NCBI RefSeq assembly: GCF_000517625.1 | Contig: NZ_CP007055.1 | Span: 2,046,001-2,110,000 of the forward strand | Source: Halostagnicola larsenii XH-48 | GTDB taxonomy: Archaea > Halobacteriota > Halobacteria > Halobacteriales > Natrialbaceae | Direction: 5' to 3' | DNA length: 64,000 nt | Shown here: positions 1 to 64,000 of the stretch, in pieces | How positions within the stretch are numbered: position 1 is the first letter of the stretch | How the letters are laid out: each line of letters starts with the position of its first letter | Position numbers and translations under genes: made by a program | The notes under the pieces: generated by a model | What the model was told of the DNA's origin: nothing | What the model saw: only the letters and a program-made list of their open reading frames with translations | Databases searched by the model: none

Positions 1-544
1 GCGTTGCAGCCTTGGCCTCCGCGGCGACGGTCAGGAGATTCGCGAGTGCCCCCGCCGAAAGCGACCGAGTCGTTCCGACGAGGATGTTGACGGTTCCGAC
101 CGGTTCGCCGGGTTCGGACGCGCTCTCGAGGTCGCCGTCCGGCAGCGTGCCGCCCTGTGGCTCCATCGGTAACGCTGCGGGGTTCGACAGGCCGGCGGTG
201 ACGACGACGGTAACCGACCCACACCGAGCGCCGCGAGCGTCGGCTACGTCGACGCCAGTCAGCAATGCAGGGCCGCGCTCGCCGAATCCGGCGCGCTCGA
301 GTCGGTCGGCGACGTACGTCTCGAGGTCCGTCCGCGGCCACCCGTCGGGGACCGAGAGGTTGTACGCGGCGTCGGTCTCCCAGCGGCCGCCGTTCGCGCC
401 GCTCGAGAGCCACTCCGTTCCGTTACGGTGGAGTCGAACGACCCCGTCGCGTCGAGTCGTCTCGAACGCCGATGCTTCAGGAAATTCGTCGCTTTCGGTC
501 ATCTCGAGCGAATCGCCGTCACTCGAGTCGGGAGCCTCCGTCAT
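1..544 (-). CDS. cbiZ: Adenosylcobinamide amidohydrolase CbiZ (partial, C-terminus outside window)
   Basis: CbiZ removes the aminopropanol side chain of adenosylcobinamide to give adenosylcobyric acid, the archaeal route for salvaging incomplete corrinoids. Read from the ATG at 544, the protein has the family hallmarks: ARCGSVTVVVTAGLSNP near residue 105, then GTVNILVGTTRSLSAGALAN near residue 155. The reading frame runs off the left edge, so the C-terminal part is missing. The start lies 17 nt beyond the cobD stop (562-564), which makes it the last visible gene of the minus-strand cobamide operon. The first 25 residues are acidic and poorly conserved, so the Met codon 15 residues in is an alternative start. 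Family assignment is from motifs and context. Confidence 0.88.
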   Translation of the reverse strand, partial: MTEAPDSSDGDSLEMTESDEFPEASAFETTRRDGVVRLHRNGTEWLSSGANGGRWETDAAYNLSVPDGWPRTDLETYVADRLERAGFGERGPALLTGVDVADARGARCGSVTVVVTAGLSNPAALPMEPQGGTLPDGDLESASEPGEPVGTVNILVGTTRSLSAGALANLLTVAAEAKAAT

Positions 545-561
545 TTCGTCGTCACCGCCGC

Positions 562-1650
562 TCACCCATCCCCCGACGGTTCGGCATCCGATGGTTCGAC
601 ATCCGGACGTTCGATTCCGAGGGCCTCGAGCGCCCGATCGTTTCGGTCCCGGTCCTTCACGGCAACCCTGAAATGCGACTCGAGCGAGCGAAACGTCCGT
701 GCGTCCCTGATCGCGACGCCGCGATCGCTCGCGGTCTCGATGATCTCGGAAACGTCCGCCTCGCCGGCGTCACAGAGCAAATAGGGGGCGTCGGACGGGA
801 ACACGTCGAATCGCGTCTCGAGCGCCGCGCGCATTCGGTCGCGTTCGCGGTCGACGCGCTCGCGAGTCGCCGAGATAAACGAGTCCTGTCTCAGACAGTA
901 CGTCCCGACCCGATCGGCGGGAGTTCCGAGACACCAGGACCGACGGGCGGTCTCGAGGCGGTCGCGGCGGTCTCCCGAGGCGACCGCGAACCCGGCGCGC
1001 AGTCCCGGCAGTCCGAAGAGTTTGGTGAGCGAGCGAGCGACGATGACGTGGTCTCCGGATCGGGTCGCTCCCCAGGAACTCGAGGCGGCGGAGGGGATGT
1101 CGGTGAACCCGAGGAAGGCTTCGTCGATCAGCAGCGTCGTCCCGGCGTCCCCACAGCGTCTCGCAAACCGCTCGAGCGCCTCTGCGTCCGCGGCCTCTCC
1201 CGTCGGGTTGTTCGGCGTACAGACCACGGCGAGCGCGCAGGACTCGAGCAGGTTCGTCGTCGCCTCGAGCATCGCGTCGTGGGCCACGAACAGCGGAGTC
1301 GCCCCCTGTAGCGTGACTTCACGAGCGTACTCCCCGAAACTCGGGTACGGAACGAGCGCCCTCTCGCCCGGCTCGAGTACGGTTTCCATCGCGAGTCGAA
1401 TCGCGGCCAGTCCGCCCGGCGTGGGGACGATATTCTCGACGTCACAGTCGACGTACTCGGCGGCCGCCGCCCGAAACTCGGGATAGTCGTCGTCGGGATA
1501 CCGGCGCGCGTCAGACAGGGCGTCCGCGTACACGTCTTCGACGCCGTCGGGGGCGAGGGGGTTCGTGTTCGCCGAAAAATCGAGGACCGTTCGGTCGGTC
1601 TCGCCGCCGTGGGGAACGCGCGCGCCCTCGCGAACGGAATCAGGATCCAT
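562..1650 (-). CDS. cobD: Threonine-phosphate decarboxylase CobD
   Basis: A 362-aa fold-type I PLP enzyme of the aminotransferase family. CobD decarboxylates L-threonine-O-3-phosphate to (R)-1-aminopropan-2-ol phosphate, which CbiB attaches to cobyric acid. Visible motifs are FSANTNPLAPDGV near the N-terminus, CTPNNPTGE in the middle and ARSLTKLFGLPGLRAGF, whose Lys should bind PLP. The frame is open further upstream, but the ATG at 1650 is preferred: it gives the usual length and an 11-nt overlap with the 3' end of cobT, whereas longer starts would run deep into cobT. Expression is probably coupled to cobT. Histidinol-phosphate aminotransferase is the nearest look-alike; the operon context decides for CobD. 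Confidence 0.88.
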   Translation of the reverse strand: MDPDSVREGARVPHGGETDRTVLDFSANTNPLAPDGVEDVYADALSDARRYPDDDYPEFRAAAAEYVDCDVENIVPTPGGLAAIRLAMETVLEPGERALVPYPSFGEYAREVTLQGATPLFVAHDAMLEATTNLLESCALAVVCTPNNPTGEAADAEALERFARRCGDAGTTLLIDEAFLGFTDIPSAASSSWGATRSGDHVIVARSLTKLFGLPGLRAGFAVASGDRRDRLETARRSWCLGTPADRVGTYCLRQDSFISATRERVDRERDRMRAALETRFDVFPSDAPYLLCDAGEADVSEIIETASDRGVAIRDARTFRSLESHFRVAVKDRDRNDRALEALGIERPDVEPSDAEPSGDG

Positions 1651-2680
1651 GCGTCGGTTCTTCGCTCGTCTCAGGGAGTCTCCCATCGTCGTCGGACGAT
1701 TCGATTCCGAGCCGATCGCAGACGGTGACGAGACGCTCTCTGACCGCCGGCAGTTTACCGTCCGGGACGAGCGAGAGCGCTCCGCCCATCGCAACTCCTT
1801 CCTTGGCTTCCCCGGCACAGTATCGCTCCATCGCAACGTGGTCCGCCTCGTCGAAGCCGGGGTCGGTGACGGTCAACTCGCAGTTCAGGCGAAAGCAGGT
1901 CTCTCCGAGCGACCCGCCCTGTTCGTCGGCGACGAAGGACGTCGTCGCGATGGAGAGTTCGTCGTCGACCCCCGACCGGCGCAAGAGAGCGGCGACGGTC
2001 GCCATCTGGGTTCCGCCGGCCAGCGTCACGTCCGTTCCCGCCTCGAGCGCCCCCGCAGCGACGCCCATCGTCGCGGCCTGAACGGGATCGCCCATTCGCC
2101 GGATCGCCTTGAGCGGTTCGTCGGCGCAGTCGCCGGCCTCGAGGCCGCTCGCCGCGAGCGCCTCGTCGACAACGGCTCGCTTTCGCTCGAGCGGGTTGGT
2201 CGGCAGCGACGAGGAGACGCCGGCGGGTTCGCCAAGGGCCGTCAGGACGCCGAGCGCGGTGGTCGTGCCGCCGGGGATGGTCTCGCCGACCAGAATCTCG
2301 TCGTCGGGGAGACTCGAGCCGAACTCGCGAGCGCGGTCATAGATCGTCGCCGCGTCGGGGACGGCCACCGCCGATCTGCTGTCGGCTCCGGGGGCCGCCT
2401 CGAGCGAGACCGTCGGCGCTGCCGTTTCCTCGGGAAGGCCAGCGTCGAGAACGGTCAGGTCGAATCCGACGACCTCCCGCACCGCCCGGGTGATGGCTGC
2501 GGGCGTCGGACACCCGCTCGGACTGACGGGCGTCACCGGCGCGGCGATCGGTTCGCCGTACGCGACGATCTCGGCGTCCGCGGGCGGCGTGTGAGCCATC
2601 AGCGCAGGCGAGGCACCCGCCGCGCTGATGCCGTCGATCAGCGCCGTCTCGGTGCCGCCGGCGGCGAGGACTACTCGCAC
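1640..2680 (-). CDS. cobT: Nicotinate mononucleotide-dependent phosphoribosyltransferase CobT (archaeal type)
   Basis: A 346-aa protein of the archaeal CobT-like family (TIGR00303). By family it activates the lower-ligand base by transferring phosphoribose from nicotinate mononucleotide, giving the alpha-riboside phosphate used by CobS. Visible features are the N-terminal VVLAAGGTETALIDGISAAG, the glycine-rich ETIPGGTTTALGVLTALG near residue 150 and TLAGGTQMATVAAL near residue 220. The start overlaps the end of cobY by 10 nt and the end overlaps cobD by 11 nt, so the gene is inside a tightly packed operon. Which base it uses cannot be told from sequence. No defect is visible. Confidence 0.85.
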   Translation of the reverse strand: MRVVLAAGGTETALIDGISAAGASPALMAHTPPADAEIVAYGEPIAAPVTPVSPSGCPTPAAITRAVREVVGFDLTVLDAGLPEETAAPTVSLEAAPGADSRSAVAVPDAATIYDRAREFGSSLPDDEILVGETIPGGTTTALGVLTALGEPAGVSSSLPTNPLERKRAVVDEALAASGLEAGDCADEPLKAIRRMGDPVQAATMGVAAGALEAGTDVTLAGGTQMATVAALLRRSGVDDELSIATTSFVADEQGGSLGETCFRLNCELTVTDPGFDEADHVAMERYCAGEAKEGVAMGGALSLVPDGKLPAVRERLVTVCDRLGIESSDDDGRLPETSEEPTHGS

Positions 2681-3291
2681 GATTGCCCCTCCAGATTGCC
2701 CGGATCCGATCGAACGTCAGGCGCGATGTCCGACGCAATGTGCGTGTCTTCCAGTCGGTTCACGTTGATCGCCAGTCGGGGGTCGTAGCTTACGTGTGTC
2801 ATGTCTTTCTCCGCAGTGCCAACGACGTTGACCCCCGTCGGTACCAGGTGGGGGGCCGACTCGAGTCGGGACTCGACTTGTATCCCCAGTCGACGTTTCA
2901 GCGCAGCAGGAACACAGACCGTCCGCGACGCGCCGGCGTCGCCGTGCTGGTGGACGATCCGGTCGAGGACCGATCCCTCGAGCGCGGGCAGGTCCGCGCC
3001 AACGGTCAGCACCGGACGCGCGAGTTCGGGTCGCTCGAGCGCGGCGACGAGATCCGCGACGTAGCCGTCGCCGACGGTTTCGATCGGTTCGACGCCGTCA
3101 GTCGCCTCGAGATGGGTCGCCGTTTCGGTCGCGTTCGGCGAGACCGCGGCGTAGATCGATTCGACGCGACTGGCCTCGAGCGCGTGTCGGACGCGCTCGA
3201 GCATCGGGATCCCGTCGATCGGATGGAGCGGTTTTTCCTCCGGACCGTCGAATCGAGTGCCCCGCCCGCCACACATCACAAGAGCATCCAC
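2671..3291 (-). CDS. cobY: GTP:adenosylcobinamide-phosphate guanylyltransferase CobY
   Basis: A 206-aa nucleotidyltransferase that transfers GMP to adenosylcobinamide phosphate. Archaea use CobY in place of the bacterial kinase/guanylyltransferase CobU. The N-terminus VDALVMCGGRGTRF is the GT-A nucleotide-binding loop typical of CobY, and PVLTVGADLPAL near residue 95 is the second conserved segment. The frame is open for a long way upstream, but that part is a shadow of cobS. I chose GTG at 3291 because it preserves the first beta strand before the G-rich loop; ATG at 3276 would remove it. The gene overlaps the cobS 3' end by 16 nt and cobT by 10 nt. Confidence 0.85.
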   Translation of the reverse strand: MDALVMCGGRGTRFDGPEEKPLHPIDGIPMLERVRHALEASRVESIYAAVSPNATETATHLEATDGVEPIETVGDGYVADLVAALERPELARPVLTVGADLPALEGSVLDRIVHQHGDAGASRTVCVPAALKRRLGIQVESRLESAPHLVPTGVNVVGTAEKDMTHVSYDPRLAINVNRLEDTHIASDIAPDVRSDPGNLEGQSCE

Positions 3292-4034
3292 GCGATCACC
3301 CCGGCGTGAATGCCGGCGACGCGCCCGATTTCGTTCGCCGCGCCGAAGATATCGCCGCTGAGGCCACCGAGGTGGCGACTCGCGATGAGCCACGTGAATC
3401 CGGTTCCGAGGAGCGCTCCCGCCGCGGTAACGGCCGCGATCTGCGTCGGCCACGTGAGTCCGACCATGGCGGCGGCGACGAGTATGGGAACCGCGACACC
3501 GAGTGGTCCGACCGCACCGGTCAGCGCCGCGCCCATTCCCTCGTATTCGGTGCTTCCGAGACTGGCCATCACGGCCATGCCGAGTTTGGTGCTTATCTCT
3601 GCGACGAGGACGATGCCGGCCGCATCGAGCGCCCGAAGGTCGGCCAGCGCGAGTCCGCCGAACGCGAGTCCCGCCACGACGATAGACACGGAGAGGATCG
3701 CACCGACGCCCGTCGTCGTGTCCGCCAGCACCTCGCGGCGTTGCTCGAGGTCGCCGTGGACCACCAGCGCGTCCCCGAGATCCGCGACGCCGTCGAGGTG
3801 GTGGATACCGGTTACCGCGTACACCGCGAGCGGATAGGCGATGGCGATCGTCGTCGCGGGGAGGTAGTCCGTCAACAGGACGGGAATCGCGACGAGCCAG
3901 CCGACGACGTAGCCGACGAGCGGGAAGGTCCACGGACTGGAGAGAAACGCCTCCCAGTCGTCCGCCTGCTGAGAGATCGGAAGTCGAGTGAGAAAGCCGA
4001 ATGCGCCCCGAAGCGCGTTAGTCGACAAATCCAT
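3276..4034 (-). CDS. cobS: Adenosylcobinamide-GDP ribazoletransferase CobS
   Basis: A 252-aa integral membrane enzyme that joins adenosylcobinamide-GDP and alpha-ribazole (or its phosphate) to form the complete cobamide. Its family signature GIHHLDGVADLGDALVVHG lies near residues 76-94, and the acidic residues there are expected to bind Mg2+. At least six hydrophobic segments follow, for example ILSVSIVVAGLAFGGLALA and PILVAAAMVGL. The ATG at 4034 shares one base with the cbiB stop codon, so translation is probably coupled. The length is normal for the family, and the assignment is supported by both neighbours being pathway enzymes. Confidence 0.9.
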   Translation of the reverse strand: MDLSTNALRGAFGFLTRLPISQQADDWEAFLSSPWTFPLVGYVVGWLVAIPVLLTDYLPATTIAIAYPLAVYAVTGIHHLDGVADLGDALVVHGDLEQRREVLADTTTGVGAILSVSIVVAGLAFGGLALADLRALDAAGIVLVAEISTKLGMAVMASLGSTEYEGMGAALTGAVGPLGVAVPILVAAAMVGLTWPTQIAAVTAAGALLGTGFTWLIASRHLGGLSGDIFGAANEIGRVAGIHAGVIAWMLL

Positions 4035-5068
4035 TATATCCTACCTTTTCCCAGAGAAAGGTAATTGCTTCGAGTTTCCACGAGATCGAACTGTCCTGAA
4101 CGCATCTGTTCGAGTGATACTGTGTCAACGGTTGGCAAAACAATAGCGATGGTGACGGCCAGAGCGACGGCGACGACGACGGCGATACCAGCGGCGATGG
4201 TGACGGTGGCGACGGCCCGTTCGGCGTCGGCCACGGACGGAAGCGCCGTCTTCGGCCGATCGTTGAGCGCGTACGCACCCGGTTTCTCGAGTCGGATCGA
4301 ACGCGCGCAGGCGAGCGTCGCCATCGGCCACCCCGAGTTCGGCGACGACGGCACTCGAGCCCATCGCCGAGCGCGGGAAAGCGCTGCCGGGTCGGCCGCC
4401 GCGACCGCGAGACAGACCGCCGTGATCCGCGCCGGAATCCACATCACGATATCGTCGAGGCGCGCGCTCGCCGTACCGATGGGCTTCGACCGGTAGCCGA
4501 GCATCGAATCCAGCGTGTTGACGCCCTTGACCCAGGCCGCGACGCCGGCGGCCGCCGGCAACGAAACGGGTGCGAGCACCGCGAACGGAATCATCGCGGC
4601 GACGAAGCCGTCCGAGAGGTTCTCCGCCGCGCTCTCGGTCGCGGCGCTTCGGATCTGGGCCGGCGACAGGTCCGCGTCGTCGCGGCCGGCGAGTCCTCGA
4701 AGCTGCTCGCGAGCCCGCTCGAGGTCGGTCTCCGTGGCCGCGACGACCGATCCGCTCAACTCGAGGAGGAGCCGCAGACTGGTCGAACAGTAGAGGACGA
4801 GCGCGGCCGTCAGTGCACCGAGTGCCGGTGCGACGACCGTCGCTGCGAGGACAATAGTGCCGGCGACGACGGCAAGGCCGAGCGGCAGGGCCAGCGCGAT
4901 AATCGCGCCGATTCGGCGCTGTCGCCGCTCGCTGCCGCCCCAGTCTCTGTCGACCGCCCCGACGAGCCGACCGAACCACGCGACGGGGTGGACCCGATTC
5001 GGCGGCTCCCCGACCAACAGGTCGAGCGAGACCGCCAGCGCGAGGGCGGCCAGTGTCGTTACGGGCAC
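4034..5068 (-). CDS. cbiB: Adenosylcobinamide-phosphate synthase CbiB
   Basis: A 344-aa membrane protein that condenses adenosylcobyric acid with aminopropanol phosphate, the CobD product. The N-terminus carries the family motif SLDLLVGEPPNRVHPVAWFG, followed by hydrophobic helices and by SAATESAAENLSDGFVAAMI and VKGVNTLDSMLGYRS in the middle. The upstream-most in-frame start at 5158 would overlap the HAD gene by 56 nt. I prefer GTG at 5068, which puts the conserved N-terminal helix at the very start and leaves 34 nt after the HAD stop. The stop shares one base with the cobS start. The C-terminal ~20 residues after the last helix look poorly conserved. Confidence 0.87.
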   Translation of the reverse strand: MPVTTLAALALAVSLDLLVGEPPNRVHPVAWFGRLVGAVDRDWGGSERRQRRIGAIIALALPLGLAVVAGTIVLAATVVAPALGALTAALVLYCSTSLRLLLELSGSVVAATETDLERAREQLRGLAGRDDADLSPAQIRSAATESAAENLSDGFVAAMIPFAVLAPVSLPAAAGVAAWVKGVNTLDSMLGYRSKPIGTASARLDDIVMWIPARITAVCLAVAAADPAALSRARRWARVPSSPNSGWPMATLACARSIRLEKPGAYALNDRPKTALPSVADAERAVATVTIAAGIAVVVAVALAVTIAIVLPTVDTVSLEQMRSGQFDLVETRSNYLSLGKGRI

Positions 5069-5102
5069 CGCGTGACCTCCGAGAACGTGATCGCAGGTCG
5101 AG

Positions 5103-5756
5103 TTACTTCCATAGTTCGCCTCCCGAAAATAGTCGAGGGAGCGCCTCGAGCGTCTCACCCGCGGATTCGCCGTCCTCGAGAAGGATCGCGGTGCCGCCGA
5201 CGCCCTCGACGCCGCCGTCAGTCGCCGGATCGTCGCCGACGTGGACGAGTTCGGACGGCGCGACGCCGAGTCGATCCGCTGCCACCTCGAACATCTCCGG
5301 GGCGGGTTTGCGCCAGCCGCAGCCGACGCTGGTCACGACGGCGTCGAAATCGTCCCGGCGCAGGTCGGCCCGGACCAGCGTTCGGCCGACGAGTTCGGGC
5401 ACGCTGCAGTTCGAGCAGAGCCCGACCGGTCCCGGTCCGTGTTCTCGAGCGGCCTCGATCACCGCTCGAGCGCCGTCTCTGGTCTCGACCTCGGGATCGA
5501 ACGCGGCGACGACGGCCCGCCGGGCGGCGTTTGCCGGACAGTCTACCCCGCGGCTGGCGAGGGCTCGAGCGACGTGGGCCGGGAGCGGGACCTCCGCGCC
5601 CTCGGGCGCATCGATGTGCATCTCGGTGTACGCGTCGGCCCAGTCGGGCGGCACGTCGACGCCTCGCTCCTCGAGTTCCGCCGCGACAGCAGCGGCCGGA
5701 TCATCGGGTCTGGTCGCGGTTACGAGCGTCCCGAACAGATCGAACGTTACTCCCAC
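5103..5756 (-). CDS. HAD-superfamily hydrolase heading the cobamide operon
   Basis: A 217-aa haloacid dehalogenase-superfamily protein. Motif I is FDLFGTLV at the N-terminus with the nucleophile Asp, motif II is around GLCSNCSVPE, motif III is the Lys in GWRKPAPEMFE, and motif IV is VHVGDDPATDGG. Motif I is DxF rather than DxD, so the usual second Asp acid/base is absent; some HAD phosphatases and the dehalogenases share this. I chose GTG at 5756, directly before motif I. It is the first gene of the cobamide operon, 34 nt before cbiB, which suggests a role as a phosphatase acting on a pathway phosphate ester. That role is inference; a general housekeeping phosphatase is equally possible. Confidence 0.75.
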   Translation of the reverse strand: MGVTFDLFGTLVTATRPDDPAAAVAAELEERGVDVPPDWADAYTEMHIDAPEGAEVPLPAHVARALASRGVDCPANAARRAVVAAFDPEVETRDGARAVIEAAREHGPGPVGLCSNCSVPELVGRTLVRADLRRDDFDAVVTSVGCGWRKPAPEMFEVAADRLGVAPSELVHVGDDPATDGGVEGVGGTAILLEDGESAGETLEALPRLFSGGELWK

Positions 5757-5883
5757 GTGCGTGTAACTGGCACAAGCTGACTTTAGTTTCGCGGTCGACC
5801 GATGTCCTCGAGTCGTATCAGAAGGCAACCGTCGATGGCCGGCGCGCGCTGGCTGCGCTGCTGGCGAACGCTGTGAGCCAGTA

Positions 5884-5910
5884 GCGCCATCCTCGTGCGA
5901 GGGATGGCGC
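5884..5910. other. Hairpin-forming inverted repeat in a 306-nt non-coding gap
   Basis: GCGCCATCC at 5884-5892 pairs perfectly with GGATGGCGC at 5902-5910 around a 9-nt loop. It lies between the start of the HAD gene (5756) and the end of the aIF2-beta-like gene (6063), both on the minus strand, so it could help end transcription of the latter. No clear T-run follows it. I see no credible gene elsewhere in 5757-6062; the minus-strand frames there lack acidic haloarchaeal composition. Confidence 0.4.
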
Positions 5911-6062
5911 GAACGGAGTGAGCGCCGAGGCTGGGGAGGGCGAGGTGCGATCCTTCTCGAGCTGTCTCGAGTAAAACGGGAAAAACGACGGCACCTAAAG
6001 CGGACACGGCGTCAGTTCGGACCCCTCACAGCACGATCACTCCACAGTGCTGGTTTAGATAA

Positions 6063-6674
6063 TTAGTCGCGCCGGGCGAACGCGAGGTTGCCCGAGATGT
6101 TCTTGATGTAGATGTCGACCACGTCCCCCTCGTCCGCGCCGGGAACGAAGATCGTGTACTTGCCTTTCTCCGCGACGCCGTCGCCTTTGCGGCCCGTGCC
6201 GGTGATCTCGACGGTGTAGGTCTGTCCCTCCTCGACGGCTTCTCGCTGTTGTTGTTGCTGGCCGCCCGAAGAGCGCTTGGTGACCGGTCGGAACGCACCG
6301 CAGGCGTCACACCGGAGCATCGGCGTGCGGTCCTCGCGGACGAGGCGGGTGTCCGGCAGGCCACACTCCGAACAGAGGACGTACTCCTCGACGTAGGCAT
6401 CGACGACGGCGTCGAAGTCCTGCTGGGAGAACGTACCGTTGTACCGGGCCCGGCCCTCCGCGAGTTTTCCACTGGTGCCAAGTTCCCGCTGGACGAACCG
6501 GTGGAGGTGCTCGGTCTCTCGAGAAAGGACATCTGCGATATCCCCGAGGTTGGTAAACCGGGTGAACGCGCCGTCTTTCTGGGGCTGTGCATCGGGAATC
6601 TGCAACCGTTCTTCGTCGCCCCCGATGTCGGGGACGTTCTCCATCGCGCGGTCGAGACTCGATTCGTAATCCAT
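6063..6674 (-). CDS. eif2b: Translation initiation factor aIF2 beta subunit with C-terminal TRAM domain
   Basis: A 203-aa protein. Residues about 1-130 match aIF2-beta/eIF5: an alpha-beta domain (RFTNLGDIADVLSR, HRFVQRELGTSG, NGTFSQQDFDAVVDAYVEE) and a C4 zinc ribbon (VLCSECGLPDTRL, then LRCDACGA). After a Gln-rich linker (near residue 140) comes a TRAM domain of about 55 residues, a small RNA-binding OB-like fold, with GQTYTVEITGTGRKGDGVAE. aIF2-beta is part of the initiator-tRNA-carrying aIF2 complex. The TRAM fusion makes this longer than the plain aIF2-beta, so it may be a paralogue with a different RNA role. The ATG at 6674 starts the conserved region; an upstream in-frame Met at 6773 adds only unconserved sequence. 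Confidence 0.85.
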   Translation of the reverse strand: MDYESSLDRAMENVPDIGGDEERLQIPDAQPQKDGAFTRFTNLGDIADVLSRETEHLHRFVQRELGTSGKLAEGRARYNGTFSQQDFDAVVDAYVEEYVLCSECGLPDTRLVREDRTPMLRCDACGAFRPVTKRSSGGQQQQQREAVEEGQTYTVEITGTGRKGDGVAEKGKYTIFVPGADEGDVVDIYIKNISGNLAFARRD

Positions 6675-6750
6675 ATCCGGGCAAACGCCTCGGGAACGTA
6701 AATCCGTTCTGCTATGGTGGTCCGGGCTCGAGCGCGGCGGGCCCGAGCCG

Positions 6751-7719
6751 TCAACGGAGGCCCAAGCGCCCACGAAGATTCTTCGCTAGCGTACGCAACG
6801 CGAACCCGACCTCCCGGCGCGATTTCGTCGAGTAGTACGCCCCGAGCGAATCGGGAACGGTCGGCTCGAGCCCCGGATCGCGAAGCGATTCGATCCCGGT
6901 CGCGAGTAACTCGACCTCGAGTTCGTGGACGCGATCGTAGACGTCCCACAGCGTCGCACAGTCGTCGATGTCGATCCAGTCTTCGGCGACGATCTCGCCG
7001 CTGTCGATGCCCTCGGTGAGTCGCTGCAGCGTCGCACCGATGCTCGAGCGATCGTCGACGAACGCCTTCGGTGGTCCGAGCCCCCGATACCGCCTGATAT
7101 CTGCGGGGTGAAAACTCAACACGCCGTGTTCGGTCGCGGTGAGAATGTCGCCGCGAACCAGTCCGAAGCCGAACCTGACGACGACGTCACACCGGTCCGC
7201 AGCGGCCTCGACGGCCGATTCGGGGAGTTCGTTCCAGTTGCCGTCTTCGATCGGGCGCACGTGACGAACCGTCGACGACTCGAGGCAGTCGACGTCCCCG
7301 ACCCGCTGGCGGTGCTCGAGCGGATGGGACTCAGGCCCGACCAGTTCGGCGAGTTTCCGTTCGGCGACGACCAGCGACCAGGCTCGCTCCCGAGCGAGGA
7401 GGGACGCTCCCAGTCGAATCGTGTCGATGCTGAGGCCGCCGTTGACCGCCGAGGCGGCGGCTTCGGGGTCGACGTCGGGGTCGGCGGGGGCGGCCACCAG
7501 CACCAGCGGAATCTCGATATCCGTCCGCTCGATCGCCCGCTCGAGCGCGCGGATCTGCCAGCGCTCGAGGTAGGGATCGGCGAGGAGACAGACGCGACGC
7601 GGACCGGTTTTGGGCCTCGAGGCGGCCGTTAAATCGGTCTCCGTCCCCGGGTCAGTTTGTGTCGCTGGATCGTTCCCCGTCGCGTGGTCGACCTCCAAGC
7701 GTTCTCGTGTCGTCGTCAT
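6751..7719 (-). CDS. Formyltransferase-family protein
   Basis: A 322-aa protein of the methionyl-tRNA formyltransferase/GART-like fold. The core motif is LSFHPADIRRYRGLGPPKAF near residue 215, followed by GATLQRLTEGIDSGEIVAED, which carries the expected catalytic His and Asp. The usual Asn two residues before the catalytic His is Ser here (SFHP rather than NxHP), so catalysis may be altered. There is no C-terminal tRNA-binding domain, so methionyl-tRNA is an unlikely substrate. The ATG at 7719 overlaps the stop of the deacetylase gene in ATGA, so the two are cotranslated. A role in N-formylation of a sugar or amino-sugar is inference from this pairing. Confidence 0.75.
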   Translation of the reverse strand: MTTTRERLEVDHATGNDPATQTDPGTETDLTAASRPKTGPRRVCLLADPYLERWQIRALERAIERTDIEIPLVLVAAPADPDVDPEAAASAVNGGLSIDTIRLGASLLARERAWSLVVAERKLAELVGPESHPLEHRQRVGDVDCLESSTVRHVRPIEDGNWNELPESAVEAAADRCDVVVRFGFGLVRGDILTATEHGVLSFHPADIRRYRGLGPPKAFVDDRSSIGATLQRLTEGIDSGEIVAEDWIDIDDCATLWDVYDRVHELEVELLATGIESLRDPGLEPTVPDSLGAYYSTKSRREVGFALRTLAKNLRGRLGLR

Positions 7720-8762
7720 CGGTTCGGTGAGTTGGCTGCGTGGTGGCGGGAGGGCGACCCGAGTGCGTGCGGGCGAGGCGGGTTTTCGCCGGCGGTCCGG
7801 CCGCGGGATCCGTCCGGGTTGGCAAATGCACCGGCCTCGTCGCCCTCGCGAGCCGCCAGCGTCTCGAGCGTCTCCGCAACGGTTCCGTCCGGATGCGTCG
7901 TCGCGTCGTAGAACGCCCGCGGCGGCCCGACCCACGCGCCCATCTCGAGAGCCCGTTCGATGATCCAGCGGTAGACGCTTCCCCAGCCGGGAAAGTCCGG
8001 GTCGTAGAACGTCCGCTGGTGCCAGTCGAGGACGAGAACCCCGGTTTCGTCGCGTACCTCCTCGAGGAGCCGCTCGCAGTTGTCCGTGATCCGCGACATC
8101 GTCCGGGCGGACTCCATCGTCGTCTGGTCCATGATCGTCCACGGGAAAACGACGAACTCGTCGTCGAAGGGTCGGCGCAGTTCGTAGCCGTACTGGAACT
8201 CGAGGCTGTGCGGATCGGCCAGCGAGGTGTCGTAGTCGAGTCCGATCTCGCGGTGGTGGTCCCAGGTCTCGGGTTGGGCGAGATTGAGGTAGTGCTGGCG
8301 GTTTCCGCGGACGCGTCGCCCCGTCGCGTCCTCGATGCGCTCTTTCTCGTACCGAAGCCGGTCAGGATCTCTGGGAGAGGTAAACGAGCCCTGTAACCCG
8401 ACCTCCCAACCGCCGTTCTCGAGGCTCTCGATCGTCGACGCCAGTTGCGGATCGGTCACGTCGTAGCGCCCGGAGTAGCGACTCCAGCCTGCAAGCGTCG
8501 CCCACTCGCGCTTGGGACGCTCCGCGAGGCGGCGTTCGTCGAGGACGTAAAACGCCGATCGGACGCCGAGCATCGACTCGAGGGCCATGATTCGTTCGAA
8601 CTGCCAGTAGGGGTTCTTCGCCGAAACCAGGCCGGTCAGCTGACGAGGGTCTCGCTGTTCGAGACAGTCGAAGAGGTAATTCTGCGGGGTTTTGTAAACG
8701 CGATCGATATCGTGAGTGAGACAGAGGGCAAAGGAGTACGCTCGGTCTCCGCGTGAAGCCAT
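7716..8762 (-). CDS. Polysaccharide deacetylase family protein
   Basis: A 348-aa protein with the NodB-homology fold. CLTHDIDRV near residue 13 is the metal-binding THDxD motif and VLVLDWHQRTF near residue 245 supplies a C-terminal His. GNRQHYLNL near residue 155 resembles the mid-domain motif with Arg and His. Such enzymes remove acetyl groups from amino sugars or act on related amides. There is no signal peptide, so it probably acts in the cytoplasm on precursors. A TATA-like AAATAAATAG lies 18-28 nt upstream of the ATG, fitting a leaderless mRNA. It forms an ATGA-coupled pair with the formyltransferase-like gene, suggesting joint modification of a surface sugar. The last ~60 residues are low-complexity. 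Confidence 0.8.
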   Translation of the reverse strand: MASRGDRAYSFALCLTHDIDRVYKTPQNYLFDCLEQRDPRQLTGLVSAKNPYWQFERIMALESMLGVRSAFYVLDERRLAERPKREWATLAGWSRYSGRYDVTDPQLASTIESLENGGWEVGLQGSFTSPRDPDRLRYEKERIEDATGRRVRGNRQHYLNLAQPETWDHHREIGLDYDTSLADPHSLEFQYGYELRRPFDDEFVVFPWTIMDQTTMESARTMSRITDNCERLLEEVRDETGVLVLDWHQRTFYDPDFPGWGSVYRWIIERALEMGAWVGPPRAFYDATTHPDGTVAETLETLAAREGDEAGAFANPDGSRGRTAGENPPRPHALGSPSRHHAANSPNR

Positions 8763-8927
8763 ATCGGAGCCACCCCGACGGAAAATAAATAGACACCGTC
8801 GATTTTCAGTCAGCGGACTCTCGAGTGTCTTCGTCGGGGGTTGAACTAACCGACGACTCGAGGTGACGTTCGCCGGCCTGAAGGTGCAGGTAGAATCGTT
8901 TCACGTGGGTCAGTTCTAGAACCGCAT

Positions 8928-9209
8928 ATGTCAGAGCCCGATCGAGAGCCGGCGGAAAAACCGACGCAGGACGAACAGACGGCCGAACGGGAGGGGAAGC
9001 AGCTGATCCGCAGCGGGATTGGGATCGCCGTCGTCTCGATCGTCATTTTGCTCGCCCTCGTTCTGGCGCTAATGCAGGCGAGCGGTCTGGTCGACCTCCT
9101 CGAGCCGTTCGCCGAAACCGAAACCCAGCAGTGGGGCGTCTTCTTCGTTATCGCACTCGCGGTCATCGCGCTCGCCGCCTGGAGTTGGAACTCGATCGCC
9201 AGCCGCTGA
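8928..9209 (+). CDS. Small two-helix membrane protein, function unknown
   Basis: A 93-aa protein. The first 25 residues are acidic and hydrophilic. Two hydrophobic helices follow, IAVVSIVILLALVLALM at about residues 32-50 and GVFFVIALAVIALAAWSW at about 70-88. I do not recognise a named family. It stands alone on the plus strand, divergent from the deacetylase gene, and is followed by a 263-nt AT-rich gap (9210-9472) before the YchF gene. In that gap I see only scattered AT-rich tracts and a short coding-like stretch near 9361-9420. Confidence 0.65.
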   Translation: MSEPDREPAEKPTQDEQTAEREGKQLIRSGIGIAVVSIVILLALVLALMQASGLVDLLEPFAETETQQWGVFFVIALAVIALAAWSWNSIASR

Positions 9210-9472
9210 TCGATGAATACCTCCGATGCCAGTTGGGCAGTCTCTGGAGGTTTTTGTACGATTAGCTATATTGGGCGGCACCTACTGCACAATCTGATGG
9301 CGTTAGTACATATTTTGTGGCATACATTCAGTATTCTCAACTGTAATGACTTGCTTTTCGTGAGTTCGAAGACATCACCATCGACGAGCCTGGTGCGTCC
9401 ATGGTACGACGTGTCATCGCACGACGGCGGCGGACAGAAACCCGTTTAGGTGCTGCCCGACCACAACGGACA

Positions 9473-10666
9473 ATGAGTTATCGGATCGGACTCGTCGGCA
9501 AACCGTCCGTCGGCAAGTCCTCCTTTTTCAACGCCGCAACGATGAACGACGTGCCCGAAGGGGCCTACCCGTTCACGACCATCGACCCCAGCGTGGGCGA
9601 GGCCTACGCCCGCGTCGAGTGTGCAGCGCCCGAATTCGACGAGGAGTGTACGCCGAACGTCGGCTACTGCGACCACGGCACCCGCTTCGTCCCGACGAAA
9701 CTCGTCGACGTCGCCGGGCTGATCCCCGGCGCACACGAGGGCGCGGGACTGGGCAACCAGTTCCTCACGGACCTGAACGAAACCGACGTACTCGTCCACG
9801 TCGTCGACTTCTCCGGCGAAACCGACCTCGAGGGAGAGCCCACCGAGGGTCACGACCCCCGCGACGACATCGCCTTCTTAGAGGAAGAACTCGACCAGTG
9901 GTATCTGGGCGTCTTGGAGAAGGGCATCGAGCGCTACGCTTCGGGCTACACGACCGAAGACGACGCCATCGAGGAGGAACTCGCCGAGCAGATGAGCGCG
10001 TTCAAGACCAGCGAAGACGAGATCAAGCGCCTCATTCGGCGGGTCGATGTCGGCTTCGAGCCCGAGGAGTGGGACGACGATGATAAACTCGAGTTGGCCC
10101 GCGAGATCCGCCAGGAGACCAAGCCGATGGTGATCGCGGCGAACAAGATGGACACGCCCGAAGCACAGGACAACTACGAGGAGGTCACGACCGATCCGGA
10201 GTACGAACACCTGACCATCGTCCCCTGCAGCGCCCACGCCGAGAAGGCGCTCAAATCCGCCGACAAAGCGGACGTCGTCGACTACCGACCGGGCGACGAC
10301 GACTTCGAGATCACGGGCGACGTGTCCGGATCGCAGGAGGAAGGCTTAGAGCAGATCCGGGACTTCCTCTCCGAGTACGGCGCAACGGGCGTCCAGGCCG
10401 CCCTCGAGACGGCGCTGTTCGACGTGCTCGGCGTGATTCCGGTCTTCCCCGGCGGCGCGAACGGGCTGGGTAACGAACGCGGCGAGGTGTTGCCCGACTG
10501 CTACCTGATCGACCCCGACTCGACCGCGGAGGACTTCGCCTACAGCCTCCACTCGGATATCGGCGACGGCTTCCTCTACGCGACTGACTGCCGAACGAAC
10601 CGACAACTGGGCAAAGACTACGAAGTCGAGCCTCGAGACGTCATCGAAGTCACGACCACGAACTGA
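9473..10666 (+). CDS. YchF/OLA1-related Obg-family GTPase
   Basis: A 397-aa translation-factor-class P-loop GTPase. The G1 motif is GLVGKPSVGKSSFFNAAT at the N-terminus, G2 lies in YPFTTIDPSVG, G3 is VDVAGLIPGAHEGAGLGNQF, and G4 is ANKMD near residue 225. The NKxD form predicts guanine specificity, unlike bacterial YchF and OLA1, which have altered G4 motifs and prefer ATP. The C-terminal ~65 residues look like a TGS domain, ending with a DVIEV strand. The ATG at 9473 is chosen because the family starts MxYRIGLVGKP and because CGTTTAGG at 9442-9449 is a TATA-like box about 27 nt upstream. The family is linked to ribosome-associated functions. Confidence 0.9.
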   Translation: MSYRIGLVGKPSVGKSSFFNAATMNDVPEGAYPFTTIDPSVGEAYARVECAAPEFDEECTPNVGYCDHGTRFVPTKLVDVAGLIPGAHEGAGLGNQFLTDLNETDVLVHVVDFSGETDLEGEPTEGHDPRDDIAFLEEELDQWYLGVLEKGIERYASGYTTEDDAIEEELAEQMSAFKTSEDEIKRLIRRVDVGFEPEEWDDDDKLELAREIRQETKPMVIAANKMDTPEAQDNYEEVTTDPEYEHLTIVPCSAHAEKALKSADKADVVDYRPGDDDFEITGDVSGSQEEGLEQIRDFLSEYGATGVQAALETALFDVLGVIPVFPGGANGLGNERGEVLPDCYLIDPDSTAEDFAYSLHSDIGDGFLYATDCRTNRQLGKDYEVEPRDVIEVTTTN

Positions 10667-10703
10667 GCCGAGGCTGGCTGAGAAGGCGACGTTTCGCGGT
10701 GGG

Positions 10704-10928
10704 TTAGCGACCCCAGGTGAACGAATCGACGGCGGAATCGAGGCAATTCGAGAGCCCGGAGAGCCAGCCGCCGGGAGAAACCCGCCGAAGGATACCTTCG
10801 TCGATCTCGATGCGGTCGCCGTCGTAGGGATCGCGGGCGGACCGCTCGTTGCCGTCCCGATTGGCGTTCGCGACGTCGACGGCCGTGGTCATCGAACAGC
10901 GGCCGCACGCTTCGCGATCGTTTGACAT
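10704..10928 (-). CDS. Small conserved-looking haloarchaeal protein, function unknown
   Basis: A 74-aa acidic protein. I do not recognise its family. The visible features are a single CGRC pair near residue 9 and a C-terminal stretch SPGGWLSGLSNCLDSAVDSF that could form an amphipathic helix. A frame open further upstream is less likely coding. The ATG at 10928 has a TATA-like GTTTAAG near 10959 about 28 nt upstream on the minus strand, supporting a leaderless transcript. It converges on the YchF gene with 37 nt between the stops. Confidence 0.5.
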   Translation of the reverse strand: MSNDREACGRCSMTTAVDVANANRDGNERSARDPYDGDRIEIDEGILRRVSPGGWLSGLSNCLDSAVDSFTWGR

Positions 10929-11114
10929 GGGTGTGAATCGATAGTACGGTTTGACGGCGCTTAAACGCTGGCGTCGGACCGGAACTGACTGCGATCGAAA
11001 CCACGGCGCCATCCGATGAGCTTTTAGTTGCGACGTGGTATTACACCGCATGGACGGACGCGTCGCATCGACGAAAGTCGCCCGCCGAGGGATCCGATCT
11101 CGAGTTTCGCACTC

Positions 11115-11768
11115 ATGAGCCCGGCGAACGATTCGGCTGACTGCCTCGCAAGCGACGATGACTCGGAGACTCCATCGGCTGCCAATCAGCCGTTGCCGCC
11201 AGTTCTAGAGGAGGCGCTGCCCGCGCTCGAGGACGGGTATCTGGCGCGGGTCGCTCGGCGGTTAGTCTCCAGTTACGACCTCGAGTCGGCGACAAAAGCG
11301 GGCGGGGTCACGTTCGATCTCGGCGGCGAACTCCGCGTCGAGAGCAGCAAACACCTCTTTCACCCGTCGGTAAGCTACGCGAACCACCACATGCGGGAGT
11401 ACCTCTACGCGGACCGACGGCCGTCGGTGAGCCGCGAGGATCTCGATGAACTGGTCGAACTCGGCCACGAACTCGCGGATCGGCGGGTAGAGCCCAGCAG
11501 CGAACACAAGGCGACCGAGTTCACGTTCGTCATCGTCGCGCCGTCGATCCCGGACGACGTTCGGTCGTTCGTTCGCGGATTCAAAGACCGGACGCTCCTG
11601 AAGTACGGTCTCCACGGCCACTACGAGATTCACTGTTGTGTCGTGGCACCCGATCGGCAGGCGGTCGTCGCCAGCGACCGCACGGAGATCGACGAGGCGT
11701 TCGCCGTCTGGCGATCGTCCGAGAAAAAACGAGGACTGCTCGGTCGATTGCTCGCGTCGCTTTCCTAG
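11115..11768 (+). CDS. Conserved haloarchaeal protein, function unknown
   Basis: A 217-aa soluble acidic protein with no recognised domain. A disordered N-terminal 30 residues are followed by a mixed alpha/beta region including LFHPSVSYANHHMREYLY, EFTFVIVAPSIPDDV and LLKYGLHGHYEIHCCVVAPD. The pattern of a long helix followed by strand-rich EFTFVIVA and HYEIHCCVVA segments suggests a compact alpha/beta fold. ATG at 11115 is preferred over an upstream in-frame start at 11028 because the extra residues are basic and unlike haloarchaeal protein. The 3' end overlaps that of cstA by 4 nt, convergently. Confidence 0.65.
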   Translation: MSPANDSADCLASDDDSETPSAANQPLPPVLEEALPALEDGYLARVARRLVSSYDLESATKAGGVTFDLGGELRVESSKHLFHPSVSYANHHMREYLYADRRPSVSREDLDELVELGHELADRRVEPSSEHKATEFTFVIVAPSIPDDVRSFVRGFKDRTLLKYGLHGHYEIHCCVVAPDRQAVVASDRTEIDEAFAVWRSSEKKRGLLGRLLASLS

Positions 11769-13615
11769 TCGTCCGCGCTTTCTGACTGCCCGCCGCCCGG
11801 ATCGGTCGCGAGGACGTTGTCTCGAGCCGATTGAACGTTCGCGTACCCCATCCGAAGGATCGACACTGCGAGGAGGACCAACACCAGTGCGAGCACGACC
11901 CGGGCGCCGCTCGAGATCTGCTGAAGCAGCGTCGCCTCCGCCATCCACGAACTGTTCAACAGTTGGCGCTGAAGGTTCTCCACGATCGCCAGCCAGAGCA
12001 GCCCGCTGATCGTGACGACGGCCATGATGGCGACCGGCACACCCGTCGTCAGGAGCTGTTTGGTGTCGCTCCAGTTAGCCAGCCAGACCGTCGCCGCCAG
12101 CAAAGCGAGGGCAGCCAGAAGCTGGTTCGCACCGCCGAACAGCGGCCACAGCGCCTCCCACTGGCCGCTCGAGACGAGACCGAACGCGAGCACTGTCGCA
12201 ACGCCCGTATTGACGTACTTGTTCGCAGCGATTTCCTGAACGTCGGTCTCGGGCGTTCCGACGAATTCTTCCACCATGTATCGGCCGAGCCGAAGCCCCG
12301 TGTCGAGGCTCGTCAGGAGGAAACTGACGAAGACCAGCGCCATGAACACCTCGCCGGTGCCCATCGGGATGCCGAAACTGGTCAGGATGAGCCCACCGCC
12401 TTCGGCGAAGTTCGGCAGGGCGGCCGCGATACCGCTCGTCCCTTCGCCCGTAACCGCGATCACGGACACCGCCGAGAGCGCCGTCGCGGCGAGCAGCCCC
12501 TCTGCGAGCATGCCACCGTATCCGATCATGCGCGCGTCACTCTCTTGGTTGAGTTGCTTCGCCGTCGTCCCCGATGAGACAAGCGAGTGGAAGCCGCTGA
12601 TCGTCCCGCAGGCGATCGTGATGAAAAGCAGCGGGAACAGCGGCATCGCCACGCCCACGAGGTCGCCACCCATGAACCCGGTGTAGGCAGGTAGCTGGAT
12701 CTCGAGCGCGCTCGCTCCGCCGTCGGCGGTCCCGAACGCCGTGCCGACGATGACCGCCAGCAACGCGCCGCCGACCCCCGCGTACAGGAGGAACGACGAG
12801 AGATAATCTCGGGGTTGGAGCAGCGTCCAGACCGGGAGGATGCTCGCAGCTGTCGCGTACAGGAGCGCTACGATGATCCACGCGGCCGTGTTCGCACCGA
12901 ACAGGGCCGCTCCCGGGATCCAGCTGCCATCACCCGCAAAGAGGATCAGTGTACTATCGGCGAACCCGGACGGCTCGAACAGCGCGACCGGGTACTGGAG
13001 CCCCAGCCAGACGCTTGCGAAGACGCCCGCGACGAATATCGCCGTCCCCGGAATGAACGGAAGGTCGAGCTGGTAGAGCCAGACCCCGAAAACCAGTGCC
13101 AGTCCGATGTACGCGAGGCTCGCTGTCGCCGCCGGTGGGTACGCATCGAGGATGATTGCGACTAGTAACGCGAACACCGCGACGACGAGGACGATCACCA
13201 GAAACGCGAACAGGAGGAACATGTTCTTCCCGCGCTCGCCGATGTACTCGCCGATGATGTAGCCGATCGACTTCCCCTCGTGGCGAATGCTCGAGGAAAG
13301 CGACATGAAGTCGTGAACGGCCCCCATCAGCGGGTTGCCGATCGCGACCCAGAGCATGGCGGGCACCCATCCCCACACCAGCGCCGCCGTGATCGGGCCG
13401 GCGATCGGTGCGCCCCCTGCGACGCTCGAGAAGTGATGCCCGAGCAGCACCGACTTCTTCGCGGGGACGTATTCTTGTCCGTCTTGATACTTGTGGGCGG
13501 GTGTGTCTCGCGAGTCGTCGAGTTCGACGAACCGCGCGAGGTATCGCCCGTAGCCGATGTAGCCGATCGTAAACAACGCGAGTACGATGGCCACGATCCA
13601 AATTACCCCTGTCAT
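11765..13615 (-). CDS. cstA: CstA-family carbon starvation transporter (peptide or pyruvate)
   Basis: A 616-aa polytopic membrane protein. The N-terminal YIGYGRYLARFVELDDSRDT and the following YVPAKKSVLLGHHFSSVAGG are diagnostic of CstA, as is GVGWVPAMLW-like WGWVPAMLWVAIGNPLMGAV and ISGFHSLVSSGTTAKQL near residue 350. About 16 hydrophobic segments follow. Characterised members import peptides or pyruvate, and the substrate here is not deducible. The ATG at 13615 has an AT-rich stretch at 13634-13653, including TTTATGTACATATACAAT on the minus strand, that should hold the promoter. The gene is monocistronic, with the ArsA-type gene ending 150 nt upstream. Confidence 0.9.
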   Translation of the reverse strand: MTGVIWIVAIVLALFTIGYIGYGRYLARFVELDDSRDTPAHKYQDGQEYVPAKKSVLLGHHFSSVAGGAPIAGPITAALVWGWVPAMLWVAIGNPLMGAVHDFMSLSSSIRHEGKSIGYIIGEYIGERGKNMFLLFAFLVIVLVVAVFALLVAIILDAYPPAATASLAYIGLALVFGVWLYQLDLPFIPGTAIFVAGVFASVWLGLQYPVALFEPSGFADSTLILFAGDGSWIPGAALFGANTAAWIIVALLYATAASILPVWTLLQPRDYLSSFLLYAGVGGALLAVIVGTAFGTADGGASALEIQLPAYTGFMGGDLVGVAMPLFPLLFITIACGTISGFHSLVSSGTTAKQLNQESDARMIGYGGMLAEGLLAATALSAVSVIAVTGEGTSGIAAALPNFAEGGGLILTSFGIPMGTGEVFMALVFVSFLLTSLDTGLRLGRYMVEEFVGTPETDVQEIAANKYVNTGVATVLAFGLVSSGQWEALWPLFGGANQLLAALALLAATVWLANWSDTKQLLTTGVPVAIMAVVTISGLLWLAIVENLQRQLLNSSWMAEATLLQQISSGARVVLALVLVLLAVSILRMGYANVQSARDNVLATDPGGGQSESADD

Positions 13616-13765
13616 ACGTATCCACCATCCCGATTATTGTATATGTACATAAATCATGGGGGATGGTAACAGTGGATTTCCGGTCACAAGGGCCCGCTAC
13701 GGGGTGACATACACCAACCGCAGCTAGATCGCCGTGAACATTCGGGCAGTCGGTTCGAGAGCCGC

Positions 13766-14728
13766 TCACGCGGAGGGAGTGGTGTCGATCTCGAGCGCTT
13801 TCCCCACGCGAGCGAGTCTCTCGCCTCTGATCTCCTCGATCTGCGTCTCGATTTCGGCGACGATCGGCGGCGATAGCTCCCGGTCAGCCGTCTCGAGTCT
13901 CTCGCGTTCCGTCTCGACGCGGTCGCGGAGATAGCGGGCACCTCGACCCTCCTCGTCCGGGTCGGGTACGGGCGTGAGCCGATTGGCGACCAAGCCCCGG
14001 ACCTCGAGGTCCTGTTCTGCGAGGTCGTCGATCGCGCGTTCGGTCTCCCGGATCGAGAGCGAGTCGGGGTTGAACACGAGGAAAAACGCCGCCTCGTTTC
14101 GGAGCATCTCGCCGGCGGACTCGAAGAACTCCTTTCGATCCTCTAAGTGTGCGAGGACGGGATCGCCGTCCATCACGCGCCGGGGCTCTTGATTGCCGAT
14201 CGCGGCCTTCTCGAACAGGTCGATGCTCTTGCGGCGTTTGGCCATGAGTCGATCGATCCAGCCCTCGAGGTAGTCCGGCAGCGAGAGCAGCCGCAGCGTG
14301 CCGCCGGTGGGCGAGGTGTCGAAGACGACGCGGTCGTAGTCGTCGCTGTTTCGCATGACGTCGACGAACCGATCGAACAGCGCCGCCTCGTAGGCGCCGG
14401 GGGTTCCGTGGGCCATCTCGATCTGTCTGTCAACGGCGTTGACCATGGCCGCCGAGACCTGCTGGGAGAGGTTCCGTTTGACCTGTCTGAGGTGTTCGGA
14501 AACCTCCGCCTGGGGATCGATCTCGAGCGCGTGGAGGTGGTCGACACCGTCGACCGGTCGCGGTTCGTCCCCGAACGTTTGGTCAAAGAGGTCACCGACC
14601 GAGTGGGCCGGATCCGTCGACACGACGAGCGTCTCGAGGCCCGCGGTCGCGCACCTGTGTGCGTACGCGGCGGACACTGTCGTCTTCCCGACGCCGCCTT
14701 TCCCTCCGAAGAAGACGTATCGTTCCAT
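13766..14728 (-). CDS. ArsA/Get3-family ATPase
   Basis: A 320-aa P-loop ATPase of the ArsA/Get3 family. The deviant Walker A FFGGKGGVGKTTVSAAYA is at residues 7-24, switch I STDPAHSVGDLFDQ follows, and DTSPTGGTLRLLSLPDYLEG lies near residue 137. The CxxC zinc-binding pair of Get3 is not visible, nor are the arsenite-binding cysteines of ArsA, so neither tail-anchored insertion nor arsenite export should be assumed. The ATG at 14728 overlaps the stop of the 98-aa gene upstream in ATGA, so the two proteins are probably made together. The C-terminal ~70 residues are charged and helical. Confidence 0.85.
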   Translation of the reverse strand: MERYVFFGGKGGVGKTTVSAAYAHRCATAGLETLVVSTDPAHSVGDLFDQTFGDEPRPVDGVDHLHALEIDPQAEVSEHLRQVKRNLSQQVSAAMVNAVDRQIEMAHGTPGAYEAALFDRFVDVMRNSDDYDRVVFDTSPTGGTLRLLSLPDYLEGWIDRLMAKRRKSIDLFEKAAIGNQEPRRVMDGDPVLAHLEDRKEFFESAGEMLRNEAAFFLVFNPDSLSIRETERAIDDLAEQDLEVRGLVANRLTPVPDPDEEGRGARYLRDRVETERERLETADRELSPPIVAEIETQIEEIRGERLARVGKALEIDTTPSA

Positions 14729-15024
14729 CAGAAGTGAAACTGTCGCCCCTTCCGTTCGACGAGCGAGGCCCGGTCCCACAGCCGCCGCTCCCAGGCTTCG
14801 AACTCGTCCTCGAGGTACGGCAGGAGTTCTGCCGTGTAGTAAGAGACCGGCGACGGCACGCCGAAGGCGTCGGGGAAACACGACAGCATGAACTCGTCCT
14901 CGAGGTCCTCCGCTTCGGCCTCGATCTTCTCGTAGGCGGGGTGGGAAAACATCCCGTGGGAAAGCCCCCGAAGCCACTCCTCGAGCGTCGCCCGAAAACG
15001 AGCGATGCGATCGGCGAGAGTCAT
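14728..15024 (-). CDS. Small acidic partner of the ArsA-type ATPase, function unknown
   Basis: A 98-aa protein with no motif I can name. It is rich in Glu, Asp and aromatic residues, with FSHPAYEKIEAEAEDLEDEF and a PSPVSYYTAELLPYLEDEFE segment, so mostly helical. ATG at 15024 is preferred over a TTG two codons upstream. Its stop overlaps the ATPase start in ATGA, a strong sign of translational coupling and probably of a shared role, perhaps as substrate, co-chaperone or regulator of the ATPase. The function is not known. Confidence 0.65.
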   Translation of the reverse strand: MTLADRIARFRATLEEWLRGLSHGMFSHPAYEKIEAEAEDLEDEFMLSCFPDAFGVPSPVSYYTAELLPYLEDEFEAWERRLWDRASLVERKGRQFHF

Positions 15025-15105
15025 TACCAACCATGCTCGAGCACGAACGCAAAAAGCTGTCGTGTCGAGGGGTGGCGACGAGCCGCGTCCGGTCGCCGTC
15101 CTGCG

Positions 15106-16398
15106 TTAGGGCCAGAGTCCGCGGACCTCGTGTGCCTCCGCGATCCGCGAGAGCGCGACGATGTAGGCGCCGTCCCGCCAGCTCACGTCTCGAGACTCGA
15201 CTTCCGATCGAACCGCGTTCCAGGCGGTCACCATCTCGGCTTCGAGTTCGGCGGTGACCTCCTCTAAGCTCCAGGCTCGGCGGTTGATGTCCTGCAGCCA
15301 CTCGAAGTAACTCACCGTTACGCCGCCAGCGTTCGCGAGGATGTCGGGGACGACCGGAATTCCCCGCTCCTCGAGGATGGCGGCCGCGGCGAACGTCGTT
15401 GGGCCGTTCGCGCCTTCGATAACCAGATCCGCCTGGATATCGTCAACATTGGCTTTCGTGATGACGTTCCCGACCGCTGCGGGGATGAGCACGTCGACGT
15501 CTAGCTCGAGCAGTTCGTCGTTCGGGATAACGTCGTCTGCGGTACTGGTCACCGCCTCCGGCTCCTCGTCGTGGGCCGGAATCGATGCAACGTCGATGCC
15601 GTTGGGTTCGTAGATCGCGCCGTTGACGTCGCTGATGGCGACGACGGTCGCGCCCCACTCCTCGAGCTTTCGGGCGGCGTTCGCGCCGACGCTCCCGAAT
15701 CCCTGGACGGCGACCGTCGTCTCCTCGAGGGGCATGTCGTAGTATTCGCAGGTCTCTCGGGTGACGATGGCGACGCTGTGTCCGGGCGCTTCTTCGCGGC
15801 CGTAGCTCCCGCCGACGGATGGCGGTTTCCCGGTGACGACGCCGGGAATGGTTTCGCCCTGTTGCATGCTGTAGGCGTCCATGATCCAGGCCATCGCCTG
15901 CGAGTCCGTCCCCATGTCGGGGGCTGGAATGTCTCGCGTCGGGCCGATGACGTCGCGAATCTCCTGTGTGAATCGACGTGTCAACCGCTCGCGCTCGTCC
16001 TCGCTCAGCGATTTGGGGTCGACCACGACGCCGCCTTTGGCGCCGCCGAAGGGGATGTCCATCACGGCGCACTTCCAGGTCATCCACATCGAGAGGCCGA
16101 CACACTCGTCTCGAGTCACGTCGGGGTGAAATCGCAGGCCGCCTTTGTACGGACCGCGAACGCTGTCGTGTTGGGCGCGAAACCCGGTGAAGACGTCGAC
16201 GCTGCCGTCGTCTCGCTCGACCGGAACGGTGACTTCCGTAACTTTTGCGGGGTGGTCCAGTCGCTCGAGAACGTTGTCGCTAATATCGATCTGGGAACCG
16301 GCGCGGGCGAGTTGCCGTCTGGCCGTCTCGAGCGCCGTTTCCGGTTCGTTCGAGGGACCTTCCGGTCGAGGTGGTTTGGACGAAACGTTCCCAGCCAT
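15106..16398 (-). CDS. gdhB: Glutamate dehydrogenase (Glu/Leu/Phe/Val dehydrogenase family)
   Basis: A 430-aa enzyme interconverting glutamate and 2-oxoglutarate plus ammonia with NAD(P). The substrate-binding and catalytic region shows [19 protein letters not shown], then [20 protein letters not shown], with the catalytic Lys residues, and [10 protein letters not shown]. The Rossmann motif [19 protein letters not shown] lies near residue 225. The length is normal for hexameric GDH. Halophiles often carry several GDH paralogues, so the symbol is tentative, and cofactor choice is not deduced. The start lies 3 nt after the stop of a 46-aa zinc-ribbon gene, so the two form an operon driven from about 16590. 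Confidence 0.92.
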
Positions 16399-16401
16399 AG
16401 G

Positions 16402-16542
16402 TTACTCGACCGGAATCTCCCGATTCCGCATGTCAGCACCGCATTCTGGACACTCGATCGGAGACGTTGCTCTGGTCACTGCACCGCAGGCAAAACACTC
16501 GTAGGTCGATTCCTCGTCGGGATCTGTCGTCACATCTTTCAT
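16402..16542 (-). CDS. 46-aa rubrerythrin-like zinc-ribbon protein
   Basis: A very small protein with two CxxC knuckles: YECFACGAVTRA and IECPECGADMRN, separated by 11 residues. This is the haloarchaeal small zinc-ribbon/rubrerythrin-like type. The DNA reads ATG at 16542 to TAA at 16402-16404 without interruption, and the composition is acidic and GC3-biased. It is 3 nt upstream of glutamate dehydrogenase and shares its promoter, so a regulatory or assembly role with that enzyme is possible but unproven. A TATA-like ATTATATA lies at 16586-16593 on the minus strand. Confidence 0.75.
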   Translation of the reverse strand: MKDVTTDPDEESTYECFACGAVTRATSPIECPECGADMRNREIPVE

Positions 16543-16585
16543 AGGTATCACTGCCGAATAGCGACGCGGCGTTCCTCGGCGTCGG

Positions 16586-16593
16586 TATATAAT
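16586..16593 (-). promoter_or_regulatory. TATA-like box for the zinc-ribbon/gdhB operon
   Basis: ATTATATA on the minus strand is the strongest AT block in the 111-nt gap between this operon and the bat-type regulator. It lies about 45 nt before the zinc-ribbon ATG, predicting a short 5' leader of roughly 20 nt. Confidence 0.45.
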
Positions 16594-16653
16594 AGGGATA
16601 TTAGGAAAATTTTATCCGTTATATTACTAGCACAACCCACCTGGAGAGGTTCA

Positions 16654-19600
16654 CTATTCAACCCCTTGTGTCCCCATTGCCGGTAGTCCGATCTCCTCGA
16701 AGAGTAACGAAAACAGTTTCCGCTGGACAGTTCGGTTGTGGCCGTAAAACGCGGCCGGGGAGATGTCGAGGGAATTTGCGATCTCCTCGCCCGTTTGCTC
16801 GCGCGGCGATTCGAAGAAGCCGCCGTGGTAGGCCGCTCGAACGACCTCGAGCTGTCGATCGGTCAGTTCCTCTAAGAGTTTCGTCCGCACGTCGCCGGCT
16901 GACGTTCCCTCGACGAGCTGTTTCGATCGGAGCTCTACGGACTCGAAGCTATTCGTTACCATTCGAGTCGGGGCCCTCGCGTCGACGTTGTTCGGGACGT
17001 CGACGACGATCCGTGCGCCGGTTGGCGTCGCCCGAACGCTGCGAAGCACGACGCCGTGGCTCGCGAGTCGGATGGCGAGAAACGGCACCGGAAGCTCGAG
17101 GAGGATCGATCCGCCCGATGGGTCTCCCCCAGAACGGGAGCCGTCGCCGTCCGCACCCTCGCTGACGATCTGTACGTCGGTAACCGAGACGAGTTCCTCG
17201 GCGGCGGCTGCGACGGTTTCGACCGGCGCGCCGTCGATCGAGGCGAAGACGGAGACGGCGGATCCGTCCTCGTGCTGGCGAACGCCGCCGTCGAAGGCGA
17301 CCGTACAGTCCGCGCGGCTGGCAAGTTGCTGGAAGACGAACGTATCGTCGTCGATCTCGAGATCCAATCGCGTACTCGCGGCGGTCAACAGGGCGTTCTT
17401 GCGTTCGACGGCGGCGATCGCCGACGCGATCGTTTCGCCCAGTTCGGCGAAGACGGCGCGCGACATTTCACCGAACGCGGCCGGACGACCCGCGTACACG
17501 GTGAGAACGCCGTAGGAGAACTCGTCGTACGACAGCGGGACGCTGATCGCCGACTGGTAGTCCTTGGACAGCGCCCGCTTGCGCCAGGGCTCCTCGTGGA
17601 GGCCTTCCGCGACGTTCGACACGACGGTGACCTCGCGCGATTGTGCCGCTTCGATCGCTGGCTCACCGGTCTGTTCGACGATCGGTCCGGAAACTGCATC
17701 CAGATACCCGCGACCCGCCCCGTCGTAAGCGCGCGCCTCGAGGTTCGTTCCGTCCGGATCCAGGCCACCGATCCAGGCGAATGAGAAGCGATCGGTCCCC
17801 GTGAGACGGTCGCAGACAGCCGATTCGATCTCTTCGCGGGTTTCCGCCCGAACGATCGCCTGATCGATTTCGCGAATGAACTCGTTGATACGGTTGAGTT
17901 CTGTCAACTGTCGATTCCGCTCTTTCAGTTCGCGCTCCTGATCGTGTAACGCCGACTCGCGCTCGATGCGATCGAGCGCCGCCTCTGCGGTCGTCGCGAG
18001 CAGGTCGACCACCTCTCGAGTCACGTCGTCGAACGCGCCCGCAGTCGTCGATCCGGCGACGAAGACGCCGTTGTTTCCGAGCGGGACGTACGCACCGCTT
18101 CGAAGGTCCGTCTCCGGTTGCGAGAGCCGATCAGACTCGTTGCTTTCCTCGGAACGTTGCGCCTCGCTGTCGTCAAATATCTGTGTCTCGCCGTCGACGA
18201 AGACTCGACCGACGATGGAATCGGTCGTCGCCCGGTGGGACGAAAGCGACCCGTGAGCGCGCTCCATCGCCGGCGTCGCTGCCGCCGGTCGGATGGCACT
18301 GTCGGCTGTGTCGAACAGGTAGACGGCACCGGCCTCGAGATCGAGGACGTCGACGGCGTCCTCGACGACGATGTCGGCGATTTCCTCCCGCGACTGCGCC
18401 AGCAACAGTCGTCGCGCGGTTCGGTGGAGCGCCGTCAGCGCCTCTTCGCGGCGCTTGCGGGCCGTAATATCGCGGCAGCTATACAGCAGCGTACCGCCCT
18501 GAATCGAAACCTCTCGCACGTTGACCAACAGCGTGTGTTCGGTTCCCTCCCTGTCGGTCGCGGTGCACTCGAGGTTCGTCAACACCCCCTCGGCTGCAAG
18601 CTCCTCGCGGTCGAACAGGTCGGGTCCGAGCAGGTCCTCGATAGAGCCCATTTCGCGGATCTGGTCGTCGGTGTAACCGAAGATAAAGTGAACGTTGGGA
18701 CAGACGTAGGTGAACGCGCCGGACTCGTCCGTGATGAGGACCGTATCGGTCATGTTGTTTAGCGTCACGCGGTGGAGCTGTTCGGACTCGCGAAGTTCCT
18801 CCTCGAGTGCGACGCGGCCGGTGACGTCGTTTCCCTCCGCGAGCAGTGAAACGATCGCTCCCGAGTCGTCGCGAACGGGGCGAATCGTGACCTCGAGCAC
18901 CCGTTTCGCGCCGTCCACCGCTTGAGTAGCCGTCGCGTGGCCGGTATCGGGTCCGTCGGCGTATCGACTGACGAGCTCCCGCTCGACGACCTCGCCCGAC
19001 GCGGCACGCTCGAGGGCTGTCTCGATCGACGACCGGTCGCCCGGGAGCCACCACGGCGTGGCCTGAAACGGCTGGCCGCGAACGTCGTCCTGGGACGCGT
19101 CGATCGCCTCGAGCGCGCCCGCGTTCGCGCTTCCCACGGTGCCCTCGCGGTCGAGTTCCCAGACGTACGTGTCCGGGTCCTCGAAGATCGTCCTGAATCG
19201 ACGGTGGGAGGCGCGGGTGTGAGAACGCGTGCGCTCGCGTTCGACCGCGCGCTCGATCGCCCCGGCGAGTTCGCCGGGATCGCAGTCCCGCGGGACGTAT
19301 TCGGAAGCGCCGGCGCTGATCGCCGCGCTCGCCAGCCGTTCGGATCCCTCGACCGGCGAGAGGATCACTGGCACTGCCGGTCGGCTGTCCTGTACTCGTT
19401 CGAGTAGCTCCAACCCGGTCCCGCCGGAGAGCTCCGCAGCGGTGAGGACGACATCGACGCGGTCACCCTCGAGCACAGGGTCCGTCGTCACTTCGGACTC
19501 GGCTGCGGTGGACTCGAGGTATTCTAGCGCGTCGGCGACTGTTTCGACATGGCTGGTCGAGACGGTTTCAACCGGCGCGTCGACAACGGCGCGCTCGAGT

Positions 19601-19689
19601 GCGGTCTCGAGCGAACGCGTTCCGTCCGGACCAGGTGTCGGCTCGACGACGAGGATGTTGATCTCGTCGCTGAGAACCGGAGACTCCAT
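16654..19689 (-). CDS. Bat-type multidomain sensor/transcription regulator (receiver-PAS-PAS-GAF-GAF-HTH10)
   Basis: A 1011-aa cytoplasmic regulator resembling haloarchaeal bacterio-opsin activator proteins. Domains in order: a receiver-like domain (about 10-150), PAS (about 165-285), PAS (about 300-415, with VLITDESGAFTYVCPNVHFI), GAF (about 430-570), GAF (about 605-745), a bat-associated domain, and a C-terminal HTH_10 (LTDRQLEVVRAAYHGGFFES near 940, then TGEEIANSLDISPAAFYGH). The receiver is degenerate: the strand that should carry the phospho-acceptor Asp reads DVVLTAAELSGG with no Asp, and the conserved Lys region reads GASEYVPRD. It is therefore probably not phosphorylated and senses through PAS/GAF ligands. 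The target genes are not known; the divergent or neighbouring genes are candidates only. Confidence 0.85.
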   Translation of the reverse strand: MESPVLSDEINILVVEPTPGPDGTRSLETALERAVVDAPVETVSTSHVETVADALEYLESTAAESEVTTDPVLEGDRVDVVLTAAELSGGTGLELLERVQDSRPAVPVILSPVEGSERLASAAISAGASEYVPRDCDPGELAGAIERAVERERTRSHTRASHRRFRTIFEDPDTYVWELDREGTVGSANAGALEAIDASQDDVRGQPFQATPWWLPGDRSSIETALERAASGEVVERELVSRYADGPDTGHATATQAVDGAKRVLEVTIRPVRDDSGAIVSLLAEGNDVTGRVALEEELRESEQLHRVTLNNMTDTVLITDESGAFTYVCPNVHFIFGYTDDQIREMGSIEDLLGPDLFDREELAAEGVLTNLECTATDREGTEHTLLVNVREVSIQGGTLLYSCRDITARKRREEALTALHRTARRLLLAQSREEIADIVVEDAVDVLDLEAGAVYLFDTADSAIRPAAATPAMERAHGSLSSHRATTDSIVGRVFVDGETQIFDDSEAQRSEESNESDRLSQPETDLRSGAYVPLGNNGVFVAGSTTAGAFDDVTREVVDLLATTAEAALDRIERESALHDQERELKERNRQLTELNRINEFIREIDQAIVRAETREEIESAVCDRLTGTDRFSFAWIGGLDPDGTNLEARAYDGAGRGYLDAVSGPIVEQTGEPAIEAAQSREVTVVSNVAEGLHEEPWRKRALSKDYQSAISVPLSYDEFSYGVLTVYAGRPAAFGEMSRAVFAELGETIASAIAAVERKNALLTAASTRLDLEIDDDTFVFQQLASRADCTVAFDGGVRQHEDGSAVSVFASIDGAPVETVAAAAEELVSVTDVQIVSEGADGDGSRSGGDPSGGSILLELPVPFLAIRLASHGVVLRSVRATPTGARIVVDVPNNVDARAPTRMVTNSFESVELRSKQLVEGTSAGDVRTKLLEELTDRQLEVVRAAYHGGFFESPREQTGEEIANSLDISPAAFYGHNRTVQRKLFSLLFEEIGLPAMGTQGVE

Positions 19690-19763
19690 ACCGCATCCCT
19701 ATACGCTCGGCCGGATAGAAACCACCGGTCTGGGCCGACGGATGTGATCCAGCAGGGACACCG

Positions 19764-20618
19764 TCAATCGGCGGTCGAGCGTTCCTCGGACGTCGGAACC
19801 CAGCCGTCGTCCGGATCCACGCGACCCGCGAGTACCGCGTTGAGCACCGCACCGAGAAGCAGACAGAGCCCGCCGAAGTAGACCCACGTCAGGATCAACA
19901 AGATCGCACCGGCGACGTCGAACAGCGCGACGCTCTCGGCTGTCGACACGTAGACGCGAAAACCGACGGCCAGGATCGACCACGTCGCGGCGGCGAACGC
20001 CGTTCCGGGGAGGATTTCGGGAACCGAAACGTCGGGATGGGGGAAGACGTAGTACATGGGGACGAACAGGACGAACAGCAGCCCCATCAAGGCGAGTGCA
20101 CTCACACCCATCGCGAGCGGCCCCTCGAAAAAGAGCGACACGCTGACTCCGAGATAGCCAACGAGCGCGACGCCGACCGCGACGGTCACAGTCAGCAAGA
20201 CCGCGTAAAGGATCGTCACGAGCGACGTCGAGAGGGCGGCCTCGAGCGACGACTGGGATCCCCTCGATCCGTAGACGGCGGTAAACGCGCTATTGACGGA
20301 CTGAAACAGACGCGCCGCGCTCCAGAGAAAGATCCCGAGTGCGAGCAGCGCCGCCCGGGTTCGGTTCGCGCCGTCGCCGGCGGCCGCTGCGAGTTGGTCC
20401 CGGTCGATCGTCCCCCCGAGTCCAGTCGCCGTCTCGAGGGCGTCGAGGACGACTGCGAGCGAGTCGACGACGGTGACGGCGACGAGCAGGAGGATCACCA
20501 GCGGAACGAGCGTGTTGAACGAGTGGTAAGCCAGTCCGGCAGACGCGACGCTGAGCTGGCGCTCGCGCGCGACGGCCGCGACCTCGGCGGCGAGGATCCG
20601 TCCGCTCGAGAGCATCAT
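19764..20618 (-). CDS. YihY/BrkB-family inner-membrane protein
   Basis: A 284-aa protein with about six transmembrane helices. The N-terminus has the family pattern LSVASAGLAYHSFNTLVPLV, and SAARLFQSVNSAFTAVYG near residue 107 and YYVFPHPDVSVPEILPGTAF near residue 190 are also typical. The family (YihY/virulence factor BrkB, once called RNase BN in error) has no settled biochemical role; transport or envelope functions have been proposed. Met codons at 20618 and 20615 are both possible starts. The bat-type regulator starts 75 nt downstream in the same orientation, so cotranscription is possible. Confidence 0.87.
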   Translation of the reverse strand: MMLSSGRILAAEVAAVARERQLSVASAGLAYHSFNTLVPLVILLLVAVTVVDSLAVVLDALETATGLGGTIDRDQLAAAAGDGANRTRAALLALGIFLWSAARLFQSVNSAFTAVYGSRGSQSSLEAALSTSLVTILYAVLLTVTVAVGVALVGYLGVSVSLFFEGPLAMGVSALALMGLLFVLFVPMYYVFPHPDVSVPEILPGTAFAAATWSILAVGFRVYVSTAESVALFDVAGAILLILTWVYFGGLCLLLGAVLNAVLAGRVDPDDGWVPTSEERSTAD

Positions 20619-20756
20619 ACGCCTGCTTCACCGAGGCGACCGAAATATCTTGGTTTCGATGAAGAACGCTGGGAACGGAAGCGATCGGCTTCGCTCCTCG
20701 CGAGGGACGATACTTGAATCGGCGTCAAATTCGTGCGTTGTGTCGATAGACGTCTG

Positions 20757-20963
20757 CTACTCGTCGGCGACGACCGACTGAACGTGGCCGACGACGCCGC
20801 TTTTCAGTTTGACGCGGGGGCCGTCAGGCTCGTCGCCGTAGACCGTGCCGACTTCGCCGTGAATCGGTTCTTCGTCGGTCGATTGAACGTCCGCGTCTTC
20901 CTGAACGATCTCGACGGTCATTCCCTGTCGGAGTTCCTCGGCGGTTGGTCGTTCGGTAGACAT
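20757..20963 (-). CDS. YwbE-family protein (DUF2196)
   Basis: A 68-aa protein of the YwbE family. Visible family features are RQGMTVEIVQEDAD at the N-terminus, PIHGEVGTVY in the middle and VKLKSGVVGHVQSV at the end, a small beta-rich domain reminiscent of an SH3-like barrel. No function has been established. It is followed upstream on the same strand by msrB with 81 nt between them, so they may share regulation. The length matches the family. Confidence 0.8.
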   Translation of the reverse strand: MSTERPTAEELRQGMTVEIVQEDADVQSTDEEPIHGEVGTVYGDEPDGPRVKLKSGVVGHVQSVVADE

Positions 20964-21044
20964 CGTACTAGCGAATCAGAGCAAGCCGCCCGAAAACGTG
21001 GTGCCTGCATATTCGGTGTCGTTTTTCGAACAGCAGCGACGTCG

Positions 21045-21488
21045 CTACTCGTCGTCGAACTCGAGGGCCGCCGAGTTGATACAAAAGCGCTTGCCGGTCG
21101 GTTCGGGACCGTCCTCGAAGACGTGACCGAGGTGGCCGTCGCAGTTCGCACAGCGGACTTCCGTTCGGCGCATGCCGTGGCTGGTATCGACGTGTGTAGT
21201 CACTCGGGCGTCGTCGACGTCGTAGAAACTGGGCCAGCCACAGCCGGATTCGAACTTGGTGTCGGAGTCGAACAGCGTCGCCCCACAGCCGGCGCAGGTG
21301 TAGCGGCCGTCGGCTTTGTGATCGACAAATTCGCCGCTGAACGCCGGTTCCGTTCCGGCCTCGCGGAGAATCCGATACTGTTCGTCAGTTAGCTCCTCGC
21401 GCCACTCCGCGTCGCTCTTTTCGGCCGAGTCGGATCCGCGCTCGGTCGACGACTCGCCGCTCGAGGGTGTGTCAGTCTCTGGGTCCAT
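21045..21488 (-). CDS. msrB: Peptide-methionine (R)-S-oxide reductase MsrB
   Basis: A 147-aa enzyme that reduces the R-epimer of methionine sulfoxide in oxidised proteins. The zinc site is made of CAGCGATLF and [16 protein letters not shown], the substrate region is SGCGWPSF, and the catalytic Cys is in [13 protein letters not shown] near the C-terminus. The first ~30 residues are a hydrophilic, acidic extension rich in Ser and Glu, common in halophiles. ATG at 21488 is chosen because the upstream frame lacks haloarchaeal composition. The thioredoxin-reductase fusion at 46.6 kb could be its electron source, which is inference. Confidence 0.93.
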
Positions 21489-21590
21489 ACTCGTCCCTAC
21501 GGGCGAGAGCCCTAAGAGTCTGTCCGGGTGCCGACAGTCGTCGCTCCTCGTCCGCTCGAGTCTCGGCGACTCGAACGACACGGCAAGTGA

Positions 21591-21752
21591 CTACCGGCCG
21601 GTGATTACGTTGGTGCTCTCGCAATCGGGACACTGGGTCATCCGACCGAGCTTTGGCACCTCGAGCCGTCGCCACTCCGAGGAGCCGCCTTCGGCTTCGA
21701 ATCCGCAGTTCAAACACCGCGAGCGAGCAGCCGTCCGTGAGTCGGAGGACAT
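21591..21752 (-). CDS. 53-aa zinc-ribbon protein
   Basis: A very small protein with two CxxC knuckles, SRCLNCGFEAEG and TQCPDCESTNVI, 26 residues apart, and a strand-forming SSEWRRLEVPKLGRM between them. This fits a single zinc ribbon. The Met at 21752 is preferred; an upstream start at 21791 adds 13 unconserved residues. It is divergent from the TIGR00300 gene over 194 nt that hold both promoters. I do not know a function; many haloarchaeal proteins of this size are uncharacterised. Confidence 0.65.
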   Translation of the reverse strand: MSSDSRTAARSRCLNCGFEAEGGSSEWRRLEVPKLGRMTQCPDCESTNVITGR

Positions 21753-21946
21753 GAATGTATGTACGGTAGCAATCCTCATAGGGATTTTCACGCCGCCGGC
21801 TGAGAATCACTCCCTGTTATCGGTTCTCGAGCGGATGTCGCACCAGTCCACCCCGAGCGGACGTTGCACTCACCGCCAGAACCACCGCATCCGCTCCCGT
21901 CGTCTCGACACGCACATTGACGGCCCTCGACCGCGAAGTACCGACG

Positions 21947-23182
21947 ATGACAGTCATGCGAACGGTCGAACTCGAGGGCCACATCATCGACTCGGGAGCG
22001 ATGGGGCGGTGTTTCGGCGTCGTCATGGATCTAGGCGGTGAGTTCGAGGTCGAAGAGTTCGACGTGGGTCGGCACAAACACGCCGAGACGTATTGTCGCA
22101 TGCGAGTGTCCGCGGAGTCCGCAGACGACCTCCGGGCGATTCTCCACGAGCTGAACCAAAACGGCGCGACGGTCGCCGATCCGCGGGACGCGACATTAGA
22201 GGCCGCGCCGGACGAGCAGGTCGTCCCCGCGGAGTTCTACTCGACGACGAACCACCCGACGTTCGTCCGCGTCGACGGCTCGTGGGTCGAGGTGTCGGAC
22301 CCCGAGATGGACTGCGCGCTCGTCGTCGACCGAACCGAGGACGACCCCGTCGTCCGCACGAAGGTTCTCAACGCTATCGAGAAAGGCGATCTCGTGGTCA
22401 CCGGCGAAACCGGGATCAGGGTCGAACCGCCCGAGCGCCCCCGAAACGGAGGGAGTTCCTTCGGCTTCATGCAAGGCGGCGTCTCGAGCGAGCGCCCCTC
22501 CGCCTCGCTGATCGAAGAGATCGCAGACGAGATGCGTGCGGTTCGAGATGAGGATGGCACCGTCCTCGTCGTCTGCGGGCCGGCGATCGTCCACTCCGGC
22601 GGCCGAGACGCGCTCGCGGAGCTGGTTCGCGAGGGGTACGTCGACGCCCTGAGCGCGGGAAACGGCTTCGCGGTGCACGACTTAGAGCGGAACCTCTACG
22701 GAACCTCCCTCGGCGTCGACACGGAGTCGCTCGAGCACCCGCGAAAGGGACACAAACACCACATCTACACGATCAGCGAGATCGGCCGCGTCGGCGGAAT
22801 CGAGGCGGCCGTCGAGGCGGAAATCGTCGACGGTGGCGTGATGTACCAGTGTATCCGAAACGACGTTCCCTACGTGCTCGCGGGATCGATCCGCGACGAC
22901 GGGCCGCTCCCGGACACGATCACCGACGCGATCGAAGCCCAGGACGCGATCCGCGAGCAGGCCCGCGAGGCAGATCTCGTGTTGATGCTCTCGACGCTGC
23001 TCCACTCCGTCGCGGTGGGGAACTGCCTCCCGTCGACGACCAAAACCGTCTGCGTCGACATCAACCCCGCGACGGTCACGCAACTGCTCGACCGCGGGAG
23101 CGCCCAGGCGATCGGCATGGTCACCGACATCGGGACGTTCGTTCCCATGCTCGCCGACGAACTGCTCGAGGCCCACCGATAG
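21947..23182 (+). CDS. TIGR00300/LOR-SDH family protein, probable archaeal ornithine cyclodeaminase
   Basis: A 411-aa protein. The N-terminal ~110 residues form the LOR/SDH conserved domain (VELEGHIIDSGAMGRCFGVV, then GRHKHAETYCRMRVSA), followed by a large domain with VLVVCGPAIVHSGGRDAL, YVDALSAGNGFAVHDLERNL and a C-terminal NAD-binding-like TKTVCVDINPATVTQL. Archaeal members have been linked to conversion of ornithine to proline with ammonia release. I infer that role from the family, not from the neighbours. ATG at 21947 starts right before the conserved domain; upstream TTG and other starts add unconserved residues. It is monocistronic. Confidence 0.8.
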   Translation: MTVMRTVELEGHIIDSGAMGRCFGVVMDLGGEFEVEEFDVGRHKHAETYCRMRVSAESADDLRAILHELNQNGATVADPRDATLEAAPDEQVVPAEFYSTTNHPTFVRVDGSWVEVSDPEMDCALVVDRTEDDPVVRTKVLNAIEKGDLVVTGETGIRVEPPERPRNGGSSFGFMQGGVSSERPSASLIEEIADEMRAVRDEDGTVLVVCGPAIVHSGGRDALAELVREGYVDALSAGNGFAVHDLERNLYGTSLGVDTESLEHPRKGHKHHIYTISEIGRVGGIEAAVEAEIVDGGVMYQCIRNDVPYVLAGSIRDDGPLPDTITDAIEAQDAIREQAREADLVLMLSTLLHSVAVGNCLPSTTKTVCVDINPATVTQLLDRGSAQAIGMVTDIGTFVPMLADELLEAHR

Positions 23183-23305
23183 CGGCCAGTGCTCGAGAAA
23201 GCTGTGTTGGGTTCAGCGTCCGTTGCCCAAAATGGTGCTGTGTAGAATCAGTAGACTGCACCGAATTGCCCATTACATGAAAGGAGAGTCATCTACGGAA
23301 CCGGA

Positions 23306-25642
23306 TTAGGTCGTTCTGGTTCCACCATCTGCTGTGAGAGAGTGACGAGCCGCTTTCGATGTCGCCGTTCTGGAAGCCTGATGAGCCTCGCCTGCTTCGA
23401 AAGTAGAAACGTGATCGTGAAGATCCTCGGCAAGTTTCGAGAGATGTTGGATGTTTCCAGCAGCTTCTGAGAGTGCCGATGCCTGTTCTTCGGTTGCTGC
23501 CGATACGTTGCTCGCTTCCGAAGCGGTCTGCTGGCTAACGTCAGCGACTTGATGGACCATCGAAACGACTTCTTCCGTGGAGTCCGCCTGATCCTCAGTA
23601 GCCGTACTGATCTCTGTGACCCCTCCTTCCACTTCTTCGATCGCATCCGCTATTTCATCGAACATTTCGATCGTGTCTTCGATTGTTTCTGCTCCGTTCT
23701 CGACCCGCTCGCTCATCTCCTGCATACCATCGACGGTTTCGTTCGTAGTCGACTGAATTTCCAGAATTCGATCTTCGATTTCGGTTGTAGCCCGTGCAGC
23801 ATCCTCAGCTAGCGACTTGATCTCGTTAGCGACGACGGCAAACCCGTCACCGGACTCACCAGCATTAGCGGCCTCTATGGAGGCATTGATCGCGAGTATA
23901 TTCGTTTGCTCGGCAATTTCGGAGATCAGTTCGATGATTCCGCCGATCTCTTCCATCTCGGTATCGAGGGCCTGTACCTGTGAAACGACTTCGTCCGTTC
24001 GGTCTTCGATGACGTGGATTTCATCAGTCGCCTCGGAGGCGTATGCTCTTCCCGTTTCACCGGTTTCGACGGCAATCGATGCCGTCGAAGCGACGTCGTC
24101 GGCCGATGCCGCTATCTCCTCGATCGTTGCGGATACATCGTTCATTTCGGCAGCGACCTGCTGAAGGTTCTCGCTTTGTTCGTCTGCCCCCTGCGATATT
24201 TCTTGAACAGAAACGGCTACTTCGTCGCTTGCTGTTTCGATCTCTTCTGTACTCGAAGATACTTGCTCGCTCGAGGTCGCAACCTCGTCGGCGATCTCTT
24301 GTACGGATCGAATGCTAGTGTTCATCTGAATGATGCTACTCTCGAGAGCGTCTAGTACCTCTCCATAGTCTCCAGGATAGTCCGTCTCGATAGTCTGATT
24401 GAGATTCCCTTCCTCGAGGGCTTCGCTCACGGCCGATATTTGCGCGAAGCTATCGGCGAGTTGAGTCGCCCCTGATTCGAGGTTACCCAGCACGTCGCCG
24501 TAGTCACCCGGGAAGTCAGTCTCGAAAGTTTGGTCGATATGTCCCCGTTTGAGTCCCTCGCTAGCCGTCGAGATCTGTGCAAAGCTTTCTTCGAGTTGTG
24601 TCGTCCCCGCCGAGAGGTTCTCCAGAACGGCACCATACTGTCCAGGGCGATCAGTGTTGACCTCCTGATCGAGTTGCCCCGTACGAAGATCGTCACTGAC
24701 GTCCTGTATTGCGTCGAAACTGCCGGTCAGCTGGGTCGTCCCCTCCTCGAGTGTTTGCATAACATCTCCGTAGGTACCGGGATAGTTCGTGTCGACGTCC
24801 TGCTCGAGTTGACCGGATCGAAGATTCGTACTGACACCGTTGAGATCCGCAATCACGTCACGGAGGTTTTGCTGCATAGTTTTGAACGCATCGACCATTC
24901 GACCGATTTCGTCGTTCTCTACGTGATCGTCAAGATCGGTATCGAGGTCGCCCTCGCTGATAGCTACAGCAGCCTCGGAAAGCTGTTTGATGGGTGGCGT
25001 GATACGTCGAGAAACGAACAGGCCAATCCCAAGCGCTAGTAAGAACGCACCGAGGGTTAAACCGGCAAGTTCCATTTGCGTCTGTTGTGTAACCGTATCG
25101 GCAATTGCAACCTGTTCTTCCATGTCAGCCTGTGCTGATTCTTCGATAGAAGTCGCTGATTCTTCTATCTCAATTCGTAGCGTATCCATTTCCGCTGCCT
25201 TCTCGTTGGCAAGCGCTTCATCGCCATCCTGAGAAGCAACAAAGAATTCCTCACCGACTGACTGATACTCCTCGTGGTTCGATTGGAGCGTTTCTAACTC
25301 GGTTTGTTGTTCATCAGATAGAGACGCATCTTCTATTGCTTGTGATCGCTCGCTAAACAGCGCTGCTGCTTGCTCGAATTCCTGCTCGGCCTCTGTTTCC
25401 CCGAGTTGTGCCGCATATATCGAGTTTTGCTGTTGTTCAATGGCGAGGGACATTCCCGTTGCGTCATCCATTTTTTGGCCATCCTCAGCAATTAGGTGTG
25501 CCTCTTCATCAACCGTCTCAAGTCCTATATAGCCAACAAAACCGGTTGCGCCAACGACGAGTGCAACAAGAACAAACGCAAGTATGAGCTTCGGCCCGAG
25601 GTCGAATCTGTCAAGTGTTAATTTTCTGGTTATAAATTCCAT
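23306..25642 (-). CDS. Methyl-accepting chemotaxis-type transducer with 45-residue repeats
   Basis: A 778-aa halobacterial transducer. Helix 1 is at about 18-41, a four-helix-bundle-like extracellular sensor follows to about 190, helix 2 ([20 protein letters not shown]) is at about 195-215, then HAMP to about 270. Next come three full copies and one partial copy of a 45-residue unit (PG-YG-V-L-GTTQL pattern), then the signalling domain with the conserved hairpin tip [20 protein letters not shown] near residue 600. It should signal to CheA. Sampled base composition (about 55% G+C) is below that of neighbours, so transfer is possible. ATG at 25642 starts just before helix 1; the frame upstream to 25714 overlaps the promoter region. 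Confidence 0.88.
24377..24781 (-). repeat. Three tandem 135-nt repeats inside the transducer gene
   Basis: Three consecutive in-frame units of exactly 135 nt (45 codons) start at the codons for [18 protein letters not shown] and PGDYGDVLG; a fourth, PGDYGEVLD, begins at about 24376 and is truncated after ~25 residues. The units share GTTQL/GATQL, SF-QIS and a Q-TD ending. They look like poly-HAMP-type modules between the HAMP and signalling domains. Confidence 0.8.
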
Positions 25643-26107
25643 CTTGGTTACTAATCCCGATAATATGGGGTGTGGCGGATCAAGAATAAGCGTATTGGCC
25701 AATACCCCTAACATGACGGTTGATTAATATCTCCGGGAAAGATCTACAAATAGATAAGGCGATGCCTTGGAGTCGTTCGAGAGATCGGAGCTCTCCCATG
25801 ACTGAGCGAGCGAAGCTCCCGCCAGGTCAGCGGGACGGGCGCCCCGCCAGACTCCGCGAGGTCGTCGGCGTAAAGTCGTTCGAAAGATCTCTGATCCTTC
25901 GTGATACCGAAAATCTATGGTTTTCGGGCCACGCCGACTGCTCGAGGATCGTTGTTCCCTCGTTGTCCGCGAAATCGTCGGGTTCGCTTGAATACAGCTT
26001 CGTTCTTTCAGCATCTTCGATTCTCGTCGACACATCTCATGGATCTCTCAGTTCACGCTCGATTCCGCCTCGAGATGTCCGAGCGGCCCTACTAGTGAGG
26101 GGGTCGC
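25643..26107. other. Gene-poor gap between transducer and phytoene synthase
   Basis: No convincing gene is present; the open frames here are basic or low in Asp/Glu. The transducer promoter must lie in its left part: a TATA-like GCTTATTC is near 25684-25691 on the minus strand. Two imperfect copies of AGTCGTTCGARAGATC occur near 25771 and 25873, about 102 nt apart. A short inverted repeat GAGCgagcgaaGCTC lies near 25803. Confidence 0.4.
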
Positions 26108-26108
26108 T

Positions 26109-26117
26109 ATTTTATAG
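26109..26117 (+). promoter_or_regulatory. TATA-like box of crtB
   Basis: ATTTTATAG is a good archaeal TATA box. It predicts a transcription start near 26140 and a leader of about 30 nt before the ATG at 26169. Confidence 0.55.
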
Positions 26118-26168
26118 GCATCTGTCGTATCAACAGTGCCTCTCGCCGCCACCGAGCCAGGGAAAACG

Positions 26169-27119
26169 ATGCAACAGGAACACATCCAGACGGGCAAGGC
26201 GATTCAGAAACGAACCGGGAAGACGTTCTATCTCGCGACCCGGTTTCTCCCCGAGCGCGTTCGCCACGCCACGCACGTCCTCTACGCCTTCTTTCGGATC
26301 GCCGACGAGGTCGTCGACGACGCGAACGGCGCGCCGCCTGCCGAACAGGCCGCTCGCCTCGAGTCGTTACGAGCACAGGCTCTCGGCGAACAGCCCCCAG
26401 AAGACGACGTGCTCATCGCGTTCGATCAGCTTCGCGACCGGTACGATATCGCCGATCGGGAGATCGACGTCTTCATCGACGCGATGAAGACCGACATCGA
26501 GACGAACCGCTACGAGCGCTACGCCGATCTCGAGGCGTACATGCGCGGTTCGGCCGCGTCGGTCGGCGTGATGATGACGGCGATTATGGAACCCGACGAA
26601 CCCGACCTCGCCCGCCCCCACGCGGTAAAACTCGGCGAGGCGTTCCAGATGACCAACTTCCTGCGCGACGTTCGCGAGGACGTTCTCGAGCGGGATCGGA
26701 TCTACCTCCCGCTCGAGAGCCTCCGCGAGCACGGCGTCGATCAGGGGGCGGTCGAGAACCTCGCGTTCTCGGACGCGTTCGCGTCGGTGATGCAGTCGGA
26801 ACTCAAACGAACGGAACGACTCTATCGCGAGGGCGTCGCGGGAATCAGATACCTGCCGAAAGACTGCCAGTTGCCGGTGTTGCTCGCGGCAGTGTTGTAC
26901 GCCGAACACCACCGCGTGATCCGGGCACAGGACTACGACGTGTTGAACCGGGAACCGTCACTTTCGCCGTCGCGAAAACTGTGGTGTCTCGCCAGAACGC
27001 GTTGGCACTGGCACTGGAATCGTGATCCGGAAGCCGTCTTCAAGCGCGTTTCGGCGGTTCCGCCGAGCGAAACCGGCCAGCACGGACCCGGTCACGGGGA
27101 GCGCGTACCGATGCGGTGA
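26169..27119 (+). CDS. crtB: Phytoene synthase CrtB
   Basis: A 316-aa enzyme that condenses two geranylgeranyl diphosphates into phytoene, the first committed step of carotenoid synthesis. The two Asp-rich Mg2+-binding motifs are visible: RIADEVVDDANG near residue 57 and TNFLRDVREDVLERDRIYLP near residue 160. The N-terminal TGKTFYLATRFLP is also typical. The ATG at 26169 fits both the family N-terminus and the TATA box at 26109-26117; an earlier in-frame start at 26136 would lie before the predicted transcript start. The desaturase and C50 genes lie 4-8 kb away on the other strand, separated by the PGA operon. Confidence 0.93.
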   Translation: MQQEHIQTGKAIQKRTGKTFYLATRFLPERVRHATHVLYAFFRIADEVVDDANGAPPAEQAARLESLRAQALGEQPPEDDVLIAFDQLRDRYDIADREIDVFIDAMKTDIETNRYERYADLEAYMRGSAASVGVMMTAIMEPDEPDLARPHAVKLGEAFQMTNFLRDVREDVLERDRIYLPLESLREHGVDQGAVENLAFSDAFASVMQSELKRTERLYREGVAGIRYLPKDCQLPVLLAAVLYAEHHRVIRAQDYDVLNREPSLSPSRKLWCLARTRWHWHWNRDPEAVFKRVSAVPPSETGQHGPGHGERVPMR

Positions 27120-27410
27120 ACGAAGTCAGAAGCGAGCGAATTCGACCGTTCGAGCTTCGAACGACCGTTTCAACGGTCGCGATCCGAACGGTCAATTGTG
27201 AGAGTCAACTACCTCGACGGGTTTCTCCGACTATCCCGAGTACCGACGACTAACCGTTTTGCGGGTCGGTTTCGCGAATGGAACGAATGTGTGCTAACGT
27301 AATCGCCCGAAGGCGGCTACTTCGTCACGTTGTGTGATTGTTTCACAGCATTGCGACAGCTGAAATTATCTAAGGCGGCTGTAATCGATTCTCGATAGTG
27401 CAAGCAATTC
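27120..27410. other. Non-coding gap before the PGA operon promoter
   Basis: Nothing recognisable as a gene. The first ~100 nt repeat the sequence GAACG/CGTTC in several short inverted copies (for example GAACGACCGTTTCAACGGTC near 27160), which may act as the crtB transcription end. Confidence 0.3.
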
Positions 27411-27425
27411 TATAATTCAATTATA
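27411..27425 (+). promoter_or_regulatory. Palindromic TATA element upstream of the PGA operon
   Basis: TATAATT-C-AATTATA is a perfect 15-bp palindrome in an otherwise GC-rich neighbourhood. Its right half can act as a TATA box with a start near 27447, giving a leader of roughly 120 nt before pgsC. The symmetry could also be an operator that covers the TATA box. Confidence 0.45.
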
Positions 27426-27437
27426 AGTAAACTACGG

Positions 27438-27456
27438 TGAGAAAGATGGTTTCTCA
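27438..27456 (+). other. Leader hairpin of the PGA operon
   Basis: TGAGAAA (27438-27444) and TTTCTCA (27450-27456) form a 7-bp stem with loop GATGG. It is at or just after the predicted transcription start. A 22-codon reading frame starts in its loop at 27447 but lacks haloarchaeal composition. Confidence 0.35.
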
Positions 27457-27565
27457 TGTTGAAGTTATCAATGCTGCAGGTTGGTCGTTCTCTAGAGTGT
27501 CTACAACTAAGTGAGGTTCAATATGAGAAAAGGGCGTACAGACGAGCGAAGTTCGGACTGCAGGT

Positions 27566-28726
27566 ATGATTGCGGCCGTAGCGATCACCGTCCTCGGACT
27601 CGCGATCGGCAGCGTAATCACGCAAACCACCGGATACCGGCTCGGGGGAGTGATCGTCGTTCCACTCCTGGCGGTGTATACGCTGTACTCGTTCGCCGCG
27701 CTTCCGCTGTTTCTCGTGAGCGGGGTCGTCGCCTACTATCTGGTCGGCGGTATTCGGTCACACACGCTCATCCACGGCCGACAGCTACTACTCACCAGTC
27801 TGGCCGTCGGAGCGACCGTTCCAATCGCGTCGTTCGCGCTGTTCGAGATCTGGAACGTCTTCGGTTCCGCCGTCGAAATCGCGTTCTTCGGGGCGATCCT
27901 CCCGGGGATCGCGGCGTACAACTACCACAAACTGGACCCCGACGAGCGCCGCGCCGACGTGCTCTACAGCGGCGGCCTCTTGATCGGGCTGATCGCCTTC
28001 GGTGCCTCGATCGTCAACCCGACGTTTGCAACGCAACTCGATACCGGGTTAGCGTCGATCCTGTTCGCACCCGGCTCCGACATCGCGCAGTTCCGTCACT
28101 CCGTGCGCGCCGCTCCTGGAACCGCGGCCGTTCTCGACCAGATGTGGATGCTCGTGCTCCTCGGAACGGGGCTCGTCCTCTCCGAGTGGGCGAACTCCCG
28201 TTGGGGCGTCAGGCTCGGCGGACTCGTCGCCATGCCGCTGCTCGTCGCACTGTCGCTAAGCAATAGCTGGGCGCTCGGAGTCTATATCGTCGCCCTCGCG
28301 GCGGTCTACGCCACGATCACGCTCGTCAATGCGGGGACGCTCGTGTACGGTCGCGCGCTGTTGAGCACCGGTCTGATCGCGGCGATGACGGTCGGCGCGC
28401 TCGTCGCGTTGCTCGCGCCGGTCGTTACCGGATTCACGCTGTATTTCGTCGTCCTGCTGGCGGGCGTCGGCGCGTACAACTTCCACCGGGTCGCACCGGC
28501 CGAACGGTTCGCATCGGTCAGCCTCTCCGCCGGAACGTACGCAACGCTCCTGATCGGCACTCGATCCTTCGTCGAGCCGACCCCGGAGGGGATCCTGGCA
28601 ACCGTCTCGGCCGTCGAGGTTGCCCTCCTGCTCGTCACACTCGCACTCAGTGCCTACTGGGTGCTGACGCTCGAGCGACGTCGGTGGACAGTTTCGAAAC
28701 GACACTCCAGAGGTACGCTTTCATGA
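27566..28726 (+). CDS. pgsC: Poly-gamma-glutamate biosynthesis membrane protein PgsC/CapC, internally duplicated
   Basis: A 386-aa polytopic membrane protein. Bacterial PgsC is about 150 aa; this one holds two copies of that unit. GYRLGGVIVVPLLAVYTL near residue 25 matches GVRLGGLVAMPLLVALSL near residue 215; HTLIHGRQLL matches GTLVYGRALL; and PGIAAYNYHKLDPDERRA matches AGVGAYNFHRVAPAERFA. PgsC works with the ligase PgsB to make and export poly-gamma-glutamate at the membrane. The stop overlaps the pgsB start in ATGA, confirming the operon. About 10-12 hydrophobic helices are predicted by eye. The upstream frame is open in another reading but lacks haloarchaeal character. Confidence 0.88.
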   Translation: MIAAVAITVLGLAIGSVITQTTGYRLGGVIVVPLLAVYTLYSFAALPLFLVSGVVAYYLVGGIRSHTLIHGRQLLLTSLAVGATVPIASFALFEIWNVFGSAVEIAFFGAILPGIAAYNYHKLDPDERRADVLYSGGLLIGLIAFGASIVNPTFATQLDTGLASILFAPGSDIAQFRHSVRAAPGTAAVLDQMWMLVLLGTGLVLSEWANSRWGVRLGGLVAMPLLVALSLSNSWALGVYIVALAAVYATITLVNAGTLVYGRALLSTGLIAAMTVGALVALLAPVVTGFTLYFVVLLAGVGAYNFHRVAPAERFASVSLSAGTYATLLIGTRSFVEPTPEGILATVSAVEVALLLVTLALSAYWVLTLERRRWTVSKRHSRGTLS

Positions 28727-30000
28727 GTCAACAACACCCAACCAATCCGTCTCAGATCAACGAGAACCGAACCATCGTCGATACCATCGCCCGAATCGGA
28801 CAGCAGTTCGTCCAACGGGTCCTCCCCGGCGTAGCCCACTCCAAGCGCCTCGAGCAGATCGATACGAAAATCGTCGTCTCGGGGACGCGCGGGAAATCCA
28901 GTCTCACCCGGTGGATGCACGATATCCTCCATCGACGAGAGTACGACACCTACGCCAAAGTCACGGGGAACAATCCCGTCTCGATTCACTCCGGGACTGA
29001 AGAACCGATCGAACGCGAGGGGCTGGTTCGACTCTACGAGAACGAACGGGAGATCCGAGCGCACACCCCGAAGGATGCGATGATCGTCGAAAACCAGGCG
29101 ATCTCCTCCTACACGACCCGAATGTTCAACGCCCGCTTTGCGGACCCTGACGTGCTGGTGCTCAGCAATATCCGCGAGGATCACCTTTCAACGCTCGGAA
29201 CCGACCGTTACAAGGTGGCACGCGGACTGGTTCGAGCGGTCCCCGAGGGCACCCACGTCGTCAACGCCGAACAGGATCCCGCCCTCCGCGAGTACGTCGA
29301 AACCGAAGTGCAGCGCCGCGGAGCGACCGTAAGCCACGTTACGGTCCCGTCCGAGTACGAGCAGATCCCCGGTATCGAATCGATCTACGCGTTAAACGAG
29401 GTCCTCGAGGCGATCGATGAGACGCCGCTTTCGGAGGATGAACTGGCGCACTATCGCGAGCAGATGGACGTCGAGTGGACGCAACTGTACAACGGTCGAG
29501 TCTACAACGCCGCGGAGGTCAACGACGTCCAGAGCACCGAGATGATCCGCAGGGCGCTGTTTACGCGTGACTCCTCCGTCGATCAGATCGTCCCCTTTCT
29601 CTATCTCCGAGGTGATCGCCGCGGTCGGACCGTCTCGTTCCTGCACTACCTGAACGAGCTGTATCGGGCGGACGATCCGGTCTTCGACCGCGTTCACGTC
29701 GCCGGCGAGACGACGGCGGCGTTCGAGCGAAAGGCGTCGTTCCCGGTGACGGTCCACGACAAAGACGCTGACGCGGTGATCGTACTCGACAATCTGCTCG
29801 CCGGTCAGAAGCCGGTCTTTATCATGGGCAATACGGTCGCCGACTTCATGCGAGATCTCGAGGTCGCGATCGACGCCCGCAAGGCGACCGACGAGCCGGT
29901 TCAGGTGCTCGCCGGTCCGACCGCCAGCCAACCTCCGGGCGAACCATCGGTTCGAGAGAAAAGTCAACACGCCTCATCGCAACTGCCGAGCGACGACTGA
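28723..30000 (+). CDS. pgsB: Poly-gamma-glutamate synthase PgsB/CapB
   Basis: A 425-aa Mur-ligase-like amide ligase. It activates the gamma-carboxyl of glutamate with ATP and extends the poly-gamma-glutamate chain. The P-loop is VVSGTRGKSSLTRWMHDIL near residue 49, followed by AKVTGNNPVSIHSGTE and MIVENQAISSYTTRMF; VLVLSNIREDHLSTLGTDRY near residue 150 is the family signature. The ATG at 28723 overlaps the pgsC stop by ATGA. The C-terminal ~30 residues are a disordered tail. No PgsA (tethering) or PgsE gene follows, and no CapD gamma-glutamyltranspeptidase is seen; instead the next gene encodes a PGA hydrolase-type protein. Confidence 0.9.
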   Translation: MSQQHPTNPSQINENRTIVDTIARIGQQFVQRVLPGVAHSKRLEQIDTKIVVSGTRGKSSLTRWMHDILHRREYDTYAKVTGNNPVSIHSGTEEPIEREGLVRLYENEREIRAHTPKDAMIVENQAISSYTTRMFNARFADPDVLVLSNIREDHLSTLGTDRYKVARGLVRAVPEGTHVVNAEQDPALREYVETEVQRRGATVSHVTVPSEYEQIPGIESIYALNEVLEAIDETPLSEDELAHYREQMDVEWTQLYNGRVYNAAEVNDVQSTEMIRRALFTRDSSVDQIVPFLYLRGDRRGRTVSFLHYLNELYRADDPVFDRVHVAGETTAAFERKASFPVTVHDKDADAVIVLDNLLAGQKPVFIMGNTVADFMRDLEVAIDARKATDEPVQVLAGPTASQPPGEPSVREKSQHASSQLPSDD

Positions 30001-30103
30001 GCGACCTCGACCGGACGGCTCTCGCGAAGGTAGATACGTCTCTATATTTATTTTCTAAAATAAAATTCGTAATTATAATATGTTCGGTCGATAATAAGGG
30101 CAC

Positions 30104-31195
30104 ATGGGCGATAAAAAGACCAATCGAACGGTATCGAGAAGAAACATCATGGCTGGGCTGGTCGGCACTCCCGTCCTGTTCGGCGGAGCGATCGGCGCGT
30201 ACGAAGTAAGCGCTCGCAAGGACTCCGTCGAGTCAGTCGAAAACCAGGCCGTCGACAGGGACGGCGAGTCGACCGAGGTCACCCTCGGCTTCGACACGCA
30301 GGACCGGTTCGACGAAGAGACGTTCACCTACCTCGCGGCGAGTTCGGACGTCCTCAACGTCGTCGGACGAACGACCGGCGAGCAAGTTCGCGTCCGACGA
30401 GGGGACGACGAGTACGCAGTCTACACGATCGACCGAGAGGATAGCGACGACGAGCGCTCCGTGTTCGCCAACGAACTGGCACGCGCCCGTCTCGACCTCG
30501 AGAACGTCGACTGGGAGGACATCGGTGACTGTCGCATCACTTGTCCGCGACCCTCGGTCGATGTCCCGATCAACGACGAGGACGAGGTCGAAGTCGAAGT
30601 CAACCCGACGGTCGTCGATCCGGATCTATCCGTCGACGAAGCCGAAGACCAAGGCGAATACGTCGAGGTCGTCGACTCGAGCGATGCGAACGCGATCGTC
30701 CTCTCGCCACACGGCGGGGACGTCCAGCCGCACACCGGCGAGCAGGCCGAAACCGTCGTCGACGAACTGGACGGGGACGTTGCTCACTGGGGAACGCGCG
30801 GATACAGCACCAACGGGAGCGCGTTCATCCGCTGGTACGTTCCGTCCTACAACATGTCCGAGGCCTCCTACCCCGGCCTCGCAGCGGTTAGCGAGAACGA
30901 GTACGAGTACGCGATCTCGTTCCACGGAACCTGCGACCCGGTGATTCAGATCGGCGGACAGGCACCCGAATCGTTCCGCGCCGAGGTTCGCGACGCGATC
31001 AACGAAGTCCTCGCGGACACCGACTACGAAGCGGTTCTTGGCTCCGGCGACTACCGTGTTGACGGGGACCAGACCCTGCCGAACCGTCTCGCATCCCGCT
31101 GTGGGATCTGGATCGGACAGGACGACGACTCGAGAGCGCAGTACGGGACGGAGATCGCGCAAGCGGTCGCGGGCGTCCTCGAGACCCGGATCTAA
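30104..31195 (+). CDS. Poly-gamma-glutamate hydrolase-family protein, Tat-exported
   Basis: A 363-aa protein. The N-terminus has a twin-arginine signal (TVSRRNIMAGLVGTPVLFGG) and no lipobox Cys. The C-terminal ~190 residues match the PGA hydrolase/YjqB family (PF05908): AIVLSPHGGDVQPHTGEQAE near residue 205 with a zinc-binding HGG, then YAISFHGTCDPVIQIGGQ near residue 270. Phage PghP of this family cuts gamma-linked polyglutamate. It follows pgsB by 103 nt, so it could trim or release the capsule, or act as an immunity or remodelling enzyme. The middle domain (residues 50-190) is strongly acidic and unrecognised. An AT-rich block at 30045-30095 could supply an independent promoter. Confidence 0.85.
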   Translation: MGDKKTNRTVSRRNIMAGLVGTPVLFGGAIGAYEVSARKDSVESVENQAVDRDGESTEVTLGFDTQDRFDEETFTYLAASSDVLNVVGRTTGEQVRVRRGDDEYAVYTIDREDSDDERSVFANELARARLDLENVDWEDIGDCRITCPRPSVDVPINDEDEVEVEVNPTVVDPDLSVDEAEDQGEYVEVVDSSDANAIVLSPHGGDVQPHTGEQAETVVDELDGDVAHWGTRGYSTNGSAFIRWYVPSYNMSEASYPGLAAVSENEYEYAISFHGTCDPVIQIGGQAPESFRAEVRDAINEVLADTDYEAVLGSGDYRVDGDQTLPNRLASRCGIWIGQDDDSRAQYGTEIAQAVAGVLETRI

Positions 31196-31243
31196 CCGAC
31201 CGGTCACCGACGCGTTCATCGAAATCCCCTCTTTTCGCGAAAC

Positions 31244-32173
31244 TCAGAACGACTCTCGCCATCCGTCTGGAAGCGACGAGGCGAGCGTCTCGAGATCGTA
31301 CCGATCCGTCTGCAGCAAGCCACCGCCAAACAGGAGCGCGACGCCGACGGCGAGCCAGTTCCCGTAGAGAACGTTGATCGTCCCCCACAGCAAGACGAAG
31401 CTCACGAGGTCGTCGAGGACGAACTCGCAGTCGTCGACTCGAGCCCGCAGCGCCGAGCGGTCGAACGCGATGTCGACGAGGACGACCGCGACGGTGCCCG
31501 AGAGGAGCCAGCCGAGGTAGTTCGAGACTGGGACGCCGTAGTAGCTCCCGGCGGGGTCGTATGCCCAGAAACCGATCGCAACCGCTCCGGGGTCGAGCAC
31601 GAGGTCGACGGCGACGACGGCGAGAATCGCGACGGGCAAGCGGACCAACGCGCTGTCGGCGAGTTCCTCGAGCACCAACAGCGTCAACAGGTACGCGTTG
31701 AGCACGAGCGGGACGAAAAACAGCGGCAGGGCCAGCGGGACCTCGCCGAAGAGCATCGGCCCGAGCTGGATCGAGTACTCGAAGGCCCCGTAGGGCCAGT
31801 CGGTTCGGACGCCGACCATTTCGATGGCGTACGTGTAGGCCGTCAAGAACGCGAGCAGGCCGAGCGCTCGCCGATCGATTCGGGGGAGAAGCCCGACCAC
31901 GAGCGGCGAACGCATGACCGCAGTTCCAAAAAGGAGAAACAGCGGATTGTACGCGAACGGTGCCGGGACCAGCCCCGCCGCGCTTGCGAGCAACGTCACC
32001 GCGCCGACGATCGGAAAGACGACCGCGATCGTGAACCGATGCTCCCGAACGAGCGCCTCGAGCCGTCGCTGGACAGCCGCTCGCGTGCGTGGCGTCCTCG
32101 AGTCGTCGCCGCTCGAGCGGCCTGGCTCGGACGCGACGTCCGGGTCGTCCTCACCGGCTCCGTTCTCAGCCAT
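31244..32173 (-). CDS. cruF: Bisanhydrobacterioruberin hydratase CruF
   Basis: A 309-aa membrane protein of the CruF/carotenoid biosynthesis family (DUF422). In haloarchaea CruF hydrates the ends of bisanhydrobacterioruberin to make bacterioruberin, the red C50 pigment. Family features include AYTYAIEMVGVRTDWPYGAF near residue 105, YSIQLGPMLFGEVPLALPL and VLDPGAVAIGFWAYDP near residue 190, spread over about seven helices. The first ~35 residues are a hydrophilic acidic extension. The start overlaps the end of lyeJ by 8 nt, so this is the third gene of a crtI/crtD-lyeJ-cruF operon. Confidence 0.88.
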   Translation of the reverse strand: MAENGAGEDDPDVASEPGRSSGDDSRTPRTRAAVQRRLEALVREHRFTIAVVFPIVGAVTLLASAAGLVPAPFAYNPLFLLFGTAVMRSPLVVGLLPRIDRRALGLLAFLTAYTYAIEMVGVRTDWPYGAFEYSIQLGPMLFGEVPLALPLFFVPLVLNAYLLTLLVLEELADSALVRLPVAILAVVAVDLVLDPGAVAIGFWAYDPAGSYYGVPVSNYLGWLLSGTVAVVLVDIAFDRSALRARVDDCEFVLDDLVSFVLLWGTINVLYGNWLAVGVALLFGGGLLQTDRYDLETLASSLPDGWRESF

Positions 32174-33071
32174 AGAACAGCCTCCAGAGCCCGCCCATCG
32201 TCAGGACGGCTCCGACGGCGGTGTTGATCGCGGGAAACCACCAGTACGCCCGATCGACGGCCACGCTCGCGGTTGCGACGGCCGCGACGAGCGCCGGGTA
32301 GACGAGCATGAGCGCGCCGAGGCGATACTCGAGCGCACCGAAGGCGACGGCGGCGAGCAGCCAGCAGACGCCGCAGTAGGCGTACGTCCGTCTCTCGCCG
32401 AGCACCGTCGCCGTCGTTCGGATTCCGGTCGCTCTGTCGGGTTCGATATCGGGAATCGCCGAAAAGGTGTGCATGGCCATCGCCCAGAGCCAGCCGGCCA
32501 GGATCGCGAGCAGCGGGGGCTGGCTCCCGGCGACGGCCGCGTAGGCCGCTCCGGCGGGGGCGACGTAGAGCCCATTTGAAAGCGAATCGAGGGGCGGCGT
32601 GGTTTTGAACCGAAGCGGCGGCGCGCTGTAGGCGGCTCCCAAGAAGAGAAATACCGCGAGCCACGGCCACACTCCGGACGAAAGCACCGGAAAGAACGCC
32701 AGCGGAAGGAGCGCGCACGCGGCGACGGCGACGGGGACGACCCGCTGTCCCTCGTAGCGGGTTTCTTTGTCCGCCTTTTTCGGATTCGCTGCATCGATCT
32801 CCCGGTCGTAGATGTCGTTGATCCCGTACAGGAACACGTTCGCCGGGAGCAGGAAGTACCCGAGCAGGACGACGACCGGCAGCGAAATGAGGTCGCCGGC
32901 AGACGCCGCCGCGTACGCGACCCCCACGAGCACCGGCCCCGCCAGATACAGCCAGAACCGCGGTCTCGAGAGCGCCAGCAGGTATCGAAGCGTCCCCGCG
33001 GGCGTATTTGTGCTCTCAGTTGCCTCGATGCGGACCGATTCGGCGTCGCCGCTCGGTTCGTCGTCGGTCAT
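32166..33071 (-). CDS. lyeJ: Lycopene elongase/hydratase LyeJ (UbiA family)
   Basis: A 301-aa UbiA-family prenyltransferase. It adds C5 units from dimethylallyl diphosphate to both ends of lycopene, with hydration, on the way to bacterioruberin. The first Asp-rich motif is YGINDIYDREIDAANPKKAD near residue 75 and the second, FSAIPDIEPDRATGIRTTA, lies near residue 195. About eight helices are visible. The frame is open upstream but that part is a shadow of the desaturase; ATG at 33071 gives the usual length. The stop overlaps cruF by 8 nt. The location next to cruF separates it from menaquinone-type UbiA proteins. Confidence 0.9.
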   Translation of the reverse strand: MTDDEPSGDAESVRIEATESTNTPAGTLRYLLALSRPRFWLYLAGPVLVGVAYAAASAGDLISLPVVVLLGYFLLPANVFLYGINDIYDREIDAANPKKADKETRYEGQRVVPVAVAACALLPLAFFPVLSSGVWPWLAVFLFLGAAYSAPPLRFKTTPPLDSLSNGLYVAPAGAAYAAVAGSQPPLLAILAGWLWAMAMHTFSAIPDIEPDRATGIRTTATVLGERRTYAYCGVCWLLAAVAFGALEYRLGALMLVYPALVAAVATASVAVDRAYWWFPAINTAVGAVLTMGGLWRLFYG

Positions 33072-33081
33072 CGGTCCGTAG

Positions 33082-34596
33082 TCATCCGCCGTAGTCCTCG
33101 AACACGGCGTCGGCCGTGAGTTCGCCGCTGATGAGACACATCGGGACGCCGATGCCGGGCGTGGTGTACGATCCCGTAAAGTAGAGGCCGTCGACCTCCT
33201 TCGACCGGTGGGGCGGCCGAAACAGTGCGGTCTGGCTGAGCGTGTGTGCCATCCCCAGGGCCGTTCCCCGGTAGCTGTTGTACCTGTCGGCGAAGTCCTC
33301 GACGCTGAATCGCTCCTCGAGGACGATCCGGTCGCGGAGGTCCTCGCCGGTGTTCGCCGCGATGTCCTCGAGCACCTGCTCTCGGTACCGTTCGCGGCGC
33401 TCGGGGGTATCCTCGAGGCCGGGTGCGATCGGAACGAGGACGAAGAGGGTGCTGTGGCCGTCCGGTGCGACGTCGTCGTCCGTTTTCGACGGCACGCAGC
33501 AGTAGTAGGCGGGGTCGTCGGGCCAGGCCGGTTCCTCGAAGATCTGCTCGAAGTGCTGGTTCCACTCCGTCGGGAGGACGAGCGTGTGGTGGGCGAGTTC
33601 GTCGACCTCGCCCTCGAGGCCGAGATAGAGCAAGAACGCGGATGGCGCGTACGTCCGCGACTCCCAATAGTCAGGGTCGTAGCCGCGCTGGTCGGGCGCG
33701 AGCAGTTCCTGCTCGGTGTGTGCGTAATCGGCGTTGCTGACCACGATGTCGGCCTCGAACGCGCTGGGGCGTGCGGGTGAATCCTCCCCATCTCGAGGAT
33801 CGGTTTCGACTAAAAACGCGCCGTACCTGCCCTTGATCGCCGTGACCGGCTGGTTCGTTTCGTAGGTGACGCCGAGTTCGCGACCCAGTTCGACGAACGC
33901 GTCGATAACGCCGCCGACTCCGCCTTCGGGATACCAGACGCCGAGGGTAAAATCGACGTGGCTCATCAGGTTGTACAGCGCCGGCGTGTTGTTCGGCGAT
34001 CCCCCGAGAAAGACCAGCGTGTACTGCATGATCTGCTGGAGCTTCGGATGGTCGAAGTACTTCTCGACGTGGCCCTGCATCGTCCCGAGCAAGGAGAGCC
34101 CTCGAGCCTGTCGCGCGACGTCGAGGTCGAGGTAGTCACGCACCCGCGTTCGGTCCTCGTAGACGAAGTGTTCCATCCCGACCTCGTAGTTCTCGCGAGA
34201 TTTCTCGAGATACCGTTCTAACGCCTCGCCGGCTCCGTCCTCGTAGGATTCGAAGAGCGCTTTCGTCTCCGCGAGGTCGGGCGTGATGTCCACCTCGTCG
34301 CCGTCCTTGAAGAAAATTCGATAGTGCGGATCGAGGTGGGCGAGGTCGTAGTAGTCCGTCGGCGTACGATCGAACCGGCCGAAAAAACGCTCGAATACGT
34401 CCGGCATCAGGTACCACGAGGGACCCATATCGAATCGAAAGCCGTCTCGCTCGAGCACCGACGCTCGGCCGCCGAACTGTTCGTTCTTCTCGATGACGCG
34501 GACGTCCGCTCCCGCATCCGCGAGGTAACAGGCCGTCGACAGCCCGCCGACGCCAGCGCCCACGACGGCGACTGATTCACCAGCCAACGAGTTCAT
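33082..34596 (-). CDS. crtD: Carotenoid desaturase (CrtI/CrtD family)
   Basis: A 504-aa FAD-dependent desaturase. The N-terminal dinucleotide fold is VAVVGAGVGGLSTACYLADA, with VIEKNEQFGGRASV closing the FAD site, and FRFDMGPSWYLMPDVFERFF is typical of CrtI-like enzymes. The C-terminal FAD motif is GLYFTGSYTTPGIGVPMCLI. In characterised haloarchaea the enzyme beside lyeJ and cruF is the carotenoid 3,4-desaturase CrtD; from sequence alone phytoene desaturase (CrtI) cannot be excluded. ATG at 34596 fits the fold start, and CTTATCA at 34621-34627 (minus strand) is a TATA-like box about 28 nt upstream, giving a leaderless transcript. Confidence 0.85.
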   Translation of the reverse strand: MNSLAGESVAVVGAGVGGLSTACYLADAGADVRVIEKNEQFGGRASVLERDGFRFDMGPSWYLMPDVFERFFGRFDRTPTDYYDLAHLDPHYRIFFKDGDEVDITPDLAETKALFESYEDGAGEALERYLEKSRENYEVGMEHFVYEDRTRVRDYLDLDVARQARGLSLLGTMQGHVEKYFDHPKLQQIMQYTLVFLGGSPNNTPALYNLMSHVDFTLGVWYPEGGVGGVIDAFVELGRELGVTYETNQPVTAIKGRYGAFLVETDPRDGEDSPARPSAFEADIVVSNADYAHTEQELLAPDQRGYDPDYWESRTYAPSAFLLYLGLEGEVDELAHHTLVLPTEWNQHFEQIFEEPAWPDDPAYYCCVPSKTDDDVAPDGHSTLFVLVPIAPGLEDTPERRERYREQVLEDIAANTGEDLRDRIVLEERFSVEDFADRYNSYRGTALGMAHTLSQTALFRPPHRSKEVDGLYFTGSYTTPGIGVPMCLISGELTADAVFEDYGG

Positions 34597-34691
34597 TGCA
34601 CCCAGATAACAGGGACTGGGTGATAAGGCTGAGTCACACATAGGTAGGTTTCGTGACGGATCGCGGACGATACAACGAAAGGGAGTCCTCG

Positions 34692-35039
34692 TCACTCGAG
34701 GACTTCTTCGTGGATCGACTCGCCGCTTCCCGGCTTCGACTCCCACTCCCACTCGTCTTCGACCCTGATGCGGCCGTCTTCGAGGAGTTCGACGTCGCCG
34801 ACCGAGTGACCGGTCGCCGTTTCGCCGTCCGCGTTGATCTGGGCGTATCGAACGTCCCACCGTTCGCCGTCGAACGTGCCGACCAGGTGACCGTCCACGA
34901 CGGCACCGCCGGAGTAGGTCGCGTACAGTCGGTTCCCCGTCTGTTCGAACTGAAAGTACGTGTCCGCACCGACTTCTCCCGACTCGTCGTTTGCAACACC
35001 GGCGAGCGTACGGCCGTCGAACGAGATTTCGTCTGCCAT
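34692..35039 (-). CDS. Small beta-rich protein of the family often labelled N-acetylglutamate synthase
   Basis: A 115-aa soluble protein. Motifs such as TYFQFEQTGNRLYATYSGG, VDGHLVGTFDGERWDVRY and RIRVEDEWEWESKPGSGES give alternating strands and turns, a lipocalin-like barrel. Bacterial relatives are annotated as N-acetylglutamate synthase, but I see no acetyltransferase motif, so that label is probably wrong. The usual family ending GES(I/W)xEE is present. The gene is alone, 95 nt upstream of the carotenoid operon on the same strand. Confidence 0.65.
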   Translation of the reverse strand: MADEISFDGRTLAGVANDESGEVGADTYFQFEQTGNRLYATYSGGAVVDGHLVGTFDGERWDVRYAQINADGETATGHSVGDVELLEDGRIRVEDEWEWESKPGSGESIHEEVLE

Positions 35040-35423
35040 ACGGAAACTGTCACGGCGAGCGAAATAACAATTCTACCACTCGAGTCTCGGGACGGCGACA
35101 CTTCTCGAGGCGGCGACACTGTACGACCTGCGTGCGAAGAAAGCGGAAAACAGATCGCGCGGATATGAGACTCAGGTCCTCGCCGCGTCGTTCTCCCACA
35201 CGAGGATGCGCGATCCGTGTCGATTGGTTCGGTAAGTGCTACGCAACACACTGGCTGCCTGTCACCGGACTTGCTATCGACCGGCGGTAGCTATGTGTTG
35301 GGTTCCCATGCCAATAAAAGTATGGGTGAGAGTGACACGCACAGAATGGTCGGAAGGTCCGCCGGTGAGCTCAGTCGAGCATTCCTCGGATGGAGATGAA
35401 TCTCTCTCGAGAAGCAGAAGACT
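35040..35423. other. Gene-free gap between the lipocalin-like gene and aif1A
   Basis: No credible gene. The stretch 35220-35360 is less GC-rich than its surroundings, and its short frames have no haloarchaeal amino-acid bias. It holds the promoter of the minus-strand gene at 35039. Confidence 0.4.
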
Positions 35424-35437
35424 CCGTGTGAGCACGG
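35424..35437 (-). terminator. Putative terminator of aif1A
   Basis: On the minus strand CCGTG-CTCA-CACGG forms a 5-bp stem 15 nt after the aIF1A stop codon, followed by a pyrimidine-rich tract with T pairs (AGTCTTCTGCTTCTC). The hairpin is short, so this is tentative. Confidence 0.35.
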
Positions 35438-35452
35438 ACGTCAATAAGTCGG

Positions 35453-35737
35453 TTAGTCGATGTGTCCTTCGCGTCGCAGCTGATCTGCGTCCTGCCCGGA
35501 GTAGCGCCATTCGATGGTCGCCTTCTCGTCTTGCCAGTCCCACGGTTCCGCGACGACGATATCGTCCTCGTTGATCCAGGTCCGATACTTCATGCGGCCG
35601 GGGATACGGCCGAGGCGCTCTTCACCATCCTGGCAGCGAAGCCGGACGTGGTTTCCACCGAGATGTTCGGTAACGACTGCGAACACCTCATCGTTGTTGG
35701 GCATGCGAAGGTTCCGCCGCCCTGTGTCTTCAGTCAC
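35453..35737 (-). CDS. eif1A: Translation initiation factor aIF1A
   Basis: A 94-aa S1-like OB-fold protein that binds the ribosomal A site during initiation. The sequence is close to known haloarchaeal aIF1[58 protein letters not shown]. The start is GTG at 35737; the family N-terminus MxxDxGRRN begins there. GATTTAAC at 35761-35768 (minus strand) is a TATA-like box 28 nt upstream, so the mRNA is leaderless with a GTG first codon. It is monocistronic. Confidence 0.95.
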
Positions 35738-35852
35738 ACTAGCTATACGACCGCCGGACGGTTAAATCATTTGAGTCGCACGGTATCGTGACACTCACCT
35801 ACAAGTTACAGCGGATCGCCAGCCAGACGCTCGCTCGAGAGAGAAAACGCGC

Positions 35853-36965
35853 TCAGGGCTCGCTCACACGGAGCACGGGCTTGATCGTCCGGCCGTCTTC
35901 GGAATCCTCGACCGCCTCCTCGATTTCGTCGAACTCGTAGTAGGTGACGAGTTCGTCGAACGGGAACTTACCCTGTCGGTAGAGTTCGACGAGATCCGGG
36001 ATGAACTGTTTCGGGTTGGAGTCGCCCTCGACGATTCCGGTGATCGATCTGCCGTGGAGGATGAGGTCGTTGACGTCGAAACTCGCCTCGGTCCCGAGCG
36101 CGGGCGCGCCGACGATGCCGGCGGTGCCGCGCTGCGTGAGCGAGTCGATCGTCTGTTCGACGACCTCGGGAACGCCCGTCGTCTCGAGGGCGTAGTCGAC
36201 GCCGCCGCCGGTCAGTTCCCGAATGTGCTCGATAGTGTCGTCGACGGCCGTCGGATCGACGGTCTCGGTCGCGCCCAGATCCGCGGCCAACTCGCGGCGG
36301 TTGTCCTTCAACTCGACCGAGATGATGTCGGTACAGCCCTCGATATCTGCGGCCATCACTGCCGAGAGTCCGACCGAGCCCGCGCCGAAGATCGCGATCG
36401 ACGAGCCGGTCTTTGGCTCCAGCGAATTGATGACCGCTCCGGCACCCGTCTGGATGCCACAGCCGAGCGGCCCGAGCAGTTCCAGCGGAACGTCGTCCTC
36501 GACGGGAACGACGTTGCGTTCGGTCGCGATGGCATGGGTCGCGAACGACGATTGACCGAAGAACCGGCCGCTCACCGTCTCGCCGTTTCGAGAGAGCGGC
36601 GAAGTCCCGTCTTCGGGTCGTGCCCCGCCGAAGTTGTGTGCGAAGAAGTCCTCACAATAGGCTGGTTGGCCGGCGTGACAGCTGGGACAGTCCTCGTCGT
36701 AGTCGAAGCTCAGGACGACTCGATCACCCGGTTCGACCGACGTGACGGTGTCGCCGACCGACTCGACGATGCCCGACCCCTCGTGTCCGAGCACCGCCGG
36801 CAGCGGCGTCGGATACAGCTGATCGCGAACGATCAGGTCCGTGTGACAGACGCCGGCTCCGACGATGCGGACCCGCACTTCGTTTGCCTGTGGCTCCTCG
36901 AGATCGACGCTCTCGATTTCGAACGCGCCCCCTTCTTCGTCGACCACGGCAGCATCAATTTGCAT
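35853..36965 (-). CDS. Zinc-dependent alcohol dehydrogenase (aryl-alcohol type)
   Basis: A 370-aa medium-chain dehydrogenase/reductase. The catalytic zinc ligands are in AGVCHTDLIVRD and VLGHEGSGIVESVG. The structural-zinc loop reads DEDCPSCHAGQPAYC: three Cys remain and the first is replaced by an acidic residue, a kind of change seen in some halophilic relatives. The NAD-binding motif is AIFGAGSVGLSAVMAADIEG near residue 195. Among the family it most resembles benzyl-alcohol-type dehydrogenases, but the substrate is open. ATG at 36965 gives the normal N-terminus; ACATATTTGG at 36996-37005 (minus strand) is TATA-like. An upstream in-frame start at 36995 falls inside that box. Confidence 0.87.
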   Translation of the reverse strand: MQIDAAVVDEEGGAFEIESVDLEEPQANEVRVRIVGAGVCHTDLIVRDQLYPTPLPAVLGHEGSGIVESVGDTVTSVEPGDRVVLSFDYDEDCPSCHAGQPAYCEDFFAHNFGGARPEDGTSPLSRNGETVSGRFFGQSSFATHAIATERNVVPVEDDVPLELLGPLGCGIQTGAGAVINSLEPKTGSSIAIFGAGSVGLSAVMAADIEGCTDIISVELKDNRRELAADLGATETVDPTAVDDTIEHIRELTGGGVDYALETTGVPEVVEQTIDSLTQRGTAGIVGAPALGTEASFDVNDLILHGRSITGIVEGDSNPKQFIPDLVELYRQGKFPFDELVTYYEFDEIEEAVEDSEDGRTIKPVLRVSEP

Positions 36966-37047
36966 GACAATACCACCCACAACGGGAGGTGCCAAATATG
37001 TTATGAGCTATTAAGATATGGGCAGAACACAGCACCGCTGTTGGCTC

Positions 37048-37581
37048 TCACAAGACCCGTTCAGAATCCGGGTTCTCGAGGTCCCACAGCACTGCCGGGA
37101 GGAACGCCTCGAGGTTCTCGATGACGCGGCGGTCGCTGACGTTCAGCCCCTCGCAGTGGTCGTGTGCCGAGTCCCGAATGTCGACGTGCAGGTCGCCGTC
37201 CTCGAGCCAGACGCCGAGCGGAAACACCGAACACCGGGTGGGCTTCCAGTCTTCCTCGAGGTGGAGCGAACAGAGCCCGTCCTCCCGGAGGAACGCGCAG
37301 GCGTTGCCGTCCTCGTCGACGTGTGCCTCGCGGTCTTTCGGCTCGCGGGTGACGAATTTCTCGCCGCGAAAGTCCGTGGTCGTCTCTGCGAGGTTCGCTC
37401 GTGCCGCGAGTTCGATCAAATCCTGGTCGTAGAGCAAGACGCCGTGGTGACAACACCAGGTGCAGTCGTCGACGCACTCGAACGTGAGGTCGGGGTCGAA
37501 CTCGACGACGGCCTCGCGCCCGTCGTACACCTCGATTCGTCGCGGCCCGGTTCCGCAGTCGTTCGGCGTGTCGGTGCTCAC
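37048..37581 (-). CDS. YkgJ-family cysteine-cluster protein
   Basis: A 177-aa protein with eight Cys in the YkgJ/Fli-like pattern: FECVDDCTWCCHHGVLL near residue 35, CAFLREDGLCSLHLE near residue 95, TRCSVFPLG and HDHCEGLN. The family is thought to bind a metal, probably zinc or iron-sulfur, and its role is unknown. The first ~30 residues carry a strand-rich stretch. The neighbours on the same strand are small uncharacterised genes, with 97 nt between this gene and the next upstream one. The length is normal. Confidence 0.8.
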   Translation of the reverse strand: MSTDTPNDCGTGPRRIEVYDGREAVVEFDPDLTFECVDDCTWCCHHGVLLYDQDLIELAARANLAETTTDFRGEKFVTREPKDREAHVDEDGNACAFLREDGLCSLHLEEDWKPTRCSVFPLGVWLEDGDLHVDIRDSAHDHCEGLNVSDRRVIENLEAFLPAVLWDLENPDSERVL

Positions 37582-37678
37582 GCTCGAGGGAAGGCGGCGC
37601 GTTCTGAAGTGCCTTTCTCCACGAGCGCGGCGGATCCTGCGGTCGCGGGAACGGGGCCACTCATCGGGGAGAACAGGG

Positions 37679-37873
37679 TCACTCCTCGACGACGAGATAG
37701 GTGTGCGACCCCCGGTGCTCGAGCGAGACGCGGTCCGTGCCCACGTTCGTTCGGACGAACTCCTCGACGCCTTTCGCCTGCAAATCGCTGACGTCGATCC
37801 GCGGTCGATCGGACTCGGCCACGGGCTCTCGATCGGTCCCTTCGTCGTCGAAGCGCTCCACGAGTTGATTCAT
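37679..37873 (-). CDS. Small acidic haloarchaeal protein, function unknown
   Basis: A 64-aa acidic protein. The C-terminal half looks like a small alpha/beta unit (VSDLQAKGVEEFVRTNVG, then RVSLEHRGSHTYLVVEE). I do not recognise a family. GC3 and acidity support coding. It is followed by 183 nt (37874-38056) in which I see only the promoter region for this gene. Confidence 0.5.
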   Translation of the reverse strand: MNQLVERFDDEGTDREPVAESDRPRIDVSDLQAKGVEEFVRTNVGTDRVSLEHRGSHTYLVVEE

Positions 37874-38056
37874 ACCCGTCAGTTGGACCGATAGTACGTG
37901 AAACCGATCCGTCCGCGGTGAAAGTGAAAGTGAGAGACTGAATCGGGGTCCCGCGGTCGCTCCCGTCCGGCCGTCTCAGACCAGTCCGCGGGCCGGTTCG
38001 CTCGAGCGCGGGTCGCTGACAGACCGTGGCTCCGAACGCGAGTCCGCCCCTCGAGA

Positions 38057-38479
38057 TCAGCCGAGCCGTTTCACGTCGACGCGGTGGCCGCCGTCGTCTC
38101 CGTCGACCTGCTCGAGAGTCACGGCCTCGAGGATCGCCTCCGATGCCTGTTCGCGCCACGCCTCGAGCGCTCGCTCCCGTCGATCTCTGATTCGATCAGG
38201 ATCCCCAGTCTGATCGTCCCCGGAGCGCTCGTCGAAGGAGGGGTAGGCCTCGAGCACCTCGTCTGCGAGGAGGTCGTCCGGCTCGAGGTGGATCGCCTCG
38301 CTCACGCGCCCGTCCTCGTCGTGGTAGACGTGGAGTCGGGCGCGCATTCGACCGTGAAAGGGCGGCGTGACTCGAAGGACGGCGGTGCCGGGGTTCTCGC
38401 GGCCGTAAATCGCCGCGTCGACGACGTCCTCGGTAGCGACGGCGAGCGAGCGGATCGACGACGGATCTGAATCGGACAT
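38057..38479 (-). CDS. Conserved haloarchaeal protein, function unknown
   Basis: A 140-aa soluble acidic protein. The N-terminal part contains a beta-rich segment, TAVLRVTPPFHGRMRARLHV, which looks like a family core, followed by LEPDDLLADEVLEAYPSFDE and a C-terminal helix with REQASEAILEAVTLEQVD. I cannot name the family. It ends at 38057 and starts 15 nt after the acylphosphatase stop, so they are probably cotranscribed. Confidence 0.65.
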   Translation of the reverse strand: MSDSDPSSIRSLAVATEDVVDAAIYGRENPGTAVLRVTPPFHGRMRARLHVYHDEDGRVSEAIHLEPDDLLADEVLEAYPSFDERSGDDQTGDPDRIRDRRERALEAWREQASEAILEAVTLEQVDGDDGGHRVDVKRLG

Positions 38480-38494
38480 GGCGGGTCGAACGCG

Positions 38495-38773
38495 TCAGTA
38501 CCGAATCTCGAACCCGTCTTCGCCCTCGGGCGCTTCGAACTCCGCCTGCACGTCGCTGACGTCCGCGGCGGGACTCCCCTCGTGGCACCACTCGACCATC
38601 GACTCGACTGCCTCCTCGGGACCTTCGAACACCGCCTCGACGCGTCCGTCCTCCAGATTTTTCACCCAGCCGTCGACGCCCGCGTCGCGGGCCGTATCCC
38701 GCGTCGTCGCTCGATAGTAGACGCCCTGTACCGTGCCGGAGACGAAGACGTGCGCTCGCGTTCGCTCGGTCAT
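38495..38773 (-). CDS. acyP: Acylphosphatase
   Basis: A 92-aa acylphosphatase hydrolysing carboxyl-phosphate bonds. The signature VFVSGTVQGVYYRATTRDTA has the catalytic Arg, and WVKNLEDGRVEAVFEG has the catalytic Asn. Tyr replaces the usual Phe next to the Arg in GVYYR, as in many archaeal enzymes. ATG at 38773 is preferred to the in-frame start four codons upstream, because the family N-terminus begins about eight residues before the first strand. It probably shares a transcript with the 140-aa gene 15 nt downstream. Confidence 0.92.
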   Translation of the reverse strand: MTERTRAHVFVSGTVQGVYYRATTRDTARDAGVDGWVKNLEDGRVEAVFEGPEEAVESMVEWCHEGSPAADVSDVQAEFEAPEGEDGFEIRY

Positions 38774-38933
38774 GTGGGTTCGCAAGCGGGCGAGGGGTAA
38801 AAATCCGGCCTACCGAGTCGGACGGGCCTCCATCGAATCGATCCGCTCTCTCGAGACGGACTGTCGGCGCTCGAGCCAGTCGTAGCGCGCGCTGGCGATC
38901 CGCTCGAGCGGGTCGCTCGAGACCCTTGAAGTC

Positions 38934-40007
38934 ATGACCAAAAACGATAGCCCGAGAACGATAGACCAAAAATCGACAAATCAAGGGTGCTCGAGCCCCT
39001 TCCCTCGAGTAGTGACGGTCAGACACCGCGACGGCATCCACTTCGAGGGCGAGCCTCACGTCGTCGCCGACGCGAGGAGTGCGGTCGGCGACGTCAACAT
39101 CGTAAGCCACGCCCACGCGGATCACACGTTCGGCTCGAGCACCCGCTCGCCCGAACCGATCGTCTGCTCGATCGAGACGGCCGCCATCGCCGAGGCGCGC
39201 TCGGGAGCCAGCTTCGCGTTCGTCGAGTCGACGCCGGAAATCGACCTCGTCCCCGCCGGCCACGTCGTCGGCTCTCGAGCGGCCCTGTTCGAGGACGCGA
39301 CCGGGCGGCGCTACTGCTACACGGGCGACTTTTCGATCCGGGACCGAGCCTACCTCGAGGGGTTCGACCCCGAGTCCATCGACGCGGACGTGCTGGTGAT
39401 GGAGACGACCTACGGACTCTCGAAATACCGGTTCCCGCCGCAGGACGAACTCGAGGCGCAGATCGGCGACTGGATCACAGAACACGACGACCGGCCGCTC
39501 TTTCTGTTCGGATACTCGCTCGGCCGCGCCCAGAAGCTCCAGTGGCTCGCCGGCGAGGTTTCGAATCGCGACGTGTTGGTCTCCGAATCGATCGCTCGAG
39601 TGAACCGCGCCATCGAGACGGTGACGGAGCTCTCTTTTTCGGCTCGAGCGTACGAAGACGGCGAATTAGGAGACTTAACGGACGAGATCGTCGTACTTCC
39701 CTCGAACCAGGCCAGAGCCGACTGGGTCGAACGAACGGTCGAACGAGTCGACGGGCACAAAGCCGGGTTCTCCGGCTGGGCCGTCGACGACGGCTTTCTG
39801 TATCGGGGCAACTACGACGTCACGTTTCCGCTCACCGATCACTGCGACTACGACGAACTCCTCGAGACCGTCGAGGCGGTCGACCCCGAAATCGTCTATA
39901 CGAACCACGGCTTCGAGGAGGCGTTCGCGGACGACCTCGCCACCGAGTGCGGCTATCGAGCGCGGCCGCTCAAACGAAATCAAACGACGCTCGAGGAGTT
40001 TTGCTGA
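38934..40007 (+). CDS. Metallo-beta-lactamase-fold nuclease-like protein (mRNA 3'-end processing exonuclease-like)
   Basis: A 357-aa protein of the MBL fold with beta-CASP-like features. The metal site is VSHAHADHTFG near residue 58, then VPAGHVVGSRAALFED, YCYTGDFSIRDRAYL and DVLVMETTYGLSKYRFPP. The C-terminal DHCDYDELLETVEAVDPEIV and YTNHGFEEAFA match the last conserved His. Haloarchaeal members are called exonuclease or mRNA 3'-end processing factor-like; DNA or RNA as substrate is not shown here. The first 25 residues are basic and unlike the rest, so a start at a later codon (for example the Val near residue 27) is likely. Confidence 0.78.
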   Translation: MTKNDSPRTIDQKSTNQGCSSPFPRVVTVRHRDGIHFEGEPHVVADARSAVGDVNIVSHAHADHTFGSSTRSPEPIVCSIETAAIAEARSGASFAFVESTPEIDLVPAGHVVGSRAALFEDATGRRYCYTGDFSIRDRAYLEGFDPESIDADVLVMETTYGLSKYRFPPQDELEAQIGDWITEHDDRPLFLFGYSLGRAQKLQWLAGEVSNRDVLVSESIARVNRAIETVTELSFSARAYEDGELGDLTDEIVVLPSNQARADWVERTVERVDGHKAGFSGWAVDDGFLYRGNYDVTFPLTDHCDYDELLETVEAVDPEIVYTNHGFEEAFADDLATECGYRARPLKRNQTTLEEFC

Positions 40008-40062
40008 TGCTACAAGGCAATCGAATCGAGACGAAAGGACGTAACAAGGCGGTGAGATCGTA

Positions 40063-40323
40063 ATGGGACCGATCGAGTGGCTCGAAGAGGAGTTCGTCGA
40101 CGTCTCGAGTTCTCGAGCCGATCTGCGAGAGATCCTCGAACTCGTTCTCGGGTCGATTTTACTTCTGGTTGCCGCCACCGGACTGACGGCGGTGTTCCTC
40201 GGTCGAACGGAAGCGCTCGTCGTCACCGGCGTGCTCGGCGCGGTGCTCGCGATTACCGTACTCTCGCAGGCCTATTGGGCGATCACCGGACGGGAGGATT
40301 ACCGGGACGAGCGGGACGGGTGA
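40063..40323 (+). CDS. Small two-helix membrane protein, function unknown
   Basis: An 86-aa protein. After an acidic amphipathic N-terminus there are two hydrophobic helices: LVLGSILLLVAATGLTAVFL (about 27-46) and LVVTGVLGAVLAITVLSQAY (about 52-71). The tail is charged. No family recognised. It follows the MBL gene by 55 nt on the same strand, so it may be in the same transcript. Confidence 0.6.
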   Translation: MGPIEWLEEEFVDVSSSRADLREILELVLGSILLLVAATGLTAVFLGRTEALVVTGVLGAVLAITVLSQAYWAITGREDYRDERDG

Positions 40324-40541
40324 GGGGTCTGGGAACGGTGAGAGGATTGGGGCGGGCGAGGAGACTTGGACGGGTAAGGTGACTGGGACGGGTGAGCGGA
40401 CTCGAGTCGATCCGGGCGGTCACCGTCGCCTGCCCACAGTTGACCGCTCACCGATGCCTGCTCACAGTTGACTCACTGTTGCCTACTCACGGTCGGCACC
40501 CGCTGTTGTCCGCTCACAGTCGAGCGCGTGCCGTCGACCGA
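40324..40541. repeat. Degenerate tandem-repeat region
   Basis: Two kinds of degenerate repeat occupy this gap. From 40324 to ~40410 there are several copies of GGGACGGGTGAG-like 12-mers. From ~40425 to 40525 a CCTGCYCACAGTTGAC-like unit occurs four times in decaying form, roughly 25-35 nt apart. No gene is present. It separates two convergent genes (the plus-strand membrane protein and ogg). Confidence 0.5.
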
Positions 40542-41468
40542 TCACTGACCGGTGCGAAGGTAATGAAAGACGTACGTTTGGGCGTAGCCGGCGTACTCCC
40601 CGCCGAAGCGCTCGCGGATCGCCCGGGAGGTTTCGGCGTAGTTCCCGCGGTCGCAGTCGGGGTAGTAGTCGGCGACGGCAGTCTTGATCCAGGTGTCGAG
40701 CGGGACGGCCTCGTCGAAGCCGAGCGAAAATAGGAGAACGCAGTCTGCGACCTTGTCGCCGACGCCGACGAACCGGGTGAGATACTCGCGAGCGTCTTCG
40801 TACTCGAGGTCGCGTGCCGCCTCCGGACGGGCCTCCCCGATCGCGACCATCTCCGCCGTTCGGACGACGTAGGGAGCGCGATAGCCGAGCCCGAGGTCCC
40901 GAAGTTCGGCCTCGGTCGCCGCCGAGAGCTGTTCGGGACGGGGGAACGCGTGATAGGTCTCGCCGTCGAACTCGATGGCGTCGCCGTAGGTTCGAGCGAG
41001 CGTCGAGACCATCCCGTGGATTCGACTGACCCGCATCTGGGCCGAGCAGATGAACGAGATCAGGGTGCCAAACGGTGGGTCCTCGACCAGCCGAAGCCCG
41101 CGATGGGCGTCATAAGCCTTCTCGAGCAGGGGATCGTCCGGCGTCGAGTCGACGATCGCCTCGAGGTCGTCCTCGAGTCTGAGCAGGCGGCAGATCGTCC
41201 GTTCGCGGTCGGCGGTCGCTTCCCACTCGAGGACGCCGCCGGTCGTCCCGGCTTCGCTCGCACCGCGGCGTCGAACGCGGATCACGTCGCCGTCGACGAC
41301 GGTGGAGTACCACAGCCCGCGATCGTCACCGGCATCTTCATCTGTGCCTGCGTCGGCGTACATCCCGCCGTCCTCGCGCCGCCAGAGATAGCTCTGGCCG
41401 CTCTCGAGCGTTCGGTAGAGGTCGAAGCCGCCCGGACAGTTCTCGATCGGAATCGCGCCCGTTTCCAT
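40542..41468 (-). CDS. ogg: 8-oxoguanine DNA glycosylase OGG
   Basis: A 308-aa helix-hairpin-helix DNA glycosylase that excises oxidised guanine. ENCPGGFDLYRTLESGQSYLW at the N-terminus resembles the OGG1 beta domain; FGTLISFICSAQMRVSRIHG near residue 135 starts the HhH core. The catalytic pair is recognisable: the Lys in FVGVGDKVADCVLLFSLGF and the Asp in VPLDTWIKTAV. LGYRAPYVVRTAEM matches the OGG1 damage-binding region. ATG at 41468 is preferred over the earlier in-frame start at 41588, which would reach into the promoter of the divergent UPF0212 gene. Confidence 0.9.
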   Translation of the reverse strand: METGAIPIENCPGGFDLYRTLESGQSYLWRREDGGMYADAGTDEDAGDDRGLWYSTVVDGDVIRVRRRGASEAGTTGGVLEWEATADRERTICRLLRLEDDLEAIVDSTPDDPLLEKAYDAHRGLRLVEDPPFGTLISFICSAQMRVSRIHGMVSTLARTYGDAIEFDGETYHAFPRPEQLSAATEAELRDLGLGYRAPYVVRTAEMVAIGEARPEAARDLEYEDAREYLTRFVGVGDKVADCVLLFSLGFDEAVPLDTWIKTAVADYYPDCDRGNYAETSRAIRERFGGEYAGYAQTYVFHYLRTGQ

Positions 41469-41655
41469 TGGCTCGCAATTCGCCAGCGACGGCTTGGGAC
41501 TTTCGAAGGTGCGACGGGCACCGGGCATTGTGTGGACCGATAGGCCGGGACCGAAACGTAACCGGATTCCAAACGCCGTCAAACCCACCGCATCGCGTTT
41601 TCAGCCCGCTTACACGGGGCGAAGCTTCATACTGTTGGCTATACAATACCACGAT

Positions 41656-42234
41656 ATGAACTGCAGGGTTGTCGTCGAGGCCGCCGTGCCCGTATACGAC
41701 GTCGAGACGGAAAACGAGGCAATCCGTATCGGGATTTCCAAGACCGGTGAGATGTTGAACCCTGATCTGAACTACGTCGAAATCAACATGGGGACGCGAA
41801 CCTCGCCGTCGGGCGAGGAACTCGAGCCCGCCTTTATCGCAGCCGACGAAGCGCTCGTCGCACTCGAACTCGAGATGACCGTGTTCAACGTCGAGCGCGA
41901 GGAACACGCCTCCCGAATCGCCCGCAAGGAAATCGGCCAGCGACTCGAGAACATTCCGCTCGAGGTGCTCCGCGTCGAGGTGATCGAAGACGAAGACGAC
42001 ACGGACGAGGAAAGCGAGTCGACCAGTGACTCCTCGCCGGATGACGACGCGCTCGAGACTGCCGACGAGACGGCAGGTGACGGTGAGGGGTCAGGGTCGA
42101 ACGACTCGGATTCAGACGCCAACGAGCCGTCCGAAAACGACGAAGAAACGACAGCCACCTCGTCTACAGGCGAATCATCGACGGACGACGAAGACGACGA
42201 CGTGTTACCGGAGTTCGAGGAGCTACTCGAGTAA
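41656..42234 (+). CDS. UPF0212/DUF555 family protein with long acidic tail
   Basis: A 192-aa protein. The first ~115 residues are the archaeal UPF0212 domain: RVVVEAAVPVYDVETENEA, IRIGISKTGEMLNPDLNYVE, and EEHASRIARKEIGQRLENIP. Its function is unknown. The remaining ~75 residues are a highly acidic, Ser/Thr-rich low-complexity tail ending DVLPEFEELLE. Family members normally end at the domain, so the tail is an addition. ATG at 41656 matches the family start; AT-rich CTATACAATACC lies just upstream. Confidence 0.85.
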   Translation: MNCRVVVEAAVPVYDVETENEAIRIGISKTGEMLNPDLNYVEINMGTRTSPSGEELEPAFIAADEALVALELEMTVFNVEREEHASRIARKEIGQRLENIPLEVLRVEVIEDEDDTDEESESTSDSSPDDDALETADETAGDGEGSGSNDSDSDANEPSENDEETTATSSTGESSTDDEDDDVLPEFEELLE

Positions 42235-42617
42235 CGCCGTTGTCGCGGAGTAACGTCGCTGTGGCGTGATGAAAGGCGAGCGCTCGAGCGATTCTATAGC
42301 CGTCTCGATCCACCGTCGAGCCGACGGTTCCGTTCGACACGGTCGAATGTCATCGAATGTGATCGGGTCGAATACGAAAGGGAGTGGCGGGTGTCGCATA
42401 ATATGGTATTGGACGGAGACAGTGTCGCGTATCCCAGACGGCGCGGGGACGAAACAGTTACTTGGACGAGAATAGGAGAGTGATATTGCCTCGTGAACGA
42501 TCGAGCGGCGACGCGATCGGACTCGAAAGTGTAAAAATCGATGAGCGGTACCCAGGACAGGAGCCCAGTTCCGGTGTTGTCACTCCGGATGTTAGTTCCA
42601 GAGGAGTCGACGTGTCT
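42235..42617. other. Gene-poor gap
   Basis: Nothing recognisable. The short frames present have few acidic residues and no family resemblance. The region separates the convergent UPF0212 and UPF0058 genes. Confidence 0.4.
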
Positions 42618-42857
42618 TCAGTCGGCGGTAGCGGCGACTGCTTCCTGTTCTTCTTCCTCACGCATATTGTACGTGATTCCCCCAGCAATCGCAAAAACGG
42701 CGGCTTTGTGGTCTGTTTTCGATTTGTGGATTGATGTCGGCCGAATACCCAACGACTCGTATTCGTCGAGGTTAATCTGACAGTCTTCCCATGCAGCACA
42801 CTGGTTCGATACTTCGGCAAGAAGGCCGTGAAGGTGAATGAGCTCCTGTTTCTTCAT
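42618..42857 (-). CDS. UPF0058 family protein
   Basis: A 79-aa protein of the archaeal UPF0058 family, recognised by the N-terminus MKKQELIHLHGLLAEV and by SIHKSKTDHKAAVFAIAGGI near residue 44. Two Cys and several His could bind a metal, and the family is predicted to be helical. No function is established. ATG at 42857 is the family start; GTG two codons upstream is also possible. An AT-rich stretch at 42879-42900 should hold the promoter. Confidence 0.85.
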   Translation of the reverse strand: MKKQELIHLHGLLAEVSNQCAAWEDCQINLDEYESLGIRPTSIHKSKTDHKAAVFAIAGGITYNMREEEEQEAVAATAD

Positions 42858-43132
42858 AACCATGCAATTGTAACCACTGCAGGGTTATATTATTATCTTG
42901 AGAAGCGTTAACATGCAGGGCCTGTCTCTGTAGTTGCCTGTTTCCACGATGGACGGTTCAATGGTTGGACCGAATTCGTCGAAACTATCGACAAAGATCA
43001 CCGCCCGTCGAGTAAGTCTATCTTACTATCGAATAGTCACTGCATTCGAGGAGTGTTCGAGGGCTCGAGACGGATTGCCGTCGCCAATCGGGCGGCAGGT
43101 AGTGGCCGGTGCGTGGAAAGCCGAGACTTCGT

Positions 43133-43312
43133 TTAACCGAGTTGTTTGAGCGTTCGGAGATCTCGATCCGTTCTGGTGAACTCCGATGTCAACCTCGAGG
43201 CGTGACAGTTCGGGCAATGAAAGAGTTCCGTGGATTCGGGTAGGTCGGTCGGAGGTCGCTGCCAATCTTTCGTACACTCGGGACACAACAATTGGATCGA
43301 CGTCTCGTCCAT
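43133..43312 (-). CDS. 59-aa zinc-ribbon protein
   Basis: A very small protein with two CxxC knuckles, LLCPECTKDW and FHCPNCHASR, about 20 residues apart, and a C-terminal helix with FTRTDRDLRTLKQL. It reads without interruption from ATG at 43312 to TAA at 43133-43135. Haloarchaeal genomes commonly carry a gene of exactly this type, function unknown. It lies 115 nt upstream of the tfb stop on the same strand, divergent from nothing; the 275-nt gap before it (42858-43132) shows no other gene. Confidence 0.78.
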   Translation of the reverse strand: MDETSIQLLCPECTKDWQRPPTDLPESTELFHCPNCHASRLTSEFTRTDRDLRTLKQLG

Positions 43313-43427
43313 GCTACTCTATTGCATACCAGAGGTGAAAAAACTTCCTCGGACGTGTCGGTTCGTAGAAAACAGGTGATTCGCTACCGAGAAGTCGAGT
43401 TACGCCGCAAGCGGTCGATCGACCGAT

Positions 43428-44402
43428 TTAGGCCGGCGTCGCCGTATCCGAGGCTTCAAGCAGTTCCTTGTAGCGGTTTCGAATCGTTACTTCCGAGATG
43501 TTCGCCACTTCGCTGACCTCGTTCTGGGTGACCTTCTCGTTAGTCAACAGTGCGGCGGCGTAGACCGACGCCGCGGCGAGTCCGACGGGCGATTTGCCGC
43601 TGTGGACGCCTTCCTCGCGGGCGGCATCGAGGAGTTCTCGAGCCATTCGCTCGGTCTCCTCGGAGAGGTCGAGTCCGCTGGCAAATCGGGGAACGTACTG
43701 TTCTGGATCCGCCGGCTGGACTTCCAGTCCGAGTTCCCGGATGATGTAGCGGTAGGTCCGGGTTAACTCCATCTTGTCGACGCGGCTGACCGCCGAGATC
43801 TCGTCGAGGCTTCGCGGCGTTCCGGCCTGTCGAGCGGCCGCGTACAGCGAGGCGGTCGCGACGCCCTCGATCGAGCGTCCGGGGAGGAGGTCCTCCTCTA
43901 ACGCGCGGCGGTAGATGACCGACGCCGTCTCGCGGACGTTCTCGGGGAGGCCGATCGCACTCGCCATCCGATCGATCTCGCCGAGCGCCTGCTTTAGGTT
44001 TCGCTCCTTGGAGTCTCGCGTTCGGAAGCGCTCGTTCCACGTGCGCAGGCGCTGCATCTTCTGACGCTGGCGAGAGCTCAGGGAGTTGCCGTAGGCGTCT
44101 TTGTCCTGCCAGCCGATGTTCGTCGACAGGCCCTGGTCGTGCATCATGTTCGTGGTCGGCGCGCCGACGCGGGACTTCTCGTCTTTCTCGGCGGCGTCGA
44201 ACGCGCGCCACTCCGGACCGCGGTCGATCTCGTCCTCTTCGACGACGAGGCCACAGTCCTCACAGACCGTCTCGGCGTGTTCCGCATCGGAGACGACCCG
44301 TCCACCACACTCCGGACAGCGCTCTTGCTCATCGGCGTTTGTACTCGTTTCCTCTTCTGTCTCACTTTCGCGTGAGTACGTTCGAATCGTTGTATCAGTC
44401 AT
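43428..44402 (-). CDS. tfb: Transcription initiation factor TFB (TFIIB)
   Basis: A 324-aa TFIIB. The N-terminal zinc ribbon is ERCPECGGRVVSDAEHAETV plus CEDCGLVVEEDEIDRGPEWR, followed by the B-reader segment and two cyclin-fold repeats (about 130-220 and 225-315). The C-terminal repeat ends with the BRE-contacting helix-turn-helix, TQNEVSEVANISEVTIRNRY. TFB joins TBP at TATA/BRE promoters and recruits RNA polymerase. Haloarchaea carry several TFBs with overlapping regulons, and which paralogue this is cannot be told. A leader of about 70 nt is predicted from the upstream TATA boxes. Confidence 0.95.
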   Translation of the reverse strand: MTDTTIRTYSRESETEEETSTNADEQERCPECGGRVVSDAEHAETVCEDCGLVVEEDEIDRGPEWRAFDAAEKDEKSRVGAPTTNMMHDQGLSTNIGWQDKDAYGNSLSSRQRQKMQRLRTWNERFRTRDSKERNLKQALGEIDRMASAIGLPENVRETASVIYRRALEEDLLPGRSIEGVATASLYAAARQAGTPRSLDEISAVSRVDKMELTRTYRYIIRELGLEVQPADPEQYVPRFASGLDLSEETERMARELLDAAREEGVHSGKSPVGLAAASVYAAALLTNEKVTQNEVSEVANISEVTIRNRYKELLEASDTATPA

Positions 44403-44493
44403 GGTGTATCGAGTTGGTTACTTGGGACTCCCGGGTGGGGGGAACCAGAAGAAAACCCGGTCGTCGCAGCTAACATAGTGTAAGGGCGAAGAG

Positions 44494-44521
44494 TTTATAA
44501 ACCTTTTGCCTACTTTATAAA
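44494..44521 (-). promoter_or_regulatory. Two tandem TATA boxes upstream of tfb
   Basis: Two identical TTTATAAA boxes lie at 44494-44501 and 44514-44521, exactly 20 bp apart, in an AT-rich stretch. A weaker CTATATAC occurs near 44553. Each strong box would start transcription toward tfb, from about 44472 and 44492. The 20-bp spacing places both on the same DNA face. Confidence 0.55.
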
Positions 44522-44654
44522 CTGATCGCCGAATCAGTTAAATACGTTTCGTCTATATACTGATCGATCGTGATCAATTTTGGGAAGACAATCTCCCTCA
44601 CAAGTATAACGTTGTCGGTCACCGCTAGCTTGCAGTATAGACGAATACATTCGG

Positions 44655-44951
44655 TCAAACGGTAAAAAGGTGGCCGTCCGTCGGAACGTCGAACAGACCG
44701 ACTCGAGCGCCGGCGTCGAGCCACGCGTGGCCGTAGGAAAACGACGCCAGCGCGTTCACGAGGTCCCCCTGCTCGCGGAAGTGAGTTCCGTCCGCGAGAT
44801 AGGAGTCGGCCATCTCGTAGCACTCGGCCGCGGCGTCGGCCATCGGGGTTCCCTCGGGCGGCGCGACGGTCGCTTCCGAGAGCGCTTCTGTCAGTAATTC
44901 ACCATATCGGTCCGTCTTTTCCTCGAGATCTGCGGCCATCGGTGTAGCCAT
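44655..44951 (-). CDS. DUF357 family protein
   Basis: A 98-aa helical protein of the archaeal DUF357 family. Features include LEEKTDRYGELLTEAL, DAAAECYEMADSYLADGTHF and ALASFSYGHAWLDAGARVGL. The function is unknown. Starts at 44951 and 44939 are both ATG. I keep 44951 because a TATA-like CAATTAGG at about 44978-44985 predicts transcription starting close to it; the conserved domain begins at the second Met. It is divergent from the TIGR00341 gene with 90 nt between them. Confidence 0.83.
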   Translation of the reverse strand: MATPMAADLEEKTDRYGELLTEALSEATVAPPEGTPMADAAAECYEMADSYLADGTHFREQGDLVNALASFSYGHAWLDAGARVGLFDVPTDGHLFTV

Positions 44952-45041
44952 CGGGGCTCGAACCCGTAAGTGCGTCGTCCTAATTGACAGGTTTCGGGAC
45001 AGATATCAATCGGTTTGTATCCCCTTCTGGTAGCGGGTCCA

Positions 45042-46340
45042 ATGCGATTGATCGAGCTGCTCGTTCCCGAGGGGAAACGCGAGCGGACGCTCACCTTCCT
45101 CGAGGACGAGGGCATCGACTACGTTCGAACCGACGAACGCGGATCTCAGGGGGATATCGTCGAGTTTCCGGTTCCGACGCAGGCGGTCGATCGGATTCTC
45201 GAGCACCTGCGCGAGGAGATCGGTATCGACGAGGAGTTCATCGTCATCTCGTCGATAGAAACCGCCCGAACGCCGAGGATCGACGACCTCGAAGATCGGT
45301 TCGTCAACGGCGGCGAGGCCGACGACAGCATCTCTCGAGACGAGATCCGAACGCGTGCGCTCAACCTCACGCCGAGTCGGGTCACCTACTACACCATGAC
45401 GATCTTGAGCGCCGTCGTCGCGACGGCCGGACTGTTGCTCGACTCACCGGCGATCGTCGTCGGCTCGATGGTGATCGCACCGCAGGTGAGCGCGGCGCTT
45501 ACCGGGACGGTCGGGCTCGTGATCAACGACCGAAAGATGATCGGTACCGGGATCAGCTCGCTGTTGCTCGGGTTAGGCGTCGCGGTCGTCAGCTCGTTCG
45601 TCGTCGCCTGGATCGTCAGAACCACCGGAATCGTCCCCTCGATCGTCGATATCGGGGCGATTTCGCAGGTTCAACAGCGCGCGTCGCCCGGCGTGCTCGG
45701 ACTGGTAGTCGGGATCGCTGCGGGCGCTGCGGGGGCGTTCGGTCTCGCGACGGCCATCCCCGTCTCGCTGGTGGGCGTGATGATCGCCGTGGCACTGATT
45801 CCGGCAGCTGCGGCAGTCGGTGTCGGCCTCGCGTGGGGTTCTGCGAGTATCGCACTCGGAGCGGTCGTACTCGTCGTCGTCAACGCGATGTCGATCTTGC
45901 TCTCGGGGCTCGTGGTCTTCTGGTACCTCGGCTACCGACCGCGCGATTGGACGTCCGGAGCCGTTCGAGAGAACCTCACGTTCCAACGGGTCGGGACGGT
46001 CGTACTCGTCGTGGTCGTGCTCGTGGCCGTCCTCGCCTCCGGCGGATTCGCGCTCTCACAGCACCTATCCTTTCAGGACGCCGTCAGCGAGGAGGTTCAG
46101 GGCGTCCTCGAGGAAGACGACGACCTCGCGGATCTCGAACTCGTCTCGATCCAGACCGAGTTCGACGACCACGGAACCGTCGACGAGCAGACCGAAGTCA
46201 CGATCGAAATCCATCGCAGCGCCGATCGGACCTATCCGGGGCTGGCCGAAAGGTTCGAAACGCGGATTTCGGACCGGGCCGACAAGGACGTCGTCGTGAC
46301 CGTGGAGTTCGTCGACCGCCAGACCAGCGACCGGTCTTGA
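45042..46340 (+). CDS. TIGR00341/DUF389 membrane protein
   Basis: A 432-aa protein. The N-terminal ~95 residues form a soluble ferredoxin-like domain (MRLIELLVPEGKRERTLTFL). Then come about six to eight helices with the family motif ALNLTPSRVTYYTMTILSAV and SPAIVVGSMVIAPQVSAALT near residue 135. The C-terminal ~80 residues are soluble and acidic. The family is of unknown function. ATG at 45042 is preferred over an in-frame start at 45015 because the family begins MRLIE. A TATA-like GTTTGTATCC lies 20-30 nt upstream. Confidence 0.87.
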   Translation: MRLIELLVPEGKRERTLTFLEDEGIDYVRTDERGSQGDIVEFPVPTQAVDRILEHLREEIGIDEEFIVISSIETARTPRIDDLEDRFVNGGEADDSISRDEIRTRALNLTPSRVTYYTMTILSAVVATAGLLLDSPAIVVGSMVIAPQVSAALTGTVGLVINDRKMIGTGISSLLLGLGVAVVSSFVVAWIVRTTGIVPSIVDIGAISQVQQRASPGVLGLVVGIAAGAAGAFGLATAIPVSLVGVMIAVALIPAAAAVGVGLAWGSASIALGAVVLVVVNAMSILLSGLVVFWYLGYRPRDWTSGAVRENLTFQRVGTVVLVVVVLVAVLASGGFALSQHLSFQDAVSEEVQGVLEEDDDLADLELVSIQTEFDDHGTVDEQTEVTIEIHRSADRTYPGLAERFETRISDRADKDVVVTVEFVDRQTSDRS

Positions 46341-46570
46341 GGGGGTCCGATTCACGGACGGTGGCCCACCCGGAGAAGTATTGTGCGTTCGAAGCAACCA
46401 TCGGTTCCGGTCGTCGGGGTCTGGGTCGGGTTCCAGCCGTCAGGTCCGATTCGGTCTGTGAGGACAGCGAGGTATAGTGAGCGCCACGGTCCAGTCTGCC
46501 ACGAGACGCATTCACACCACAGGTTGGGTAAACAGAAGGCGTTTTAGGCGTTGTCTCCCAATACTCCCGT

Positions 46571-47884
46571 ATGAGCGACGAGCCTCGAGTCGAGATTTAC
46601 ACCAAGGAGAACTGCCCGTATTGTGAGAAGGCAAAGGACCTCCTCGACGCGAAAGGTGTCGAGTACGAAACGTACAACGTCACCGGCGACGAGGAGCGCT
46701 TCGAGGAGATGGTAGAGCGCGCCGAGGGCCGCAAAACGGCCCCCGAAGTGTTCATCGACGACGAACTCATCGGCGGCTGGGACGAGACCAGCGCGCTCGA
46801 CGAGACCGGCGAACTCGACGAAAAGCTGGGGATCGAAACCGACAGCGAGGTCGAACACCGCCCCCTGATCATCGCGGGGACGGGCATCGCCGGCCTGACC
46901 GCGGCGATCTACGCTGGTCGGGGCGACAACGACCCGCTAGTCATCGAGGGCGACGAACCCGGCGGCCAGCTGACGCTCACCACCGATGTCGCGAACTACC
47001 CGGGCTTCCCCGAGGGCATCGGCGGTCCCGAGCTGGTCAACAACATGAAAGCACAGGCCAAACAGTTCGGTGCCGAGCTCAAAAACGGTATCATCGCCGA
47101 CGTCGACGCCTCGAGTCGCCCGTTCCGGGTGGAGTTGACCAACGGCGATGTATATACGGCAGACGCCGTCATCGCCGCCTCGGGGGCGAGCGCGCGTACG
47201 CTGGGGATCCCCGGCGAGGAAGAGTTGATGGGCTACGGCCTCTCGACGTGTGCGACCTGCGACGGCGCCTTTTTCCGCGGCGAAGACATGCTCGTCGTCG
47301 GCGGCGGCGACGCCGCCATGGAGGAAGCCTCCTTCCTCACCAAGTTCGCCGACACCGTCTACATCGCCCACCGCCGCGAGGAGTTCCGCGCCGAACAGTA
47401 CTGGGTCGACCGCGTCCACGAACAGGTCGACGACGGCGACATCGAGATCATGACGAACACCGAACTCCTCGAGATCCACGGCTCGCAAGAGGCCGGCGTC
47501 GACCACGTCACCCTCGCCCAGAACGACGAGGGATATCCGAGTGAGAACCTCGAGGATCCCGACACCGAGCAGTTCGACTTCGACGTCGGTGCAGTCTTTT
47601 TCGCCATCGGCCACACCCCCAACACCGACTACCTCGAAGGCACGGGCGTGGAACTCGACGCCGACGGCTACCTCAAAACTCAGGCCGGCGACGGCGCCGG
47701 CCAGACCGAAACCGCCGTCCCCGGCATCTTCGGCGCCGGCGACGTCGTCGACTACCACTACCAACAGGCCGTCACCGCCGCCGGCATGGGTAGCAAAGCC
47801 GCCCTCGACGCCGACGAATACTTAGACGACCTCGAGCGAACCACCGCCACCGGCGACCTCGAAGCCGCGGCCGCCGACGACTAA
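46571..47884 (+). CDS. trxB: Glutaredoxin-thioredoxin reductase fusion protein
   Basis: A 437-aa fusion. Residues 1-85 are a glutaredoxin domain (VEIYTKENCPYCEKAKDLLD, active site CPYC, and KTAPEVFIDDELIGGWDE with the cis-Pro). Residues ~95-437 are a low-molecular-weight thioredoxin reductase: FAD motif IIAGTGIAGLTAAIYAGRG, redox Cys pair in STCATCDGAFFRG, NAD(P) motif MLVVGGGDAAMEEASFL, and GIFGAGDVVDYHYQQAVTAA. The NADPH-binding GGGDAAM differs from the GGGxSA of many enzymes, so the reductant is unsure. Electrons may pass from FAD to the attached glutaredoxin. GTTTTAGG near 46539 is a TATA-like box about 30 nt upstream. Confidence 0.92.
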   Translation: MSDEPRVEIYTKENCPYCEKAKDLLDAKGVEYETYNVTGDEERFEEMVERAEGRKTAPEVFIDDELIGGWDETSALDETGELDEKLGIETDSEVEHRPLIIAGTGIAGLTAAIYAGRGDNDPLVIEGDEPGGQLTLTTDVANYPGFPEGIGGPELVNNMKAQAKQFGAELKNGIIADVDASSRPFRVELTNGDVYTADAVIAASGASARTLGIPGEEELMGYGLSTCATCDGAFFRGEDMLVVGGGDAAMEEASFLTKFADTVYIAHRREEFRAEQYWVDRVHEQVDDGDIEIMTNTELLEIHGSQEAGVDHVTLAQNDEGYPSENLEDPDTEQFDFDVGAVFFAIGHTPNTDYLEGTGVELDADGYLKTQAGDGAGQTETAVPGIFGAGDVVDYHYQQAVTAAGMGSKAALDADEYLDDLERTTATGDLEAAAADD

Positions 47885-48200
47885 CGCGGATCGGCACTTC
47901 TGCTGTGCTGTCCATATTGTTCCCGTCACGTTATCTCGAGCACCGGCGGATCGCTCGAGTGGATCTTTTTGCCTATAGAAAGCGCGTTTCGGGCCGCTCA
48001 GCGTCGCCTACTGTATCGCCCGGGGCCGGTGCCGAGGACTGATGCCCGTTCGTAAATCGGCACTGTGACGACAGCGGCGGGGACCCGAGGCGTCGTCGGC
48101 CGAACGGGCGATAGCGTCGTCACTCGTCGCGGCGAAAACGGAACCCGGCGAGTGAGCCGGGCGAAAACGCGACTCGATCGGTGGGACGGTGAGTGGTCGA
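47885..48200. other. Gap between convergent genes
   Basis: Nothing recognisable. It lies between the ends of trxB (plus) and the PGF-CTERM protein gene (minus) and should hold both transcription ends. Confidence 0.4.
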
Positions 48201-48818
48201 TCAGCGCTGCGTTCGGGTTGCGACCAGTGCCGCGCCGAGGACTGCAACGAGCGCGACGGCGACGCCGAAGCCGGGTATCGAGTCGCCACCTTCCTCATCC
48301 GACGCGCCGTCATCGCCATCGTCGCCTGCGCTGTCACCGCTTGCGCCGGTGTCGTCGCCCAGGCTGTCGTCACCGCCGGATTCGTTGTCGGCGGCCGCGT
48401 CGTCGCCGCTTTCGTTCCCTGTCTCCATGCTATCGTCCGCGCCGGCATCCGTTCCGGTGCCGGATTCGTTGCTGGCGTCCGTACCGGTGCCAGCATCCGT
48501 GCCGCCGTCGGACTCAGAGGAGTTCGTCCCATCGGCGGCGTCGCTATCGGTGCCACTGGCTTCGTCATCGCCCGCATCGTCTGCCGTCCCGCCAGTGTCG
48601 TCGGTCGCCCCACTCGAGTCGTCATCGGCTGTCGCGTTGCCGTCGTCGGATTCGTTCGCGTCGGCGTCCGAAGGCGTCGATTCGCCGTCGTCCACCGTGC
48701 CATCCTGAACCGTTGCGATACTCGCGTCTGACGACGTTGCAGCCGCGCCAACCGCGACGCTCGAGCAGACGAGCATCGCCATGGTCAGCGTGACCAGTAT
48801 CGTAGCGCGTCCGTTCAT
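48201..48818 (-). CDS. Secreted acidic protein with PGF-CTERM tail
   Basis: A 205-aa protein. An N-terminal signal peptide (TILVTLTMAMLVCSSVAVGA) is followed by ~145 residues of Asp/Ser/Gly/Thr-rich low complexity with many possible O- and N-glycosylation sites. The C-terminus is a PGF-CTERM sorting signal: DSIPGFGVAVALVAVLGAAL, then a basic end. Archaeosortase ArtA should process such tails and attach a lipid. There is no catalytic domain. It may act as a cell-surface mucin-like linker. The S-layer gene is the next gene upstream on the same strand, about 480 nt away. Confidence 0.82.
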   Translation of the reverse strand: MNGRATILVTLTMAMLVCSSVAVGAAATSSDASIATVQDGTVDDGESTPSDADANESDDGNATADDDSSGATDDTGGTADDAGDDEASGTDSDAADGTNSSESDGGTDAGTGTDASNESGTGTDAGADDSMETGNESGDDAAADNESGGDDSLGDDTGASGDSAGDDGDDGASDEEGGDSIPGFGVAVALVAVLGAALVATRTQR

Positions 48819-49271
48819 AGGTGATCGGCAGGCGGGAGGTAACCCAGCGGCGGAATAAGTGGCTTCGACCCTCCGAGTGAGTGGCGCTGCGTTCGTCCGA
48901 GTTTACTGAATTTCAGGATCGTTGATTCGTTTACGATGGCGAAACGCAGATTGCAGACCGGATACGCCGGTTTCGACTGGCGAAGCCAGCGGCTGGGAAA
49001 ACGCACTCGAGAGTGGCCACTCCGAATCGGTCGGTATCGAGAGGAGCGACGGGGGAGTAGCGAATGGTGATCGAGCCGTTGCGGCAGGATATCCCCCGCC
49101 GCACTCGAGTGTTGGTCGTTCTATATTATCAATCTTCCCAGACGGACTCCACGGCGTGGGGCCGCTTGCGACCCAGCGGTGAACTCGGCTATCGACGCCT
49201 CTAGCGTGTGCGCTCGATGGCTGTCGCTGGGTGGTGTAGCGGTCCGAAAGAAAGTGAAAGTGCTGCGAAAG
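48819..49271. other. Gap upstream of the PGF-CTERM gene
   Basis: No convincing gene. The left end must hold the promoter of the 205-aa protein. A 45-codon frame at 49063-49200 lacks haloarchaeal composition and is not called. Confidence 0.4.
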
Positions 49272-49286
49272 CCGGACGAAGTCCGG
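49272..49286 (-). terminator. Putative terminator of the S-layer gene
   Basis: CCGGAC-TTC-GTCCGG on the minus strand forms a 6-bp GC stem with a tight loop, 13 nt after the S-layer stop. A T-rich tract (CTTTCGCAGCACTTTCAC) follows, as expected for termination of a highly expressed gene. Confidence 0.5.
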
Positions 49287-49299
49287 TGGTTAGTCGTCG

Positions 49300-51825
49300 T
49301 TAGTCCTGCTTGCGCAGTGCGAGCATTGCGGCACTGAGCAGAGCGACGAGTGCGACAGCGACACCGAAGCCGGGCACGGAGTCACCGTCGTCTTCGCCGT
49401 CGTCTCCGTCATCGGAGGATCCTTCATCATCGGAGGATCCTTCGTCATCGGAGGAGCCCTCGTCGTCAGAGGAGCCTTCATCGTCACCGGAGCCCTCTTC
49501 GTTGACGGTCAGCGTACCGTCGTCGGAGGCGTTGAAGTCGCCGTCGTCGGCGGTGACGGTGTAGCTGTGGTCACCAGCGCCGAGATCCGAAGCTTCGAGC
49601 GTTGCGGATGCTTCGCCCTCAGCGTCGATATCGACGGAGCCGGTGTCGACCTCTTCACCACCGATCTCGAGCGTGAGGTCGGCGGTGGTGTTTGCGTCTT
49701 CGTAGTTGTTGACGGTCACGTCGAATTCGGCGGTGTCGCCGACGGTGATGTCGTCAACACTGGTGTCGACGCCGAGTCCTTCTTCGTCGGACTCGTTGTC
49801 GTCTTCACCATCGTCTTCGACGAGTTGGACGTCTTCGAGGTCATCTTCTTCGCCTGCGAGTGGTTCTTCAACGGTGATGTCGAAGAGCGAGCCAAGAGAT
49901 TCGCCTTCGAGGTCGAAGGACGCATCGAAGGTGCCGTCAGCGTTGACTTCTGGGTCATCGGTCTTGACGAATGCGCCTTCCTCGCTTGGCGAGTCAGCAG
50001 TTGCCTGGATCTCCGAGCCAGGGGCAACGTTCGTCGTACCCGTTGCGTTCGATTCGCTGCTTGCGGGCATCTCCTCGATTTCGTCGAGGGTGATGTCTGG
50101 CTCTTCGAACGTGATCTCCTGTTCATCCGAGTAGTCTTCGTCAGCGAGCGGACTGTCGTCGCTGATCTTGAAGACAACATCGTAGGACTGACCATCAACA
50201 TCGAGACCAGCCGCGTTCTGGTAGTCGATCTCGAAGATCAGTTCGTCGTCGTAATCGTCACTGTTGAACGTGTATCCCGTGATTGGGAGGTTGTTGTCCG
50301 AGTCCGGTCCATCGTGAGCAACGCTAGAGTTCCAGTAGTCGGAGCCGCCGACGGCACTGGACTGCTGCTCACTGATGTTGAGCGAGATGTTGCCCTGTGC
50401 GAAGAGTTCTTCACCGAAGTTATCAGCGTCTCCGCTGCCGTCGAATGCTTCGATCGAACCGTTTGCGCCGAAGTCGTCAACGGAGACAAACAGCGAGTCG
50501 CCGTCGCCACCTTCATCGACTGCGATGGTGCCAGTTTCAGTTACGGTTGCGTCTTCGTAGGTGTCAATGTCTTCAACTCCATCCGCGTGCGGAGCGGTCT
50601 GGAGCACTGCTTCGCTTGGTGCAGAGCGTTCCTGAATCTGGAACAGTCCGCGGTCGTTACTGTCATCGATGAAGTCGGCGTCGTTAGTTCCGGCGTCGTT
50701 GGTGTCAGCGCCAATTTCGAGGTCCCACGTTGCTGCTGGGAGTGGGTCTGCGGCATCGAGTTCAGTGATTTCGGAGAACTCAGTGATGGTTGCGTTGTGT
50801 GCCGTCCAGCCTGCAGCCGCGGCATCGGACTCGTCTCCACCAGTGTCGTCAAAGCCACCTGCAGCGTAGGTGTTGTGCTCGAGAACAACTTCGTCGTTGT
50901 CGGTGTCGAAGTCGCTCAGCGTCATGTTCACAACGTGGTTTTCGCTGTGCTCACCGAGCGAGACAGCCGCCTCGTCAGTGTTACCGACGTCAATAGTGAT
51001 GTTACCGATTTCACCCTCTTCTGGGCTATCGATATCGACGAACTCGCGTTCGTCGTTCTGGTCACTAATTTCGATGGATGCGTTGTCCGAGGCTTGCGAG
51101 TCAGTGTTCGAGAACTCGAAGTCTATCTCGTCACCCTCATCAACATCGACGTTACTGAAGTTTGCGTCCAGCGCGCCGAAGCCTTGCTCGAGGTCAGCGA
51201 CTGTGAGGACATCACTATCATCGTGAAGGGTGTCTTCGCCACCCTCGTAGAACGTCTCATCATTCCCGTTGTGATCGAAGAGATCACTGAGATCTTCAGC
51301 GTCAAGATCGGACGAGGTGATGTTTACCCACTGAGTGTCACGTTCTGACTCGTAGTCCAGGTTAACGTTACCGTCTTCCGAGACCGTCGAATCGTTGAAC
51401 TCAGCGCTGACATCTTCTTCTAGGGCCCAGAAACTTGCTTCGTTCCAGGTATCTGCAGAGCCATCATCAATCGTGTATGGCTCATCGGCCTCAAGATCTG
51501 ACGTATCGAGGGTTGCTTCGCCATCACTGACGCGAAGCGTTGTTACCGGGGAATCTTCAGAGATGTCTGGATTGAGACCCTGATAAACTTCAAGTCCGTT
51601 TGTGTCATCAGTGCCTACATCGAAAGTAACCTGTTGTCCAATCCACACGTCGTTAGCGGTTCCGTCTGTAAATGTTGGGCCATCGTCGTAATTGTCGCTG
51701 TTGAACGACGCGTCTGCTGCTGCGCCGCCCGCAAACGCTGCGGACATCGCAACAACCGACATGACCAACATTGCGGCAAGGAACAGTGAGCGTCCCTTTT
51801 CGCGGTACGTTGTTTCGTTCGTCAT
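49300..51825 (-). CDS. S-layer glycoprotein with PGF-CTERM tail
   Basis: An 841-aa major surface glycoprotein. The N-terminus has the typical haloarchaeal S-layer start YREKGRSLFLAAMLVMSVVA, a signal peptide ending near AAADAS. The mature part is strongly acidic, beta-rich and repetitive, with many N-x-S/T sequons. Near the end are a CARDB-like domain (LGVDTSVDDITVGDTAEFDV), an Asp/Ser-rich repeat linker and the PGF-CTERM anchor SVPGFGVAVALVALLSAAML. ArtA should process the tail and link it to a lipid. Sampled G+C is lower than in its neighbours, common for S-layer genes. It should be among the most highly expressed genes in the window. The 944-nt gap upstream probably holds its promoter close to 51850-51880. 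Confidence 0.92.
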   Translation of the reverse strand: MTNETTYREKGRSLFLAAMLVMSVVAMSAAFAGGAAADASFNSDNYDDGPTFTDGTANDVWIGQQVTFDVGTDDTNGLEVYQGLNPDISEDSPVTTLRVSDGEATLDTSDLEADEPYTIDDGSADTWNEASFWALEEDVSAEFNDSTVSEDGNVNLDYESERDTQWVNITSSDLDAEDLSDLFDHNGNDETFYEGGEDTLHDDSDVLTVADLEQGFGALDANFSNVDVDEGDEIDFEFSNTDSQASDNASIEISDQNDEREFVDIDSPEEGEIGNITIDVGNTDEAAVSLGEHSENHVVNMTLSDFDTDNDEVVLEHNTYAAGGFDDTGGDESDAAAAGWTAHNATITEFSEITELDAADPLPAATWDLEIGADTNDAGTNDADFIDDSNDRGLFQIQERSAPSEAVLQTAPHADGVEDIDTYEDATVTETGTIAVDEGGDGDSLFVSVDDFGANGSIEAFDGSGDADNFGEELFAQGNISLNISEQQSSAVGGSDYWNSSVAHDGPDSDNNLPITGYTFNSDDYDDELIFEIDYQNAAGLDVDGQSYDVVFKISDDSPLADEDYSDEQEITFEEPDITLDEIEEMPASSESNATGTTNVAPGSEIQATADSPSEEGAFVKTDDPEVNADGTFDASFDLEGESLGSLFDITVEEPLAGEEDDLEDVQLVEDDGEDDNESDEEGLGVDTSVDDITVGDTAEFDVTVNNYEDANTTADLTLEIGGEEVDTGSVDIDAEGEASATLEASDLGAGDHSYTVTADDGDFNASDDGTLTVNEEGSGDDEGSSDDEGSSDDEGSSDDEGSSDDGDDGEDDGDSVPGFGVAVALVALLSAAMLALRKQD
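49415..49486 (-). repeat. Four 18-nt repeats coding for DDEGSS units
   Basis: Four tandem units of the form GAGGATCCTTCATCATCG (plus strand), with third-position variation, code for an acidic DDEGSS linker before the PGF-CTERM helix. They probably span the space between the S-layer lattice and the membrane anchor. Confidence 0.75.
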
Positions 51826-52554
51826 TTATGTTGTCTTATTGTTTCGTGTTTGTTAGTTAGCGCGCGATTCAACCGGTCAGGCGACCGTTACCGGCTTCCT
51901 ACCTACATATCATCGGTGAACGACTCAGCCTACCGGGTAGGGGTATATGGAGGATTTCGATGGTTCGTAATAAGTCTTCTTGTGCTATAGGTCCGTTTTT
52001 GGGAAGGTTGTAAGATGCGATTAAACCGTTGAAAACGTCGTCTCGAGGCCTCGAGCGCCGGTCTCCAAAATCCAACCATAGTAACATGGGAGAGTCTATC
52101 AATGATGACTACCACCGTCGGTAATATGTTTAGCGCGGAGAATGGATCTGAAGAACTGGCCGTACAGGCTCCTATACGCCGGTACTCATCCCCCCGAACT
52201 CGCGCGCAGATCTCGAGGGGGTGACAGACCGTCCGCTCGGCAGCGGCTATACCAGTTAATAAGTTTGTTCGCACGCGTGCAAGCGAACCGTTTACTCGAG
52301 TTTCGCCGGATTACACCCGCTTTCACCCTCAGTAATCGGTGACTGCCGGGTTAGAGGAACCGATGTGAGGGATTAGAATAGCTCGAGCAGAAGACGATTG
52401 CACGCCAGCAACACCGTTGCAGACGACGAAAGTAGCAGGCTGATGGCCGAAACAGTCCAGTTTGAATGAATAAGTACTAAAAGAGAGTGTCCTGCTCGCC
52501 ATTATTTCCAGCTCGAAACAGTAATTATATGTCACTACAGGTCAATGAGTCGAA
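51826..52554. other. Gene-poor gap upstream of the S-layer gene
   Basis: This part of a 944-nt gap holds no convincing gene; frames on both strands are low in acidic residues. The S-layer promoter should be in its first ~100 nt. AT-rich blocks occur near 51900-51970, 52085-52130 and 52460-52550. Confidence 0.4.
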
Positions 52555-52634
52555 CGGAAGCCACAAACTCCGCGCATGGGGGCTACCGTATTGAAATGCC
52601 CCGGGTGCTCATGACACCCGAGACGTGGCTTCCG
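52555..52634. ncRNA. Candidate structured RNA with three-way-junction fold
   Basis: CGGAAGCCAC (52555-52564) and GTGGCTTCCG (52625-52634) pair perfectly over 10 bp. Between them are two further hairpins: GGGGC/GCCCC (52579-52583 with 52598-52602) and CGGGTG/CACCCG (52602-52607 with 52615-52620, loop CTCATGA). Base 52602 is shared, so one stem loses a pair. The result is a closed three-way junction of 80 nt. It is not a tRNA. The strand is undetermined. It could be a small RNA, a leader element of the downstream genes, or a mobile-element end. Confidence 0.4.
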
Positions 52635-52769
52635 ACCGCACAATGGATCGGTTGCCATGATTGGATATCTTCTCCGCGGGCTTAAACATCCCGTCCGACA
52701 GATGAATCGAAGTCAATTACCCTCGAGCGGCGGGCAACCGCAGACGGCGACTCGAGTCGAGGTGGGCGA

Positions 52770-52982
52770 ATGACCGACCTCGAGTCCAGTCTCGCCGTCC
52801 GAATCGTCCGCACGCTCGAGGCCCACGGCCTCGCCTGGGACGAGTACCGACTCGCCGACGCGTTCGATCCCGACGCCCTCGAGCGGCTGGTGCGCTCTGC
52901 GGACCCGGTGGAAGTCCGACTCGAGGTCCGGGGGTTCGAACTGGTCGTCACCGACGACGAAATTCGGGTGCTCGAGGAATGA
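52770..52982 (+). CDS. HalOD1-like output-domain protein
   Basis: A 70-aa acidic protein. The core YRLADAFDPDALERLVRSAD followed by VEVRLEVRGFELVVTDDEIR resembles the HalOD1 output domain, which haloarchaea use in sensory and two-component proteins, here without any attached receiver. The similarity is from memory of the family pattern, so moderate. The stop overlaps the next gene start in ATGA, so they are translated together. A 23-codon frame (52702-52773) ends in an ATGA overlap with this start; a TATA-like GGCTTAAACA lies near 52679-52688. Confidence 0.6.
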   Translation: MTDLESSLAVRIVRTLEAHGLAWDEYRLADAFDPDALERLVRSADPVEVRLEVRGFELVVTDDEIRVLEE

Positions 52983-53146
52983 CCGGCGTGGAGTCGGGCG
53001 ACGGAGCCGGTGGTCCGCCGCCGGAGCCGGAGCCGAGGCCCTGTCCCCACTGTGGCGTGCCGGTGACGGCCGTGATTCAACTCGTCCCGACGGCGCACCA
53101 CGCCTATCCCTGCGGGTGTGTGGTACCGGCGGATCTGCTCGAGTAG
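52979..53146 (+). CDS. 55-aa zinc-ribbon-like protein
   Basis: A tiny protein with RPCPHCGVPV and, about 20 residues later, HHAYPCGCVVPAD: a CxxC followed by a CxC. This gives four Cys that could hold one zinc. A Pro/Glu-rich N-terminal stretch precedes them. It overlaps the HalOD1-like gene by ATGA. The reading frame is uninterrupted, but conservation cannot be checked here, so the call is moderate. Confidence 0.55.
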   Translation: MTGVESGDGAGGPPPEPEPRPCPHCGVPVTAVIQLVPTAHHAYPCGCVVPADLLE

Positions 53147-53174
53147 GTAGCGTTGCCAAACACGTTTTCTGGAA

Positions 53175-53626
53175 CTATGGCGGGTTCGGTTGCTGGAGAA
53201 AAGACAACGTCCCTGACTCGAGCGTATCCCGCCAGAGTTGCAAGACGGCGAACGTAACGAGTCGCACCGTTTCAACTTCGATACACGACGCCACAGCATC
53301 ATCGTGACTCGCCGCTGGTGGTGGATGAAAGTGAGTATCTGGTACGTCGAGACGTGGGTGGAGGTCGTACCGGTAATTGAAGACCGGTCCTTCGGTATAG
53401 TGATAGCGGTAATTGAGTTCCTCGGTCCAGACGATATCGAAGCGGCCCGACTCTGAAACGATCCCGTCGGAAACAAACAGAGAAGCTCCTGCGGATTGAG
53501 TGACGAATCGAATTCCGAATCGACGATGAGCGGTTCGTACGTTTCAGCGATTGTCCGTGCTCGAGCCAATAGCTGTTGATCTGGAGCACCGGTATCGGCC
53601 CATTCCCAATCGTTATCACCTCTCAT
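53175..53626 (-). pseudogene. Frameshifted partner of the HTH gene
   Basis: Read from ATG at 53626 the frame begins MRGDNDWEWADTGAP and continues to LNPQELLCLF. Near 53466-53474 the downstream part is in another frame: after one missing base it would continue DGIVSESGRFDIVWTEELNY, RYHYTEGPVFNYRYDLHPRL and DVPDTHFHPPPAAS, ending at TAG 53175-53177. Repaired, it is about 150 aa. The strand-rich FxYRYDxHP and HFHPPP motifs resemble haloarchaeal proteins usually found after such HTH genes, and loosely the TumE toxin fold. ATG overlaps the HTH stop in ATGA. A 1-nt deletion has therefore broken the gene, unless it is a sequencing error. Confidence 0.7.
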
Positions 53627-54120
53627 ACCTCTGCAACGCGGTGTGCTTCGTCCACTTGGAGGGCTGCTTTCGCGAGTGCGAGGTTTTTGCGCGTCGAACG
53701 CCACTCGTTGAGGTCTGCCCACCCCCCATCTTCGGGCTCGAGTCTCGTCGCGAGATCCTCGACGCTGTCCACATCGTATTTGCGACGGAAGTCTCGAATG
53801 TCGCCGTTCATCTCCCGAATGCCTTCCAATAACTCCGCGTGAGTGTGTGTCGTACGGAGTTCCTCGATTCGTTGGGTAATAACCCGCCCTTCGTCGCGTT
53901 TGTATTCTGTCGTGCGCCCGTTTTGCATCGAAACCGCGAGACCCGATTCGACGAACTCGTTCAGATATTTTCTCGTCGTCGGCTCGCTGACGAGCGCCTT
54001 CGAAGCGATTGTGCTAACTGAGCTGTATACTGTCGTCTCCTCGAGAACCTCCTTGAGACGCTCTCTACTCGTCGTCTCCTCCTTCCAGTGGGCTTTCGCT
54101 CGCTCGTTTATATCGGTCAT
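53623..54120 (-). CDS. Winged-helix HTH regulator, first gene of a two-gene cassette
   Basis: A 165-aa protein. The N-terminal half is a winged-helix HTH: TVYSSVSTIASKALVSEPTT then RKYLNEFVESGLAVSMQNGR. The C-terminal half is a helical segment with RIEELRTTHTHAELLEGIRE and GDIRDFRRKYDVDSVEDLA, possibly a partner-binding or dimerisation region. Together with its ATGA-coupled partner it looks like an antitoxin-like regulator plus effector. A 15-bp inverted repeat (54140-54154) sits 20 nt before the ATG, so it probably controls itself. Sampled base composition (near 53% G+C) is lower than in most of the window, pointing to transfer. Confidence 0.72.
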   Translation of the reverse strand: MTDINERAKAHWKEETTSRERLKEVLEETTVYSSVSTIASKALVSEPTTRKYLNEFVESGLAVSMQNGRTTEYKRDEGRVITQRIEELRTTHTHAELLEGIREMNGDIRDFRRKYDVDSVEDLATRLEPEDGGWADLNEWRSTRKNLALAKAALQVDEAHRVAEV

Positions 54121-54139
54121 AACGCAACTAACGAGGCAG

Positions 54140-54154
54140 AAGATAAAATATCTT
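54140..54154. promoter_or_regulatory. Inverted repeat over the HTH gene promoter
   Basis: AAGATA-AAA-TATCTT, 20-34 nt upstream of the HTH ATG, overlaps the AT-rich block that should act as TATA. This is the expected position for an autorepressor. Confidence 0.5.
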
Positions 54155-54224
54155 TGCTAGAGAAATATTATTTATTCATTCGTGGGCAGTCACCGACGCT
54201 CGATGTCTGATCGGTGAGCGGAAA

Positions 54225-54827
54225 TTATTCCGCGTACACGCAGGCCTCAAGATACGACTCGATTTCCTCGCGAACGTCGCCGACCCACTCGTCGTCCTCG
54301 CTCGTCGAGCGGCGCATGATCGTGCCGTTGATCATCGTGATCAACGTCGCCGCCACCCCCTCGGGATTACAGGGCTGGAAGACGCCCCGGTCGATCCCCG
54401 CCTCGACGATGTCGACGATCAGATCCTCGAACACGTCGTCGCTCCGGTTGAAGTGCGATCGGTACGCCTCGTCGTGGGTCGCCTGCGCCCGGAGTTCGAA
54501 CAGCGCGGCCATCGACTGGCGCTCGTCGTCGTCGATGCTGCGCTCGAAGAGTTGGTCGACAACCTCCTCGAGGGCGTCCCGGGGCTCCTCGACCGGTCCC
54601 TCGATCGACTTCGTGCGAAACGCCTCGAGCATGAACTCGAGCGTCTCGAGGACCAGATCGTCCTTCCCGTCGTAGTGGTGGTAGATCAGCGACTGGCTCT
54701 TCGCGAACTCGTCGCCGATCTTGTCAATCGTCAGGTCCGCGTACCCGTGCTCGAGCAGCGTGGCGAGCGTCGCGCCCATGATCTCCTCGCGCGTGTTCGA
54801 CGGGTTCTCGAGGATTTCAGGAGCCAT
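54225..54827 (-). CDS. TetR/AcrR-family regulator
   Basis: A 200-aa TetR regulator. The HTH is NTREEIMGATLATLLEHGYA followed by LTIDKIGDEFAKSQSLIYHH and YHHYDGKDDLVLETLEFML. The C-terminal ligand-binding domain is helical and acidic. ATG at 54827 is preferred because it starts just before the HTH; a GTG at 54938 would add 37 unconserved residues. It is divergent from an operon for a secreted protein and an RND/MMPL exporter, with a perfect 18-bp palindrome between them, so it very likely represses that operon and itself. The ligand is unknown. Confidence 0.85.
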   Translation of the reverse strand: MAPEILENPSNTREEIMGATLATLLEHGYADLTIDKIGDEFAKSQSLIYHHYDGKDDLVLETLEFMLEAFRTKSIEGPVEEPRDALEEVVDQLFERSIDDDERQSMAALFELRAQATHDEAYRSHFNRSDDVFEDLIVDIVEAGIDRGVFQPCNPEGVAATLITMINGTIMRRSTSEDDEWVGDVREEIESYLEACVYAE

Positions 54828-54969
54828 CGAGGCGCCCCCGTCGGCTCGCCGATCGATCGCCGACTCGTCTTGCCGTCCGCTGGCGACTGCGACCGCCTCG
54901 AGCGGCGGCCGGTGACCGGTCCCTGTCGTGCATACCACCGTGGACGAGATGGGGGACCAAAAAAGGAGT

Positions 54970-54987
54970 TGATTGAACGTTCAATCA
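54970..54987. promoter_or_regulatory. TetR-type operator, 18-bp perfect palindrome
   Basis: TGATTGAACGTTCAATCA is a perfect palindrome, the strongest in the window. It is 6 nt before CCTATAAC (54993-55000), the likely TATA box of the exporter operon, and next to the T-run that may serve the tetR promoter. Such sites are typical for TetR autorepressors. Confidence 0.7.
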
Positions 54988-55022
54988 CAAAACCTATAAC
55001 CGCGCTGTTGTGATATCGTGTA

Positions 55023-55121
55023 ATGACAGATATTCATCGAAGGGAAACAGTGTGCTCGACTGAGCATACCCGGAGTAGAACGGTCAGAAACGGAGACCGG
55101 GGGCGTGTTACTGAACAATGA
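55023..55121 (+). CDS. Possible 32-aa leader ORF coupled to the secreted-protein gene
   Basis: The ATG at 55023 is about 26 nt after the TATA box CCTATAAC (54993-55000), the position expected of a leaderless start. The frame runs 32 codons and its TGA overlaps the next ATG in ATGA. The product would be basic (MTDIHRRETVCSTEHTRSRT and on), unlike haloarchaeal protein, and GC3 is low. It may be a translated leader that couples ribosomes to the next gene rather than a functional protein. Confidence 0.35.
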   Translation: MTDIHRRETVCSTEHTRSRTVRNGDRGRVTEQ

Positions 55122-56746
55122 GGGTAACACGCCAATCGGTCGTCGCGATTGTATTCGTACTGCTGGTCGGAGCGAGTCTGAGTGTGTCACCGATCGGCGC
55201 GCTCGCCCAGGACAGCGCCTCGACGGGTGGAAGTAGCGGCTACGTGCCGCCGGATAGAGGACACCCGGATCTATCGGCGAACCTTCCGGACAACGAAGTT
55301 GGAACGGGAACGACCGAAGAGCTTCAGTTCGAAATCACGAACGACGGGGAAATCACGTCCGGCTCGGGTCAGGGCGTCACCGACGCCCAGAGCGTCACCG
55401 TCGAGATGGACGACGACGGGCCGTTCGAATCGCAGGTGGACGAACGCTCCATCGGAGCCGTCCAGGACGGCGGCGTTGCCGAAGCGGTGTTCCCGGTGGC
55501 CGTTCCCGACGATCTCGAGGCCGGCGAGTACGAAGTGACCCTCGAGATCAGCTACACCTACGCCGAGACGATCGGAACGGACGGGAGCGTCGACCGCGAG
55601 CGAGACTCCGAAACCGTCGACGTCACCGTCGAGGTCCCGGAAGAACCCCGATTCGAAGTCGCAGACGTCAACACCGACGTCGAACCCGGTGCCAGCGGCG
55701 ATGCGATCCTCGAGGTCGAGAACACGGGAACGGTGGCCGCGAACGAGACGCGAGCGACCATCACCGGCGGTGGCGGCGTCGTCGTCGACGGCGAGGCCGC
55801 GCGGGAGGTCCTCGGCGATATCGAACCCGGCGAGACGGCCACTGCGGTCGTCAACGTGCAGGTCAACGAGGCGACCAGCGGCGGCGCGAAGCCGCTCGAC
55901 CTCGAGTTTACCTACCGGGACGAAAACGGCGTCCAGCAGGAGGCCGAACCCGAAACCGCGAGTCTCGCGCCCGCCGACGAACAGGAGTTCTCCATTCAGA
56001 ACCTAGAGAGCGACCTCTCGGTCGGCTACGAGGGCGACGTGAGCGGGCAGGTCCGCAACGACGGGCCCCGAACCATCGACGACGCCGTGTTGGTCGTCGA
56101 ACCGATGAGCGAAACGGTGTTCATCGAGGACACCCGCTACGCCCTCCCCGAGATCGAACCCGGCGAGACCGCCGACTTCACCTATCCGACCGACGTCAGC
56201 GGCCAGGCCGACGCCGGCGACCGCCAGCTCCGGTTCACCGTCGAGTACACCGGCGGCGACGACTCGCCGCTCCAGGACGGCCCACACTCCGAGCGCGTAA
56301 GCGTCGAGGACCGTCAGGACGAGTTCTCGATCAGCGGCGACAACGTCTCCGTCGAGCAGGGCGGGAGCAACGAGTTCGCCCTCGAGATCACCAACGAACG
56401 TTCACAGACGCTCTCGAACATCAACGCGATGTTGTACACCAGCGGCGAACTCGATACCGACGACGACGAGGCCTTCGTCGACGAACTCGCGCCGGGCGAG
56501 TCCGCCGAGATCACCTTCGACATCTCGGCCACGAGCGCCGCGTCCGCGAAGACCCACCCCGTCGAACTGGATTTCCAGTACGACACCGAAAGCGGTGAGA
56601 CCATCGTATCCGACACCTACCAGCATCCGGTCGACGTCCGACAGAGCGAAGACGACGGTGGCGGGATCACGGGAACGCTCGTCGGCGTCCTGGGCGCGCT
56701 CGCCGTCGCCGGCGTCGGAATCACGCTCTGGTGGCGACGAGGGTAA
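55118..56746 (+). CDS. Secreted membrane-anchored COG1361-type protein
   Basis: A 542-aa protein. A signal peptide (VAIVFVLLVGASLSVSPIGA) precedes about four beta-sandwich repeats of the CARDB/NEW3 type, seen as recurring segments such as VDVTVEVPEEPRFEVADVNT and LEVENTGTVAANETRATITG, with DIEPGETATAVVNVQV. A C-terminal helix (GTLVGVLGALAVAGVGITLW) and WWRRG anchor it to the membrane. It is acidic and mostly outside the cell. It is followed 4 nt later by an RND/MMPL exporter, suggesting it is an exporter accessory on the cell surface. ATG at 55118 is preceded in frame by a stop, so this start is certain. Confidence 0.85.
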   Translation: MRVTRQSVVAIVFVLLVGASLSVSPIGALAQDSASTGGSSGYVPPDRGHPDLSANLPDNEVGTGTTEELQFEITNDGEITSGSGQGVTDAQSVTVEMDDDGPFESQVDERSIGAVQDGGVAEAVFPVAVPDDLEAGEYEVTLEISYTYAETIGTDGSVDRERDSETVDVTVEVPEEPRFEVADVNTDVEPGASGDAILEVENTGTVAANETRATITGGGGVVVDGEAAREVLGDIEPGETATAVVNVQVNEATSGGAKPLDLEFTYRDENGVQQEAEPETASLAPADEQEFSIQNLESDLSVGYEGDVSGQVRNDGPRTIDDAVLVVEPMSETVFIEDTRYALPEIEPGETADFTYPTDVSGQADAGDRQLRFTVEYTGGDDSPLQDGPHSERVSVEDRQDEFSISGDNVSVEQGGSNEFALEITNERSQTLSNINAMLYTSGELDTDDDEAFVDELAPGESAEITFDISATSAASAKTHPVELDFQYDTESGETIVSDTYQHPVDVRQSEDDGGGITGTLVGVLGALAVAGVGITLWWRRG

Positions 56747-56750
56747 CTGA

Positions 56751-59420
56751 ATGACAGAGTCCGATCGCCCCGACGACCGAACCAGCGACGACCTCGCCGA
56801 CCGTGAGGCCGACCTCGTCACCGATGGCGGGGGTGCCCGCGACGAGTCGAGCGCTGGCAGCCGAGTGAGCGGCCTGTTCGGCTCCCTGGCTGAGCGACTC
56901 GGCTCGCTTCGGGGCTCGAGCGGCGGCTCGGGCGACGACGAGGACGACCCGTTCACCAGACGGATCAATCCGCTCATCTCGAAGCGTCCGTGGACGGTCG
57001 TCATCGTCTTTCTCCTGCTGACGGGCGTGTTTATGGCCGGAGCGGGCATGGGCGGCGGCGAGCAGGAAGCCGGTGCCGACCAGTTCGCAGACGACACCGA
57101 GGAGTCACAAGCCTACGAGGACATTCAAGACGAGTTCCGCGAATCGGGTCACGAGGAGGGCGGAACCACCGCCCAGTTGTTCATCGAAGACGATCGGAAC
57201 GTCCTCTCGCAGCCGAACCTCCTGCGGATGCTCGAGTTTCAGGATCGGATCGAAACGCAGGACGACCTCCGCGTGGAATCGTCGACCAGTCCCGCGTCAC
57301 TGATCGCCCAACAGCTCGATCCCGAGGCGGAAACCGCCGAGGAACAGTACCGAGCGGTCGACAGGGCATCGAGCGGACAGCTCGAGAGAGCGATCGCCGA
57401 CGCGGACGAGGCGGCCGGGCTCCCGGTGAGTACGGACTTTACGCCGGAATCGGCGGAGGCTGACGTCGCCCAGGTTGCGATCACCTACGACACCGCGCCG
57501 ATGGCCGATACGGACAACTACGCGGATCTGCAGTACGAAACCGAGGCCATCGCCAACGAGATCGACGGCTTCGAAAGCGGCGAGAACATCGTCGTCTTCG
57601 GCGACGCGATCATCGAAGAGGAGACCACCCAACTGTTGACCGATACCTCGATCGTCGTCTTCCCGGCGGCGATTATCCTCATCCTCTTTTTCCTGCTGGT
57701 GGCCTACCGGGACCCGATCGACCTCGGGCTCGGTCTCGTCTCGCTCCTGATGGCGATGATCTGGACGTTCGGATTCATGGGATTCGCGGGAATTGCATTC
57801 TCCCAGTCGCTGATCGTCGTCTTCCCCTTGCTGTTAGCGGTCGGGATCGACTTCGGGATACACATAATCAATCGCTATCGCGAGGAACGGGCCAAGGGTG
57901 TACCGATCGGAGAGGCGATGACGCTGACGACGAGCCAGCTAACGGCGGCGTTTCTCATCGTGACGCTGACGACCGTCTTCGGCTTCGCGTCGAACCTGGT
58001 CAGTTCGATGAGCGGGATGCAAGACTTCGCCATCGTCGCCGCCATCGGGATGCTCTTTACGTTCCTGATCTTCGGCGTCTTCCTCCCCGCCGGCAAGGTC
58101 GGATTCGATCGGCTCCGAGAAGGGACGCGCTTCCCGCAGTTTGGAACCACGCCGATGGGCAGCGAAGGATCCGTTCTGGGCAAGATACTCCCTGTCGGCG
58201 TCCGGGTCGCTCGAGTCGCGCCCGTGGTCTTTCTCATCGCCATGCTCGTCGTCGGCGGCGGCGCGGCGGCCTACGGGGCGGGGGTCGACACCGAGTTCGA
58301 CCAGGAGGCGTTCTTCCCCGAGGAGGAGCGTCTCGACCAGTACGAACAGCTACCCGGCCCGCTCGCACCCGGCGACTACACCTTCATGACGGTCCTCGAT
58401 TACATGGAAGAGGACTTCGACCGGGGGATGCAGAGCTCGGTGACGATCTACGTCGAGGACGGGGATTTACGCTCCGATACCGCACTCAGAGATATCGATC
58501 GCGCGCTCGAGAACCCGCCCAGCGAGTTCCAGCGGGATGGGAGGGAGGCCAACGCAGACAGCATCGTCTCGGTCGTCGAGACCCGGGCCGCGGAGGATCC
58601 CGAATTCGACGCGGTCGTCACCCGGTACGATTCGAACGGCGACGGAATACCCGACCGGAACGTCGACGTCGTCTACGACGAACTGTTCGCGTCCGACGCC
58701 AGTTCCGAGGCGAGCCAGTATCTCACGACCGACCGCGGCGCGGCTCAGATCAACATCATGATCGACGTCGACGCCGATCAAGCCGAGGCCGTCGACGCCG
58801 CCCAGCAGACCGCAGACGACATGGAGATGGACGCGACGGCAACCGGCCAACTGGTCATCTTCGAGTCCGTCATCGAGGAGACGACCGAGTCGTCGATCAA
58901 CAGCCTCGTGCTCGCGTTCCTCCTGACGACCGTCTTCCTCGTGCTGGCCTACTGGTGGCTCGAGGGGCGGGCGATCTACGGCGTTCTCAACCTCGTTCCG
59001 GTGTTGATCACGGTCGCGCTGCTCGCGGGGTCGATGCGATTGTTCGACATTCCGTTGAGCCCGATCAACGCGCCGATCCTCTCCGTTTCGATCGGACTGG
59101 GCGTTGATTACACGGTGCACTTCATGCACCGGTTCGTCGACGAGTTCGAGGACGGCAACGGCGTACACGAGGCGTTGCTCACCACCGTCCGCGGGACCGG
59201 CGGGGCGCTCACGGGGAGCATGCTCACGACCGTCTGCGGGCTCGGGGTGCTCTATCTCGCCTTGATCCCGCTGATCATGGAGTTCGGCTTGCTCCTCGCG
59301 CTGGGCGTGTTCTACGCCTGCTTCACGTCGATCCTCGTGCTTCCCTCCGTGATCGTCGTCTGGGATCGGTTCGAGAACGGCGCGATCGACCTCCCGTTCC
59401 TCGGAACGAGCCAGCGGTAG
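56751..59420 (+). CDS. RND/MMPL-family exporter
   Basis: An 889-aa exporter with two six-helix halves and two large extracellular loops (about residues 105-290 and 515-705). The family motifs are VGIDFGIHIINRYREERAKG near residue 365 and SIGLGVDYTVHFMHRFVDEF near residue 780. The proton-relay Asp sits in each helix 4. The first ~70 residues are a hydrophilic acidic tail, and the first helix is VVIVFLLLTGVFMAGAGMGG near residue 83. It resembles HAE3/hydrophobe exporters of archaea. The tight spacing to the COG1361 gene indicates one operon, probably released by the TetR protein when its ligand is bound. Substrate unknown. Confidence 0.9.
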   Translation: MTESDRPDDRTSDDLADREADLVTDGGGARDESSAGSRVSGLFGSLAERLGSLRGSSGGSGDDEDDPFTRRINPLISKRPWTVVIVFLLLTGVFMAGAGMGGGEQEAGADQFADDTEESQAYEDIQDEFRESGHEEGGTTAQLFIEDDRNVLSQPNLLRMLEFQDRIETQDDLRVESSTSPASLIAQQLDPEAETAEEQYRAVDRASSGQLERAIADADEAAGLPVSTDFTPESAEADVAQVAITYDTAPMADTDNYADLQYETEAIANEIDGFESGENIVVFGDAIIEEETTQLLTDTSIVVFPAAIILILFFLLVAYRDPIDLGLGLVSLLMAMIWTFGFMGFAGIAFSQSLIVVFPLLLAVGIDFGIHIINRYREERAKGVPIGEAMTLTTSQLTAAFLIVTLTTVFGFASNLVSSMSGMQDFAIVAAIGMLFTFLIFGVFLPAGKVGFDRLREGTRFPQFGTTPMGSEGSVLGKILPVGVRVARVAPVVFLIAMLVVGGGAAAYGAGVDTEFDQEAFFPEEERLDQYEQLPGPLAPGDYTFMTVLDYMEEDFDRGMQSSVTIYVEDGDLRSDTALRDIDRALENPPSEFQRDGREANADSIVSVVETRAAEDPEFDAVVTRYDSNGDGIPDRNVDVVYDELFASDASSEASQYLTTDRGAAQINIMIDVDADQAEAVDAAQQTADDMEMDATATGQLVIFESVIEETTESSINSLVLAFLLTTVFLVLAYWWLEGRAIYGVLNLVPVLITVALLAGSMRLFDIPLSPINAPILSVSIGLGVDYTVHFMHRFVDEFEDGNGVHEALLTTVRGTGGALTGSMLTTVCGLGVLYLALIPLIMEFGLLLALGVFYACFTSILVLPSVIVVWDRFENGAIDLPFLGTSQR

Positions 59421-59529
59421 CGAGTCGCCACCACCCGTTCTGTCGGGCGTAGCAGCCGGCAGAGTGGTCGATGGAAACGCGGCCGAACAGGAAGTGATAT
59501 GCGAGTGCAACGACGAGTTCGGGTATCAC

Positions 59530-60651
59530 ATGTTTGATCGTCGCGACCTGCTGAAAGTCACCGGTGCGACGGCAACAGCGGCGACGGTTGGAGTGGCTGG
59601 CTGTCTCGAGATTCTCGCGTCCCGATCCGAAGCGAAACCGCCCGCCTACAGGGAACACATCGTCACCGACGACGATGGCTGGGTCGGGTTCGGCTACGTC
59701 GACTGGGACGAACTGACGACGATTACCGGAGCCGACAGTGGCGGTACAGGGAGATTCGACTACGAACTCGACGCAGCCGAAGTGATGCACGGCTACCCGC
59801 TCGAGGGGCTCGTCGAACTCGTCGACCGCCTGACGGTCCAACTCGCCGGCTCCGGAATCGGCGGGCTGCTTCGACCGTACCCGGCGCTCGAGGGAATCGA
59901 GGACGAACAGCGTGGCTCGGAGACGGCCGAAACGTTCGAGTCGACCGTCGAGGAGGTGATGACGGTCAACGATGCGCTCGTGCTCCTGGGCTCGATCGAC
60001 GTCGAGGAGATCGTCGCTCACATCACGCAAACGCCGGCAGAAGACACGGTGCGCCGTGAGTACGAACGAGACGGCGAGCAGGGTGAGTACGAACTGTACA
60101 CGCCCGTCGAGGCCGATTCCTCGCTCGGGACGCCGGCGCTCGCGATTGGTTCGGACGCGATTCTCGCCGCGGGGGGCGAAGAGGGGATCGAATCGAACGC
60201 CGCGTCCCTCGAGACGATAACCGAGGACGGCGAGCAGGCGACCGATGCGATCGATGAGTTCGGCTGGTTGATGCAGTACGCTGATGAGGGACAGATCATC
60301 TTCGGCGGCTACGGTGAATCGACGAGCTTTCCGCAGGATCCGAGCGAACACTGGGGGAACACCGATTCGATCGCCCAGTCGTTCACCCAGTTCGTCGACG
60401 CGAAAGGAGCCGTGGGATCGCTTTCCTTCGAGGACGGGGGGACGACGAGTGCGGCGCTGGCGGTCTGGTACGAGTACGATACGGTCGACGATAGCTTCGA
60501 GGCCGCCCTTAGGGGGCGACTCGCCTCAGGCGCGACGGAGCGGTCGGTCAAAGTGAACACCGATCGCCACCGCATTCGAGCGACGGCAACCTGGGGAGAT
60601 GGAAACGAGACCGAAGAGAGCGCCAACGAATCGAGCCAAGAGAGCGACTGA
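59530..60651 (+). CDS. Tat-exported lipoprotein, function unknown
   Basis: A 373-aa protein. The twin-arginine motif is FDRRDLLKVTGATATAATVG and the lipobox is VGVAGCLE, so it should be exported folded and lipid-anchored at Cys 23. The mature part is acidic with recurrent YDYDT-like strands and no named domain. ATG at 59530 sits directly before the signal; the frame upstream to 59464 adds 22 residues without signal character. It follows the exporter by 109 nt on the same strand, so it may be cotranscribed. Whether it helps the exporter is not known. Confidence 0.75.
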   Translation: MFDRRDLLKVTGATATAATVGVAGCLEILASRSEAKPPAYREHIVTDDDGWVGFGYVDWDELTTITGADSGGTGRFDYELDAAEVMHGYPLEGLVELVDRLTVQLAGSGIGGLLRPYPALEGIEDEQRGSETAETFESTVEEVMTVNDALVLLGSIDVEEIVAHITQTPAEDTVRREYERDGEQGEYELYTPVEADSSLGTPALAIGSDAILAAGGEEGIESNAASLETITEDGEQATDAIDEFGWLMQYADEGQIIFGGYGESTSFPQDPSEHWGNTDSIAQSFTQFVDAKGAVGSLSFEDGGTTSAALAVWYEYDTVDDSFEAALRGRLASGATERSVKVNTDRHRIRATATWGDGNETEESANESSQESD

Positions 60652-60715
60652 GAACCAAGCCAAGAAATCGATTAGGAGACCGCCTGAAACGCAACCGACA
60701 GCTCTGTTGGCGGCA

Positions 60716-61354
60716 CTACTCTGCCTCTGGCCTCGGTTCTGAGGACTGATATCGTCTAACCCAGAACGCCTGAAGCGGGAGTATCAGGAACGGGACGTAA
60801 AACGCCACCGAGAGATTGACGGCGGCAACGCCGATCGAGAGGAGAAAGACTGCGGGTGGGATGAGCCCGCGAAGCGTGATCAGAGCGCCCGTCCGTTCGT
60901 CGATTGCGTCGATAGTGAACCCGCGTCGATCGGCGTACCACCATAGCGTCGTCAGGACGAGCCCAACGAGGGAAACGTTGAGCGCGTACAGTGTCCAGGT
61001 GAGACGGGTACTGTACACGCCGAGCAGCTCGGTCGGAAACGGCAGAAAGGAGACGGCGAGCAAGAAGACGAGATTCAAATACAGTAACAGCCGATCGTGT
61101 CGATCGATCTGTCGAAACAGGTTGTGGTGGACGATCCAGTAGATGCCGACGACGAAAAACGAGAGCAGGTAGCTGAACAAAAGCGCCAGCTGGTCCGCGA
61201 GGGCGCCCGCTAGCTCGGTCCCAGCGCGATTCGCCGGGACGTCCGGAACGGTGAACTGAAGCACCAACAGCGTGAGAACGATCGCGAACACCCCGTCGGA
61301 AAGCGCCTCGATTCGATCCGTTCGCTCGCCCTTGAGCATAGGGACGCGAACCAT
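60716..61354 (-). CDS. TMEM175-family channel protein (DUF1211)
   Basis: A 212-aa protein with six helices. DRIEALSDGVFAIVLTLLVL near residue 10 is the family's pore-lining helix (FSDGVFAI pattern). The later segments VVGIYWIVHHNLFRQIDRHD and LTTLWWYADRRGF are also typical. Prokaryotic TMEM175 proteins are potassium-selective channels. Starts at 61354 and 61339 are both ATG; I keep 61354. It is divergent from the iron ABC operon over 195 nt that hold both promoters. Confidence 0.85.
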   Translation of the reverse strand: MVRVPMLKGERTDRIEALSDGVFAIVLTLLVLQFTVPDVPANRAGTELAGALADQLALLFSYLLSFFVVGIYWIVHHNLFRQIDRHDRLLLYLNLVFLLAVSFLPFPTELLGVYSTRLTWTLYALNVSLVGLVLTTLWWYADRRGFTIDAIDERTGALITLRGLIPPAVFLLSIGVAAVNLSVAFYVPFLILPLQAFWVRRYQSSEPRPEAE

Positions 61355-61527
61355 GAAAACACCATCCACTCTCGCGAGCAAAACTCGTTGGGGCGGCCGT
61401 CGACCCCGTTGGGTTCGTCCGTCTCGAGGCGTGTGAATCCGTACACTCGCCGGAGGTCGGCAAATACCGCTCGCACCCGGCGCTTTCTGCAGAGTCTCTC
61501 AGCTCGAACCGCAACTATTAAGGACGT

Positions 61528-61543
61528 TTTAGGCATCCCTAAA
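61528..61543. promoter_or_regulatory. DtxR/SirR-like metal-regulator box
   Basis: TTTAGG-CATC-CCTAAA is a 6-4-6 inverted repeat. It resembles boxes for DtxR-type iron/manganese regulators. It lies between the TATA-like ACTATTAAGG (61513-61522) and the ATG at 61550, over the predicted transcription start, where a bound repressor would block initiation. Known haloarchaeal metal-regulated genes have similar boxes. Confidence 0.6.
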
Positions 61544-61549
61544 CATAGA

Positions 61550-62659
61550 ATGGCAGGATCGAATTCGGCTGAAACGCAGCCGATCGTTCGCGACCAGGAG
61601 GGGTGGTTAACGAAACCACTCGTACTGTTTTGTCTGACGAGTACACTGATTACCGTCGCTGCCGGGTTCGTCCAGGTCAGCTTCGGATCGTACTCGACGA
61701 CGTTTCTCGAGGTCGCTCGAGCGGTGACTGAGCCGACAATCCTGTTCAATCTCGACGCCTGGAACGGCTTTCTCTTCGGGACGGAACTTCCGGAGATGGA
61801 ACCGATCGAACTCATCGTCTGGAACATTCGTGTCCCGCGCGTGTTCGTCGCGATCATCGCCGGAGCGACACTCGCGATCTCGGGTGCGATATTCCAGGCA
61901 GTGACGCGCAACGAACTCGCGAGTCCGTTCATACTGGGGGTCAGCGCCGGGGCCGGGTTCGCCGTCCTCGCGACGCTCGTCGTCTTCAGCGGACTCGCAC
62001 CGTTTCTCCCGTTTATTGCGGCACTCGGCGGAACGGTCGCGTTCCTGATCGTCTACGTGATCGCGTGGAAGAACGGGACGAGCCCGGTTCGACTCGTTCT
62101 CGCCGGGGTTATCGTCAATATGATCTTTCAGTCCCTCCAGCAGGGGCTGTTCTTCTTCGCCGACGACCTCGGCATCGTCCAGACTGCGATCGCGTGGCTC
62201 ACGGGCTCGCTGACCGGGACCGGCTGGGGAGAGGTTCGAATCGCAATTTTGCCGGCCGTGTTGGCGATCGTAATCGCGCTCGCCGGCTCGCGCCAGCTCA
62301 ATCTCCTGTTGCTCGGCGAACAGACGGCCCGCTCGCTCGGCATGCGCATCGAACTGGTTCGGTTTTCCCTCTCTGCGGTCGCGATCCTGGCAGCCAGCGT
62401 CGCAATCTCCGTCGCGGGAATCGTCAGCTTCTTCGGCCTTGTCGTTCCCCACATCGTTCGGAACACGATCGGTGGCGACTACCGGCAACTGATGGTCGGC
62501 TGTCTGTTCGCCGGTCCAGCGCTGATGGTCACCGCCGACGTCGGCGCGCGCCTCGCACTCGGCGGCACGCAGATGCCGGTCGGCGTCGTAACTGGTCTGC
62601 TGGGAGGTCCGTACTTCCTCTATCTGATGCGAAAACAGCGTTCGATGGGTGAACTCTAA
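61550..62659 (+). CDS. Iron/siderophore ABC transporter permease (FecCD/BtuC family)
   Basis: A 369-aa permease with about ten helices. The signatures are IRVPRVFVAIIAGATLAISG, FQAVTRNELASPFILGVSAG and AVGISVAGIVSFFGLVVPHI-like VSFFGLVVPHIVRNTIGGDY, plus LALGGTQMPVGVVTGLLGGP near the end. It imports a chelated metal or corrinoid, with a partner binding protein not present here. The stop shares one base with the ATPase start. A DtxR-like box upstream points to an iron-siderophore role, though the BtuC (vitamin B12) family is nearly identical in sequence. ATG at 61550 agrees with the promoter. Confidence 0.87.
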   Translation: MAGSNSAETQPIVRDQEGWLTKPLVLFCLTSTLITVAAGFVQVSFGSYSTTFLEVARAVTEPTILFNLDAWNGFLFGTELPEMEPIELIVWNIRVPRVFVAIIAGATLAISGAIFQAVTRNELASPFILGVSAGAGFAVLATLVVFSGLAPFLPFIAALGGTVAFLIVYVIAWKNGTSPVRLVLAGVIVNMIFQSLQQGLFFFADDLGIVQTAIAWLTGSLTGTGWGEVRIAILPAVLAIVIALAGSRQLNLLLLGEQTARSLGMRIELVRFSLSAVAILAASVAISVAGIVSFFGLVVPHIVRNTIGGDYRQLMVGCLFAGPALMVTADVGARLALGGTQMPVGVVTGLLGGPYFLYLMRKQRSMGEL

Positions 62660-63642
62660 TGAACCGAGGGCAAGTAAACGACGAGAAAACCGCAGACTCG
62701 GAGCCGACAGACGAACAGACGGCCAACGACCGAACGACGACCACAGACCAGATAGAGACAGGTACACAATCGATGCCGAACAATCCCATCAACGAGGAGT
62801 ACGAACACACGCGCGAGCAGGCGGTCGACGAGGACGGCGACATCGTCGACAGCGCGCTCGTCGGGGACGAACTCAAGTTGAGCTATCCGGCCATCGAGGA
62901 GACTATCGTCGACTGCGAGCGCCTCGATATCCCCGAGGGCGAAGTCACCGCACTCGTCGGACCCAACGGAAGCGGAAAGAGTACGCTGTTGAAGGCGCTC
63001 TCGAGTCACCTCAAGCCCGAAAGCGGGGTCGTCAGACTACACGGGGACGAACTGCAGTCGTTCGGGCAGAAAGAACTCGCGCGCGAACTCGGGCTTCTCT
63101 CACAGGAGAACGATCCCGTGGGAAGCATCAGCGTCGAGGACCTCGTCTACTACGGCCGGTATCCGCATCGTGGATTCTTCGAAGGGATCTCCGAGGAGGA
63201 CCGTCAGGCGGTCGACCGAGCGATCGATCTCGCGGGCGTCAATCACCTTCGGGACACGGAGCTGGGCCAACTCAGCGGCGGCCAGAAACAACTCGCCTGG
63301 ATCGCGATGGTGCTGGCACAGGACACCGATATCCTGTTGCTCGACGAGCCGACCACGTTTCTGGACCTCCACCACCAGTTCCGCGTCCTCGAGACGGTTC
63401 GACAGCTCAACGAGCAGAAAGGCGTGACCGTCGCGATCGTCCTCCACGACATCTCACAGGCCGCGCGGTTTGCGGACTACCTCATCGCGTTACACGACGG
63501 CGTCCTTTACGACTGGGGGCCGCCGGAAGATATCGTGACCGAACAGCTACTGGCCGACGTGTTCGGCGTCGAAGCGAGCGTCCAGTACGATCCCGAACTC
63601 CAGATCCTACCGAAGCGGGCGCTCTCGGAACGGCGACGGTAG
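62659..63642 (+). CDS. ABC transporter ATP-binding protein (FepC type)
   Basis: A 327-aa ATPase for the preceding permease. Walker A is LVGPNGSGKSTLLKALSSHL near residue 102, the signature is LSGGQKQLAWIAMVLAQDTD near residue 207, Walker B is ILLLDEPTTF, and the switch is VAIVLHDISQAARFADYL. The first ~70 residues are an acidic, Thr/Glu-rich extension absent in most homologues; a later start (Met near 62773) would still leave a complete domain. The A of its ATG is the last base of the permease TAA (TAATG). The binding protein gene is not in this window. Confidence 0.9.
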   Translation: MNRGQVNDEKTADSEPTDEQTANDRTTTTDQIETGTQSMPNNPINEEYEHTREQAVDEDGDIVDSALVGDELKLSYPAIEETIVDCERLDIPEGEVTALVGPNGSGKSTLLKALSSHLKPESGVVRLHGDELQSFGQKELARELGLLSQENDPVGSISVEDLVYYGRYPHRGFFEGISEEDRQAVDRAIDLAGVNHLRDTELGQLSGGQKQLAWIAMVLAQDTDILLLDEPTTFLDLHHQFRVLETVRQLNEQKGVTVAIVLHDISQAARFADYLIALHDGVLYDWGPPEDIVTEQLLADVFGVEASVQYDPELQILPKRALSERRR

Positions 63643-63723
63643 GCGGGATCGAGTCGCTGTGTGAGCCGACACAGGGGTCATATCGTCCGGCCGGTTCATG
63701 TATACTGCCGTCGTACGATCTCT

Positions 63724-64000
63724 ATGCCGCGCCGAATTTCGCGAGCGAACGTCCTCGACGCCGTATTGGGAGAGCTACGACGCATCGTCCTCTCGGTTCG
63801 CGGCCGATTCTTCTCGAGACCGAAACCGCTCGAGCCCTCCGCGCTCGTCTCGCTCGGCGAACACGAGGCCCAGCGAGTGCTCGGCGAACGCCACTTCGAG
63901 CCGAACTGGGACATGTCCTTCGCGCACTTCGGCGAGGTGCTCAACCTTCGTCGGGTGGAGTACGTCACGGATCATCCGACCGGATACGAGTGGTGGCAGA
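63724..64000 (+). CDS. Partial protein of unknown function at the right edge
   Basis: The frame is open from ATG at 63724 to the window end, giving 92 residues. The first ~40 are basic and amphipathic. EHEAQRVLGERHFEPNWDMS, FAHFGEVLNLRRVEYVTDHP and TGYEWWQ suggest a folded domain with Trp-rich strands. I cannot name it. It lies 81 nt after the ATPase gene on the same strand, so it may belong to the same operon. Confidence 0.5.
   Translation, partial: MPRRISRANVLDAVLGELRRIVLSVRGRFFSRPKPLEPSALVSLGEHEAQRVLGERHFEPNWDMSFAHFGEVLNLRRVEYVTDHPTGYEWWQ

Follow-up and report, generated by a model that had tools for sequence, protein, structure and literature searches.

A PgsA-less pgsC-pgsB operon with a tandem-duplicated PgsC and a predicted secreted pseudo-hydrolase in Halostagnicola larsenii XH-48

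The pgsC-pgsB operon of Halostagnicola larsenii XH-48 encodes a tandem-duplicated PgsC and is followed by the gene of a predicted secreted relative of the gamma-polyglutamate (PGA) hydrolases that has lost catalytic residues; the genome encodes no detectable PgsA. The reading that we favor, as probable though by no means certain, is that of a PgsA-independent PgsB-PgsC L-PGA synthase, which would include the PGA-binding pseudo-hydrolase as a third subunit. More tentatively, and as a proposal that we would not yet assert, haloarchaeal L-PGA synthases may operate without PgsA, using an anciently fused PgsC pseudo-dimer and, as secreted subunit, a dead hydrolase relative that grips the polymer. 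If true, a degradative enzyme would have been turned into part of a synthesis or tethering machine.

Organization of the locus

The locus is located in a window of 64,000 nucleotides of contig NZ_CP007055.1, i.e., the whole stretch of DNA that was analyzed. The features of the locus are as follows (positions are those of the window).

27566..28726, + strand: pgsC/capC, 386 aa, tandem-duplicated membrane subunit (PF14102, 1.2e-33, in two stretches)
28723..30000, + strand: pgsB/capB, 425 aa, Mur-ligase-type amide ligase (PF08245, 6e-6; P-loop GTRGKS)
30104..31195, + strand: Tat-secreted protein of the gamma-PGA-hydrolase fold, 363 aa, member of clade I (defined below), predicted pseudo-enzyme (PF05908, 28.6 bits)
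30122..30205, + strand: twin-arginine signal region NRTVSRRNIMAGLVGTPVLFGGAIGAYE, without lipobox Cys (from the sequence)
30710..30727, + strand: former metal site HGGDVQ, corresponding to His41..Glu46 of PghL, with Glu46 replaced by Gln (alignment to PghL)
31109..31135, + strand: former catalytic strand WIGQDDDSR, with Glu165 replaced by Gly and the PGA-anchoring Arg171 kept (alignment to PghL)

The stop codon of pgsC overlaps the start codon of pgsB in the sequence ATGA. Between the stop of pgsB and the third gene lies an AT-rich gap of 103 nt, such that the third gene could have its own promoter. An earlier, sequence-only reading of this DNA had given the coordinates, the 386-residue length of PgsC, pairs of motifs repeated within it and the ATGA link to pgsB, all of which proved exact. 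It had also described the product encoded after pgsB as a Tat-secreted protein of the PGA hydrolase family, a description upheld by the PF05908 score (28.6 bits versus a cut-off of 22) together with the twin-arginine signal.

A second triad is located approximately 0.54 Mb away in the same genome, with its genes in the same order; it encodes a doubled PgsC of 406 aa, PgsB and, as third product, a PF05908-like protein of the Tat type. The two triads fall in separate subclades of the PgsB tree and would thus represent either old paralogues or separately acquired copies.

Internal duplication of PgsC

PF14102 matched PgsC in two stretches with 116.5 bits (cut-off 27). The first unit comprises approximately residues 1-160 and the second approximately residues 192-350, with an extra C-terminal helix at 349-385. 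The internal duplication claimed from the sequence was examined by aligning and modeling the two halves, as the sequence-only reading had proposed. BLASTP of the N-terminal against the C-terminal half gave an E value of 3.7e-15 (33.6% over 131 aa), and profile-profile alignment (hhalign) gave a probability of 99.8% and an E value of 4.5e-29 over 155 columns, versus a probability of at most 1.1% for ten column-shuffled control profiles; the halves are thus homologous. The AlphaFold2 model of PgsC, for which 39 homologues served as input, was confident (pLDDT 89.7, pTM 0.88) and displayed matching series of helices, at residues 2-22, 31-41, 45-67, 72-94, 108-121 and 125-149 in the first half and at 192-213, 222-232, 235-258, 262-283, 289-308 and 311-333 in the second.

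Key residues are conserved in both halves, including Arg25/Arg216, the arginines of the YGR-type motif at positions 72 and 263, and an AYN motif (residues 117-119 and 303-305). This conservation would fit a pseudo-dimer in which both halves are working, and a two-fold pseudo-symmetric channel is a possible reading of the model. No solved structure resembled PgsC by sequence or fold, and Foldseek returned no significant PDB relative.

PgsC doubling among the archaea

PF14102 was detected in 59 of 242 Halobacteria genomes, nearly always in open frames of 380-460 aa. Approximately 75 PgsC loci were collected and scored with half-domains. Every intact haloarchaeal PgsC in this collection contains two units, approximately 190 residues apart, and the shorter haloarchaeal cases that were inspected were frameshifted, fragmentary or, in one case, a metagenome fragment. 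PgsC of a non-haloarchaeal family (f13) is doubled as well, at the same spacing, and a genuine single-length PgsC (∼159 aa) adjoining PgsB occurs in another family outside the Halobacteria (f30). In a tree of the half-units, all of the C-terminal halves form one clade (100/100), for which the fusion is most simply explained as a single old event.

The arrangement is consequently not special to this strain, as had been supposed from the sequence; rather, the duplication of PgsC is real but ordinary for its class, in which it has a single origin, and these surveys rule out a strain oddity or an artefact. Doubled, divergent PgsC proteins are widespread in archaea, contrary to a survey of 2015 in which PgsC was reported as not found in this domain (PMC4497714). 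The NCBI annotation names the doubled proteins PgsC/CapC, with no comment on the doubling. In the part of the published literature covered by our searches, neither a doubled or fused archaeal PgsC nor the probably dead hydrolase was described.

Loss of catalytic residues in the third protein

The best PDB match of the third-protein model was PghL with PGA (5onj; Foldseek E value 1.5e-8). Its N-terminal domain is similar to that of p97/CDC48 (double-psi barrel) and precedes a PghP/PghL-like domain. In PghL, zinc is liganded by His41, Glu46 and His102, Glu165 is catalytic and Arg171 anchors PGA; the R171S mutation abolishes cleavage, and exchanging the corresponding zinc-binding and catalytic residues of PghP for alanine is reported to be deleterious (PMC6506827). 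In the H. larsenii protein, Glu46 is replaced by Gln and Glu165 by Gly, while His41, His102 and Arg171 are kept.

The same positions were analyzed in an alignment of 60 haloarchaeal PF05908 homologues, comprising 17 members of clade I and 43 others. Sixteen of the clade I members were assigned by position (co-directional with and directly after pgsB), and one (L145), on a split contig, by similarity. Glu165 is substituted by Gly, Ser or Ala and Asn151 is lost in all 17 members of the clade. Glu46 is replaced by Gln in 14 of them and kept in the remaining three (L074, L075 and L077), and His102 is lost in nine and kept in eight. Arg171 is kept in all 17. Among the other homologues, His41, Glu46 and His102 occur in 43 of 43 and Glu165 in 42 of 43. 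Clade I is monophyletic (100/99), so that the residue loss represents one ancestral event and not 17 independent ones. For six pairs, the dN/dS of the clade I gene was approximately 0.05-0.27, comparable to the values for PgsB and PgsC; this purifying selection argues that the gene is no decaying pseudogene.

The simplest reading of the third protein is that of an exported PGA-binding pseudo-enzyme, for which the retained Arg171 speaks indirectly as regards PGA binding, and the automatic name "PGA hydrolase" is probably wrong in terms of function. Some metal binding by members of the clade may conceivably persist, since three of them keep Glu46 and eight keep His102.

Absence of PgsA and the role of the third protein

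The sequence-only reading had noted that neither a PgsA nor a CapD gene adjoins the operon. This holds, and the whole genome of 4.13 Mb is without a match to PF09587 (PgsA); two gamma-glutamyltransferase (GGT, PF01019) genes are present, both unlinked to the operon. No PgsA is encoded anywhere in genomes G000, G119 and G181, and PF09587 is absent altogether from Natrialba aegyptia DSM 13077. The notion that doubling accompanies the loss of PgsA did not survive, since 11 other loci combine a doubled PgsC with a linked PgsA, and doubled PgsC is found beside PgsA on plasmids pHH126 of Haloarcula hispanica (order C-B-A) and pHLAC01 of Halorubrum lacusprofundi (order A-C-B). Doubling is thus no replacement for PgsA, and its interpretation as compensation for a missing PgsA is ruled out.

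Conserved-neighbor clustering was swamped by antisense ORFs, and selected downstream genes were therefore scanned with Pfam. Genes of the PGA hydrolase family cluster with the pgsC-pgsB operon. The pseudo-hydrolase fills the slot after pgsB, which is occupied by PgsA in locus L060 and in Haloarcula pHH126. This position, together with the genome-wide absences of PgsA listed above, might suggest that the pseudo-hydrolase functionally substitutes for PgsA, as an extracellular subunit needed for polymerization or export. We consider this unlikely, however. The two proteins are not mutually exclusive, as 3 of 16 pseudo-hydrolase loci also contain a linked PgsA (Fisher p 0.71), and these three loci do not support a strict replacement; moreover, many loci have neither protein. 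In addition, PgsA is dispensable in B. subtilis, in which PgsBC produces large amounts of PGA with an L content of 95% when PgsA is missing (PMC6029982).

The pseudo-hydrolase could also serve as a decoy, inhibitor or partner that regulates, or protects against, active hydrolases of clade II. Active-site-intact homologues do adjoin the operon in several loci (L041, L048, L045, L046, L109, L059, L074 and L077), and the H. larsenii genome carries one unlinked active-site-intact clade II copy at C1:2748124, but the triad-bearing genomes G119 and G166 yielded no clade II gene. An obligate pairing of enzyme and pseudo-enzyme is thus not supported, and such a role appears distinctly unlikely.

Finally, the third protein could have kept gamma-PGA hydrolase or transferase activity through a rearrangement of its site (in which, for example, Asp44 in HGGDVQ takes the place of the lost Glu) and would then trim or release the polymer. 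PF05908 membership, the preserved fold and the His41 and His102 retained by the window copy are in keeping with activity. Nevertheless, the general-base Glu165 and Asn151 are each lost in 17 of 17 members, the paralogue in the H. larsenii genome (L005) lacks Glu46, His102 and Glu165 together, and the PghP alanine mutants at equivalent positions are reported to be deleterious (PMC6506827). We regard continued activity as very unlikely, and the proposal of the sequence-only reading, that the downstream protein is an active hydrolase setting chain length, is contradicted by the universal loss of the catalytic Glu within the clade, usually along with that of a zinc ligand.

PgsB and the product of the operon

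PgsB matched PF08245 with 26.8 bits (cut-off 24), and pgsB adjoins pgsC in 68 loci. Both proteins score well below the NCBIfam equivalog cut-offs, PgsC with 32.4 bits against TIGR04011 (cut-off 96.45) and PgsB with 103.7 bits against TIGR04012 (cut-off 222.7). In view of these scores, we infer the product from kinship with Natrialba, according to which glutamate would be the substrate and PGA the product in this strain. The sub-threshold scores would also accommodate synthesis of another polymer or gamma-glutamylation of a surface molecule in place of a PGA capsule synthase, but there is little chance of this, given that N. aegyptia, which is reported to produce L-PGA, carries this triad as well and that PGA-hydrolase-family genes cluster with the operon.

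Natrialba aegyptia is reported to produce long-chain L-PGA of >1000 kDa and to lack a supply of D-glutamate (PMC3815933). Strain DSM 13077 of this species contains exactly two PgsC loci, both of them doubled, one of which is a capC-capB-PF05908 triad. The combination of doubled PgsC and missing PgsA in this organism, together with the Bacillus PgsBC result, would suggest that such archaea naturally make their L-PGA with a PgsBC synthase that has no PgsA. A natural producer is thereby found to combine pure L-PGA with the absence of PgsA, in agreement with the Bacillus result obtained without pgsA, and a likely gene set for archaeal L-PGA is defined. With its two candidate loci, N. aegyptia renders the question directly testable; no experimental link between the Natrialba triad genes and the polymer was found in the literature searched.

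Proposed mechanism

In the proposed PgsA-independent synthase, PgsB is expected to act at the membrane, where it would link L-glutamates through ATP-dependent formation of gamma-amide bonds. The membrane part of the synthase would be the doubled PgsC, whose two homologous units go back to a single fusion in an ancestral archaeon; PgsC would probably also provide the exit path for the chain. PgsA would not be used. The third protein, exported by the Tat pathway, would most likely bind the emerging L-PGA outside the cell by means of the arginine that anchors a glutamate carboxylate, and most likely holds, guides or tethers the polymer without cutting it.

Comparison with known systems

Among the known systems that resemble the locus are the capC-capB-PF05908 loci of Natrialba aegyptia and N. 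taiwanensis, in which all three genes recur in the order seen in H. larsenii. Their PgsC is 60% identical, and their pseudo-hydrolase exhibits the same residue losses. The chromosomal surroundings, however, are different, and no carotenoid genes were matched.

The Bacillus PgsBCA/CapBCA systems share with the H. larsenii operon a Mur-ligase-type PgsB and a membrane PgsC encoded side by side, and in Bacillus these two proteins suffice for the synthesis of L-rich PGA (PMC6029982). In contrast to Bacillus, PgsC of H. larsenii is doubled (386 versus ∼149 aa), the gene order is C-B, the genome lacks PgsA and the third gene encodes a protein of the PGA hydrolase fold.

A bacterial-type CapBCA has been proposed for Haloquadratum walsbyi (PMC1544339). 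The haloarchaeal CapBCA loci on plasmids pHH126 and pHLAC01 resemble that of H. larsenii in carrying doubled PgsC beside PgsB, but these loci and that of H. walsbyi, unlike the present one, carry CapA. Moreover, PgsB of several PgsA loci belongs to a different clade from the PgsB described here.

With the PghP/PghL hydrolases, the third protein shares the fold, the HGG motif and Arg171. It differs from them in the replacement of Glu165 and, in most clade I members, of Glu46, and in the possession of an extra p97-N-like domain at the N-terminus and a Tat signal.

Genomic surroundings of the PGA operon

The window PGA operon is enclosed by a carotenoid cluster, and in another genus (locus L047) the carotenoid gene order is identical and the PGA operon likewise central.

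26136-27119, carotenoid flank with crtB, upstream of the operon
30001-30103, AT-rich gap of 103 nt between pgsB and the pseudo-hydrolase gene
31244-34860, carotenoid flank with cruF, lyeJ-like prenyltransferase and crtD-like genes, downstream

The gap may contain a separate promoter for the pseudo-hydrolase gene.

Other haloarchaeal loci

Members of the other haloarchaeal PgsB clade, clade 2 (L124, L111, L054, L116 and others), are often about 530 aa in length; their loci are frequently located on plasmids and often adjoined by sensor kinases and response regulators. In L115 a glutamate dehydrogenase-family gene (5020-6390, minus strand), possibly a dedicated glutamate supply, lies directly downstream of capC-capB. 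The pgsC/pgsB genes are split or frameshifted in L133, L080 and L049, suggesting that the capsule system has been lost repeatedly.

Additional PGA genes in H. larsenii

A second triad of doubled PgsC, PgsB and pseudo-hydrolase occurs in the same genome (locus L005, C1:2605000-2620000).

4766-5863, minus strand, hydrolase-like gene of L005
7299-8519, minus strand, PgsC of L005

Its third protein also lacks the zinc ligand His102, and scores under the Pfam cut-off.

Eight loci of other genomes (L041, L048, L045, L046, L074, L077, L109 and L059) each encode an apparently dead PF05908 protein together with an intact one, the two flanking or adjoining the same capC-capB operon. H. larsenii itself carries an unlinked PF05908 gene (C1:2748124-2748579; L139 7065-8162, minus strand), whose product, a candidate for a genuine PGA hydrolase, has an intact active site of the PghL type.

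Follow-up and report, generated by a model that had tools for sequence, protein, structure and literature searches.

The gap between a tetR gene and a divergently oriented exporter operon of Halostagnicola larsenii XH-48 raises the question of how the exporter is switched on, and whether a perfect palindrome within this gap is the site at which the regulator acts. The window, i.e. the whole stretch of 64,000 nucleotides that was analysed, encodes a TetR regulator of 200 aa with TetR_N and BetI-type TetR_C_6 domains on the minus strand (54225–54827), whose nearest named relative, from Halostagnicola sp. A56, is 86 % identical. The interval from its ATG at 54827 to the ATG at 55118 of the first exporter-side gene (54827–55117) is followed on the plus strand by a gene for a cell-surface protein (55118–56746), which we take to be of the CARDB type and which Pfam names NPCBM_assoc/NEW3, and by a gene for an RND exporter of 889 aa that profile matches place among the MMPL/HAE3-like transporters (56751–59420). 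A Tat-signal lipoprotein-like protein encoded 44 nt 3' of the MMPL gene (59464–60651, plus strand) may also belong to the operon; its relatives were found in only three loci, all close to the window's own (L004, L143, L144). The operon is adjoined by a gene for a TMEM175-like membrane protein (60716–61381, minus strand), a relative of which lies near a TetR of the same family in L016.

The palindrome itself, TGATTGAACGTTCAATCA, is located at 54970–54987, and the perfect 18-bp palindrome that the original prediction had described between tetR and the exporter operon is thereby confirmed. With as many as three mismatches allowed, the window yields this one match, compared to 0.01 in shuffles, and in the complete genome the sequence occurs as one exact copy, unique at up to two mismatches, with two further places at three mismatches. 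One perfect 18-bp palindrome in the window has to be seen against 0.42 expected per 64 kb from base composition, and about 27 would be expected in a 4.13-Mb genome of such composition. Such numbers give the palindrome by itself no significance; conservation was therefore used as the test, and it is position and conservation rather than the bare palindrome that appear to make the site significant.

A search of 292 genomes of the class for a degenerate pattern of the site, TGAWTGAACGTTCAWTCA, found it in 61 of them, in a single copy each, while its reversed control matched none of the 292. All 61 places (30 + 30 + the window) were inspected, and every one of them lies at exporter genes: 56 at CARDB and/or MMPL genes, including L120 with an MMPL fragment only and G122 with the pair beyond the far side of tetR, three at MATE genes (G275, G315 and G164) and two at ABC-2/DrrA-like exporter genes (G326 and G175). 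A TetR of the window's TetR family adjoins 57 of these sites. Since the places had been chosen by motif, loci found by TetR protein search alone were also counted. Here, the site is kept at up to two mismatches in 58 of 64 divergent tetR-CARDB loci (L004–L097), the six exceptions being altered sites in L047, L077, L081 and L094 and absent ones in L092 and L096. Conservation of the palindrome near orthologous tetR/MMPL loci, which the original prediction had proposed as a check, is thus found from both directions. The idea of a functionless inverted repeat arisen by chance can draw on the roughly 0.4 perfect palindromes of this length expected per window, but with a site conserved over several families and a control count of zero we regard it as practically negligible.

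A survey starting from the transporter led to the same picture. It comprised 77 MMPL rows at a minimum of 51 % identity, 75 of which were scored, the remaining two being a row from G044 on a truncated contig and the second copy in G079, which lacks CARDB; rows and the table of TetR and operator were tallied by hand. The operator, at up to two mismatches, was found in 60 of 64 MMPL loci with an adjacent TetR as opposed to 4 of 11 without (Fisher p 4e-5, uncorrected for kinship, and as the loci are related, p-values of this kind overstate their independence). The predicted switch of TetR, operator and exporter is hence supported by comparison, both by the 58 protein-found loci that keep the site and by the way in which the operator goes with the TetR.

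It could nevertheless be that another TetR paralogue or a different regulator is the main binder and that the adjacent TetR is incidental, as G000 has seven matches to the window TetR at E ≤1e-10 and as four MMPL-orthologue loci (G010 with a remnant, G043, G081 and G047) retain the site without an intact neighbouring TetR. Against this stand the strong co-occurrence of site and adjacent TetR, the single site in each of the 61 genomes and a paired change of operator and recognition helix in L047, where both half-sites are symmetrically altered from TGA to CGA and the helix is changed too, if in one case only. We consider a different main binder very unlikely, and the palindrome almost certainly is the landing site of the TetR, as far as comparison of sequences can tell. 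At L141, the G010 locus, operator and exporter are retained around position 5242, with tetR apparently reduced to a C-terminal remnant. The reverse situation is met in three loci of one genus (g15: L163, L164 and L165 in G053, G050 and G063), which lack the palindrome and retain tetR and exporter; the recognition helix is kept in the two of these genomes for which it was aligned. All three loci show a conserved non-palindromic stretch at the usual place of the palindrome and retain the short upstream ORF described below. L102 and L103 carry a second operator-like copy about 15 nt beyond the first, at the CARDB start.

The regulator's matches to Pfam TetR_N (1.1e-8) and TetR_C_6 (7.2e-14) both exceed the cut-offs and place it in the TetR family, and its AlphaFold model (pLDDT 90) matches TetR structures, including those of the efflux regulators SmeT, AmvR, EilR and QacR. 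Members of this family bind as a dimer to a palindromic operator near their own gene; here, a conserved palindrome adjoins tetR. Among TetRs having the site, the recognition helix KSxSLxYHHYDGKD is near-invariant. Two more specific identities were rejected: BetI, with 47.6 bits compared to a cut-off of 201.3 and no bet genes among six neighbouring proteins tested, and the Bacillus-type FadR, with 35.6 bits compared to an equivalog cut-off of 200.

For the arrangement of the promoters, 83 loci were aligned after merging those with identical operator context and setting aside five loci without TetR, 34 without CARDB, two co-directional ones and a distant one. Conserved columns were tabulated for the 76 loci with a site at up to two mismatches, a choice that leans towards the motif, with the TATA-like columns lying outside it. 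TTA(T) is conserved 7–10 nt beyond the right edge of the operator (columns +7 to +10), and ATA is conserved 8–10 nt to its left (columns −10 to −8). In the window, the former corresponds to CTATAA at 54994–54999 on the plus strand, in agreement with the TATA box that had been predicted 6 nt from the palindrome, and the latter to a T-rich, TATA-like element at 54959–54964 on the minus strand. These two AT-rich stretches resemble TATA elements, the first of the exporter promoter and the second of the divergent tetR promoter, and the BRE should occupy the 6–7 nt separating operator from TATA (for haloarchaeal BRE and TATA motifs, see the available part of PMC4983044). The locus has one operator, placed between the diverging promoters of regulator and pump, as in a divergent TetR-exporter switch. 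With a TATA-like element at a near-constant distance on either side of the operator, TetR bound there is expected to cover both promoters, and a bound dimer would compete with TFB at each of them.

The same layout could be read the other way round, with TetR bound to the palindrome activating the exporter promoter, or both activating and repressing it, by aiding TFB/TBP from just upstream of the BRE. The operator does lie upstream of the exporter TATA at a fixed distance, and a site upstream of TATA is a usual place for archaeal activators. A precedent is available in Staphylococcus aureus, where the divergent pump gene farE is silent without the TetR regulator FarR according to the accessible sections of PMC10019231. 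The site, however, faces two promoters symmetrically, and Sulfolobus FadR, an archaeal TetR, represses its main gene cluster (PMC6449355, as far as its accessible text goes). The operators of related MATE operons, located between TATA and start codon, suit a repressor as well, so that we rate activation as improbable and repression as the preferred reading.

These MATE operons belong to a wider set of pumps that carry the same operator under TetRs of the same family. Such TetRs are encoded beside MATE pump genes in L014, L015, L017, L018, L019, L021, L022, L025, L028, L098 and L099. The MATE-linked rows have the site at 0–3 mismatches, with 7 of 12 exact for TGANTGAACGTTCANTCA, and in the nine loci examined the operator follows a TATA-like element and precedes the start codon by 0–3 nt, a blocking position of the kind expected for a repressor. 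At the ABC-2/DrrA-like loci tested, the operator, either as such or with an AT-rich centre, was found upstream of the ABC genes at 0–3 mismatches in all eight rows, which represent seven distinct loci (L010, L024, L026, L032, L051, L160 and L162). N-termini reading 'MNVQS' at MATE and ABC genes were considered as a leader peptide and rejected, as they seem to be operator sequence translated ahead of a better start codon. A tree of the TetRs comprised 96 rows; 67 of 68 RND-linked rows fall on one side of a branch with an SH-aLRT of 98 and the MATE- and ABC-linked rows on the opposite side, the tree being the product of a quick search with some long branches and weak inner order, from which motif-picked RND rows had been dropped.

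Beyond the operator, the exporter side of the gap holds a predicted leaderless mini-ORF of 32 codons (55023–55121, plus strand), whose TGA at 55119–55121 overlaps the CARDB ATG at 55118 as ATGA. The comparison of this feature covered 79 loci; L047, L092, L096 and L165 were set aside, as they had no operator within four mismatches to fix the place. The exporter-side ATG mostly lies 34–37 nt beyond the operator. It opens a separate ORF in 76 loci, and in the other three, which do not enter the overlap count, CARDB itself starts at the upstream ATG, here 27–32 nt beyond the operator. An exact NTGA overlap of stop and CARDB start was found in 62 of the 76 loci, compared to a mean of 12.2 and a maximum of 21 in 300 dinucleotide shuffles. 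When loci were clustered at 70 % CARDB identity, 15 of 21 clusters contained at least one exact case, and loci fetched later and previously unused showed the exact overlap in 8 of 13, some of them being close relatives of earlier ones.

The ORFs with exact overlap vary from 22 to 67 codons, their peptides are unlike each other between clusters, and their GC content is nearly equal over codon positions, with no periodicity; translation is therefore deduced from start and stop geometry only. The dissimilar peptides and missing codon-position GC bias also speak against a coding role of the mini-ORF, so that neither a conserved peptide nor attenuation through peptide sensing is likely. In L060, the mini-ORF contains an in-frame repeat SGPSHR and extends over 45 codons compared to 27 in its relatives, with the overlap phase intact. 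From its geometry, the exporter-side mini-ORF seems to be a ribosome-loading ORF that would hand ribosomes over to CARDB. An SD-like motif precedes 55 of 62 coupled CARDB starts, compared to 11 % of windows elsewhere in the ORFs; in the window's own mini-ORF, none was found before the CARDB start.

These SD-like motifs directly before most coupled CARDB starts would equally suit an incidental mini-ORF, with transcription starting elsewhere and CARDB translated from a leadered mRNA by conventional SD-dependent initiation, and the unconserved peptides without codon-position bias would agree with it. Such a reading leaves aside that ATG position and NTGA phase are kept in spite of the widely differing ORF lengths in the majority of clusters, and that in three loci the CARDB ATG itself lies at 27–32 nt from the operator. 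Furthermore, PMC6728339, in its available part, gives 72 % of Haloferax transcripts as leaderless and ascribes to haloarchaeal SD motifs a role chiefly in reinitiation. We therefore regard the incidental reading as rather unlikely and prefer ribosome loading; an upstream ORF with ribosome delivery as its only job has been proposed in general terms (PMC12548453, available passages).

A mini-ORF was also predicted before tetR (54817–54933, minus strand, 38 codons), with its stop 8 nt inside the tetR start. It is weaker than its exporter-side counterpart: in the 79 loci, tetR is in frame at the corresponding ATG in 42, a short ORF ends no more than 10 nt from a potential tetR start in 25, seven are arranged otherwise and five have no ATG, and alternative GTG starts weaken the evidence on this side. 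Neither these leaderless mini-ORFs nor the symmetrical double-promoter layout nor the recurrence of the operator at MATE and ABC-2 pumps had been noticed in the original prediction.

Turning to the exporter, the transporter matches Pfam MMPL with 129.7 bits against a cut-off of 20.5 over two stretches. Its best-scoring NCBIfam model is the HAE3 family TIGR00921, which it covers over nearly its whole length with 228 bits; as this falls below the cut-off of 351.9, we term the transporter HAE3-like only. Among proteins of solved structure, those best matching its sequence are HpnN, MmpL3, NPC1-like and Patched proteins, mostly lipid and sterol carriers. The TetR in turn is similar to regulators with pockets for multiple drugs or cations, such as AmvR (spermidine), SmeT (triclosan), QacR and EilR. 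Taken together, these likenesses make an amphiphile or lipid our best guess for pump substrate or inducer. The CARDB-like protein has a signal-peptide-like N-terminus, an all-beta ectodomain forming a string of beta-sandwiches and a C-terminal hydrophobic helix (model residues 522–539, a stretch of low confidence). Given this helix, the partner is more likely surface-anchored in the membrane than secreted, as had originally been assumed. We suggest that the protein may have an adaptor-like role at the surface; a structure search with its model returned only low-TM matches to strings of beta-sandwiches, without functional meaning.

What is observed is that the operator is conserved, stands at a fixed position between TATA-like elements and goes together with TetR, and that the mini-ORFs keep their geometry. 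From this we infer how the TetR binds and represses, what induces it, where transcription begins and how ribosomes are coupled, as follows. One TetR dimer, or a pair of them, would sit between the divergent core promoters, beside or over the BRE of each, and block the loading of TFB/TBP, thereby repressing both tetR, in an autoregulatory manner, and the CARDB-MMPL operon. An amphiphilic ligand, either the pump substrate or a related compound, would enter the C-terminal pocket of TetR and lift repression. The exporter mRNA would then start at or next to the AUG about 35 nt from the operator, where ribosomes would load in the manner of other leaderless mRNAs of haloarchaea and, having translated a short ORF of indifferent sequence, reinitiate at the overlapping CARDB start. 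That the palindrome serves the adjacent TetR as operator, through which tetR and exporter are repressed, with ligand release and leaderless mini-ORF coupling, appears probable to us. The more far-reaching proposal of a two-layer device, in which operator and TATA set the start, the sequence-free leaderless mini-ORF serves as a compulsory ribosome-loading step and one operator code is common to a TetR clade coupled to RND, MATE and ABC-2 pumps, is put forward tentatively, with slightly less than even confidence.

The predicted regulatory code consists of one 18-bp operator, which as a rule has a single local target in each genome, and of a TetR clade found in many haloarchaeal genera. Inducers of the TetR could be screened with a single reporter, which would open a direct route to the substrates of archaeal MMPL/HAE3-like exporters, and the operator also flags pumps of the MATE and ABC-2 types that are under TetRs of this family. 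The mini-ORF in turn would offer a clear test case for haloarchaeal translation of genes behind a leaderless start.

In open-licence PubMed Central, neither a TetR-MMPL switch of haloarchaea nor the operator of one was found described, and no paper containing TGAATGAMTANTCATTCA, a Bacillus FadR string, was found. For the Bacillus FadR and Bm3R1 operators, this consensus and a core TGAACGTTCA resemble the frame of the window's operator. In the accessible text of PMC11721430 on haloarchaeal MATE pumps, the 'TetR' passages concern tetracycline. The closest solved relative of the window TetR is 3crj from Haloarcula marismortui (E 1e-30, 34 % identity), whose entry title assigns no function and names no operator or target. 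Profile and fold matches connect the regulator to SmeT, TtgR, MtrR and QacR, with which it shares the TetR fold, multidrug-type pockets and local exporter control, AcrR being a further bacterial efflux repressor of the same kind; those regulators, however, act on promoters of bacterial RNA polymerase, whereas the site described here lies between two archaeal TATA/BRE promoters. In FarR-FarE of Staphylococcus aureus, a TetR gene is likewise divergent from the gene for an MMPL-type RND exporter, here of fatty acids, but the system is bacterial and FarR is needed for farE expression, and no mention of a CARDB partner or mini-ORF was found in the accessible sections (PMC10019231). FadR(Sa) of Sulfolobus acidocaldarius is an archaeal TetR and local repressor with a semi-palindromic site, differing in that it controls genes of fatty-acid metabolism instead of an exporter and has four genomic sites with a 16-bp motif (PMC6449355, accessible text). 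Leaderless upstream ORFs and NTGA coupling, as described in the accessible parts of the literature for mycobacteria, E. coli 5'-uAUG and Haloferax gene pairs, share the 5'-terminal AUG, the short ORF and the overlapping stop and start; the mini-ORFs of the type seen in the window differ from them in being positionally conserved, sequence-free and tied to one operator-controlled exporter operon. The proposed switch thus works like known divergent TetR-exporter pairs, and what distinguishes it is the archaeal double-promoter operator together with a predicted coupled leaderless mini-ORF.
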